NCBI GenBank assembly: GCA_015058985.1
Contig: SVBH01000002.1
Coordinates: 114,727-151,995, forward strand
DNA from: Erysipelotrichaceae bacterium
GTDB lineage: Bacteria; Bacillota_I; Bacilli_A; RFN20; DUOF01
Direction of reading: 5' to 3'
DNA: 37,269 nucleotides
Below, piece after piece: positions 1 through 37,269 of the stretch. A program made the position numbers and the translations under genes. Position 1 is the first letter of the stretch, and every line of letters begins with the position of its first letter. The notes beneath the pieces are model-generated. The model was not told where the DNA came from. It ran no database searches and was given only the letters and a program-made list of their open reading frames with translations.

Positions 1-10
1 AGAAGGAGTT

Positions 11-877
11 ATGGAAGATTTACTATTAGAGGTTAAAAGAAATCTATTCGACAAAGGATTTATTTCTTCTTTTTCTTCTTTTTATAACTCCATTATTGAA
101 TTTTCTACGATGATGGAAAATAAAGATGTTCTAACTTCACTTAAAATGTCAGATTTAGAAGCTTTTGTTGAATTATGCAAATTAGTAAATGATCAAGAAT
201 ATATGGATTTGCATAATGATTTTGGAACTTTATTCTCTTATGAATACAGCAATAAACTCTATGAAAAGATGGTAGAGCATCTTCAAATTAGAAAAAACAA
301 ACATGATAAAGAAACTGAAGAAAAATGGATAAATTTAGAAAATGAATTTAAAGATGGCGTAAATAGAAGAAATGAATCAAGTGCTTTGAATTTTTATTAT
401 AATAGTTCGATAATCTTTAAATCATATTATAAAAAGAAAGGCAACAATGATACTGATGATCAAAAATTAGATCAATATATTGAGAAAAAGATATTTAGAG
501 ACGATCCTTTATATTACTCAAGACAATTTGATATTGATAATGTTAATTTTGGTTTTAGACATCTTATTTTATCAATTTTGAATAATGATTTAGATTCTAT
601 TTATAAATACGGAGAATTTTCTAAAACTCAATTAAATAAGATTTCATATTTATTTCCTAGACATAAAACAATTGTAAATAAGTTGGATTCATATTTGACT
701 TCTTTAAAGAAAAAAGAATTATATCAAGTTACGATTGAAGAAATTGAGCAAAATATTCATAGTGAAGAAATAACCACAATAATCGAAGACTTAAACAAAG
801 AATTAGAAAATAGAATTAATAATATTCAAATGAAAGATAAATATTTTTATGCTTTTGGAAATGTATATAAAGGATAG
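11..877 (+). CDS. Unrecognised protein, 288 aa
   Basis: I do not recognise this protein. The start is an ATG directly behind a strong AGAAGGAG ribosome site at the very edge of the window, so it is probably the last gene of an operon that begins upstream. The product is soluble in appearance: no signal peptide or membrane segment, mostly charged and helical, rich in Lys, Glu, Asn and Tyr. A stretch around residues 95-125 is strongly charged (KHDKETEEKW onward), and the C-terminal third (about 225-275) reads like a helical bundle or coiled coil. No catalytic motif is evident. An own promoter for alaS follows within a few bases, so it is not obviously co-transcribed with alaS. Confidence 0.7.
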   Translation: MEDLLLEVKRNLFDKGFISSFSSFYNSIIEFSTMMENKDVLTSLKMSDLEAFVELCKLVNDQEYMDLHNDFGTLFSYEYSNKLYEKMVEHLQIRKNKHDKETEEKWINLENEFKDGVNRRNESSALNFYYNSSIIFKSYYKKKGNNDTDDQKLDQYIEKKIFRDDPLYYSRQFDIDNVNFGFRHLILSILNNDLDSIYKYGEFSKTQLNKISYLFPRHKTIVNKLDSYLTSLKKKELYQVTIEEIEQNIHSEEITTIIEDLNKELENRINNIQMKDKYFYAFGNVYKG

Positions 878-882
878 AAAGA

Positions 883-911
883 TTGACTATAAAACACATT
901 TGTGATAGTAT
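883..911 (+). promoter_or_regulatory. SigA-type promoter of alaS T-box leader
   Basis: TTGACT (883-888) is separated by 17 bases from TAGTAT (906-911), with an extended TG one base upstream of the -10 box. The predicted start is near 918, just before the T-box leader. This is one of the best -35/-10 pairs in the window. Confidence 0.75.
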
Positions 912-917
912 ATTAGT

Positions 918-1126
918 AGCGTTGAAAAAGAAAAATTTATTAATTTTTATGTAGAGAGAACTAGGTTGGTGAAATAGTTTTAAAGGTTAATAGAGGGCTA
1001 CTTTGGAGCTTCTAGTGAAAACTAGCGCAGTTCTGCGTTAAAGACATTAATTAAGATGCATAAGATCACTTATGAATCAGGATGGTACCGCGTTTATAAC
1101 GTTCCTGAAATGGGAACGTTTTTATA
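918..1126 (+). promoter_or_regulatory. T-box riboswitch (tRNA-Ala sensing) upstream of alaS
   Basis: The leader shows the order of parts of a T-box: AGAGA and GGTTGGTG motifs of stem I (about 954-971), the specifier loop GGGCTACTTTGGAGC (995-1009) with GCT at 997-999, and the T-box sequence GGATGGTACCGCG (1080-1092) followed by an intrinsic terminator. GCT is an alanine codon, and TGGT in the T-box can pair with an ACCA tRNA end, which fits the discriminator A of tRNA-Ala. Uncharged tRNA-Ala should stabilise the antiterminator and allow alaS transcription. Specifier placement is by eye from the conserved bases around it. Confidence 0.92.
1098..1126 (+). terminator. Regulated terminator of the alaS T-box
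   Basis: AACGTTCC (1098-1105) pairs perfectly with GGAACGTT (1113-1120) around a 7-base loop, followed by a T-rich tail. Its 5' arm lies just after the T-box bases and competes with the antiterminator. Confidence 0.88.
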
Positions 1127-1144
1127 TTGTTTAGGAGGAAATTT

Positions 1145-2914
1145 ATGAAAGCTTATGATTTTAAAAAAATGTGGATTGATTATTTTGTTAGCAAAGGACA
1201 TAAAGAAATAGAAAATGCTCCTTTGATTCCTGAAAATGATCCATCAGTTTTATTTACTACTGCAGGAATGCATCCACTTGTTCCATATCTACTTGGAAAT
1301 CCTCATCCTGCTGGAAGAAAATTAACTAATTCTCAAACTTGTTTAAGAACAAATGATATTGATTCTGTCGGAGATGCTTCTCACTTAACTTGTTTTGAAA
1401 TGTTGGGTAGATGGTCATTGGGAGAATACTTTAAAGAAGAAGCGATTAAAACTTCTTATGATTTTTTGGTTAACTATCTAAAATTAGATCCAAAAAGAAT
1501 TTCTGTTACTTGCTTTGCGGGAGATCAAGATTCTCCTCGTGATGAAGAAAGTGCTTCTTCTTGGAGAGGTTTAGGATTTAATGATGATCAAATTTATTTC
1601 TATGGAAAAGAAGATAACTGGTGGGGTCTTGCTACTGGACCATGTGGGCCTGATAGTGAAATATTCTATGATATGAAACCTAATGAGCCAAAGTGCGGAC
1701 CTAATTGTGGACCAGCATGTAATTGTGGTAAATACATGGAAATAGGTAATAATGTTTTTATGCAATATTATAAACACGAAGATGGTTCCTATACTCCTTT
1801 AAAACAAAGAAATGTTGATACTGGATTTGGACTTGAAAGAATTTATTGCTTACTAGAAAACTATAATAATGTTTATGATACAGAATTGTTTTTACCTGTT
1901 TTAAAAGTCATAAAAGAATTGAGTACTAACTATATTGAAAGTAGTGCAAGAATGATTGCTGACCATACTCGTTCAGCTTGTTTGTTAATAAAAGATGGAG
2001 TCATTCCTTCTAATGTAGGACAAGGATATGTTCTAAGAAGAATGATAAGAAAATGTGTTAGACATTTAAGAAAATTAGGTATTGCTAAAGAACAATATGA
2101 AAGCATTATTAAAGCTACTATCGAAAATGGTGTTGCTACTAAGTTATATCCTGTTTTAAAAGAAAAAGAAGAAATTATTTTGACTGAAATTTTAAAAGAA
2201 ACTAAGAAGTTTATGAATACTCTTGGAGATGGAGAAAAGAAATTTAACCAAATGGCTCGTAATTTAAGAAATAATAACTTAACAGTTTTAAGTGGAGAAG
2301 ATAGTTTTAAATTGTACGATACTTATGGATTCCCTATTGAAATGACTCAAGAGTTGGCTAAAGAAAATGGACTTGATGTAGATATAGAAGCTTTCCATAA
2401 AAGATTTGAAGAACACCAAGCAGTTTCTAAAAAGGGTAGTGATCAAGCTTTTAAAGGAGGACTTGCAGAAACTAATGAAATTACAACTGCTTACCATACT
2501 GCAACACACTTGTTGCATAAGGCCTTAAAAGTCGTTTTAGGTGAACATGTCCACCAAGCAGGAAGTAATATCACTGTTGAAAGAATGAGATTTGATTTTC
2601 CTAATCCTGTTAAAATGACCTCTGAACAATTGATAGAAGTTGAAAGAATAGTGAATGAACAAATAAAGAAAGCAATTCCTGTTGAAAAATATGAAGTTAC
2701 TAATGAAGAAGCAGATAAAATGGGAGCAATAGGATTATTTGATTCTAAATATGGAAATGTCGTTAATGTTTATAAAATAGGTGATTTCTCAATTGAAAAA
2801 TGTGGGGGACCTCACGTAACTAATACTCAAGAACTTGGAGAATTTAAGATTCAAAAAGAAGAAGGTATTGGGGCAGGTATGAGGAGAATAAAAGCTATTC
2901 TTATTAAAAAGTAA
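1145..2914 (+). CDS. alaS: Alanine--tRNA ligase, short form
   Basis: Class II synthetase that charges tRNA-Ala. The start is the ATG behind AGGAGG (1133-1138); an in-frame TTG further upstream lies inside the leader. The catalytic domain begins KAYDFKKMWIDYFVSKGH and includes the motif TGFGLERI. The editing-domain signature is present: HTATHLLHKAL and later CGGPHVTNT, giving the HxxxH and CxxxH zinc ligands. At 589 aa it is much shorter than the usual ~870-880 aa; it stops just after the editing domain, so the C-terminal DHHA1/C-Ala region is missing. A cysteine cluster (CGPNCGPACNCG, around residues 186-197) sits in the catalytic half and could bind metal. It is controlled by the T-box upstream; ruvX follows 45 bases later. 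Confidence 0.93.
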   Translation: MKAYDFKKMWIDYFVSKGHKEIENAPLIPENDPSVLFTTAGMHPLVPYLLGNPHPAGRKLTNSQTCLRTNDIDSVGDASHLTCFEMLGRWSLGEYFKEEAIKTSYDFLVNYLKLDPKRISVTCFAGDQDSPRDEESASSWRGLGFNDDQIYFYGKEDNWWGLATGPCGPDSEIFYDMKPNEPKCGPNCGPACNCGKYMEIGNNVFMQYYKHEDGSYTPLKQRNVDTGFGLERIYCLLENYNNVYDTELFLPVLKVIKELSTNYIESSARMIADHTRSACLLIKDGVIPSNVGQGYVLRRMIRKCVRHLRKLGIAKEQYESIIKATIENGVATKLYPVLKEKEEIILTEILKETKKFMNTLGDGEKKFNQMARNLRNNNLTVLSGEDSFKLYDTYGFPIEMTQELAKENGLDVDIEAFHKRFEEHQAVSKKGSDQAFKGGLAETNEITTAYHTATHLLHKALKVVLGEHVHQAGSNITVERMRFDFPNPVKMTSEQLIEVERIVNEQIKKAIPVEKYEVTNEEADKMGAIGLFDSKYGNVVNVYKIGDFSIEKCGGPHVTNTQELGEFKIQKEEGIGAGMRRIKAILIKK

Positions 2915-2959
2915 TAGTATTTAAAGTACTTAATTGATAAAATAAAGTTGGTGATGTAA

Positions 2960-3379
2960 ATGGGAGCAATGTTAGGTCTTGATTTAGGAACTAAAACCTT
3001 GGGAATTGCTATTTCTGATGACTTAGGAATAATTGCATCAGGTTTAGAAAATTTTCGTTTTGAAGAAGAAAACTATGATAAGGCAGTTGCTAGAGTAGTA
3101 GAAATTGTAAAAGAAAAAAATATTACTAAAGTTGTTCTGGGAAAACCTGTACACATGAACGGTGATGAAGGTGATAAGGTTGAATTGGTCAATGGATTTA
3201 AAGCTAAACTAGAGGAGCATGGGATAAGTGTAGCTTTGTTAGATGAAAGATGGACTACTAAGATGGCTACTAGAAGACTTTTAGAAGCCGACCTTTCAAG
3301 AAGTAAAAGAAAAAAAGTTATTGATATGATGTCTGCGGTTATCATATTACAAAATTATTTAGATATGGGAGGAAGATAA
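2960..3379 (+). CDS. ruvX: YqgF/RuvX family putative pre-16S rRNA nuclease
   Basis: RNase H-fold nuclease of the YqgF (YrrK) family, implicated in 16S rRNA 5'-end maturation and originally proposed as a Holliday-junction resolvase. The opening residues LGLDLGTKTLGIAISD carry the first catalytic aspartate, followed by VLGKPVHMNGDEG and LLDERWTTKMA with the further acidic residues. Length (139 aa) is normal. The ATG follows a GGTGAT ribosome site. The alaS-ruvX-DUF1292 order matches alaS-yrrK-yrzB of Bacillus, and the gene ends one base before the next start, so the two are co-translated. Confidence 0.93.
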   Translation: MGAMLGLDLGTKTLGIAISDDLGIIASGLENFRFEEENYDKAVARVVEIVKEKNITKVVLGKPVHMNGDEGDKVELVNGFKAKLEEHGISVALLDERWTTKMATRRLLEADLSRSKRKKVIDMMSAVIILQNYLDMGGR

Positions 3380-3380
3380 G

Positions 3381-3641
3381 ATGGCAGTAGGAAAAAAACC
3401 AGATAATAGAATTATTATTACCCTTGATGATGGAACAGAAAAAGAAATGGTCATTTTATTGACTTTCAATGATAAGACAAATAATAAAGATTATGTTTTA
3501 TATTATGATCATAATGATGAATCTGGTTCAGTATTTGCTTTTCAATATGATAAAGAAGGTAAATTGAAACCTTTAACTACTAAAAAGGAATGGGACCTTG
3601 TTCAAGAAGTTTTCGACGCTTATATGTCTGAAGAACAATAA
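3381..3641 (+). CDS. DUF1292 family protein (YrzB-like)
   Basis: Small acidic soluble protein of 86 aa. The core reads IIITLDDGTEKEMVILLTFN, then YVLYYDHNDES and VFAFQYDKEGKLKPLTTKKEWDLV, the typical pattern of DUF1292/YrzB proteins, whose function is not established. Its start is one base after the ruvX stop, with the ribosome site (GGGAGGAAG) inside the end of ruvX. The alaS-yrrK-yrzB neighbourhood is conserved in Bacillota and supports the assignment. No membrane segment or cysteine cluster is visible. Confidence 0.88.
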   Translation: MAVGKKPDNRIIITLDDGTEKEMVILLTFNDKTNNKDYVLYYDHNDESGSVFAFQYDKEGKLKPLTTKKEWDLVQEVFDAYMSEEQ

Positions 3642-3664
3642 TTTATAGAAATTAAATTATTTTA

Positions 3665-3673
3665 TGTTATAAT
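3665..3673 (+). promoter_or_regulatory. Extended -10 promoter of greA
   Basis: TGTTATAAT is a perfect extended -10 element. No good -35 box is seen at the normal distance. The predicted start near 3680 gives a leader of about 20 bases before the greA ATG. Confidence 0.6.
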
Positions 3674-3699
3674 AAAAACGTTTTTAAGGAGAATGGAAA

Positions 3700-4176
3700 A
3701 TGGCAGAAGAAAAGATTTATTTAACTAAAGAAGGTATTGAAGCTTTAAAAAATGAATTAGATCATTTGAAAAATGTTGTGCGTTTAGAAGTTTTAGAAGA
3801 ATTAAAAGAAGCTAGAGCACAAGGAGACTTATCTGAAAATGCTGACTATGATGCTGCTAGACAAAGACAAGCAGAAGTAGAAGCTAGAATCAAAGAATTA
3901 GAAGTAAACTTAGATAATGTTGCAGTCATCAGTGAAACTAAAGGGGGAATCCAATTAGTTAAACTTGGTTGTACAGTTACTGTTTTAAATCTTAATACTT
4001 TAGAAGTAGAAAAATTTACAATCGTTGGTTCTTTAGAAGCTGACCCATTAAATGGAAAGATTTCAAATGCATCTCCATTAGGAAAAGCTATTCTAGGAAT
4101 GAAAAAAGGCGACAGAGTTACTGTTAAAGCACCTAAACAATACGATGTTGAAATTAAATTAATAGAAAGATCTTAG
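3700..4176 (+). CDS. greA: Transcription elongation factor GreA
   Basis: GreA binds the secondary channel of RNA polymerase and stimulates cleavage of backtracked transcripts. The 158-aa product has the N-terminal coiled coil (about 1-75) with the acidic tip region ARAQGDLSENADYDAARQRQ, and the C-terminal globular domain with SPLGKAILGMKKGDRVTVKAP. Length is normal. The ATG lies behind AAGGAG. The gene has its own extended -10 promoter, and the stop codon lies inside the loop of its terminator, a compact arrangement. No oddities. Confidence 0.96.
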   Translation: MAEEKIYLTKEGIEALKNELDHLKNVVRLEVLEELKEARAQGDLSENADYDAARQRQAEVEARIKELEVNLDNVAVISETKGGIQLVKLGCTVTVLNLNTLEVEKFTIVGSLEADPLNGKISNASPLGKAILGMKKGDRVTVKAPKQYDVEIKLIERS

Positions 4177-4189
4177 GATCTTTTTTTTT
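4166..4189 (+). terminator. Intrinsic terminator of greA
   Basis: AAAGATC (4166-4172) pairs with GATCTTT (4177-4183) around TTAG, followed by a run of T up to 4189. The greA stop codon is part of the hairpin. Confidence 0.8.
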
Positions 4190-4215
4190 GGAATTTTATT
4201 TTTCCTGACTAATAA
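4188..4215 (+). promoter_or_regulatory. Possible promoter of comEA operon
   Basis: TTGGAA (4188-4193) and TAATAA (4210-4215) are 16 bases apart. The match is modest, but the site sits directly between the greA terminator and the AAGGAGGG ribosome site of comEA, where a promoter is expected. Confidence 0.35.
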
Positions 4216-4234
4216 ATAATCAAGGAGGGATAAA

Positions 4235-4732
4235 ATGAAATTCATAATTATAGTAGCTATATGTACAGGAATATATGTTTGTGCAATGGATATTGTTAGT
4301 AAATTTACAAGTTCTTTAGATTTTACTTCCACAAGTAATATAGTAGAGGTTTCTATATCAGGAGAAGTAACTGATCCAGGGACTTATTATTTACCAAAAG
4401 GAGCAGTTTTGAAAGACTTAGTAGCCTATGCAGGAGGATTTACAGATTGTGCAGATGTATCAAATCTAACAGCTAGCGAAACGTTAAAGAATAATGCCAA
4501 TTATTACGTTCCAACTAGTAAAGTTGAAGAAACTAAAATAATGATATCTTTAAATGAAGCATCTCTTTCAGAATTAGAAACAATTCCAGGAATAGGAAAT
4601 TCTTTAGCAGCTAGAATAGTAGCATATCGTGTTGAAAATGGAAACTTCACTTCAATAGAACAATTATGTAACATAAAAGGCATTAAAGAAGAAACCTTAG
4701 AAAAAATAAAATCTTATATTTATATTGAATGA
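4235..4732 (+). CDS. comEA: ComEA family DNA-binding competence protein
   Basis: ComEA is the membrane-anchored receptor that binds incoming double-stranded DNA during transformation. Here an N-terminal hydrophobic segment (about 2-17) is followed by an SLBB-type domain (about 33-90: VSISGEVTDPGTYYLPKG) and two helix-hairpin-helix motifs (about 107-163) with LNEASLSELETIPGIGNSLA and CNIKGIKEETLEKIKSYI. Length, 165 aa, is normal to short. The ATG is behind AAGGAGGG. It ends in TGA with a 4-base ATGA overlap into comEC, so the two are translationally coupled, as in Bacillus. comEB (dCMP deaminase), found between them in Bacillus, is absent. Confidence 0.94.
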   Translation: MKFIIIVAICTGIYVCAMDIVSKFTSSLDFTSTSNIVEVSISGEVTDPGTYYLPKGAVLKDLVAYAGGFTDCADVSNLTASETLKNNANYYVPTSKVEETKIMISLNEASLSELETIPGIGNSLAARIVAYRVENGNFTSIEQLCNIKGIKEETLEKIKSYIYIE

Positions 4733-6513
4733 AAACTATTTTTTTATTCAGTATAGCATTACTTATTTTAGTTCTAACATTTTTAAAGGTAAAAATTAAT
4801 TTATTAGCAATAATTTTCCTAATAAGTATATTTGTTTATATATCCAAAAAAATATCTTTAAAATGCTGTCTATTTTGTATAGTATTTTCCTTGTTCTTTT
4901 ATTTATTTCCTTTATATGAAATAGATACGAATTTTATAAATATTGATTTTTCTTTGTTTTCAATTAATAAAGAAACAAGAGAGTATATAAAACTATTTCT
5001 CTTTAATGAAAAACAAAATTCTTCTATTTACGGACTTAGCAATAAGTTGGGAATAAGTTATCTAATAGTTATCTCAGGATTACATTTTAATTTAATTTAT
5101 AACTATTTGAACAAAGTAATAAATTATTTTTTTGATGAAAATATCACATCTTTTATAATTTTTTCATTTCTATTTTTATATTTGTTAATTTTGGATTTTT
5201 CTATTAGTGCCTTAAGAGCTTTTTTAATGCTGCTAATAGGCAAAATTAATAAGATGAAATTTCAAAAATATTTATCTAATTTAGATATTTATTTGCTTAC
5301 AATCATAATTGTTACATTGTTATTCCCAAAATCAATCTTTTCATATAGTTATATATACAGTTTTACTTTGACTTTTTTTATCGTAATCATTCAAAAATTT
5401 ACAAATTTAAATCTTTTAAAATTATCTATTTTTTCATTCTTAGTAAGTTTACCTATAACAATAAAACTAAACAACTCAGTTAACCTTGCAAGTCCTCTTT
5501 TTTCATTTGTTTTGACTACACCCTTTATGATTGCTATTTTCCTTTCATTTCTTATTATTATATTTCCTTTTTTAGATTTCTTAGGATTATATTTCAAGGG
5601 GTTAGAAAGTTTTTGTCATCTTTTAAATAAACTATCTTTTTATATAACATTAGATTCAGTAGATAATATGGTTATTATTGCTTATTATTTGATTTTGTTG
5701 CTTGTTGTTTTTGAAATAGAGAAGAAAAATATAAAAAATGTAATTATAAAAATAAGTTCCCTACTAGTGATGTTATCGTTGATCTTTATTAAACAATACA
5801 TTGAAAACCCTTATCAAATAACTTTTTTGAATGTTTATCAAGGAGATTGTATAGTGTTTACTAGTAAATATTCTTCATATGCATATTTAGTTGATTGTGG
5901 AGGAAATAAAAATATTGATATAGCTAGTAAAATTATTATTCCTTTCCTAGAAAAAAAGAATATTAAGAAAATAAAGTTTTTTATAAAAACTCATAATGAT
6001 TATGATCACATAGGAGCACTGGATAGTTTAAAAGAAAAAATACATATTGAATACATTTATGAAGAAGGAAATAGGTTTTGTTTCTTTTCATTTTGTTTAG
6101 ATAACATAAATAATAAAGATTACAACAATGATAATGATAATAGTATTGTTTTATACGGTAGTTATAATAATATGAAAATATTTTTAAGTGGTGATATTTC
6201 ATCAAAAGTTGAAAAAGACATTATTGAAAAATATCCTACTTTAAAAATAGATATTCTTAAAGTAGCTCATCATGGATCAAAGTATTCTACCAGTCAGAAA
6301 TTTGTTAATCAGTATAAACCAAAAGTTTCTATTATTAGTTATGGATATAATTACTATGGGCATCCACATTTAAGTGTCATTAGTAGACTCAATAGTGTAA
6401 ATAGCAGAATCTTTTCTACCTTTGAAGATGGGCATATTACTATAAGAAATAAAAACAATAGAATTATAATAACTTTTTCAAAAAGAAAAAAAGTGCAAAT
6501 TATAGCGATGTAA
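4729..6513 (+). CDS. comEC: ComEC/Rec2 family DNA uptake channel protein
   Basis: ComEC forms the inner-membrane channel that moves single-stranded DNA into the cytoplasm. The product opens with several hydrophobic segments (about 1-65), then the competence domain with LGISYLIVISGLHFNLIYNY (about 105-124) and the conserved region FSISALRAFLMLLIGKI, more membrane segments to about 365, and a C-terminal metallo-beta-lactamase-like domain. The metal motif is THNDYDHIGAL (about 421-431), with GDI near 487 and AHHGSKYST near 512. At 594 aa it is shorter than B. subtilis ComEC (about 770 aa), mainly because the N-terminal OB-like part is reduced. It is coupled to comEA by a 4-base overlap. Confidence 0.94.
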   Translation: MKTIFLFSIALLILVLTFLKVKINLLAIIFLISIFVYISKKISLKCCLFCIVFSLFFYLFPLYEIDTNFINIDFSLFSINKETREYIKLFLFNEKQNSSIYGLSNKLGISYLIVISGLHFNLIYNYLNKVINYFFDENITSFIIFSFLFLYLLILDFSISALRAFLMLLIGKINKMKFQKYLSNLDIYLLTIIIVTLLFPKSIFSYSYIYSFTLTFFIVIIQKFTNLNLLKLSIFSFLVSLPITIKLNNSVNLASPLFSFVLTTPFMIAIFLSFLIIIFPFLDFLGLYFKGLESFCHLLNKLSFYITLDSVDNMVIIAYYLILLLVVFEIEKKNIKNVIIKISSLLVMLSLIFIKQYIENPYQITFLNVYQGDCIVFTSKYSSYAYLVDCGGNKNIDIASKIIIPFLEKKNIKKIKFFIKTHNDYDHIGALDSLKEKIHIEYIYEEGNRFCFFSFCLDNINNKDYNNDNDNSIVLYGSYNNMKIFLSGDISSKVEKDIIEKYPTLKIDILKVAHHGSKYSTSQKFVNQYKPKVSIISYGYNYYGHPHLSVISRLNSVNSRIFSTFEDGHITIRNKNNRIIITFSKRKKVQIIAM

Positions 6514-6521
6514 GCTATAAT
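6499..6521. repeat. Inverted repeat at comEC-holA junction
   Basis: ATTATAGC (6499-6506) and GCTATAAT (6514-6521) are perfect inverted copies around a 7-base loop that carries the comEC TAA stop codon (6511-6513). There is no T-run after it, so it is not a standard terminator. The right arm contains TATAAT and may also serve as a -10 box for holA. Confidence 0.45.
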
Positions 6522-6537
6522 AAAAGAGGTGGTAATA

Positions 6538-7503
6538 ATGAACTATATACTAGTAGGTAATCAATCAATTTTCTTGGAAAAAAGAATGAATGAAATTATT
6601 GATTCATTAGTTACTGATAGAGATGATTTTAATGTTAGTTTTTTAGATGTGGATTCTTTAGGAATAGATGATATTGTAACAGAATTAAATACCTATCCTT
6701 TTGGAAGTGAAAATAAGGTTGTTATATTAAAGAATCCTTATTTTATGATGGATAGAAAAGTAAAAAATGACTTAAATAATGATACTTCTTTATTGATAAA
6801 TTATTTAAAAAATCCTGTTTCTTTTTCAACGTTGATTATTATTATCAACCCCAAGATGGATGAAAGAAAAGAAATCGTAAAAAATATTAAGAAATTAATG
6901 AAGGTAGAAAATATTGAAGGTCCTGATAAAAAACAGGCAACCGAGTATATTCGTAAAATGTTTGTGAGTGCTAATGTAAAAATAGATAATGATGCTTTAC
7001 AAGAGTTTATAAGCAGAGTACCAGATGATTATACGCTTATTGCAAATGAAATTAAGAAATTAAAAAGTTACTCTGATAGATTAACTAAGGAAGACATTAT
7101 TAATTTAACACCTGCTAAATTAGAGGAAAATGTTTTTGAACTAACAGATGGAATTATTGCTAATAATAAAAATAAAGCTTTAAAAGTTTTTAAGGATTTA
7201 AGAATGAATAATGTTGATCCTGTTACAATGATTAGTTTAGTGGCAGGCCAACTAAGATTTATGTATCAAGTATGTTATCTAAAAGATGAAGGATATGGAG
7301 CACAAACTATTGCATCTAAATTAGGAGTCCATCCTTATAGAGTAGAAATTTCTTTAAGAAAAGCATATAACTATAATCCTAATCAGTTATTAAAGTCTTT
7401 AACTGACTTAGCAGATTTAGATATTTCCATTAAGTCTGGTTTGGTAGATAAGGATAATGGTTTTGAATTATTTATTTTAAAATTAGGGGTCAACTATGAT
7501 TAG
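6538..7503 (+). CDS. holA: DNA polymerase III subunit delta
   Basis: The delta subunit opens the beta sliding clamp as part of the clamp loader. The 321-aa product starts at the ATG behind AGAGGTGG; the in-frame GTG overlapping that ribosome site is less likely. Family features include the opening NYILVGNQSIFLEKRMNEII, the conserved LNTYPFGSENKVVILKNP (about 55-72), the AAA+-like core without a functional P-loop, and a helical C-terminal domain with RFMYQVCYLKDEGYG and IASKLGVHPYRVEISLRKA. The comEC-holA order is the same as in B. subtilis (comEC-yqeN). It overlaps the next gene by 8 bases. Confidence 0.93.
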   Translation: MNYILVGNQSIFLEKRMNEIIDSLVTDRDDFNVSFLDVDSLGIDDIVTELNTYPFGSENKVVILKNPYFMMDRKVKNDLNNDTSLLINYLKNPVSFSTLIIIINPKMDERKEIVKNIKKLMKVENIEGPDKKQATEYIRKMFVSANVKIDNDALQEFISRVPDDYTLIANEIKKLKSYSDRLTKEDIINLTPAKLEENVFELTDGIIANNKNKALKVFKDLRMNNVDPVTMISLVAGQLRFMYQVCYLKDEGYGAQTIASKLGVHPYRVEISLRKAYNYNPNQLLKSLTDLADLDISIKSGLVDKDNGFELFILKLGVNYD

Positions 7504-7819
7504 TGAGAAAATGTTAAAGGAAATGGCAATAAATCAGAATGCATATCTTAAAGGATATGACTTGTATGAATTTGGAAAAGTAAAACTTTCCATGAAAATG
7601 AAGAAAAATAACAAAACATTATATAAATTTAAAGTTGATGGTAAGATGGTTTCATTTGTTATTGATGAAAATGAAAATATTGATAATGTTCAATGTCAAT
7701 GTTTTGAAAAAGGAATTTGCAAAGAAGTAATCGCTTCACTTCTTTATTTGATAAATAACAATCCTAAAAAGAAATTAGAAGAATTATTAAAGAATACAAA
7801 AAGTAGTATAGGTCAATAA
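7496..7819 (+). CDS. Small protein with degenerate SWIM-type zinc finger
   Basis: The 107-aa product carries VQCQCFEKGICKEVIASLLYL near residues 66-85. This matches the SWIM pattern CxC...CxH (C67, C69, C75), except that the last ligand position is Glu77 instead of His. The N-terminal part (LKEMAINQNAYLKGYDLYEFGKV) also resembles the region before SWIM fingers in helicase-associated proteins, where a strand-rich stretch precedes the finger. The gene starts inside holA (ATGATTAG overlap) and is followed 17 bases later by gpr, so it belongs to the comEA-gpr operon. Metal or nucleic-acid binding is an inference; the function is unknown. Confidence 0.6.
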   Translation: MISEKMLKEMAINQNAYLKGYDLYEFGKVKLSMKMKKNNKTLYKFKVDGKMVSFVIDENENIDNVQCQCFEKGICKEVIASLLYLINNNPKKKLEELLKNTKSSIGQ

Positions 7820-7836
7820 TTAATTAGGTGATTAAA

Positions 7837-8739
7837 TTGAAATACTACTTTTTTAATTCTGATTTAGCAGATGAAATAGTTGAAAAAGAGACTTGTAATG
7901 AATATTATTCTTTTACCAAAACTAAGCACGATAATGTTTATGTTAGTAAAGTACAAATTTTAAAATATAATAAGGACATAGGGAAAGAAGTAGGGGACTA
8001 TATCAGTATTGATATTAATAATCTAGATGATTTTAAAGAAAGAGAACAGGTGTCAGATTTATTAGCTTCCTCAATTAGAAAAATAATAGAAAAATATCAT
8101 TTGAAAGATAATTTTCATGTTTTAGTAGTGGGACTTGGTAATGAAAATGTCATTGCAGATGCTTTAGGACCTGAAACTTGTAAAGGGGTAATTGTTACTA
8201 ATCATTTATACGAGTACGAGAGAAACTCTATAAAAAAAGGCATAGGGAGGGTTTCTATGATTTCTCCTGGAGTGATGGGACAAACAGGATTAGAAACATT
8301 TTCAATTATTAAAGGAATTGCTAAAGAAACAAAACCTGATTTAGTTATTGCCATAGACTCTTTGTGTTCAAGGAGTATCCATAGAATTAATCGAGTAATC
8401 CAAATTACAGATAGTGGCATCAGACCGGGAAGTGGTGTAGGTAATAATCGCAAAGCATTAACAAAAGCTACATTAGGAGTGCCTATTGTAGCTATAGGCG
8501 TTGCAACAGTAGTTGAGATAATAAATTTAGTCAATGAAACATTGGCCTCTGTTGAAAAAAAAGGAACCGCGATTCTAAATCCAAGAGAAAGAAAAGAAAT
8601 ATTAAAAAATTTAACTACTGATGAAAAATACAATATGGTAGTTACTCCAAAAGAAATAGATCAGGATATTATGTATTTATCTACTATCATTGCTACGGGT
8701 ATAAACAAAGTTTTACATAATGACATTAAATACGTATAA
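7837..8739 (+). CDS. gpr: Spore germination protease GPR
   Basis: GPR cuts the small acid-soluble proteins that coat DNA in spores when germination begins. The family signatures are clear: NSDLADEIVE at the N-terminus, VVGLGNENVIADALGPETCKG, SPGVMGQTGLETFSIIKGI, VIAIDSLCSRSI and GIRPGSGVGNNRK. The aspartates in DALGP and AIDSL are those considered catalytic in the aspartic-protease model for this family. The likely start is the TTG at 7837, because the in-frame GTG at 7828 lies inside the ribosome site TTAGGTGA; this gives about 300 aa, shorter than the ~370 aa of Bacillus GPR. The gene sits in the usual holA-gpr order and marks a spore-forming lineage. Confidence 0.93.
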   Translation: MKYYFFNSDLADEIVEKETCNEYYSFTKTKHDNVYVSKVQILKYNKDIGKEVGDYISIDINNLDDFKEREQVSDLLASSIRKIIEKYHLKDNFHVLVVGLGNENVIADALGPETCKGVIVTNHLYEYERNSIKKGIGRVSMISPGVMGQTGLETFSIIKGIAKETKPDLVIAIDSLCSRSIHRINRVIQITDSGIRPGSGVGNNRKALTKATLGVPIVAIGVATVVEIINLVNETLASVEKKGTAILNPRERKEILKNLTTDEKYNMVVTPKEIDQDIMYLSTIIATGINKVLHNDIKYV

Positions 8740-8791
8740 AACGACAAATTATGTCATATAAAATGTTTATATTATAGACAAGGAGGATAAT

Positions 8792-9094
8792 ATGTCGCGA
8801 TTTGTTTTTGATTCTTTAATAGTAGCTTTATTATTGCTTGTCTGTATCTCTTTAATTTCTACGGATGGTACTGATTCTAAGCAAGAACAAATGAATGCTA
8901 TTATTCAAGATTTTGAAAATGATGTAAGTAATGGTACGGTGATTGAGGATGGATATGGACTAGAAGATCCTATCGTTTCTTATCAAGGAAACGGGGTATC
9001 TAATATCACTCATACAATTGGATCTTTTATCGTTCAAGGAGCAAACTTTGGAGTTGATATGGTGATTAAAGTAATCCAAATGGTCATAGGATAA
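8792..9094 (+). CDS. Small single-pass membrane or secreted protein, unknown
   Basis: A 100-aa product with an N-terminal hydrophobic segment (about 5-24) and a charged, polar middle (residues 25-65, including KQEQMNAIIQDFENDV). The C-terminal third is amphipathic (THTIGSFIVQGANFGVDMVIKVIQMVIG). The start has a strong AAGGAGG ribosome site. It occupies the slot where Bacillus has spoIIP and yqxA after gpr, but it lacks the SpoIIP catalytic domain and is far too short. A sporulation role is only suggested by position. A GAAA-loop terminator follows at once, so it ends a transcription unit. Confidence 0.72.
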   Translation: MSRFVFDSLIVALLLLVCISLISTDGTDSKQEQMNAIIQDFENDVSNGTVIEDGYGLEDPIVSYQGNGVSNITHTIGSFIVQGANFGVDMVIKVIQMVIG

Positions 9095-9112
9095 GCACGA
9101 AAGTGCTTTTTT
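9093..9112 (+). terminator. Intrinsic terminator after the small membrane protein
   Basis: AAGCAC (9093-9098) and GTGCTT (9103-9108) form a perfect stem closed by a GAAA tetraloop and followed by T4. It partly overlaps the stop codon of the gene before it. Confidence 0.85.
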
Positions 9113-9148
9113 ATTTGGAAAAAGATAGATTTTAATTGTAATTATTAG

Positions 9149-9154
9149 TATAAT
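9149..9154 (+). promoter_or_regulatory. Probable -10 box of the fmt-lepA operon
   Basis: A perfect TATAAT lies 24 bases before the fmt ATG, after a terminator, so a promoter is expected here. The -35 candidate TAGATT (9126-9131, 17-base spacer) is weak. Confidence 0.5.
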
Positions 9155-9177
9155 TAATTGTGCTTTGAGGTGAAAAT

Positions 9178-10125
9178 ATGGAAATAAAAAATATTAGAAT
9201 TGCTTTTATGGGGACACCTGATTTTGCAACTACTATTTTAGAAGGATTAATTAATCATGGTTATAATGTGGTTGCTGTTATTTCTCAACCTGATAAAGAA
9301 GTTGGAAGAAAGAAAATTATTGAGCCAACTCCTGTTAAAAAAGTTGCTTTAAAATATGGAATCAATGTGTATCAACCTATAAAAATAAGAAAAGATTTTT
9401 CTTTCTTTGAGGAAATAAAACCTGATTTGATTATTACTTGTGCATATGGTCAAATTGTGCCTCAAGAAGTTTTAGATTTCCCTCCATATGGATGTATCAA
9501 TGTTCATGGTTCTTTATTACCTTCTTATAGAGGAGGTGCACCTATTCAAAGAGCTATAATGAATGGTGATAAAAAAACCGGTATTACCATTATGGAAATG
9601 ATTGCAGAAATGGATGCTGGAAAAATGTATTCTAAAGCAGAAGTTAATATTGATATAAATGACACTTATGATGATTTGAGCCAAAAACTTCAAATCAAAG
9701 GTCGTGATTTATTGCTTGAAACTTTACCTTCATATTTGGACTTTTCCTTAAAAGGAGAGGAACAAAATAAAGAAAAAGTTACTTATGCTTTTAATATTAA
9801 AAGAGAAGAAGAAAAGATTGATTGGTATCGATCTAGTTTAGACATTCACAATCATATAAGAGGATTATCTTCTAATCCTGCTACTTATACGATGTTAGAG
9901 GATAAAGAACTTAAAGTATTCAAATCAAAATTATTAGATATAAAAGTAGATGGAATGTTTGAACCAGGAACTATTGCTAAATGTGATAAAAATGGTTTTA
10001 TTGTTAAAACTTTAGATGGATTTATTCACTTAGAAGAAATTCAACTGCAAGGAAAGAAAAGAATGTTTTACAAAGACTTTGTAAATGGCTTAAAAGAAAA
10101 TATAGTTGGAAAAAAATTTAATTAA
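9178..10125 (+). CDS. fmt: Methionyl-tRNA formyltransferase
   Basis: Fmt transfers a formyl group from 10-formyltetrahydrofolate to Met-tRNA(fMet) for translation initiation. The opening IRIAFMGTPDFATTILEGL, the loop ISQPDKEVGRKKIIEPTPVK, and the formyltransferase core CINVHGSLLPSYRGGAPIQR (about 104-123) are diagnostic, with ETGITIMEM replaced here by KTGITIMEM. The C-terminal OB-like domain (about 205-315) has the conserved KREEEKIDWYRSSLDIHNHI. Length (315 aa) is normal. It forms a two-gene unit with lepA 21 bases downstream; in B. subtilis fmt is elsewhere, so this pairing is a local rearrangement. Confidence 0.95.
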   Translation: MEIKNIRIAFMGTPDFATTILEGLINHGYNVVAVISQPDKEVGRKKIIEPTPVKKVALKYGINVYQPIKIRKDFSFFEEIKPDLIITCAYGQIVPQEVLDFPPYGCINVHGSLLPSYRGGAPIQRAIMNGDKKTGITIMEMIAEMDAGKMYSKAEVNIDINDTYDDLSQKLQIKGRDLLLETLPSYLDFSLKGEEQNKEKVTYAFNIKREEEKIDWYRSSLDIHNHIRGLSSNPATYTMLEDKELKVFKSKLLDIKVDGMFEPGTIAKCDKNGFIVKTLDGFIHLEEIQLQGKKRMFYKDFVNGLKENIVGKKFN

Positions 10126-10146
10126 AAAAGAAAGGAGAGTGTATTC

Positions 10147-11952
10147 ATGGAAGATATAAAACGTGTTCGTAATTTTTCTATTATTGCTCATATTGATCAC
10201 GGCAAATCAACTTTAGCAGACAGATTAATTGAATATACCAATACTGTTGAACAAAGAAACATGAAAGCTCAACTTTTAGATAGTTTAGACTTAGAAAGAG
10301 AAAGAGGAATAACTATTAAATTGAATAATGTTCAAATTGTTTATCATGCAGATGATGGTGAAGATTACATATTAAATTTAATAGATACCCCAGGACACGT
10401 TGACTTTACTTATGAAGTATCTAGATCGTTGGCAGCATGTGAAGGGGCACTTCTTGTCGTTGATGCTTCACAAGGAGTAGAAGCTCAAACGTTAGCAAAT
10501 GTTTATTTAGCAATAGATAATAACTTAGAGATTATACCTGTTATTAATAAAATAGATTTACCTAGTGCTGATGTAGATAGAGTTAAAAGAGAAATAGAAA
10601 ATGATATTGGTCTTGAATGTTCTCATGCTCCTTTAGTTAGTGCAAAGACTGGGCTTAACATCAAAGATGTGTTAGAAGCAATAGTAAAATATGTACCTTA
10701 TCCTCAAGGAGATAACAAAGCACCTTTGAAAGCTTTAATATTTGATTCATATTATGATGCATATCGAGGAGTTGTAGTTTTCTTAAGAGTTAAAGATGGT
10801 ACCATAAAACCAGGAGATAAAATCTTAATGATGAATTCTAAAGCAGTTTATGAGGTAATTGAGGTAGGAATAAAAACCCCTAATGAAGTGAAGAAGGATC
10901 GTTTAGAAGCAGGAAATGTTGGTTGGCTAAGTGCTAGTATTAAAAATGTTAATGATGTAAAAGTTGGAGACACGATAACATCTGCAACAAACCCTGCTAT
11001 TGAAGCTTTACCAGGATATCGCCAATTAAATCCAATGGTTTATTCAGGATTATATCCTATAGATAACAGTAAATACAAAGAATTAAAAGAGGCATTAGAA
11101 AAGTTAACTTTAAATGATTCTAGTTTAGTTTATGAAGCTGAGACTTCTCAAGCTTTAGGATTTGGTTTTAGATGTGGTTTCTTAGGTCTACTACACATGG
11201 ATGTCGTTCAAGAAAGAATTGAGAGAGAATATGGAATACCTCTTATTGTTACGTCTCCATCTGTTATTTATCATGTCTATATGACTGATGGTTCAATGAT
11301 TAAAATGGATAACCCTTGTAACCTACCAGAGATTACTAAGATAGATAGAATCGAAGAACCTTATGTAAGTGCTTCTATTATGTGTCCAGGAGACTATGTA
11401 GGAGCAATTATGGAACTTTGCCAAAATAAAAGAGGCATCTATACAGATTTGGTTTATATAGATGATACAAGAATGTCATTAAAATATGAAATCCCTTTAG
11501 CAGAAATTGTTTTTGATTTCTTTGATAAATTAAAATCATATTCAAAGGGGTATGCTTCATTTGATTATACTTTATCAGACTATAAATCCAGTAAATTAGT
11601 GAAAATGGATATTCTTTTAAATGGAGAAATTATTGATGCTTTCTCTACAATAGTTCACAAAGATTTTGCTTATGCAAGAGGGTCTAAAATATGTGATAAA
11701 TTGAAGGATATAATTCCAAGACAACAATTCGAAGTGCCTGTTCAAGCTGCAATAAATGGAAAGATAATTGCTAGATCTACTATCAAAGCGATGAGAAAAG
11801 ATGTTTTAGCTAAATGTTATGGTGGAGATATTACCAGAAAGAAAAAATTGCTAGAAAAGCAAAAAGAAGGAAAGAAAAAAATGAAAGCAATTGGAAGTGT
11901 TGAAGTCCCTCAAGAAGCTTTTATGGCGGTTCTTTCAAATGACGAAGATTAA
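10147..11952 (+). CDS. lepA: Elongation factor 4 (LepA)
   Basis: LepA is a translational GTPase related to EF-G, associated with ribosome assembly and back-translocation. GTPase motifs are intact: G1 AHIDHGKST (about 14-22), switch [11 protein letters not shown]3 DTPGHVDF (about 78-85) and G4 NKIDLP. The LepA C-terminal domain is present with [20 protein letters not shown] and RDIIPRQ-like [17 protein letters not shown] and [18 protein letters not shown]. Length 601 aa is standard. The ATG is behind AAAGGAGAG. An intrinsic terminator overlaps its stop codon. Confidence 0.97.
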
Positions 11953-11975
11953 AGATGATTTTTTCATCTTTTTTT
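11951..11975 (+). terminator. Intrinsic terminator after lepA
   Basis: AAAGATGA (11951-11958) pairs with TCATCTTT (11964-11971) around TTTTT, then a T-run. Confidence 0.85.
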
Positions 11976-12010
11976 ATTATAAAAAATGTTTAATTTTAGT
12001 GTAAAAAATG

Positions 12011-12038
12011 TTGAAAAATCATAATATAGTAGTAAAAT
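12011..12038 (+). promoter_or_regulatory. Promoter of the lipoprotein gene
   Basis: TTGAAA (12011-12016) and TAAAAT (12033-12038) are 16 bases apart, upstream of a GGGAGG ribosome site. The gene is bounded by terminators on both sides, so it should be transcribed alone. Confidence 0.6.
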
Positions 12039-12062
12039 TAAATTAAAACAGGGAGGAAAGTT

Positions 12063-13658
12063 ATGAATAAAACTTTGAAAAAATTATTGATGGGTCTTAT
12101 TCTGATTCCAGGACTTACTGTAACAGCAGCATGTGGAAAAGATAAAGATCCAGAAAATCCAGATGATGGAACAAGCCAAGAAGGCGGAGAACAAGGAGGA
12201 AGCCAAGGTGGATCACAAGGAGGAAGCCAAGGAGGTTCTGAAGGAGGAAGTTCTTCAGGATTAAATGCAACTGAACAAGCTGCAGCTTATACAACTTTAT
12301 ATGGACATGTAACAAATTTAACTGATGAAGAAACAACTAAAGTGTTAGCATACAAAGCAGATATGGTTGAAAATATGACTATGACTGTTAGTGAATCTTC
12401 AACATTAGACACAACTATTAAAGAGATGTTAAATGCAGGATTTGCTGAAATGGGAGATACTTATGGTGCAAGTATGTCAGCAGGTTATAATTTAACAACT
12501 GGTGAAGCTTATGCTGAATTTGCTGAAGGAGAAGGAGCAACAAGAGAAGTAACTGATGGAACATATATTATTAGAGAAGGAAATAATTATGTTTTATATG
12601 AATTAGAACAATATTGGGTTAATGAAGAACCTGAACCTGTTACTGAAAAATCAGCTTCTTATGTAGGAGCAGATTATTTAGTTAAATCAGAATATACTCT
12701 TGAAAGTGTTTCAGAGGGATTAGAATTTTTAGGATTAGTATCAGAATTTTCTACTTATGATGCTTTCAAAGCAGGAGCTATTGATTTCTTATTTGAAGAA
12801 ATGGGTGGAGATTTTGGTGTCAGTGCAAATGATGCTGTATATAATCTAACTTTAGCTGATGGAGTATATACATTATCAGCAACCCTTGCTAAAGATAATT
12901 TATCAGTAGATATGGACGGAATGACTGTTGTAGGAGATTTAGATGCTAAAATTGAATTTAAATTTAATACTTCTGGCATCCTTAACGCAGATTTTGAATA
13001 TGGAATGGAAGGAACTATGACATTCCCTAAAGAAATGTTTGAAGGACTTGTAGCAGAAGATGTTCCTGTTGATGTAGTAATGGTAGCTTCTTCTAAAACA
13101 CATGATTTCTCTACAACTTTAGATTCAGCTATTCTAGAAGCAGACTATAGTTCCTTTGTTGATGGAACAATTGAACCAATCGATGTTTATGTTGGAACAT
13201 ACATTGATGGAGTAAGCGTGGGATTGTACAATGGAGATGCTGTTTTTGGGGCAACTTTAGAATTACCAAATATAGAAGAACATTACCCAAATGCTACATA
13301 TACTGAATGGTATTTAGATGAAGAATGCACAATTTTAGCTTCAACATTAGAAACTTTACCTTCATATGATATTAGTCTATATGCTAGAACAGAAACTTTA
13401 GATGAAGGATATGCTTTAGTAACTATTGTTGGAAAACATCTAGATTATGATAACTACCTAAGAACTTCTTATCGATTGATGGAAATTGAATTAGAAGAAA
13501 CATGTGATTTAGGTGCATATTTTAGTGATAATCCTTATATAGTAGTTTCTGATATCACAGTTAATGGAGAAGCTGTTAATGAAGACCATGTCATTACATT
13601 AGTAAGTGGTCAAAAATATGTTGTTCAATATTATTTCACTGAAGATTATGGTGAATAA
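12063..13658 (+). CDS. Large surface lipoprotein, unknown function
   Basis: The product (531 aa) begins with a lipoprotein signal peptide: KKLLMGLILIPGLTVTAAC, lipid-anchor Cys24. A low-complexity linker follows (about 39-66), built of GGSQ/GGSE units, likely spacing the domain from the membrane. The body is acidic (pI clearly low) and rich in Thr, Glu, Ala and Gly, with strand-like patches, resembling LppX/LolA-like bacterial lipoproteins only in general style. Near residues 375-450 there is a motif with WYLDEECT and LYARTE like an InlB B-repeat/Flg_new cell-wall module. The function is not recognised. Monocistronic between a promoter and a strong terminator. Confidence 0.88.
   Translation: MNKTLKKLLMGLILIPGLTVTAACGKDKDPENPDDGTSQEGGEQGGSQGGSQGGSQGGSEGGSSSGLNATEQAAAYTTLYGHVTNLTDEETTKVLAYKADMVENMTMTVSESSTLDTTIKEMLNAGFAEMGDTYGASMSAGYNLTTGEAYAEFAEGEGATREVTDGTYIIREGNNYVLYELEQYWVNEEPEPVTEKSASYVGADYLVKSEYTLESVSEGLEFLGLVSEFSTYDAFKAGAIDFLFEEMGGDFGVSANDAVYNLTLADGVYTLSATLAKDNLSVDMDGMTVVGDLDAKIEFKFNTSGILNADFEYGMEGTMTFPKEMFEGLVAEDVPVDVVMVASSKTHDFSTTLDSAILEADYSSFVDGTIEPIDVYVGTYIDGVSVGLYNGDAVFGATLELPNIEEHYPNATYTEWYLDEECTILASTLETLPSYDISLYARTETLDEGYALVTIVGKHLDYDNYLRTSYRLMEIELEETCDLGAYFSDNPYIVVSDITVNGEAVNEDHVITLVSGQKYVVQYYFTEDYGE
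12183..12250 (+). repeat. In-frame tandem repeat coding GGSQ units
   Basis: Imperfect 12-base units (such as GGAGGAAGCCAA) are repeated about five times in the lipoprotein linker. Such repeats can change copy number by slippage without breaking the reading frame. Confidence 0.75.
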
Positions 13659-13679
13659 TAATTAAATATGCTCAAATTT

Positions 13680-13709
13680 AAAGGATTTGCCTAATGGTAA
13701 GTCCTTTTT
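13680..13709 (+). terminator. Intrinsic terminator after the lipoprotein gene
   Basis: A 12-base stem (13680-13691 with 13696-13707, two G-T pairs) is closed by TAAT and ends in a T-run. Confidence 0.88.
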
Positions 13710-13741
13710 ATATTGCAATTTTTTATTTAAAGAAAAAATAC

Positions 13742-13771
13742 TTTAATTATTTATAATAATTATGGTAAAAT
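13742..13771 (+). promoter_or_regulatory. Probable promoter of the jetABC operon
   Basis: TTTAAT (13742-13747) and an extended -10 TGGTAAAAT (13763-13771) have an 18-base spacer. A second TATAAT occurs at 13752-13757. The site lies between the preceding terminator and the AGGAGG of jetA. Confidence 0.45.
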
Positions 13772-13801
13772 TATGTCGATGGGACAATAGGAGGTTTTGC
13801 T

Positions 13802-15217
13802 GTGGAATTATTTAATGTTATACCAAGCAATATGTTTTCAGTTTTCACCTCTAAGAACAAAGAAGTATATGCCTCAAGTTTGTTAATACTTAGACAATTA
13901 TTCAAACAAGAAGTTATGATTGAAAAAGAAAAATTAACTTCTTCATTAATTAATAGCCTTGAACAACAACTATACAGCATTGACATGAGTGAAGAAAATG
14001 AAGTAGATGTAAACAAAATTGGTAAAGATGCTTTGTCTTTAGCACGTTTTATTATTCGTAAATTTAGAGATACTGGTTGGATTGAAGTAGAATATGAAAA
14101 CAAAACATCGTTTGTAGAACATATTACTTTGCCACCTTATACAATTAAATTACTAAATACTTTACATGATATCGTTGAAGAAGAAACAAGAGAATATTCA
14201 ACTTATATGTTTGCGATTTATTCAAACTTAAAACAAGCAGACTTAGAAAAAGAAGAATATCGTTATACTTCACTAATTAATGCTTATGATAAAACTTTAG
14301 AATTAGAGAATGAATTAAAACTTTTATACCATAACTTAAGAAGAAAGTTTAATAGATTATCAGTTTTAAACACTGTAAATGAAATGCTACATGATCACTT
14401 TGATGAATACCAACAAAGAATCATTAATCAAATTTATTTACCTTTAAAAACTAAAGACTCAATTACTAGATTCAAAGGAAGTGTCTTTGCAATCTTAAAT
14501 AAATGGTTAAAAGATAAAGATATAATCGATGGAATTAGTCAACAAGCTGCTAAATATCATCATGAAGAAGATGACTTTAAGGCAAAACAAGAAGTCTTGA
14601 TGAAGATGTATCATATCATTGATAAGATTAATGATTTAGAGGAACTATTAGAAAAGATTGATATTAAGAACAATGATTATGTTTCTTCTACCGCAGATAA
14701 AATGAAATATTTATTAAACTCTGATAAATCAATCAAAGGAAAATTAGTAAAGATTATTGAAAAACTTGCAGTGGAACATGAATATGGTGGTTCTTCATGT
14801 TTAGAGATTTGTAAAGATAAGATTAACTTTATGTACAATGGATATGTGACAGAACGTTCTGTTTTTACAAGAGCTAATCCTACTAAACTAGGCGATGCTG
14901 AACCTGTCGCAATAAATGTCTTTGATGATGATGTAGGAAGTGCTTTAGGAAATCAATTTATTCTTGATACTTTAAACCCTTATTCAACTGAAAAAGTATA
15001 TGAGTTCATGGAAAGACAATTGATTGATAAAAATGAAATTAAAAGTACTGATTTAAGAATTGATAACATTCAAGATTTAGTTATGACAATCTTTGCAATG
15101 TTAAAAGGAGATTCTTCAAGAAGCTTCTATAAAGTAGAAATGTTTGATGGAATGGTACAAAACTGGGAATACAATATTCCCAATATGGAATTTAAAAGGA
15201 GGAAGAAAGCATGCTAG
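13802..15217 (+). CDS. jetA: JetA-like kleisin of a Wadjet/MksBEF-type SMC complex
   Basis: The opening MELFNVIPSNMFSVFTSKNK, with a following Y-A-S-L-L-I-L-R-like helix, matches the Wadjet JetA (DUF5716) family, the kleisin partner of the SMC-like ATPase. The 471-aa product is helical throughout: a winged-helix-like N-terminal part, a long central coiled coil (about 150-300) and a C-terminal domain. It starts at GTG behind TAGGAGG. It overlaps the next gene by 7 bases (ATGCTAG), and the order A-B-C is that of jet operons. Family assignment is from pattern memory, not a search. In this role it would bridge the JetC heads and recruit JetB. Confidence 0.82.
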   Translation: MELFNVIPSNMFSVFTSKNKEVYASSLLILRQLFKQEVMIEKEKLTSSLINSLEQQLYSIDMSEENEVDVNKIGKDALSLARFIIRKFRDTGWIEVEYENKTSFVEHITLPPYTIKLLNTLHDIVEEETREYSTYMFAIYSNLKQADLEKEEYRYTSLINAYDKTLELENELKLLYHNLRRKFNRLSVLNTVNEMLHDHFDEYQQRIINQIYLPLKTKDSITRFKGSVFAILNKWLKDKDIIDGISQQAAKYHHEEDDFKAKQEVLMKMYHIIDKINDLEELLEKIDIKNNDYVSSTADKMKYLLNSDKSIKGKLVKIIEKLAVEHEYGGSSCLEICKDKINFMYNGYVTERSVFTRANPTKLGDAEPVAINVFDDDVGSALGNQFILDTLNPYSTEKVYEFMERQLIDKNEIKSTDLRIDNIQDLVMTIFAMLKGDSSRSFYKVEMFDGMVQNWEYNIPNMEFKRRKKAC

Positions 15218-15852
15218 ATGAAGAAAAATATTATATGCTAACTGACTTAGAAAAAGAAAAATTTGCTAAAGTTGGTTCATATTTATTAGCCCATACTTTC
15301 TTAACAAGAGAGATTTACGAAACAAAAGATAAATTAGGCAAGATTAATCCTGATTATCGTTTTGTTGAAAAATATTATGAAATGTTTGATAAATACTACG
15401 ATATGTTTGGTTATAAATTAGAAAAAGATGATGTCTATGGAATTATCCAAATCAACAATAAATATAACCATAACATAGTTCGTTTAGATAAGTTTACAAC
15501 TTTATTGCTTTTGTCTTTAAGAATGATTTATGATGATGGAAGAAGTCAAAGTGCTTATTCTTCAAATAATGCTGTTTACACTTCTATCGGTGGCATTATT
15601 CAAAAAATGTTTGACTTAAAGATTATTACTAAGAAACCTACAATCAAAGAAATGTCTGAAGGTTTTAAAAATATTAATAGATACAATGTTATCTCTAAAT
15701 TAGATAAAACATTTGAAGATATAACTAGTAATATCGTGGTTTTACCTACAATCACTAAGGTTGTAAGTAATGAAAAGATAAATGCTATTTTCGCAATGGT
15801 TTTTGACAATGAGTTAGGAACTGAAAGTGAAACTGTTGGTGAAGGGAATTAG
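15211..15852 (+). CDS. jetB: JetB-like (DUF4194, MksE-type) subunit
   Basis: The 213-aa product has the pattern of DUF4194 proteins, the winged-helix KITE-like partner of Wadjet/MksBEF complexes. Typical parts are the helical start, YYDMFGYKLEKDDVYGIIQI (about 62-81), and the helix LDKFTTLLLLSLRMIYDDGR (about 92-111). In the complex it binds the kleisin JetA and stabilises the ATPase core. It starts within jetA and ends 7 bases before the first possible jetC ATG, so the three genes form one operon with coupled translation. Confidence 0.83.
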   Translation: MLDEEKYYMLTDLEKEKFAKVGSYLLAHTFLTREIYETKDKLGKINPDYRFVEKYYEMFDKYYDMFGYKLEKDDVYGIIQINNKYNHNIVRLDKFTTLLLLSLRMIYDDGRSQSAYSSNNAVYTSIGGIIQKMFDLKIITKKPTIKEMSEGFKNINRYNVISKLDKTFEDITSNIVVLPTITKVVSNEKINAIFAMVFDNELGTESETVGEGN

Positions 15853-15859
15853 GTGATAA

Positions 15860-18800
15860 ATGATGAAAAAGATGGAAAAAGTAACCTTAATTAACTGGCA
15901 CTATGTTTCTTATGAAACGATGGAACTTAAGGATGTTAACTTCTTAACAGGAAAAAACGGATCTGGAAAGACTACTATCATCGATGCTTTCCAAATCTTA
16001 TTACTTGCAGATACAACAGGACACTATTTCAATAAATCAGCATCTGATAAATCAAGCCGTACTTTAAAAGGATATTTAAGATGTGAAATTGGAGATGGAG
16101 AACAAGGTGTTCAATATTTAAGAAATGGACGTTTTACAACATATGTTGTGGCTATCATCAATGATGACAAGTTAAATAGAAAATTCACTATTGGAGCTGG
16201 TTTTGATACCTATGAAACTGGTGATTATGATACTAGATTCTTTATTTGTGATGGTGTCGTTGAAAAAGATGATTTACTAAATAAAAATGTTGCCGTTTCT
16301 ACAAAAGAATTGAAATTAAAACTAATGGAAAAATTTGGTAAAGAAGTTGTTAACTTCTATGAAACAAATGTTTCGTATAAAGAAGCTTTAAAAATTAAAT
16401 TAGGAAACTTAAATAATAACTTCTTTACTTTATTTAAGAAATCCGTACCATTTGCTCCTATTTCTGATATTGAAAAATTTATTACAGAATATATTTGTGA
16501 TGTTAAATATCAAATTGATATTTCTTCAATGCAAGAAAACATTAGAGCATATAAGCAACTTGAACTTGAAGCTGATATTATCGCTAAAAGAGTAGAAATT
16601 TTAAAGAATATTGAAGATGCTTATAATGATTGGCATAATGATGAAACTAAATTAAGAATTCAAAAATATATGTTAAATAGATTAGATTTAATGGTCAAAG
16701 AAAAACAAATTAATGTTTTTAAAGAACAAATTGAATCTAATGATGATGACATTGCTTATTCTAAAACATTAATTCAAAAGAATGCTGCAGAAATTGCTGC
16801 GTTAAGTGTTGAAAAAGAAAAACTTCTTGAAGAAAAATTCTCAAGTGATGCTTTTAAACAAAAAGCTTCTTTAGAACAACAAGAAGAGCAATTGAAGAAA
16901 CAAATAGAAAGTTTAGATTATAAAGTAGATAACCTAAAAGATAGTTTTGCATCTTACTATTCTGGCTGGAATAATGTCTTAAAAGATATCAATAACTATA
17001 AAGATAGTGATGATTCTTTCAAAGATGTTAAAGATTTATCTAGAAGAATTGCTGCTAATATAGACTTGTTTAATATTAATAACAATGATTTATCTTCTAT
17101 TGAAAGAAAAGATTACGTCTCTTTACAAGCTTCTTTAAGCGAATTTAAGAACGTTTGTTCAGGAGTTGCTAGAGAATGTGAAAGTTTAGGTAAAGAACAA
17201 TATAGAACTAGGGAAGGTTTGTTTAATGTAATCAACTCTTTAAATAAAGGTGTTAAAGTATACGATGCTAGACTTTTAAAACTAAGAGAATTAATAAAAC
17301 AAGCATTATATGAAAAATACCATAAAGAGATAGAAGTATCTATTCTTGCAGATATGATTGAAATTAAAAATAGAAGATGGGCTAATGTTATCGAAGGATA
17401 TTTAAGCAGTCAAAAATTCTATTTATTTGTTGAACCTAATTATGTAAATGATGCTATCGCCATTTATGATAAGATTAAATTTGAATATAACTTATTTGAC
17501 TTTGGTATCGTTGATACTGCTAAGATCATGGAATCAAAACACGATACATATAAAAATGCTTTATCAGAAGAAATCACAACGGATAACAAATATGCAAGAG
17601 CATTTATTGATATGACTATTGGTAGTTTAATCAAGTGTGATCGAGTTGAAGATTTAAGAAAATACAATCGTTCTATTACTGATAGCGGTATGTTATATCA
17701 AGGATATGTTGCAAGACAAATCAATAAAGATAGATGGCGTAATCCATTCATTGGTAACAATGCTTTAAAATCTCAAATTGAATTAGCTAAAGCACAAATC
17801 AAAGAATGCGAAGAAACTATGATTGCTTTAAAAGAAAAATTAGCAATGTTAAATGTTGTAAATGGACTTGAAAATGTCAATAACTATCAAATCGAAAGTT
17901 TAGTAACTATCGGTCAAGAAGTTAAAGATTTACCAATGTTAAAAGAACAACATTCAATATTGTTAAATGCTATTTCTTCTATTGATTCTAGCTACATTAT
18001 GGTTTTAAATAACAAACTTGAAACTGTTACTAAGAAATTAGAATTATTGAATAACGATAAAGAAGATATTATTTCTAATATTTCTAAATTAGAAACAGAT
18101 AATGAAAGAATTAAAGAAGAATTATTACCTGGTCAAGAAAGAATCATTGAAGATGCTAAAAACAAAATCAATGCTTCATTCACTAAGGACTGGATTACTG
18201 AAGTTGGAGAACCAACATTCATCGCAGAAATTTCTACTAAACAAGATATTGATAGATTATTCAAAGTATATCAAAATGAAATTGCTTCTTTAGACAATGG
18301 ATTATCTAGAAAATTCAATAAGGTAGTTAACTTAAGAAGTTCTTATGTTACAACTTATAAATTAGGATATGATGTTAATGATATCTCTAATAAAGTTTTC
18401 TCTGATGAATACAATGAATTCTCTACTAACTTACTATCAAGTTATAAAGATAAGATTGTTAGTGCTAAAGAAAATGCTTTAATTCAATTTAAAAATGATT
18501 TCCTATCTAAGTTAAAAGGAAACTTTGATACTGTTAAACTTCAAATTGAAAAACTAAATGAAGCACTAGAGGATTCTACATTTGGTAATGACTCATATCA
18601 CTTTGTTGTTAACCCTCGTCCTGAGTATCGTGAGTACTATGATATGATTAATGATCCTATGCTAGTTGAAGGTGTTACTTTGTTTGATGATGCATTCAAT
18701 GAAGCTTATGGTGAAACAGTTGAAAACTTGTTTAGACAAATCACTTATGTTGATGATGAATTAAGTGGCAATATGAAAGGTGAAATTGCTAAGAATATTG

Positions 18801-19207
18801 ATAAATATACTGATTATCGTACATATCTAAAATTTGACCTTATCGTTAAAGATGAAGCAGGAAGAAAACAATTCTTGTCTAAGACACTTCTTAAGAAATC
18901 AGGAGGAGAAACTCAAACTCCTTTCTATATCTCAATTCTAGCTTCATTTGCTCAACTTTATAGAGTTAGTGAAAAGAATGCTAATGACCCTGGTACTATT
19001 AGACTTATCATCTTTGATGAAGCTTTCTCTAAGATGGACAGCGAAAGAATTCAAGAAAGTGTTAAGTTATTAAGACATTATGGCTTACAAGCTATTTTAT
19101 CAGCACCACCTGAGAAGATGGCTGATATCGTGCCTCTTGTTGACCAAACCTTATGTGTCATTAGAGATTCTAACAAGGCTTTAATAAGAGGTTATAATAA
19201 AATATAG
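15860..19207 (+). CDS. jetC: JetC-like SMC-family ATPase (MukB/MksB-like)
   Basis: SMC-type motor (1115 aa) that extrudes DNA loops. Visible parts: an N-terminal head with Walker A GKNGSGKTT (about 31-39) and the nearby GHYFNKSASDKSSRTLKGYLR stretch typical of JetC; coiled coil (about 240-370); hinge-like central region (about 480-620); second coiled coil (about 660-800); C-terminal head with signature SGGE (about 1014-1017) and Walker B IRLIIFDEAF (about 1046-1055). Catalytic Lys37 and the DE pair are intact, so it should hydrolyse ATP. ATGs at 15860 and 15863 both fit; the AGGTGAT ribosome site slightly favours the second. No JetD (topoisomerase-VI-like nuclease) gene follows: a terminator and rsmE do. 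Confidence 0.88.
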   Translation: MMKKMEKVTLINWHYVSYETMELKDVNFLTGKNGSGKTTIIDAFQILLLADTTGHYFNKSASDKSSRTLKGYLRCEIGDGEQGVQYLRNGRFTTYVVAIINDDKLNRKFTIGAGFDTYETGDYDTRFFICDGVVEKDDLLNKNVAVSTKELKLKLMEKFGKEVVNFYETNVSYKEALKIKLGNLNNNFFTLFKKSVPFAPISDIEKFITEYICDVKYQIDISSMQENIRAYKQLELEADIIAKRVEILKNIEDAYNDWHNDETKLRIQKYMLNRLDLMVKEKQINVFKEQIESNDDDIAYSKTLIQKNAAEIAALSVEKEKLLEEKFSSDAFKQKASLEQQEEQLKKQIESLDYKVDNLKDSFASYYSGWNNVLKDINNYKDSDDSFKDVKDLSRRIAANIDLFNINNNDLSSIERKDYVSLQASLSEFKNVCSGVARECESLGKEQYRTREGLFNVINSLNKGVKVYDARLLKLRELIKQALYEKYHKEIEVSILADMIEIKNRRWANVIEGYLSSQKFYLFVEPNYVNDAIAIYDKIKFEYNLFDFGIVDTAKIMESKHDTYKNALSEEITTDNKYARAFIDMTIGSLIKCDRVEDLRKYNRSITDSGMLYQGYVARQINKDRWRNPFIGNNALKSQIELAKAQIKECEETMIALKEKLAMLNVVNGLENVNNYQIESLVTIGQEVKDLPMLKEQHSILLNAISSIDSSYIMVLNNKLETVTKKLELLNNDKEDIISNISKLETDNERIKEELLPGQERIIEDAKNKINASFTKDWITEVGEPTFIAEISTKQDIDRLFKVYQNEIASLDNGLSRKFNKVVNLRSSYVTTYKLGYDVNDISNKVFSDEYNEFSTNLLSSYKDKIVSAKENALIQFKNDFLSKLKGNFDTVKLQIEKLNEALEDSTFGNDSYHFVVNPRPEYREYYDMINDPMLVEGVTLFDDAFNEAYGETVENLFRQITYVDDELSGNMKGEIAKNIDKYTDYRTYLKFDLIVKDEAGRKQFLSKTLLKKSGGETQTPFYISILASFAQLYRVSEKNANDPGTIRLIIFDEAFSKMDSERIQESVKLLRHYGLQAILSAPPEKMADIVPLVDQTLCVIRDSNKALIRGYNKI

Positions 19208-19234
19208 AATATTCCTTAGTGAATATTCTTTTTT
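19206..19234 (+). terminator. Intrinsic terminator closing the jetABC operon
   Basis: AGAATATTC (19206-19214) and GAATATTCT (19221-19229) pair perfectly around CTTAGT, followed by T5. It separates jetC from rsmE. Confidence 0.85.
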
Positions 19235-19246
19235 ATAGGAGGACAT

Positions 19247-19951
19247 ATGCAATATTATTTTGTAGATAAGAAAAATGATAGATTTGTATTACAAGATAGT
19301 GATATTCATCATATTTTGCATGTTTTAAGGGCTAAAACTGGTGAAAAAGTAGTTTTTAATAACGAAGGAAGTCAATATTTGGTTTCTTTGAAAATAAGTC
19401 AAAAAAGTGTCGATTATGAAATTCTTTCTAAATTAGAAGATAAAAGAGAATTAAATATTGAGACAACTCTTATTGTAGGATTACCAAGACTAGAAAAATT
19501 TGAATGGATAATCCAAAAAGCTACTGAGTTAGGAGTAACTAAAATAGTTCCATATATTTCTAAAAGATCAATAATTAAATTGGATGATAAAAGGCAAACA
19601 TCTAAAGTGGAAAGATGGCAATCTATTGCGAAAGAAGCAGCAGAACAATCTAGAAGGTGTTCCATACCTAAAATAGAAAATGTCATTTATCAAAAAGATT
19701 TAAAAAAATATTTGTCAAAAACTAACCTATTGGCCTATGAAGAAAGTAAAGAATACACTTTATTAGATAAAATAACTAAAGCTGAAGAAAGTATTACATT
19801 GCTGGTAGGACCAGAAGGTGGCTTTGATAAAAGCGAAGTAGATTATTATGTGAATTTAGGTTTTGACTCTGTTAGTTTAGGAAACAGAATATTAAGATGT
19901 GAGACTGCGGCTATCTTCTTAGCAAGTTTAGTATCAGTTTACCACAATTAA
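19247..19951 (+). CDS. rsmE: 16S rRNA (uracil1498-N3)-methyltransferase
   Basis: RsmE methylates U1498 in 16S rRNA near the decoding site, using S-adenosylmethionine. The SPOUT-class knot motifs are LVGPEGGFDKSEVDYY and SLGNRILRCETAAIFLAS at the C-terminus; ERWQSIAKEAAEQSRRCSIP-like RWQSIAKEAAEQSRRCSIPK is also typical. Length 234 aa is normal. The ATG is behind TAGGAGG. No clear promoter separates it from the jetC terminator, so it may depend on read-through or a promoter within jetC. Order rsmE-mtaB follows B. subtilis yqeU-yqeV. Confidence 0.95.
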   Translation: MQYYFVDKKNDRFVLQDSDIHHILHVLRAKTGEKVVFNNEGSQYLVSLKISQKSVDYEILSKLEDKRELNIETTLIVGLPRLEKFEWIIQKATELGVTKIVPYISKRSIIKLDDKRQTSKVERWQSIAKEAAEQSRRCSIPKIENVIYQKDLKKYLSKTNLLAYEESKEYTLLDKITKAEESITLLVGPEGGFDKSEVDYYVNLGFDSVSLGNRILRCETAAIFLASLVSVYHN

Positions 19952-19978
19952 GGCAATTCTTAATGAATTGCTTTTTTT
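19950..19978 (+). terminator. Intrinsic terminator after rsmE
   Basis: AAGGCAATTC (19950-19959) pairs with GAATTGCTTT (19965-19974) with one G-T pair, loop TTAAT, then T4. It overlaps the rsmE stop codon. Confidence 0.85.
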
Positions 19979-19982
19979 ATTG

Positions 19983-19991
19983 TGCTAATAT
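19983..19991 (+). promoter_or_regulatory. Possible extended -10 promoter of the 130-aa gene
   Basis: TGCTAATAT fits an extended -10 element directly behind the rsmE terminator tail. No -35 box is clear. Confidence 0.35.
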
Positions 19992-20012
19992 TCCTGCAAT
20001 GAGGTGATTCAA

Positions 20013-20405
20013 ATGGCATCTAAATATGGAAATTCTTTCTTTATGAGTGAAGAAATAAGAAAAATAGCAAGAGAAAATTTATATAATAAATTAAAGCAAT
20101 ATGATATATTTAATACTCTTTTAGACGCTCATGTAATTAATATTAGTAACACTTTAATTTCAAGTTTACACACTTACGTATCTAACAATAATTACAATAA
20201 TGATGATTATCGTAAATTGTTAGATGGAGTGATAAGAAGTGAATTTCATAAATATAAAATTTTTAAAAGAAGCGAACTTTTAATCAATAACATCATTGAT
20301 GATACATTAAGTATATTTTTTATGAATCTATGCAAAATATCTGAGTATGATGGAAATTTAGAAACATCAGCAGGAAAAAACATTATCGCATTTATTAAAA
20401 AATAG
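20013..20405 (+). CDS. Unrecognised small helical protein, 130 aa
   Basis: Not recognised. I place the start at the ATG at 20013 because the in-frame GTG at 20004 lies inside the GAGGTGA ribosome site. The product is soluble and helical with no cysteine cluster (only one Cys) and no membrane segment. Residues 8-30 form a basic-acidic helix (EEIRKIARENLYNKLKQYDI). The position between rsmE and mtaB, where Bacillus has no gene, gives no functional hint. It is flanked by an intrinsic terminator on each side, so it is probably a single-gene transcript. Confidence 0.7.
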   Translation: MASKYGNSFFMSEEIRKIARENLYNKLKQYDIFNTLLDAHVINISNTLISSLHTYVSNNNYNNDDYRKLLDGVIRSEFHKYKIFKRSELLINNIIDDTLSIFFMNLCKISEYDGNLETSAGKNIIAFIKK

Positions 20406-20425
20406 AGTAAAATCTATTTTTTTTT
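20399..20425 (+). terminator. Intrinsic terminator after the 130-aa gene
   Basis: AAAATAGA (20399-20406) and TCTATTTT (20413-20420) pair perfectly around GTAAAA; the T-run continues to 20425 and runs directly into the -10 element of mtaB. Confidence 0.82.
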
Positions 20426-20433
20426 GTTATAAT
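20425..20433 (+). promoter_or_regulatory. Extended -10 promoter of mtaB
   Basis: TGTTATAAT, a perfect extended -10, starts at the last T of the preceding terminator. The expected start near 20440 would leave a leader of about 9 bases, falling inside the ribosome site. Confidence 0.6.
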
Positions 20434-20448
20434 GGGGAAGGTGATAAC

Positions 20449-21747
20449 ATGAAGTTAGTAAAAATAGTCTCTTTAGGTTGTAAAGTTAATCAATACGAAA
20501 GCGAAGCTGTATTAGAACAATTTAAAGAACAAGGATATGTTTTAGCAAAAAATGAAGAAATTGCAGATGTAGTAATTATCAACACTTGTTCTGTAACAAG
20601 TGTGGCTGATTCTAAAAGTAGACAAAGAATTAATCGTGAAATAAAGGAAAATCCTGGTGCAATAGTTTGTGCTATGGGGTGTTATAGTCAAGTAGGGTAT
20701 GAGGTTCTAAGAAAAATTCCAGGTTTATCAATTATTGTAGGAACCGACAAAAGGAATAAAATATATGAATATGTTTTAGAATACCAAAAAAATAAAACTC
20801 AAATAGTGGATATAGCCAATAGTAGAGAATATCAAGCTTTTGAAAATCAAAAACTAAGTTTCTATACTGACAATGTTAGAGTATATTTAAAAATTGAAGA
20901 TGGCTGTAATAATTTTTGCAGTTACTGTATCGTTCCTTATACAAGAGGTAGAGTCAGAAGTAGAAAAAAAGAAGATGTTTTAGAAGAGGCACAAAGATTT
21001 GCAAAAAATGGATACAAAGAACTAGTTTTAACAGGTATTCATACTGCTGCATATGGACAAGATTTAGGAGATTATAATTTTGATGATTTATTGGAGGACT
21101 TAATTAAAATTAAAGGCATTGAAAGAATCAGAATTTCCTCTATTGAAGATAGTGAAATAACAGATCGTTTTGTCCAATTGATTAAAGAACACAAAACAAT
21201 CGTTAATCATATTCATATACCTTTACAGTCTGGGTGTGATACAGTTTTAAAAAGGATGAATAGAAAATATAACACTGAATATTTTGCTGCCTCAATTAAA
21301 AAACTAAGAGAGGTTATACCTGATATTGCAATTACCACTGATGTTATAGTAGGATTCCCTGGAGAAACAGAAGAAGAATTTAATACAACCTATAAATTCA
21401 TAAAAGATTTAAATTTAACGCAATTACATGTCTTCCCATATTCTATAAGACAAGGGACATTAGCAGCTAAGATGCCTAATCAAGTAGCACCCCAAATAAA
21501 GAAAGAAAGAGTAAAGAAACTTATTAGTCTTTCTGATTCTTTATTCCAAAATTACATTAAAAACTATATTGGGGAAGTAGTAGAAGTTTTAGTAGAAAGT
21601 GAGAGAGAAGGATATTTAATTGGACATACTACCAATTATTTAAAGGTTGCATTCAAGGGAGATGCTTCTTTAATCAATCAAATAGTTCCAGTTAAAATAG
21701 AAAAAATGGAAGGATTGTTACTGGAGGGAATAAAAGTAAGTAATTAA
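20449..21747 (+). CDS. mtaB: tRNA (t6A37) methylthiotransferase MtaB
   Basis: Radical-SAM enzyme that adds a methylthio group to t6A37 of ANN-decoding tRNAs. The N-terminal UPF0004 domain opens with VSLGCKVNQYESE and has cysteines near 11, 47 and 81 (SLGC, INTC, AMGC) for one iron-sulfur cluster. The radical-SAM motif CNNFCSYCIVPYTRGRVRSR (around 153-172) binds the second. The C-terminal TRAM domain (about 375-430) contacts tRNA. Length 432 aa is normal. The order rsmE-mtaB is that of yqeU-yqeV in Bacillus. The ATG is behind GGAAGGTGAT. Confidence 0.96.
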   Translation: MKLVKIVSLGCKVNQYESEAVLEQFKEQGYVLAKNEEIADVVIINTCSVTSVADSKSRQRINREIKENPGAIVCAMGCYSQVGYEVLRKIPGLSIIVGTDKRNKIYEYVLEYQKNKTQIVDIANSREYQAFENQKLSFYTDNVRVYLKIEDGCNNFCSYCIVPYTRGRVRSRKKEDVLEEAQRFAKNGYKELVLTGIHTAAYGQDLGDYNFDDLLEDLIKIKGIERIRISSIEDSEITDRFVQLIKEHKTIVNHIHIPLQSGCDTVLKRMNRKYNTEYFAASIKKLREVIPDIAITTDVIVGFPGETEEEFNTTYKFIKDLNLTQLHVFPYSIRQGTLAAKMPNQVAPQIKKERVKKLISLSDSLFQNYIKNYIGEVVEVLVESEREGYLIGHTTNYLKVAFKGDASLINQIVPVKIEKMEGLLLEGIKVSN

Positions 21748-21748
21748 C

Positions 21749-21818
21749 ATCTTCCACCTTGTTTATTGTTATAAAAATATTAATAGTCTAAAATGTTGAA
21801 GGTGATAATATGGAAGAT
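21749..21818 (+). promoter_or_regulatory. Possible leader fold hiding the start of the 209-aa gene
   Basis: ATCTTCCA (21749-21756) is the exact complement of TGGAAGAT (21811-21818), which spans the start codon; the adjacent CCTT can pair with AAGG of the ribosome site. The two arms lie 54 bases apart. A 5' extended -10-like TGTTATAAA occurs at 21767-21775. This is a suggestive but small signal. Confidence 0.25.
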
Positions 21819-22439
21819 TTATTTATAAATGCAGTTAAAGTCAGAGATATTGATTCAAATATCTTCAAAATAAAAGGTGAATATTTTCAAATTGAAAATG
21901 CAATTGAAGATAAAAGTATAAATGATAATTATGCTTATTTTAATGTACTTCCTGAATCATCAAAATGGAATCATTTAGTTTATAACAAAGATGAAAATGG
22001 AAAACTTACAAAAGTAAAAACTCAAATAAAAATTCCAAAGGATTTATATCAACAAAAAATGGTTTTGGTAGGAAGAAGAATCAATGGATTAAGAGGATAT
22101 AGCAAACCTTTAGTTATTAATAAATTCGGCTATATGGAAGTAGAAGAAGATGAAGTAGTAACAGTGATAACTCCATATGCTGCTATTACTGAGAAAAAAC
22201 TTCAAAAGGAAAAAATAGGCTTCTATTTAAAAGATTTAAAAGATGGTTCAATCGTAGAAGAAGTAATCCCATCAGCTTATATTCCAGGAAGAAGAATTTG
22301 TTTGAACTATGATAATAAAGGTCAACCATTAGTTCAAATTGGAGTTCCTGATAACCCTTTGCATAAAGGGTATAACTATACTTTTGATGAAGTTAATGAA
22401 ATAATTTTACAAGGTATAAAAAATAAAGGTAGAAATTAA
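21810..22439 (+). CDS. Unrecognised acidic-basic protein, 209 aa
   Basis: I do not recognise the family. The product is soluble, without signal peptide, membrane segment or cysteine pattern; a single Cys is present near residue 168. It has repeated short strand-like segments, such as YAYFNVLPESSKWNHLVYNKD and KPLVINKFGYMEVEEDEVVTV, so a beta-rich domain is likely. The C-terminal part has PGRRICLNYDNKGQPLVQIG and NYTFDEVNEIILQGI. The ribosome site is GAAGGTGAT. It sits between mtaB and rpsU, where Bacillus carries yqeW, a phosphate transporter-type gene not similar to this. Confidence 0.72.
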   Translation: MEDLFINAVKVRDIDSNIFKIKGEYFQIENAIEDKSINDNYAYFNVLPESSKWNHLVYNKDENGKLTKVKTQIKIPKDLYQQKMVLVGRRINGLRGYSKPLVINKFGYMEVEEDEVVTVITPYAAITEKKLQKEKIGFYLKDLKDGSIVEEVIPSAYIPGRRICLNYDNKGQPLVQIGVPDNPLHKGYNYTFDEVNEIILQGIKNKGRN

Positions 22440-22463
22440 TTCTGCACACCAAAAACAAAAATA

Positions 22464-22492
22464 TTGCATAAATTATAAAAAGTGTATATAAT
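22464..22492 (+). promoter_or_regulatory. SigA-type promoter of rpsU
   Basis: TTGCAT (22464-22469), a 17-base spacer and TATAAT (22487-22492). The leader after it has a small hairpin, AGAAG (22505-22509) with CTTCT (22517-22521), before AAGGAGG. Confidence 0.78.
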
Positions 22493-22541
22493 GAATAAAC
22501 GTAAAGAAGTTTGATGCTTCTATAAGGAGGGTAGTTCTTAC

Positions 22542-22718
22542 ATGTCAAAAGTATCAATCCGTGACAACGAATCATTGGATGATGCATTACGCCGTTTTAA
22601 AAGACAAGTATCAAAAGCTGGTACTCTTGAAGAAGCACGTAAACGCGAATGCTATATGAAACCTGGCGTTGCTCGTAGAGAAAAGATTAAGAATTCTAAA
22701 AAGAAAAAGAAATTCTAA
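22542..22718 (+). CDS. rpsU: 30S ribosomal protein S21
   Basis: Translation gives a 58-aa protein with the S21 pattern: [20 protein letters not shown], then [18 protein letters not shown] and a lysine-rich tail. S21 sits at the mRNA-binding platform of the 30S subunit and helps in initiation. The ATG is 11 bases behind AAGGAGG. Codon use (CGT and CGC for Arg) is more biased than in most neighbours, as expected of a highly expressed gene. It has its own strong promoter and an intrinsic terminator. The mtaB-...-rpsU-...-yqfC order matches Bacillus, except that yqeY is missing. Confidence 0.96.
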
Positions 22719-22724
22719 TGTAAG

Positions 22725-22749
22725 AAAGTACCTTTGGTGCTTTTTTTTT
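22725..22749 (+). terminator. Intrinsic terminator after rpsU
   Basis: AAAGTACC (22725-22732) and GGTGCTTT (22736-22743), one G-T pair, loop TTT, then T6. Confidence 0.87.
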
Positions 22750-22782
22750 ATGCTTTCTCATAATATTACATAGGGTGATTAG

Positions 22783-22986
22783 ATGTTCTACTATCTGAAA
22801 CAATCTTTAAAAGTAATAAATGTAAAAAGAATTCTAAATCTTTCACAAGAATATGTAGAAATACAACTGCCTAAAACAATCTTGAAAATAAATGGAAAAG
22901 AAATGTATATTTCATATATAGAAGGAAAAGAAATAATTATAAAAGGAAAAATAGATAAAATAATAATCGAGGATTTTAATCTATGA
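22783..22986 (+). CDS. yqfC: YabP/YqfC family sporulation protein
   Basis: The 67-aa product matches the YqfC family: EYVEIQLPKTILKINGKEMY, then YIEGKEIIIKGKIDKI. The family is expressed in the mother cell during sporulation in Bacillus, where it is transcribed with yqfD. The start ATG follows AGGGTGAT. It overlaps yqfD by 4 bases (ATGA), which fits coupled translation. The product is short compared with B. subtilis YqfC (about 93 aa). The biochemical role of the family is unknown. Confidence 0.88.
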   Translation: MFYYLKQSLKVINVKRILNLSQEYVEIQLPKTILKINGKEMYISYIEGKEIIIKGKIDKIIIEDFNL

Positions 22987-23915
22987 AGAAATTTTATGAT
23001 CGATATCAAATTTCATTCTTTGGTGAATTACATCTTCTAGATAGACTAAGAATATCTAATATTCCTTTTTCAAATTTTCACAAAATAGATGATTATACAT
23101 ATATTTTTGAAAGTTCATTCTTAAATAGAAAAAAAATCAAAAAACTTTTTCCATCTTCTAAGATAATTAAATCTAGGGGATTTTTGTCTTTTTTTAGATT
23201 CTTAATAATAGAAAAAGTAACGTTGATAAGTATCATTATTTCAAGTTGTTTTTTTATCTTTTTGTCCTCGAAAATATGGGATATTAAAGTGAAAGGAAAT
23301 TATCAAGAAATTAATAATTCTATAATTAAAGAACTAAAAACATATAATCTAAAAAAAGGAGTATTAAAGCCTAGCTTTAATTATCTTAAAGAAACGGAAA
23401 ATAAAGTATATAATTCCTTAGAAGAAGATATAGAATGGTTAGAATTATCATTAAGTGGCTCTGTTCTGTATGTGAATTATGTAAAAAGAAGAACTGCTCC
23501 TAATATAAAAGAAACAAAAGGAAAATTATACGCAAGTAAAGATGGTGTTATATCAAAAATTAATATTTTAAAGGGTAATGTTTTGGTTAAAGAAAATCAA
23601 TTTGTGAGAAAAGGAGAATTATTAGTTGATGATATTTTAGTAAATACTAACAACGAAGAAATTTATCTAGGAACAAGTGGAGAAGTATTTGCTTATACTT
23701 GGTATATAGTAGAGGTAAATTATCAAACAAAATTAGAAGATAGTTTAGATATTTTTAATGAAGCAAGAGATCAAAGTTTAGAAAAAATAAGATTAGAGTT
23801 ATCCCCAAATGAAAGAATAATAAAAGAAAATGTTTTACATTATAATGTAAATGATAATATAATTTCCATAAAGATACATTTCACACTTTATGAAAGTATT
23901 GGAGAGGAAATTTAA
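22983..23915 (+). CDS. yqfD: Sporulation protein YqfD
   Basis: YqfD is a mother-cell sporulation membrane protein made with YqfC. The 310-aa product has the cytoplasmic N-terminal part, one clear membrane segment (about 76-94: TLISIIISSCFFIFLSSKIW), and a large extracytoplasmic part. The characteristic VKGNYQEINNSIIKELKTYN and the lipoyl-like stretch ASKDGVISKINILKGNVLVKE (about 183-202 onward) are typical of the family. Its length is shorter than in Bacillus (about 398 aa). It overlaps yqfC by 4 bases and stops 1 base before phoH, so all three form one operon. Confidence 0.88.
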   Translation: MKKFYDRYQISFFGELHLLDRLRISNIPFSNFHKIDDYTYIFESSFLNRKKIKKLFPSSKIIKSRGFLSFFRFLIIEKVTLISIIISSCFFIFLSSKIWDIKVKGNYQEINNSIIKELKTYNLKKGVLKPSFNYLKETENKVYNSLEEDIEWLELSLSGSVLYVNYVKRRTAPNIKETKGKLYASKDGVISKINILKGNVLVKENQFVRKGELLVDDILVNTNNEEIYLGTSGEVFAYTWYIVEVNYQTKLEDSLDIFNEARDQSLEKIRLELSPNERIIKENVLHYNVNDNIISIKIHFTLYESIGEEI

Positions 23916-23916
23916 T

Positions 23917-25011
23917 ATGGATTTAACTAAAAAAAGAAATGATGATATCCAAAATGTTTTTGGACCAGAAGATGTTAATTTAAAAACATTAGAAAAGCAT
24001 TATGATGTAGAAATAAAAGTTACCCCTAATTATGAAAAAATCGAATTTGGGGGGGCAAAGGAAAACATTAATAAAGTCAAAAAGATTATTATGACTTTGT
24101 TTGAAATGTCCAAAAAAGGAAAAGAAATAACTCTTGAAACAATTAACAATGCCATCTTACTTGAAACTCAAGGAAATTTAGATGATTACGAGCATTTTAA
24201 AAAGGTAGAAATATGTAAAACTTTAAGAGGAGAAATTATCTATCCTAAAACACAGGGACAAAAGAAATTAGTAGATACCATAAAAGAAAACAGTATTATC
24301 TTTGCGTCAGGTCCTGCAGGAACAGGTAAAACATTCGTTGCCGCTGCTTATGCTGCAAATATGTTAAAAGCAGGAAAGATCGAAAAAATTTACTTAGCAA
24401 GACCAAATGTAGAAGCAGGAGAAAAATTAGGATTTTTACCAGGAGATGTTAGAGAAAAAGTTGAAATGTATTTAGTCCCTTTACTTAATTCTTTACAAGA
24501 TATCTTTGGTAAAGAACAATTAGAAAAATATTTAGAAGGAAAAGGATCTAAAACTATCGAAACAGGAGCAGTTGCTTATATGAGAGGTTTAACTTTTAAA
24601 GATACTATTGCCATAATCGATGAAGCACAAAACTTAACAGGAGAGCAATTCAAACTTATTTTAAGTAGAATAGGAACTAATAGTAAAATCATTATCTGTG
24701 GAGATACAAGACAATCTGATATTGAAGTTGGCCCAAGTGGAAAAACAAGTTTGGAACTTCTAATGGATTACTTAGATAGTAAAAAAGTTGAAGGAAAATA
24801 CAAAACTTTTGCTACTTGTCGTTTAACAAACAGAGATGTTGTTAGAAGTCAAGAATGTTTAGAAGCAATCGAACTTATTGAAGATTTTGAAATTTTACAT
24901 GGTAAGGGCATTGGTAGAGAAAAGAAACCAAATTATATCCAAAACTTATGTGAATTATTAGAAAAATATATTCAAATCCAAAATAAGGATGAAATAAAAA
25001 AAGAAAAATAA
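23917..25011 (+). CDS. phoH: PhoH-like ATPase
   Basis: Cytoplasmic P-loop ATPase of the PhoH family, associated with RNA handling and often next to ybeY. The start chosen is the ATG at 23917 behind GGAGAGG; an in-frame upstream ATG overlaps the end of yqfD and is less likely. Walker A is GPAGTGKT (about 131-138) and Walker B IIDEAQNL (about 231-238), followed by SRIGTNSKIIICGDTRQSD. The N-terminal 60 residues resemble a KH-type RNA-binding fold. Length 364 aa is slightly longer than usual. The yqfC-yqfD-phoH order is that of B. subtilis; yqfF, which follows phoH there, is absent. Confidence 0.94.
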   Translation: MDLTKKRNDDIQNVFGPEDVNLKTLEKHYDVEIKVTPNYEKIEFGGAKENINKVKKIIMTLFEMSKKGKEITLETINNAILLETQGNLDDYEHFKKVEICKTLRGEIIYPKTQGQKKLVDTIKENSIIFASGPAGTGKTFVAAAYAANMLKAGKIEKIYLARPNVEAGEKLGFLPGDVREKVEMYLVPLLNSLQDIFGKEQLEKYLEGKGSKTIETGAVAYMRGLTFKDTIAIIDEAQNLTGEQFKLILSRIGTNSKIIICGDTRQSDIEVGPSGKTSLELLMDYLDSKKVEGKYKTFATCRLTNRDVVRSQECLEAIELIEDFEILHGKGIGREKKPNYIQNLCELLEKYIQIQNKDEIKKEK

Positions 25012-25017
25012 ATTAGG

Positions 25018-25063
25018 AAAAATATCTTTTTATGACTATTATAGGTTATGAAAGGATATTTTT
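25018..25063 (+). terminator. 20-bp hairpin after phoH that contains the next start codon
   Basis: Bases 25018-25037 pair with 25044-25063 without mismatch (four G-T pairs) around a 6-base loop, followed by TATTTTTGGTTTT. It looks like the phoH terminator. The ATG (25048-25050) of the next gene lies in the 3' arm. Confidence 0.7.
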
Positions 25064-25518
25064 ATTTTTGGTTTTCATGTGGTTATAGATCACTGAAATG
25101 TTTATGCTTTTGCAATGGAATTCCTTTTTCTATCAAAAAAATCAAAAAAATTGAAACTTCTTTTTTTGATATGAAAGAATTTTTAGAAAGAAAAAGAGTT
25201 GAATGTTATTGTTACTATGGGAAAGATATCTTATATGCTAATTCAATCTTGCAAACTAGTTTAAAAGGACAAAATCATTTTATTTATGTGATTAAGTGTT
25301 TTAGAAAATATTGTTTTGTTTATGACAGTTCTAAACTTGTGGTTTTTAGACTTAGAAAAAAAGAAAGAGTAATGAATAGTTGGACAGGTTACCAATTGAC
25401 TTTAAAAAAAGAGATAAGTCCAAAAAAGATGATTTTTAAAACATTCTTAAATATTTTAACAATAATTGAAGTGCAAATATTTATTTTTATTCTAAAAATA
25501 GTTTTAAATATGTTATAA
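25048..25518 (+). CDS. C39-peptidase-like small membrane protein
   Basis: The 156-aa product looks like a lone peptidase C39 (bacteriocin-processing papain-like) domain followed by one membrane anchor. Candidate catalytic triad: Cys11 in SCGYRSLKCLC, His77 in GQNHFIYVIK, Asp93 in FVYDSSK. A terminal patch SWTGYQLTL also fits C39. The Cys-His spacing (66 residues) is shorter than typical. There is no ABC transporter part or Walker motif. A hydrophobic stretch (about 133-155) should anchor it. The start codon lies inside a 20-bp hairpin, and no bacteriocin gene is near, so its substrate is unknown. A degenerate relic is the alternative. Confidence 0.6.
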   Translation: MKGYFYFWFSCGYRSLKCLCFCNGIPFSIKKIKKIETSFFDMKEFLERKRVECYCYYGKDILYANSILQTSLKGQNHFIYVIKCFRKYCFVYDSSKLVVFRLRKKERVMNSWTGYQLTLKKEISPKKMIFKTFLNILTIIEVQIFIFILKIVLNML

Positions 25519-25519
25519 T
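25511..25519 (+). promoter_or_regulatory. Extended -10 promoter of ybeY-era-recO
   Basis: TGTTATAAT is a perfect extended -10 overlapping the last codons of the preceding gene. The predicted start near 25526 leaves an 18-base leader. Confidence 0.6.
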
Positions 25520-25543
25520 TTGATTGATAGTGAGGTAAGAAAT

Positions 25544-25999
25544 ATGTCCCATTTGTTAAGCGTAATCAATAATACAAAACATGATTTAAAGAAATATCAA
25601 AAAAAATACAATGAAATTTTATTAGAAACATTGAAAGTTTTAAAAATTAAAGATGAAGTATCTTTATCTGTATCTTTTGTTAGTTCCTACATGATTAAAA
25701 AATATAACAGAGAATATCGCAATATTGATAAAGTTACTGATGTTATTAGTTTTGCTATGGAAGATAGTGAATGTTATTTCCAAGATGATAATAGAGAACT
25801 TGGAGATATTTTTATTTGTTATGACAGAGCTTTAAAACAAAGCAAGGAATACGGACATTCTTTAGAAAGAGAATTATCTTTCTTATTTACACATGGATTA
25901 CTACACTTATTAGGATATGATCATATGGAAAAAGAAGATGAAGAAATTATGTTTGGGTTACAAGAAAAAATATTAAAGAATTTAGGAGTTAATAGATAA
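25544..25999 (+). CDS. ybeY: Endoribonuclease YbeY
   Basis: YbeY is a zinc-dependent RNase that processes the 3' end of 16S rRNA and acts in ribosome quality control. The active-site motif HGLLHLLGYDH (near the C-terminus) supplies the three zinc-binding histidines, and VTDVISFAME is the other family signature. The start is the ATG at 25544 behind GTGAGG; an in-frame TTG upstream overlaps the promoter and is rejected. Length 151 aa is normal. The stop shares a base with the era start (TAATG), so they are translated in succession, and the phoH-ybeY-era order is conserved. Confidence 0.95.
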   Translation: MSHLLSVINNTKHDLKKYQKKYNEILLETLKVLKIKDEVSLSVSFVSSYMIKKYNREYRNIDKVTDVISFAMEDSECYFQDDNRELGDIFICYDRALKQSKEYGHSLERELSFLFTHGLLHLLGYDHMEKEDEEIMFGLQEKILKNLGVNR

Positions 26000-26886
26000 T
26001 GGAAAAGAAATTTGGATATGTAGCTTTATTTGGAAGACCTAATGCAGGAAAGTCAACTTTATTAAACTCAATTATTAAAGAACACATTGCTATTACTTCT
26101 TCTAAAGCGCAAACAACAAGAAATAGAATACAAGGCATATACAACGATAAAGATTCTCAAATTGTCTTTTTAGATACTCCTGGAGTTCATAAACCTTTGC
26201 ATGCTTTAGGAGATTCATTAAATAAAGAAGCTTATTCTTCTATTAAAGATGTTGATCTAGTGTTGTATATGGTTGATGTTTCTGAAAAAGATGGCAGAGG
26301 AGATGACTTTTTACTTGAAAGACTAGAAAAAGTAGAATGTCCTGTTATCTTAGTTTTGAATAAAGTTGATTTAATTAATAAAGTTGAACTAGCTGAAAAA
26401 ATTACAAAATGGAATTTAAAAAGAGAATTCGCAGAAATATTCCCTTTAAGTGCTAAAAAAGGAAGTAATGTTGAAAAATTAATAGAAACCATTAAATCAT
26501 ATTTGGATTATGGAATACCCTTTTATGATGAAGATATGATTACTGACAAATCAGAAAGGTTCATGGTAGCAGAATATGTTCGAGAAAAGATTTTAAGACT
26601 AACTGAAAAAGAAATACCTCATAGTGTGGCTGTTACTATTGATAGAATGCAATTTGGTAGAAAAAGTTGTGATATCGATGCAACTATTGTGGTTGAAAAG
26701 CAAAGTCAAAAAGCCATTATAATTGGAAATCAAGGTACTTTAATTAAAAGAATAGGAACCTATGCCAGAGAAGATATTGAAAAATTATTAGACAAAAAAG
26801 TAATGTTAGAACTATTTGTAAAAGTTGAAAAAGACTGGAGAAATAAGCCTAAGTATCTTAAAGAATTTGGATATAAGGATGAATAA
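25999..26886 (+). CDS. era: GTPase Era
   Basis: Era is a KH-domain GTPase that assists 30S subunit assembly near the 16S 3' end. G1 is GRPNAGKST (about 12-20), G3 DTPGVH (about 59-64), and G4 NKVDLIN. The C-terminal KH domain (about 205-290) has IGNQGTLIKRIGTYAREDIE, followed by LFVKVEKDWRNKP. Length 295 aa is standard. It starts within the stop codon of ybeY and recO begins 2 bases after it, so ybeY-era-recO form one operon. dgkA and cdd, found between ybeY and era in Bacillus, are absent. Confidence 0.97.
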   Translation: MEKKFGYVALFGRPNAGKSTLLNSIIKEHIAITSSKAQTTRNRIQGIYNDKDSQIVFLDTPGVHKPLHALGDSLNKEAYSSIKDVDLVLYMVDVSEKDGRGDDFLLERLEKVECPVILVLNKVDLINKVELAEKITKWNLKREFAEIFPLSAKKGSNVEKLIETIKSYLDYGIPFYDEDMITDKSERFMVAEYVREKILRLTEKEIPHSVAVTIDRMQFGRKSCDIDATIVVEKQSQKAIIIGNQGTLIKRIGTYAREDIEKLLDKKVMLELFVKVEKDWRNKPKYLKEFGYKDE

Positions 26887-26888
26887 TT

Positions 26889-27605
26889 ATGCTTCTTAAA
26901 ATAAAAGGAATTGTTATCAAGGAAATAGGATATAAAACTAGCGATAAGATTGTTAGTATTTTAACTATGGAAAGTGAAATAGTTTCATTTAAAGCCAAAG
27001 GAGCCAAAAAACTTACTAGCCCTTTTGCTAAAATAACAATGATAGGAACAATTTGTGAATTTGAACTTGAAAGTAAAGTTGATAATGGAAAATATGAGTT
27101 AGTGGAAGCTAAACAACTTTTATATCCTAAAAAGATATCTAAATCTATTGAATCTTTAGCAGTTTTATCATTTATAATAGAGTCTTTAAATTACATCAAA
27201 GACGTTCCTGATTTATATGATGAGATAACCTATTTGGTAACATTATTAGAAAATAATATTAACCCTTTGTTTGTGGTTACCTATTATGTGATGAAGATGA
27301 TTAGTTGGGAAGGAATCACATTAGAACTTGATAAATGTGTTAAATGTGGATCTAGTAAATCAATAGTTGACCTAGATTATAAACTAGGGGGATATGTTTG
27401 TTATAAATGCACTTTTTCTACCAAGGATAATACTTATTTAAAACTAGTTAGACTATTTCAAAAAATAGAAAAGGAAAATTTATCTAACTTAATTTTAGAT
27501 TATGATTTAACCTATACAATCTTATTAAACTTGTGGGATTATTTTCTTGATTTTGGAAGTTATAGATTAAGAAGTTTTGAGTTTTTAAAACAATCTCTAT
27601 TATAA
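26889..27605 (+). CDS. recO: DNA repair protein RecO
   Basis: RecO loads RecA onto SSB-coated single-stranded DNA with RecR. The N-terminal OB-fold starts with IKGIVIKEIGYKTSDKIVSI; the C-terminal helical part holds a zinc-finger pattern, CVKCGSS followed by GGYVCYKC (about 152-175). Length 238 aa is typical. The ribosome site before the ATG is weak, as expected for a gene reached by coupling with era. An A/T-rich gap with a poor hairpin (AAAGT...ACTTT) follows before the glyS promoter. Confidence 0.93.
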   Translation: MLLKIKGIVIKEIGYKTSDKIVSILTMESEIVSFKAKGAKKLTSPFAKITMIGTICEFELESKVDNGKYELVEAKQLLYPKKISKSIESLAVLSFIIESLNYIKDVPDLYDEITYLVTLLENNINPLFVVTYYVMKMISWEGITLELDKCVKCGSSKSIVDLDYKLGGYVCYKCTFSTKDNTYLKLVRLFQKIEKENLSNLILDYDLTYTILLNLWDYFLDFGSYRLRSFEFLKQSLL

Positions 27606-27661
27606 AGTAGATAAGAAAAGTTCACTTTTTTTAATAAAAAGCGAAATAAACATTAAATAAA

Positions 27662-27690
27662 TTGTATTTATTTAAGAAATATGAGATAAT
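27662..27690 (+). promoter_or_regulatory. Promoter of the glyS-dnaG-sigA-trmK operon
   Basis: TTGTAT (27662-27667), a 17-base spacer and GATAAT (27685-27690) with TG one base upstream. No T-box leader is present between it and the glyS start, unlike alaS. Confidence 0.62.
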
Positions 27691-27716
27691 TTCAATATTG
27701 TAAAGAGGGATAAAAA

Positions 27717-29087
27717 ATGAAAGAATTTGAATTTGAAAAGATTGTAAGTCATTTAAAATCATCAGGGTTTGTATTCCCTGGTTCACAAATATATGGAGGA
27801 TTAGCTAATAGCTGGGATTATGGTCCTTTTGGAGTTACTTTAAAGAACAATTTAAAGAAAGCTTGGTGGGACAAGTTTGTTGAAAAAAACAAATATAATG
27901 TTGGACTTGATAGTGCTATTTTAATGAACCCAAGAGTGTGGGAAGCAAGTGGACACTTAGCTAACTTCTCTGATCCTTTGATGGATTGCAAACATTGTAA
28001 AACAAGATATCGTGCAGATAAACTAATTGAAGATGTTTCAAATGAACCATGTGAGGGTTGGTCTAATGCTCAAATGGAAGCATATGTAAAAGATAACCAT
28101 GTTAAATGTCCTAACTGTGGTAAAGAAGATTTCACTCCTATTAGACAATTCCATTTGATGTTTAAAACATTCATGGGAGTTGTTGAAGATTCTAAAAGTG
28201 TTGTCTATTTAAGACCTGAAACTGCACAAGGAATCTTTGCTAATTTTAAAAATGTTCAAAGAAGTTGCCGTATGAAAGTTCCATTTGGAATTGGGCAAAT
28301 AGGTAAATCATTTAGAAATGAAATTACTCCAGGAAACTTCATTTTTAGAACCAGAGAATTTGAACAAATGGAATTAGAATTCTTCTGTAAACCTGATACT
28401 GATTTAGAATGGTTTGAATATTGGAGAAGTGAATGTATTAACTTCTTAGATGAATTAGGAATTAAAAAAGAAAAATTACACTTCAGAGACCATGGAAAAG
28501 AAGAACTATCATTTTATTCAAAAGCTACTACTGATATTGAATATAAATTCCCATTTGGATGGGGAGAATTATGGGGAATAGCAGATCGTACAGATTATGA
28601 TTTGTCTAAACATATGGAATATTCAAAAGAAAACTTGGAATATTTAGATCCTGAAACAAATCAAAAGTATGTTCCTTTTGTGGTTGAACCATCATTGGGA
28701 GTCGATAGATTATTCTTAACAGTTGTTTGTGATGCTTACGATGAAGAATTATTGGACAATGGTGAAACAAGAATTGTTTTAAGATTCAAACCTTCTATCG
28801 CACCTTATAAAGTAGCAGTGTTACCACTTTCAAAGCAATTAAATGAAAAAGCTGAAGAAGTATTTAGCACTTTACAAAAGAAATTTGCAGTAGATTATGA
28901 TGAATCTGGAAGTATTGGTAAAAGATATCGTAGACAAGACGCTGTTGGAACCCCATTCTGTGTAACATATGATTTTGATTCATTAGAAGATGGCATGGTT
29001 ACTGTTAGAGAAAGAGATTCAATGAAACAAGAAAGAGTTAAAATTAGTGAACTTGTAAATTATTTAGAAACAAAAATTAATAAATAA
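27717..29087 (+). CDS. glyS: Glycine--tRNA ligase, single-chain dimeric type
   Basis: Class II synthetase charging tRNA-Gly, of the homodimeric type also found in archaea and eukaryotes, rather than the two-subunit GlyQ/GlyS form of many bacteria. It begins [20 protein letters not shown] and [13 protein letters not shown]. Two zinc-type pairs are seen (CKHC near 83-86, CPNC near 137-140), then motif 2, [18 protein letters not shown], and motif 3 near [11 protein letters not shown] (about 319-329). The anticodon-binding domain is the last ~100 residues. Length 456 aa is normal. The ATG follows AAAGAGGG, and the dnaG start is 16 bases after the stop. Confidence 0.96.
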
Positions 29088-29103
29088 AAAAGGAGGCGAT
29101 GTT

Positions 29104-30876
29104 ATGGCGTTAAGAAATGAAACAATTGAAGAAATTAGAAAACGCGCTGACATCGTTTCTTTAATTTCTTCCTATATACCTGTTACAAAAAAAGGAAGGA
29201 ATTACTTTTGCGTTTGTCCTTTTCACTCAGACACTAATCCTTCAATGTCTATTTCTCAGGAAAAACAAATCTATAAGTGTTTCTCTTGTGGAGCAGGTGG
29301 AAATGTTTTCACCTTTGTTCAAGAATATGAGAAAGTTAGTTTTATCGAATCTGTTAAAATAGTAGCTAATTTCGTAGGAATTGACATATCTTCTGAGATA
29401 GAAGATACGGAGAAGAAAATTTCTAGTGGCGAAAAAAGATTATTTGAACTTATTAATGAAGCCAACGAATTCTACAAATACAATCTTGAAACAGAAGAAG
29501 GACTGAAAGGAAAAGAGTATTTAGAAAAAAGAGAACTAGATGAAGTAACTAGAAATAAATTTCAAATTGGATTTTCCTTAAATGATGGAACTAAAACCAT
29601 TCAATACTTGATGAAAAAAGGATTTTCGATTGACGAAATTATTAGTTCTGGAATTGCATTAGAAACTAATGGAAAATTAACTGACAGATTTAAAGGAAGG
29701 CTGATATTTCCTTTAGCAAATTTAGATGGAAAAGTAGTAGGTTTCAGTGGACGTAAAATTGATAATGCCGATATAGCTAAATATGTAAATTCTCCAGAAA
29801 CTAATATATTCATCAAAGGTAATTGCTTGTACAATTATTATATAGCTAAGCAAGAAGCAAAAAAACTTGGATACATTTATATAGTAGAAGGATTTATGGA
29901 TGTAATAGCTTTATCTAAAATAGGAATTAACAACGTTGTCGCTATCATGGGAACTTCTTTCACAGAAAATCAAATTAAAGCAATTAAAAGATTAAATGTA
30001 AAAGTCATTATGGCTCTTGACAATGATGATGCAGGCCAAGATGCAACTTTTAAAATAATAAATGAACTTGAAAAGCAGCATATTTCTATAAGCGTTGTAA
30101 CTAAAGATAAAAATGGAAAAGACTTGGATGAACTTTTAAAGATAGGAAAAGATAAGGTGATTTCTTATCTAAATAATCAACTCAGTCCTTTTGATTTTAA
30201 AATAAGTTATCAGTTTTCTAAGATAAATACAGAAAACTATGAAGAAAAGAAAGAATTTGTTAAAAGAATAGCAGGATATTATATGACTAGCAATTCTGAT
30301 GACCTAGATAAAGATTACTACATATCAAAATTGGTATCTTTAACAGGATTTTCTTATAATGCCATTAAATCTTTATTAGGAGATAAAAAAGAAGAAAAAA
30401 AGGTTTTTAAAAGAACAAATCCTTTAATTGTTAAAAAACCAGATAGATATGAATGGGCAGAAAAAAATATTTTGTCTCAAATGTTATATGATACTAAGGC
30501 GATAAGATATTATATCGACAATTTAAACTTTTTGTACAATGATAAGTACAGAATTATTGCAAAATATGTGATAAACTATTATTATGATAATAATAGGATT
30601 TCAGAAAATGATCTTCTTTCTAGAATAGATGACCCTGTTTTAAGAAGTATTGTTACTGATTTAATATATGAAAATGACTTGCAAAAATCATTTGATGTCC
30701 AATATTTTGATGTAATAAGACTAGAAAAACCTCTTAGTAGTGAAATTGGTAGGTTACAAACCCAAATAGAAATAACAGACAATGAGGATGAAAAATTAAG
30801 ATTATTTAATTTAAAAATGGAAAAATTAAATGAATTGCAAAAGTTAAAAGATAAATTTCTTAAAGGAGGGAATTAG
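29104..30876 (+). CDS. dnaG: DNA primase
   Basis: DnaG makes RNA primers at the replication fork with DnaB helicase. The N-terminal CHC2 zinc finger has CPFHSD (38-43) and CFSCG (59-63). The catalytic TOPRIM core shows IVEGFMDVIAL (about 259-269) and MALDNDDAGQDA (about 302-313). The DnaB-interacting C-terminal domain covers about 450-590. Length 590 aa is standard. The ATG is behind AAAGGAGGCGAT; the stop codon directly abuts the sigA ATG. This is the classic dnaG-sigA macromolecular-synthesis order, here without the upstream rpsU of E. coli. Confidence 0.96.
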   Translation: MALRNETIEEIRKRADIVSLISSYIPVTKKGRNYFCVCPFHSDTNPSMSISQEKQIYKCFSCGAGGNVFTFVQEYEKVSFIESVKIVANFVGIDISSEIEDTEKKISSGEKRLFELINEANEFYKYNLETEEGLKGKEYLEKRELDEVTRNKFQIGFSLNDGTKTIQYLMKKGFSIDEIISSGIALETNGKLTDRFKGRLIFPLANLDGKVVGFSGRKIDNADIAKYVNSPETNIFIKGNCLYNYYIAKQEAKKLGYIYIVEGFMDVIALSKIGINNVVAIMGTSFTENQIKAIKRLNVKVIMALDNDDAGQDATFKIINELEKQHISISVVTKDKNGKDLDELLKIGKDKVISYLNNQLSPFDFKISYQFSKINTENYEEKKEFVKRIAGYYMTSNSDDLDKDYYISKLVSLTGFSYNAIKSLLGDKKEEKKVFKRTNPLIVKKPDRYEWAEKNILSQMLYDTKAIRYYIDNLNFLYNDKYRIIAKYVINYYYDNNRISENDLLSRIDDPVLRSIVTDLIYENDLQKSFDVQYFDVIRLEKPLSSEIGRLQTQIEITDNEDEKLRLFNLKMEKLNELQKLKDKFLKGGN

Positions 30877-32139
30877 ATGGCTAAAAGAAAAGACGACTTT
30901 TTAGATGATCACGAGGATGAGGTTATTGGCCTAGATCAAATTAAAAAGGAATTAGAAAAGAAAGCTAAGTCTGGTTCAAATATGTTAACTTATCTTGAAA
31001 TAGAAGATGAAATTAAACATTTAGATCTAACTGATGATGAATTTGAAGGATTGATCGTTTATTTTAAGAATAAAAAAATTGATGTTATAGATGATAAAAA
31101 ATCTGATGATTTTGAAGAAATGGACGTATCAGATTTAGAAGATTTAAGTGAAGAAGATCTTTTAGAAGATGATTTTTTATTAGATGATGGATTATTAGAA
31201 GATGATACAGAACTAGAAGATTTAGACAACTTAGAAAATATGAATCTTCCAAGTAATGTAAAAATGATGGATCCAGTGAAAACTTACTTAAAAGAAATAG
31301 GAAAAGTTTCATTGTTGAATAAAGATAGAGAAATAGAACTTGCCGAACTTATCGAGAAAGGTGCAAAAGAAGATGCTACTGAATTTGATAAAATACAAGC
31401 AGATATTGCCAAAAATGAACTTATTCAATCTAACCTAAGATTAGTTGTTTCTATTGCAAAACATTATGTTGGTAGAGGTATGCACTTACTTGATTTAATA
31501 CAAGAAGGAAACGTTGGATTAATTAGAGCTAGTTCAAAGTTTGATTCTACAAAAGGATTTAAATTTTCTACTTATGCTACTTGGTGGATTAGACAAGCTA
31601 TTACAAGAGCAATAGCAGACCAAGCGAGAACAATAAGAATCCCTGTTCACATGGTAGAAACAATCAATAAACTAACAAGAGTTCAAAGACAATTGTTCCA
31701 AGAATTTGGTAGAGAACCTACAAGTGAGGAAATCGCTAAGAAAATGGGAAATGATATGACTCCAGAAAGAGTAAGAGAAATTCAAAGAATTGCTCAAGAC
31801 CCTATTTCATTAGAAAAACCAGTAGGTGAAGAAGAAGATTCTCATATCATCGATTTTGTTAAAGATGATGGAATGTCTCCAGCTGATTATGCTACGAATG
31901 AATTACTTAAGGATGAATTATATAATGTTATGAAAGATTTAACTGAAAGGGAAGAAAGGGTTTTACGTTTAAGATATGGCCTAGATGATGGTAGAAGTAG
32001 AACTTTAGAAGAAGTAGGTAAAGAATTTGGAGTAACAAGAGAAAGAATTAGACAAATTGAAGCTAAAGCTATTCGTAAATTAAGGCACCCTACAAGATCA
32101 AAAAGGTTTGGTGATTATCGTAATGGACAAAACAATTAA
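30877..32139 (+). CDS. sigA: RNA polymerase primary sigma factor SigA
   Basis: Housekeeping sigma factor (420 aa) that directs RNA polymerase to -35/-10 promoters. After a region 1.1-like start and a very acidic stretch (about 70-125, many Glu/Asp/Leu), region 1.2 begins near [16 protein letters not shown]. Region 2 contains [40 protein letters not shown]; region 3 follows with [12 protein letters not shown]; region 4 has [14 protein letters not shown] and the helix-turn-helix [20 protein letters not shown]. The extended -10 sites found around the window fit this factor's region 3.0/2.4. It overlaps trmK by 17 bases. Confidence 0.98.
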
Positions 32140-32806
32140 AGTTTCAAAAAGAATTGAAACTATCGCTTCAATGATAGATCGTAATTCCATTATGGCTGAT
32201 ATAGGAACTGATCATGGTTATCTTGCAATCTATGCAGTTCAGATTGGTAAAGCAAATCACTGCTATGCAAGTGATATTAATGCTAGTCCTTTAAGTGTTG
32301 CTATTAAAAATGTTAATAGATTTGGATTAGAAGAAAAAATAGAATTAAAACTTGCTGATGGAATATCACAACTTGAAAGTGATGTAGACACTATTACTAT
32401 TTCAGGAATGGGTGGAAGTTTAATGACTTCAATTTTTTCCTCTAATAAAAGCAAATTAAAAAATGTTAAAACCATTATTTGTCAACCTAATGTTGGAGCA
32501 TTTACTATTAGAAAGTGGCTTGTTAACAATGGTTTTATGATTGTAGATGAAAAATTATTTGAAGAAGCAGGTAAATATTATGAAGTAATCAAAGCTATCA
32601 AAGGAGAAGATTACTTAACGGACAAAGAAATTATGTTTGGACCTTGTCTTTTAAAAGAAAAAAGTAATTTGTTCTATAAGAGATGGAAAGATGAATTACA
32701 ATTCGTGTCTGAAATTATCAAAAAAGTGCCTAGAGAAAGTGATGATTATTCTCGCTTAAGAAATTATCGTAGCCAAATAGATTCTGTATTAAAAGAAATA
32801 AAATAG
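32123..32806 (+). CDS. trmK: tRNA (adenine22-N1)-methyltransferase TrmK
   Basis: TrmK (YqfN) methylates A22 of bacterial tRNAs with S-adenosylmethionine. The Rossmann fold starts with the motif [20 protein letters not shown], then [18 protein letters not shown] and the [10 protein letters not shown] patch typical of the COG2384 family. The start taken is the ATG at 32123 inside the end of sigA behind GGTGAT; an upstream in-frame TTG lies inside sigA and is less likely. Length 227 aa is normal. It closes the glyS-dnaG-sigA-trmK operon and ends in a bidirectional terminator. yqfO, which follows in Bacillus, is absent. Confidence 0.94.
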
Positions 32807-32827
32807 TATCGTTGATACTATTTTTTT
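32801..32827. terminator. Bidirectional terminator between trmK and yqfQ
   Basis: AAATAGTATC (32801-32810) pairs perfectly with GATACTATTT (32814-32823) around GTT, with T-runs on both sides in the respective strand. It lies between the convergent ends of trmK (plus) and yqfQ (minus). Confidence 0.88.
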
Positions 32828-33194
32828 AATTAAAAAAAGGTTTAGCAGGAGAACATTGAGATTTCATTTCTAAAGGTTGTTCCTCTTTAGGGGTGATTAC
32901 AGTTTTGTTTGCGTTTTCTGTTTGAACAGTTTCAATTTTATTATTTATATTTGGAGTATTTAAACTTCTCATAACTTTTAAAAGAGTTTTGGAATTAGAT
33001 ATTATTGGTTTTACATTTTGATATAAAGGGATTATTTGGTTAACAGTTCCTACAGTTTTTTGAATTCCATTAAAAAGGCCGGACCAAGAAAATGATTTTG
33101 TGGCAGCACTAGCTACAGCACTACTTCCAGGCAAAGAAAAAGGAATTTGACTTCTCATTAAACCAGAAGTTATATAGGGATTAAAATTAAACAT
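32826..33194 (-). CDS. YqfQ/VrrA-like protein
   Basis: The only minus-strand gene found in the window, 122 aa. It reads MFNFNPYITSGLMRSQIP, a Ser/Ala/Gly-rich stretch, then the diagnostic segment LFNGIQKTVGTVNQIIPLYQ followed by VKPIISNSKTLLKVMRSL, like the conserved C-terminal box of YqfQ/VrrA proteins (pattern ...QKV...APMVQQYGPLVKN...LWK). Such proteins are found in sporulating Bacilli and sit next to cshB in B. subtilis. Its start has AGGAGG 6 bases upstream. The tail is polar with PKEEQPLEMK. The role is unknown; a spore-coat or spore-associated function is suggested by its family. Confidence 0.72.
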   Translation of the reverse strand: MFNFNPYITSGLMRSQIPFSLPGSSAVASAATKSFSWSGLFNGIQKTVGTVNQIIPLYQNVKPIISNSKTLLKVMRSLNTPNINNKIETVQTENANKTVITPKEEQPLEMKSQCSPAKPFFN

Positions 33195-33216
33195 ACATTT
33201 CCTCCTAATTAAGTGT

Positions 33217-33244
33217 ATGCAAAAAATAGACTTTTGGTTAATGT
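33217..33244. repeat. Direct repeat, left copy (flanks the AbiE module)
   Basis: ATGCAA plus the core ATAGACTTTTGGTTAATG. The 22-base core (33223-33244) recurs exactly at 34865-34886. Confidence 0.9.
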
Positions 33245-33282
33245 AAAAAATTTATTTTTATAGACAAATTACTTTTTGTTAG

Positions 33283-33310
33283 TTGTAAAATTTATAATAA
33301 AGTATATAAT
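33283..33310 (+). promoter_or_regulatory. Probable promoter of abiEi-abiEii
   Basis: TTGTAA (33283-33288), a 16-base spacer and TATAAT (33305-33310). An earlier TATAAT sits at 33293-33298. The predicted start is near 33317, inside the inverted repeat that follows. Confidence 0.6.
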
Positions 33311-33337
33311 AAAAGTGAAATAAGATATTTCATTTTT
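33311..33337 (+). promoter_or_regulatory. Inverted repeat, candidate AbiEi operator
   Basis: AAAAGTGAAATA (33311-33322) and TATTTCATTTTT (33326-33337) form a 12-base stem with one G-T pair around AGA. It lies between the -10 box and the GAGGTGATG ribosome site of abiEi, at the predicted start. AbiEi proteins repress their own operon by binding inverted repeats at the promoter, so this is the best operator candidate. Confidence 0.5.
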
Positions 33338-33350
33338 GTGAGGTGATGAT

Positions 33351-33968
33351 ATGATTTATGAATTTTTGAAAGCTAATTATTCAGAATCAGAACCTATATT
33401 TCTTTATGAAATCAAAGGATATTCAAAAAATTATATTAGGCAAGAAATGAAAAAATTGGCCGATGAAGGTAAAATTGAAAGGTTTTACAATGGAGTTTAC
33501 TATTTGCCATACACAACGATTCTAGGCACAAAAGGCAAAATATCTATAACTAAATTTATAGAAAAAAAATACTTATATTTCAATGAAAAAATAAGTGGAT
33601 TTTATACAGGATTATATTTATCTAATTTGTTGGGGTTGACTTCTCAAAATCCTTCTTGTTATGAAATTTGCAGCAATTTTGCTACTACCAAGCAAAGAAA
33701 ACAACCAATTGAAGATATAAATATCGTCATTTATAAACCTGTTGCAGAGGTTACAAAAAAGAATTATAAAGAATTACAATTTTTGGATTTAATGTTGAAC
33801 ATAGATAAATACTCTGAATTAAGCAAAGAAGAAACAACTAGGAAAATAAAAAAATATATAAAGCAAAGTCAAATAGACTTTAAAATAGTAAAACAATATT
33901 TACCTCTTTATCCTGATAAAATTTATCGTAATATATATGAAGGAGGAATAATGGATGAATTGGTATAA
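33351..33968 (+). CDS. abiEi: AbiEi-family antitoxin / transcriptional autoregulator
   Basis: Antitoxin of a type IV AbiE toxin-antitoxin pair (also called DUF6088 or AbiEi_4 type). The N-terminal winged helix is clear: KANYSESEPIFLYEIKGYSK and IRQEMKKLADEGKIERFYNGVYYLP (about 31-55). The rest (about 56-205) is the antitoxin domain, with GFYTGLYLSNLLGLTSQNPS. It would neutralise AbiEii without binding it and repress the operon. The ATG is behind GAGGTGATG. It overlaps abiEii by 14 bases. The pair lies between two copies of a 22-base direct repeat, as expected of an insertion. Confidence 0.85.
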   Translation: MIYEFLKANYSESEPIFLYEIKGYSKNYIRQEMKKLADEGKIERFYNGVYYLPYTTILGTKGKISITKFIEKKYLYFNEKISGFYTGLYLSNLLGLTSQNPSCYEICSNFATTKQRKQPIEDINIVIYKPVAEVTKKNYKELQFLDLMLNIDKYSELSKEETTRKIKKYIKQSQIDFKIVKQYLPLYPDKIYRNIYEGGIMDELV

Positions 33969-34854
33969 AAATGACAAAGAATTATGGAAAAAAGTAATAG
34001 AAACAGTTTCTAATGAAACTAAAAGAAATGTATTGATGATTGAGAAAGATACAATTCAATCCATGATTTTATACCAACTTAGCAAAAAAGAAATTCCTTT
34101 TGTTTTTAAAGGAGGAACATCTTTATCTAAATCGTATGGGATAATTAATAGATTTTCTGAAGATATAGATTTATCTGCTTCACAAAGTCTGAGCGAATCC
34201 CAAAGAAGAAACGTAAAAAATATAATATTAGAAATAACGGAAAACTTAGGACTTATTTTTGATAACCCTGAATCAGTAAGATCAAATTATAAATATAATA
34301 AATATGTTTTTAAATACAAATCTATGTTCGTAGAAGAATTCCAGGAAATTATTGTAGAAACGAGTTTTTACCAAATAGTGTATCCAAATAAAATTAATAG
34401 AATAAATAGCTATATTAATATGTTTTGTGAAAACAATGATATAAAATTACCTTTAAACTGTGATGAACTTTCGTTTGAGATGGAAGTTCAGTCTTTACAA
34501 AGAACTTTTATAGATAAAGTATTCGCTATATGTGATTATTTTCTCGAAAATAAAAAGAATAGATATTCAAGGCATTTGTATGATATCGCTAAGATTATGC
34601 CATATATTAATTTTAATGAAGGATTTAAACAATTAGTGAAAAAGGTGCGCAAAGACCGACAAACTGTAAATAGTAATTGTTCCGCACAATCTAATTATGT
34701 GATTTCAGATCTATTAAAAAAAATAATAGAAACCCATTTTTTTGAATCAGATTATAGAAGTTTAACTGAAAAAATTCTATATGAAAAATATTCTTATGAT
34801 CAAGCAATAAGTCAAGGGATTAAAAAACTTTTAAATGCAGATTATTTTGATTGA
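33955..34854 (+). CDS. abiEii: AbiEii-family nucleotidyltransferase toxin
   Basis: Toxin (299 aa) of the pair, a nucleotidyltransferase-like enzyme of the AbiEii/AbiGii family; relatives block growth or phage by modifying tRNA. The signature FKGGTSLSKSYGIINRFSED (51-70) carries the GGTSLSK motif, followed by the metal-binding D70/D72 in SEDIDLS. The later helical region includes ETSFYQIVYP, then TFIDKVFAICDYFLE and SRHLYDIAKIM, as is common in this family. The ATG is within the end of abiEi behind AAGGAGG; the reading frame is complete, so the toxin looks intact. Its stop is TGA, and no terminator is seen after it. Confidence 0.88.
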   Translation: MNWYKNDKELWKKVIETVSNETKRNVLMIEKDTIQSMILYQLSKKEIPFVFKGGTSLSKSYGIINRFSEDIDLSASQSLSESQRRNVKNIILEITENLGLIFDNPESVRSNYKYNKYVFKYKSMFVEEFQEIIVETSFYQIVYPNKINRINSYINMFCENNDIKLPLNCDELSFEMEVQSLQRTFIDKVFAICDYFLENKKNRYSRHLYDIAKIMPYINFNEGFKQLVKKVRKDRQTVNSNCSAQSNYVISDLLKKIIETHFFESDYRSLTEKILYEKYSYDQAISQGIKKLLNADYFD

Positions 34855-34856
34855 TA

Positions 34857-34886
34857 ATGCAACTAAAATAGACTTTTGGTTAATGT
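34857..34886. repeat. Direct repeat, right copy (flanks the AbiE module)
   Basis: The same ATGCAA and core as the copy at 33217-33244, with two extra bases (CT) between them. It lies 2 bases after the abiEii stop codon and contributes the -35 region of cshB. Confidence 0.9.
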
Positions 34887-34898
34887 TTTTGTTATAAT
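34869..34898 (+). promoter_or_regulatory. Promoter of cshB-nfo
   Basis: TAGACT (34869-34874), an 18-base spacer and TATAAT (34893-34898) within the extended TGTTATAAT (34890-34898). The -35 box lies in the direct repeat. Confidence 0.6.
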
Positions 34899-34914
34899 TA
34901 AAAAGGTGATATAA

Positions 34915-36243
34915 ATGAAAAAATTTATTGAAGAATTAATTGAATATAAAAATTTCAAAGAATTAACTCCTATTCAAAAAGAAGTAATTCCTTTAGCTAT
35001 GGAAAATAAAAATGTTATTGCCCTTTCTGCGACGGGAAGTGGAAAAACTCATGCCTTTTTAATTCCTATTATGGAACAAATAGATTTTACAAATAAAAAG
35101 TTACAAGCAATTATAATGTCTCCAACCAGAGAATTAGCAACTCAAATATATAATATGGCTATTGAATTTACTAAATTTAATAAAGATATCAATATTAAAC
35201 TTTTAGTAGGAGGAATTGAAAGAAAAAAAGATGACACTAACACTTCTTTTCAAATCATTATAGGGACTCCTGGTAGAGTGAAGGATTATTGTGTTAGCAA
35301 TGCTAAAGTTAATATTAATACAGTAAAAACTATCGTACTTGATGAAATAGATATGATTTTTGAATTAAATTTCATGGAAGATATTGATGAAATAGTAAGT
35401 CGTATTAAAAAAGTGCAAATTTTGGCTTTTAGTGCAACTTTAAGCAAGGATATGAAACCTTTTATTGCAAAGTATCTAACCAACGCTAAAACAGTCCAAA
35501 TTAACGAAAAAACATCATCTAATGTTTCTTTCTATTCAATAAATACCAAACATAAAGAAAAAGAAGAAGTTGTCTTAGAATTAACCAAATGTATAAATCC
35601 ATACGTATGTCTAATATTTGCATCTAAGAAAAAAGATGTTGAAAAAATATATGATAAATTAAACAGCCAAGGTTTAAGCATAGGAATGTTACATGGAGAT
35701 TTAGAATCGAGAGAAAGAAAACAAATATATAAAAGGATTTTAAATGAGGAATTTACCTATGTAGTTTGTTCTGATATCGCAAGTAGAGGATTGGATATTA
35801 ATAGTGTTACCCATGTAATAAATGTCGATTTCCCAAAAGAAAAAGAATACTTTTTCCATCGTGCTGGAAGAACAGGAAGAATGAATCAAACAGGTTCATG
35901 CTATGTATTATACAATGAAGAAGAAAAAAAATTCATAAAAGATTTGAAAGAAAATTCAGGGTTAAATTTGAATGAAGTGGTTATAAAAGGAACTAATATT
36001 AATCCTGCTAAAATAAGAGAAAGAAAAGTTTCTAAATCAGATGAAGTTTTAAATCAAGAAATAAAGAAAACAGTCAACAAAACAAAAACTAAAAAAGTAA
36101 AACCAAATTACAAAAAGAAAGTAAAAGAAGCTGTAGCAAAAGTTAAAAGTAAACATAAAAGACAAATCATCAAAGATGATATCAAAAAAAGACAGCAAGA
36201 AAGAGCAAAAGAAAGAACAAAGGCGATGAAAAATGGATACTAA
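34915..36243 (+). CDS. cshB: DEAD-box RNA helicase (CshB-like)
   Basis: ATP-dependent RNA helicase, most likely the CshB/YqfR orthologue from the yqfQ-cshB-nfo order and the 442-aa length. Q-motif region FKELTPIQKEVIPLAMENK, motif I ATGSGKTHAFLIP (about 39-51), Ia PTRELATQI, motif II DEID instead of DEAD (about 143-146), motif III SATLS, motif VI HRAGRTGRM (about 318-326). The last ~75 residues are a basic Lys-rich tail, probably RNA-binding. It overlaps nfo by 11 bases, so the two are coupled. Confidence 0.92.
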   Translation: MKKFIEELIEYKNFKELTPIQKEVIPLAMENKNVIALSATGSGKTHAFLIPIMEQIDFTNKKLQAIIMSPTRELATQIYNMAIEFTKFNKDINIKLLVGGIERKKDDTNTSFQIIIGTPGRVKDYCVSNAKVNINTVKTIVLDEIDMIFELNFMEDIDEIVSRIKKVQILAFSATLSKDMKPFIAKYLTNAKTVQINEKTSSNVSFYSINTKHKEKEEVVLELTKCINPYVCLIFASKKKDVEKIYDKLNSQGLSIGMLHGDLESRERKQIYKRILNEEFTYVVCSDIASRGLDINSVTHVINVDFPKEKEYFFHRAGRTGRMNQTGSCYVLYNEEEKKFIKDLKENSGLNLNEVVIKGTNINPAKIRERKVSKSDEVLNQEIKKTVNKTKTKKVKPNYKKKVKEAVAKVKSKHKRQIIKDDIKKRQQERAKERTKAMKNGY

Positions 36244-37117
36244 AGAATTAATAATAGGATCACATGTGAATATGAATGCTCCTGACTTTTTGCTAGGAAG
36301 TGTTAAACAAGCAATCGAATACAAAGCAAATACCTTCATGTGCTATACAGGTGCCCCTCAAAATAGCGTAAGGATTCCAGTTGAAAAATTAAAAGTTCTT
36401 GAAGCAAAAGAAATGATGCAACAGAACAATATAAATCCAAAAGATGTCGTAGTCCATGCACCATATCTAATAAATCTAGCTAATCTTGATCAAGAAAAAT
36501 ATCAATTCAGTGTAAGAATGTTATTAGACGAAGTAAAAAGAGTTGAAAAGATGGGATTTGAATATTTAGTATTACACCCTGGATCACATTTAAAAGAAGG
36601 TTTTGAAAAAGTTCTTCTTAATGTTATCAAAGGATTAAACTATGTTCTTGATAACACAAACAATGTTACTATCTTACTTGAAACTATGGCAGGAAAAGGC
36701 AATGAAATTGGAAGAACTTTTGAAGAAATAAATCTTATGTTAAAAGGAGTAACTGATCAATCTAGAATAGGTGTTTGTTTAGATACTTGTCATATTTTTG
36801 ATGCAGGATATGATATCGTTAATGACTTAGACTTTATTTTGGACCATTTTGATCAACTTATTGGACTAAACAGAATAAAAGTTGTTCATATAAACGATTC
36901 TAAGAATTATTTGAATTCACATAAAGATCGTCATGAAAATATTGGTTTTGGTCAAATTGGATTCGAATCATTAGTAAATATTATCTATCATCCAAAATTA
37001 AGTCATACCATCAAGATTTTGGAAACTCCATATGTAGAACAAAAAGCTCCGTATAAAAAAGAAATAGAAATGATAAGAAAAAAGGTATTTAATCAAAAAT
37101 TAAAAGAAGAATTATAA
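36233..37117 (+). CDS. nfo: Endonuclease IV (AP endonuclease)
   Basis: Zinc-dependent AP endonuclease of base-excision repair that cuts 5' to abasic sites. Metal-ligand motifs along the TIM-barrel are intact: VHAPYLINLA, YLVLHPGSHL, ETMAGKGNEIG, GVCLDTCHIFDAGYD, VVHINDSKN, HENIGFGQIG and the final ETPYVE. At 294 aa it has standard length. It starts inside the end of cshB, as cshB-nfo does in Bacillus (yqfR-yqfS). A terminator-like hairpin follows about 40 bases after the stop. Confidence 0.96.
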   Translation: MDTKELIIGSHVNMNAPDFLLGSVKQAIEYKANTFMCYTGAPQNSVRIPVEKLKVLEAKEMMQQNNINPKDVVVHAPYLINLANLDQEKYQFSVRMLLDEVKRVEKMGFEYLVLHPGSHLKEGFEKVLLNVIKGLNYVLDNTNNVTILLETMAGKGNEIGRTFEEINLMLKGVTDQSRIGVCLDTCHIFDAGYDIVNDLDFILDHFDQLIGLNRIKVVHINDSKNYLNSHKDRHENIGFGQIGFESLVNIIYHPKLSHTIKILETPYVEQKAPYKKEIEMIRKKVFNQKLKEEL

Positions 37118-37157
37118 TCAAAAAAGACACACAGGGTGTTAATTGAAGTTATAAGAT

Positions 37158-37192
37158 AAATGTAGACACAAAAAAACGTGTCTGCATTTTTT
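37158..37192 (+). terminator. Terminator-like hairpin at the left end of a putative insertion element
   Basis: A 12-base stem (37158-37169 with 37178-37189, one G-T pair) around AAAAAAAC, followed by T. It could end nfo, and its TGTAGACAC also looks like an insertion-sequence tip. Confidence 0.72.
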
Positions 37193-37200
37193 GTTATAAT
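37192..37200 (+). promoter_or_regulatory. Extended -10 promoter of the last partial gene
   Basis: TGTTATAAT directly follows the hairpin's T-run. The predicted start near 37207 gives a leader of about 12 bases before the ATG. Confidence 0.55.
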
Positions 37201-37218
37201 GAAATTGGAGGTACAGAT

Positions 37219-37269
37219 ATGGCAAGAATTAGAAAAGGACCAAATAGATATTGGTCAAAAGATGATAAA
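37219..37269 (+). CDS. Partial gene, probable helix-turn-helix/transposase N-terminus
   Basis: Seventeen codons are visible (MARIRKGPNRYWSKDDK) before the window ends, behind a TTGGAGG ribosome site. The short basic start followed by WSKDDK is the kind of opening seen in helix-turn-helix orfA proteins of IS3-type transposases, where K-x-VKE helices follow. Too little is present to prove this; any small DNA-binding protein would fit. Confidence 0.5.
   Translation, partial: MARIRKGPNRYWSKDDK

Follow-up and report, generated by a model that had tools for sequence, protein, structure and literature searches.

The window, i.e., the whole analyzed stretch of 37,269 nucleotides, carries three genes, jetA, jetB and jetC, on the plus strand between positions 13,802 and 19,207. 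According to the ORF coordinates, neighboring genes either overlap or are separated by a 7 nt gap. The features of the locus are as follows (positions in the window):

13680..13707, plus strand: terminator-like hairpin 5' of jetA (terminator scan)
13802..15217, plus strand: jetA, kleisin, 471 aa, GTG start (Pfam JetA and PADLOC JetA1)
15211..15852, plus strand: jetB, KITE subunit (DUF4194), 213 aa, overlapping jetA (PF13835 and PADLOC JetB1)
15860..19207, plus strand: jetC, SMC-type ATPase, 1115 aa (PADLOC JetC1 and PDB profile matches)
15950..15976, plus strand: Walker A of JetC, GKNGSGKTT, residues 31-39 of the translation; G31, N33, G36, K37 and T39 invariant in 18 homologues
18896..18910, plus strand: ABC signature of JetC, KSGGE, residues 1013-1017 of the translation; S1014-E1017 invariant in 18 homologues
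19004..19024, plus strand: Walker B of JetC, LIIFDEA, residues 1049-1055 of the translation; D1053, E1054 and A1055 invariant in 18 homologues
19206..19235, plus strand: AT-rich hairpin with U tract 3' of jetC, possible intrinsic terminator (sequence and fold)

The first-pass annotation had described a three-gene operon for a kleisin, a DUF4194 protein and an SMC protein with intact Walker A, signature and Walker B motifs, and Pfam, PADLOC and the alignment of 18 homologues agree with this description. JetA matched PF18982 (DUF5716) over residues 31-467 (E = 5e-96), JetB matched PF13835 (DUF4194; E = 2e-16), and JetC matched SbcC_Walker_B (1e-24) and AAA_29 (1e-14). The PADLOC type I models were matched by JetA (JetA1, 7e-132), JetB (JetB1, 2e-59) and JetC (JetC1, E = 0 across residues 2-1113). 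Hence, the profile check that had been proposed placed the proteins in the JetA, DUF4194 and JetC families over nearly their full length. PDB profile matches of JetC were E. coli JetC (9qxt, 2e-29; 8as8, 1e-27). For JetA, an AlphaFold model (mean pLDDT of 80, pTM of 0.42) gave the kleisin of MukBEF (9gm7) and E. coli JetA (8as8, 8q72) as top PDB matches. As had also been noted, jetC is followed not by jetD but by rsmE, 40 nt downstream. Thus, by its sequence, the segment 13802-19207 was confirmed to encode all motor subunits of a type I Wadjet (JetA kleisin, JetB KITE, JetC SMC ATPase) and no JetD.

The intrinsic terminator proposed for the end of jetC held up in part. A hairpin followed by a U tract is present (19206-19229, -7.6 kcal/mol), and a terminator is plausible. 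It is not firm, since the hairpin is AT-rich, lies only 1.5 sd below shuffled sequences (z of -1.5) and is absent from the calls of the consensus terminator scan. The hairpins before jetA and after jetC, the latter being weak, suggest that jetABC is a transcription unit of its own. The base composition of jetABC equals that of the surrounding DNA, as had been claimed.

Upstream of jetA lie lepA and a lipoprotein-like ORF, and downstream of jetC lie rsmE, a 133-aa ORF and mtaB. The lipoprotein-like ORF (531 aa, 12063-13658) contains a long GGSQ-type linker and matched no Pfam family above the cut-off, and the 133-aa ORF (20004-20405) is likewise without a family. Further downstream, YqfD (PF06898, putative stage IV sporulation protein) is encoded at 22983-23915 despite the small genome. 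The gene order of the window (10147-21747), lepA-ORF-jetABC-rsmE-mtaB, resembles that of family f28 (loci L103-L107), dnaK-dnaJ-padR-jetABC-rsmE-mtaB; in Bacillus, the dnaK operon region occupies the slot upstream of rsmE-mtaB.

The conserved neighborhood that the first-pass annotation had assumed was not found, as JetABC of relatives, including those of the same family, adjoins quite different genes. Comparing the JetABC loci of the class, the genes downstream of jetC were found to vary by family (rsmE, glycogen genes, ptsI, pepC, sepF, DUF3737 and others), and no neighbor is common to all families. Thus, JetABC has no conserved partner gene, and there is no common replacement effector. A replacement effector 3' of jetC was considered and rejected: families f3-f5 have glycogen-type genes at this place, and others have ptsI, pepC, rsmE, sepF or DUF3737. 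In f3-f5, the two genes of about 370 aa after jetC were read as glgC-type and the next gene as a glycogen synthase. The glycogen genes of f3, together with small genome size, would tentatively point to RFN20 rather than RF39 for the order of the window (PMC7301438). In Acholeplasma laidlawii, jetABC is followed by a gene for a 570-aa protein that looks like PTS enzyme I, and a relative's copy was confirmed by Pfam.

Distribution of JetD

The genome of the window (837 kb in 8 contigs, 87% complete) contained no JetD_C match and no match to a local JetD profile made from nine sequences of the class. Among the 58 genomes of the order, 46 have JetA, and JetD_C was above the cut-off in three (G038, G030 and G040). 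The local profile found the same three genomes and two marginal matches near 1e-4. G040 encodes a full JetABCD (L030), with JetD directly after JetC, besides a separate JetD-less JetABC. The second-copy Wadjet of G030 (L032 on contig G030:C32) is decaying, with jetA fragmented and the jetD frame interrupted by a stop codon. In G038, a JetD-like frame lies on a different contig from the JetD-less JetABC. A JetD hidden elsewhere was rejected because JetD_C and the nine-sequence profile gave only these three true cases. Accordingly, a Wadjet with its nuclease at another place, as the first-pass annotation had offered as one option, is disfavored: neither the genome of the window nor 55 of the 58 genomes of the order have a JetD detectable with Pfam or the local profile.

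Where JetD is part of a JetABC locus, its position is uniform in the class: it directly follows jetC at all nine such loci. The same holds for four of six outside loci, i.e., those of Cohnella, Rossellomorea, Butyrivibrio and an Erythrobacter plasmid. On a 252 kb plasmid of Agathobacter rectalis (L124, NZ_CP143948.1), a gene for carbonic anhydrase comes after JetABC, and JetD is absent. The IFDR motif in the JetB N-terminus is the JetD-contact motif of the Wadjet studied (PMC10586767); in this class it is unrecognizable even in JetB of JetD-positive loci. The locus has the JetA, JetB and JetC of a type I Wadjet and lacks the JetD Toprim nuclease. Since JetD is absent from both locus and genome, the locus was filed as a JetABC of Wadjet descent and not as a Wadjet.

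Smc-ScpAB and JetABC in the class

In the genome of the window, no SMC_prok_B match over the cut-off and no ScpA were found, i.e., no canonical SMC-ScpA. Its best SMC_prok_B match was 2e-9, whereas SMC-positive genomes reach about 1e-99 or better. ScpA exceeded the cut-off in 0 of the 58 genomes of the order, and all SMC-hinge matches over the cut-off in the order coincide with JetC genes, with no separate SMC hinge. A strong ParB is encoded in the genome, next to a ParA-like gene and to genes resembling mnmG and rsmG; in Bacillus, ParB is the loader of Smc. As a marker for a loader, ParB was set aside, its occurrence across the class being uninformative.

The survey was extended to 296 genomes of the class, most of them draft bins, with SMC_prok_B (TIGR02168) as the SMC model. 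The matches were bimodal (about 1e-99 or better versus 1e-15 or worse). SMC_prok_B was over the cut-off in 134/296 genomes, the count for ScpA was equal, and by hand tally 158/296 had neither. The genomes lacking both were distributed over the families as follows:

SMC/ScpA-less genomes (n = 158): f1 1, f3 6, f4 32, f10 4, f12 12, f16 23, f19 22, f21 5, f23 26, f26 2, f27 11, f28 14
thereof with JetA (n = 71): f1 1, f3 6, f4 14, f10 3, f16 19, f21 1, f26 2, f27 11, f28 14

A JetA copy without an adjacent JetD_C match was present in 70 of these 71 genomes (exception G179). JetA occurred in ten of the other 138 genomes, among which G273, with neither match, was counted, and JetD was adjacent in six of the ten. 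Thus, a JetD-less copy was found in 70/158 SMC-less genomes versus at most 7/138 others (Fisher 8e-16 by genome and 0.0025 by family, genomes and families being non-independent). JetD-less JetABC was also present in SMC-positive genomes, namely in f14 and one genome of f20. Together with the Agathobacter plasmid, this indicates that loss of JetD does not require loss of SMC.

Among the SMC/ScpA-less families, f16 includes A. laidlawii PG-8A and A. palmae J233 and is therefore Acholeplasmataceae. Both strains, with chromosomes of 1,496,992 bp and 1,554,229 bp, respectively (PMC4221730), are SMC-less and carry JetD-less JetABC (contigs G143:C1 and G217:C1). JetA is mostly absent from genus g150 of this family (0.7-0.9 Mb), which probably represents the phytoplasmas. 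Neither SMC-ScpA nor JetA was found in f12, f19 and f23 (60 genomes) and in 18 of the 32 f4 genomes. Apparently, these families and part of f4 are lineages without any SMC-ring chromosome complex; f19 nevertheless keeps a strong ParB. Hence, related bacteria with small genomes can do without such a complex, and its role is not strictly essential across these bacteria.

Inheritance and selection

In the JetC tree, the order of the window forms one clade (100/100), and its families f1, f2, f3, f4, f5 and f8 cohere. JetC was present in every genome of the order outside f4 that is 85% or more complete. The JetD-less JetABC occurs as a single copy and is nearly universal outside f4, and only some f4 genomes carry the form of the order. 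The comparison with relatives suggested by the first-pass annotation thus revealed a JetD-less JetABC that is order-wide and family-coherent, with variable neighbors. In f4 genus g29, the loci L035, L069 and L109 hold a different JetD-less JetABC on long branches, nested near JetD-positive Wadjets; it was apparently recaptured once the copy typical of the order had been lost. L029, a JetC from a metagenome-assembled genome labeled Eubacteriales, sits inside the clade of the order; it perhaps stems from a mislabeled bin or from transfer.

Families f26-f28 form a second clade and f16 a third. When Wadjets from other bacteria served as the outgroup, JetD-less clades were interspersed among JetD-positive ones, which argues for several separate losses of JetD. 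That the JetD-less form arose only once, with clades I, II and III together, was rejected (p = 4e-4). Clades I and II were kept apart when outside Wadjets were in the tree (AU p = 1e-4); in the tree without outgroup, both fall on the same side of one branch (99/97). Although the window and f28 have the rsmE-mtaB slot in common, the outgroup-rooted tree separates their JetABC lineages. Several lineages probably lost JetD independently of each other, and three to four of them are also without SMC-ScpAB.

The dN/dS values of all three subunits, determined for nine pairs from three clades, were 0.003-0.24 and mostly below 0.13. Thus, JetD-less JetABC is under strong purifying selection.

Function of JetABC without JetD

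In Wadjet, JetABC extrudes DNA, and completing a small circle activates JetD (PMC10586767, PMC12287153). We propose, with a probability of roughly two in three, that jetABC encodes a complete loop-extrusion motor of the KITE-type SMC kind, derived from a type I Wadjet that lost JetD and now serves as the only SMC-type chromosome organizer of the cell, a function deduced from distribution, inheritance and selection. The JetC heads would bind and hydrolyze ATP, JetA would bridge them and join two motors via its N-terminus, and JetB would stabilize the kleisin. The JetABC dimer would reel chromosomal DNA into loops, by which sister chromosomes would be compacted and separated. Without JetD, there would be no cutting step and extrusion would end harmlessly, so that the motor could run on the chromosome. 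Since Smc-ScpAB is gone and no SMC-ring complex other than JetABC was detected in these genomes, chromosome organization and segregation would be its most likely task. For the broader notion that loss of JetD turned Wadjet motors, several times independently, into the only SMC-type chromosome organizer of lineages without Smc-ScpAB, including Acholeplasma and the order of the window, we see even odds.

Type I Wadjets (JetABCD; E. coli GF4-3, Bacillus cereus Q1) share with the window system the JetA, JetB and JetC families, the A-B-C order and the intact ATPase. In contrast to them, the window system is without JetD, single-copy, kept nearly order-wide and found in genomes without SMC-ScpAB. 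MksBEF of Pseudomonas aeruginosa, credited with chromosome organization (PMC10586767), is likewise an SMC complex of the Muk/Jet type for which no nuclease is encoded. Its subunit families differ, as JetB belongs to DUF4194 and scored 19.6 bits against MksE (PF21980; cut-off of 27). Moreover, P. aeruginosa keeps SMC besides MksBEF (PMC7485682), whereas SMC-ScpAB is gone in the lineage of the window. Of the condensin of the MksBEF kind considered in the first-pass annotation, the condensin role is thus favored (no SMC-ScpA, single copy, near-universal outside f4, family-coherent, purifying selection), while the MksBEF identity did not stand, the sequences being those of a type I JetABC with MksE below the cut-off. 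MukBEF of enterobacteria, an SMC complex that replaced Smc-ScpAB (PMC10586767), has a kleisin whose fold resembles that of modeled JetA. However, the N-terminal MukB family (PF04310) covers only about 59 head residues of JetC, and weakly (2e-6; 28 bits, cut-off of 23), whereas the JetC models match over the full length; in this different lineage, a Wadjet-type motor remains. Smc-ScpAB, for which SMC_prok_B and ScpA are below the cut-off in the order and hinge matches occur only in JetC, shares with JetABC the presumed role.

Other functions are conceivable. JetABC, being otherwise of the type I Wadjet kind, might still act against plasmids if an unrelated nuclease encoded elsewhere replaced JetD, and a trans-acting nuclease of another family would be invisible to the JetD profiles. 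This is unlikely given the fixed place of JetD after jetC (9/9 class loci, 4/6 outside loci) and the lack of a replacement gene common to JetD-less loci. In addition, retention is nearly universal in the order, whereas defence systems occur patchily, and the full Wadjets found here are second copies (L030, L099). Equally doubtful is a defence without cutting, in which small circles of plasmids or phages are trapped or silenced, as was proposed for eukaryotic Smc5/6 (PMC10586767). Loop extrusion alone could compact small circles and Smc5/6 provides a precedent, but neither the association with loss of SMC-ScpAB nor the order-wide single-copy inheritance would be explained.

The SMC-positive genomes that keep JetD-less JetABC beside SMC (f14; L072, L075, L076, L078, L079) would fit DNA repair or another specialized task rather than global chromosome folding. 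As JetABC is the only SMC-ring complex found in the order of the window, this reading is no more probable than the two defence functions. By far the least probable is a decaying remnant, a Wadjet without JetD surviving by drift. Such decay is seen in the same order in the broken second-copy Wadjet of G030 with the stop in its jetD frame. Nevertheless, the three long frames are intact in dozens of diverged genomes, dN/dS in the clades tested is far below 1, and the ATPase motifs are invariant, all of which speaks against it.

The preferred reading remains that of the sole chromosome organizer. Loss of JetD giving rise to MksBEF was proposed before; a search of open-access papers found no report in which a JetD-less type I JetABC is the only SMC complex. 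Defence-system finders may count JetD-less JetABC loci as Wadjet. Since SMC is gone in these lineages, JetABC function is not masked by it, and as A. laidlawii is completely sequenced and grows in culture, the proposal is accessible to experiment there. Related families that lack both complexes serve as a natural control for life without an SMC ring. If the proposal is true, a defence system became a housekeeping condensin, a conversion that seemingly happened with type I Wadjet in several lineages in which the ordinary complex is gone.
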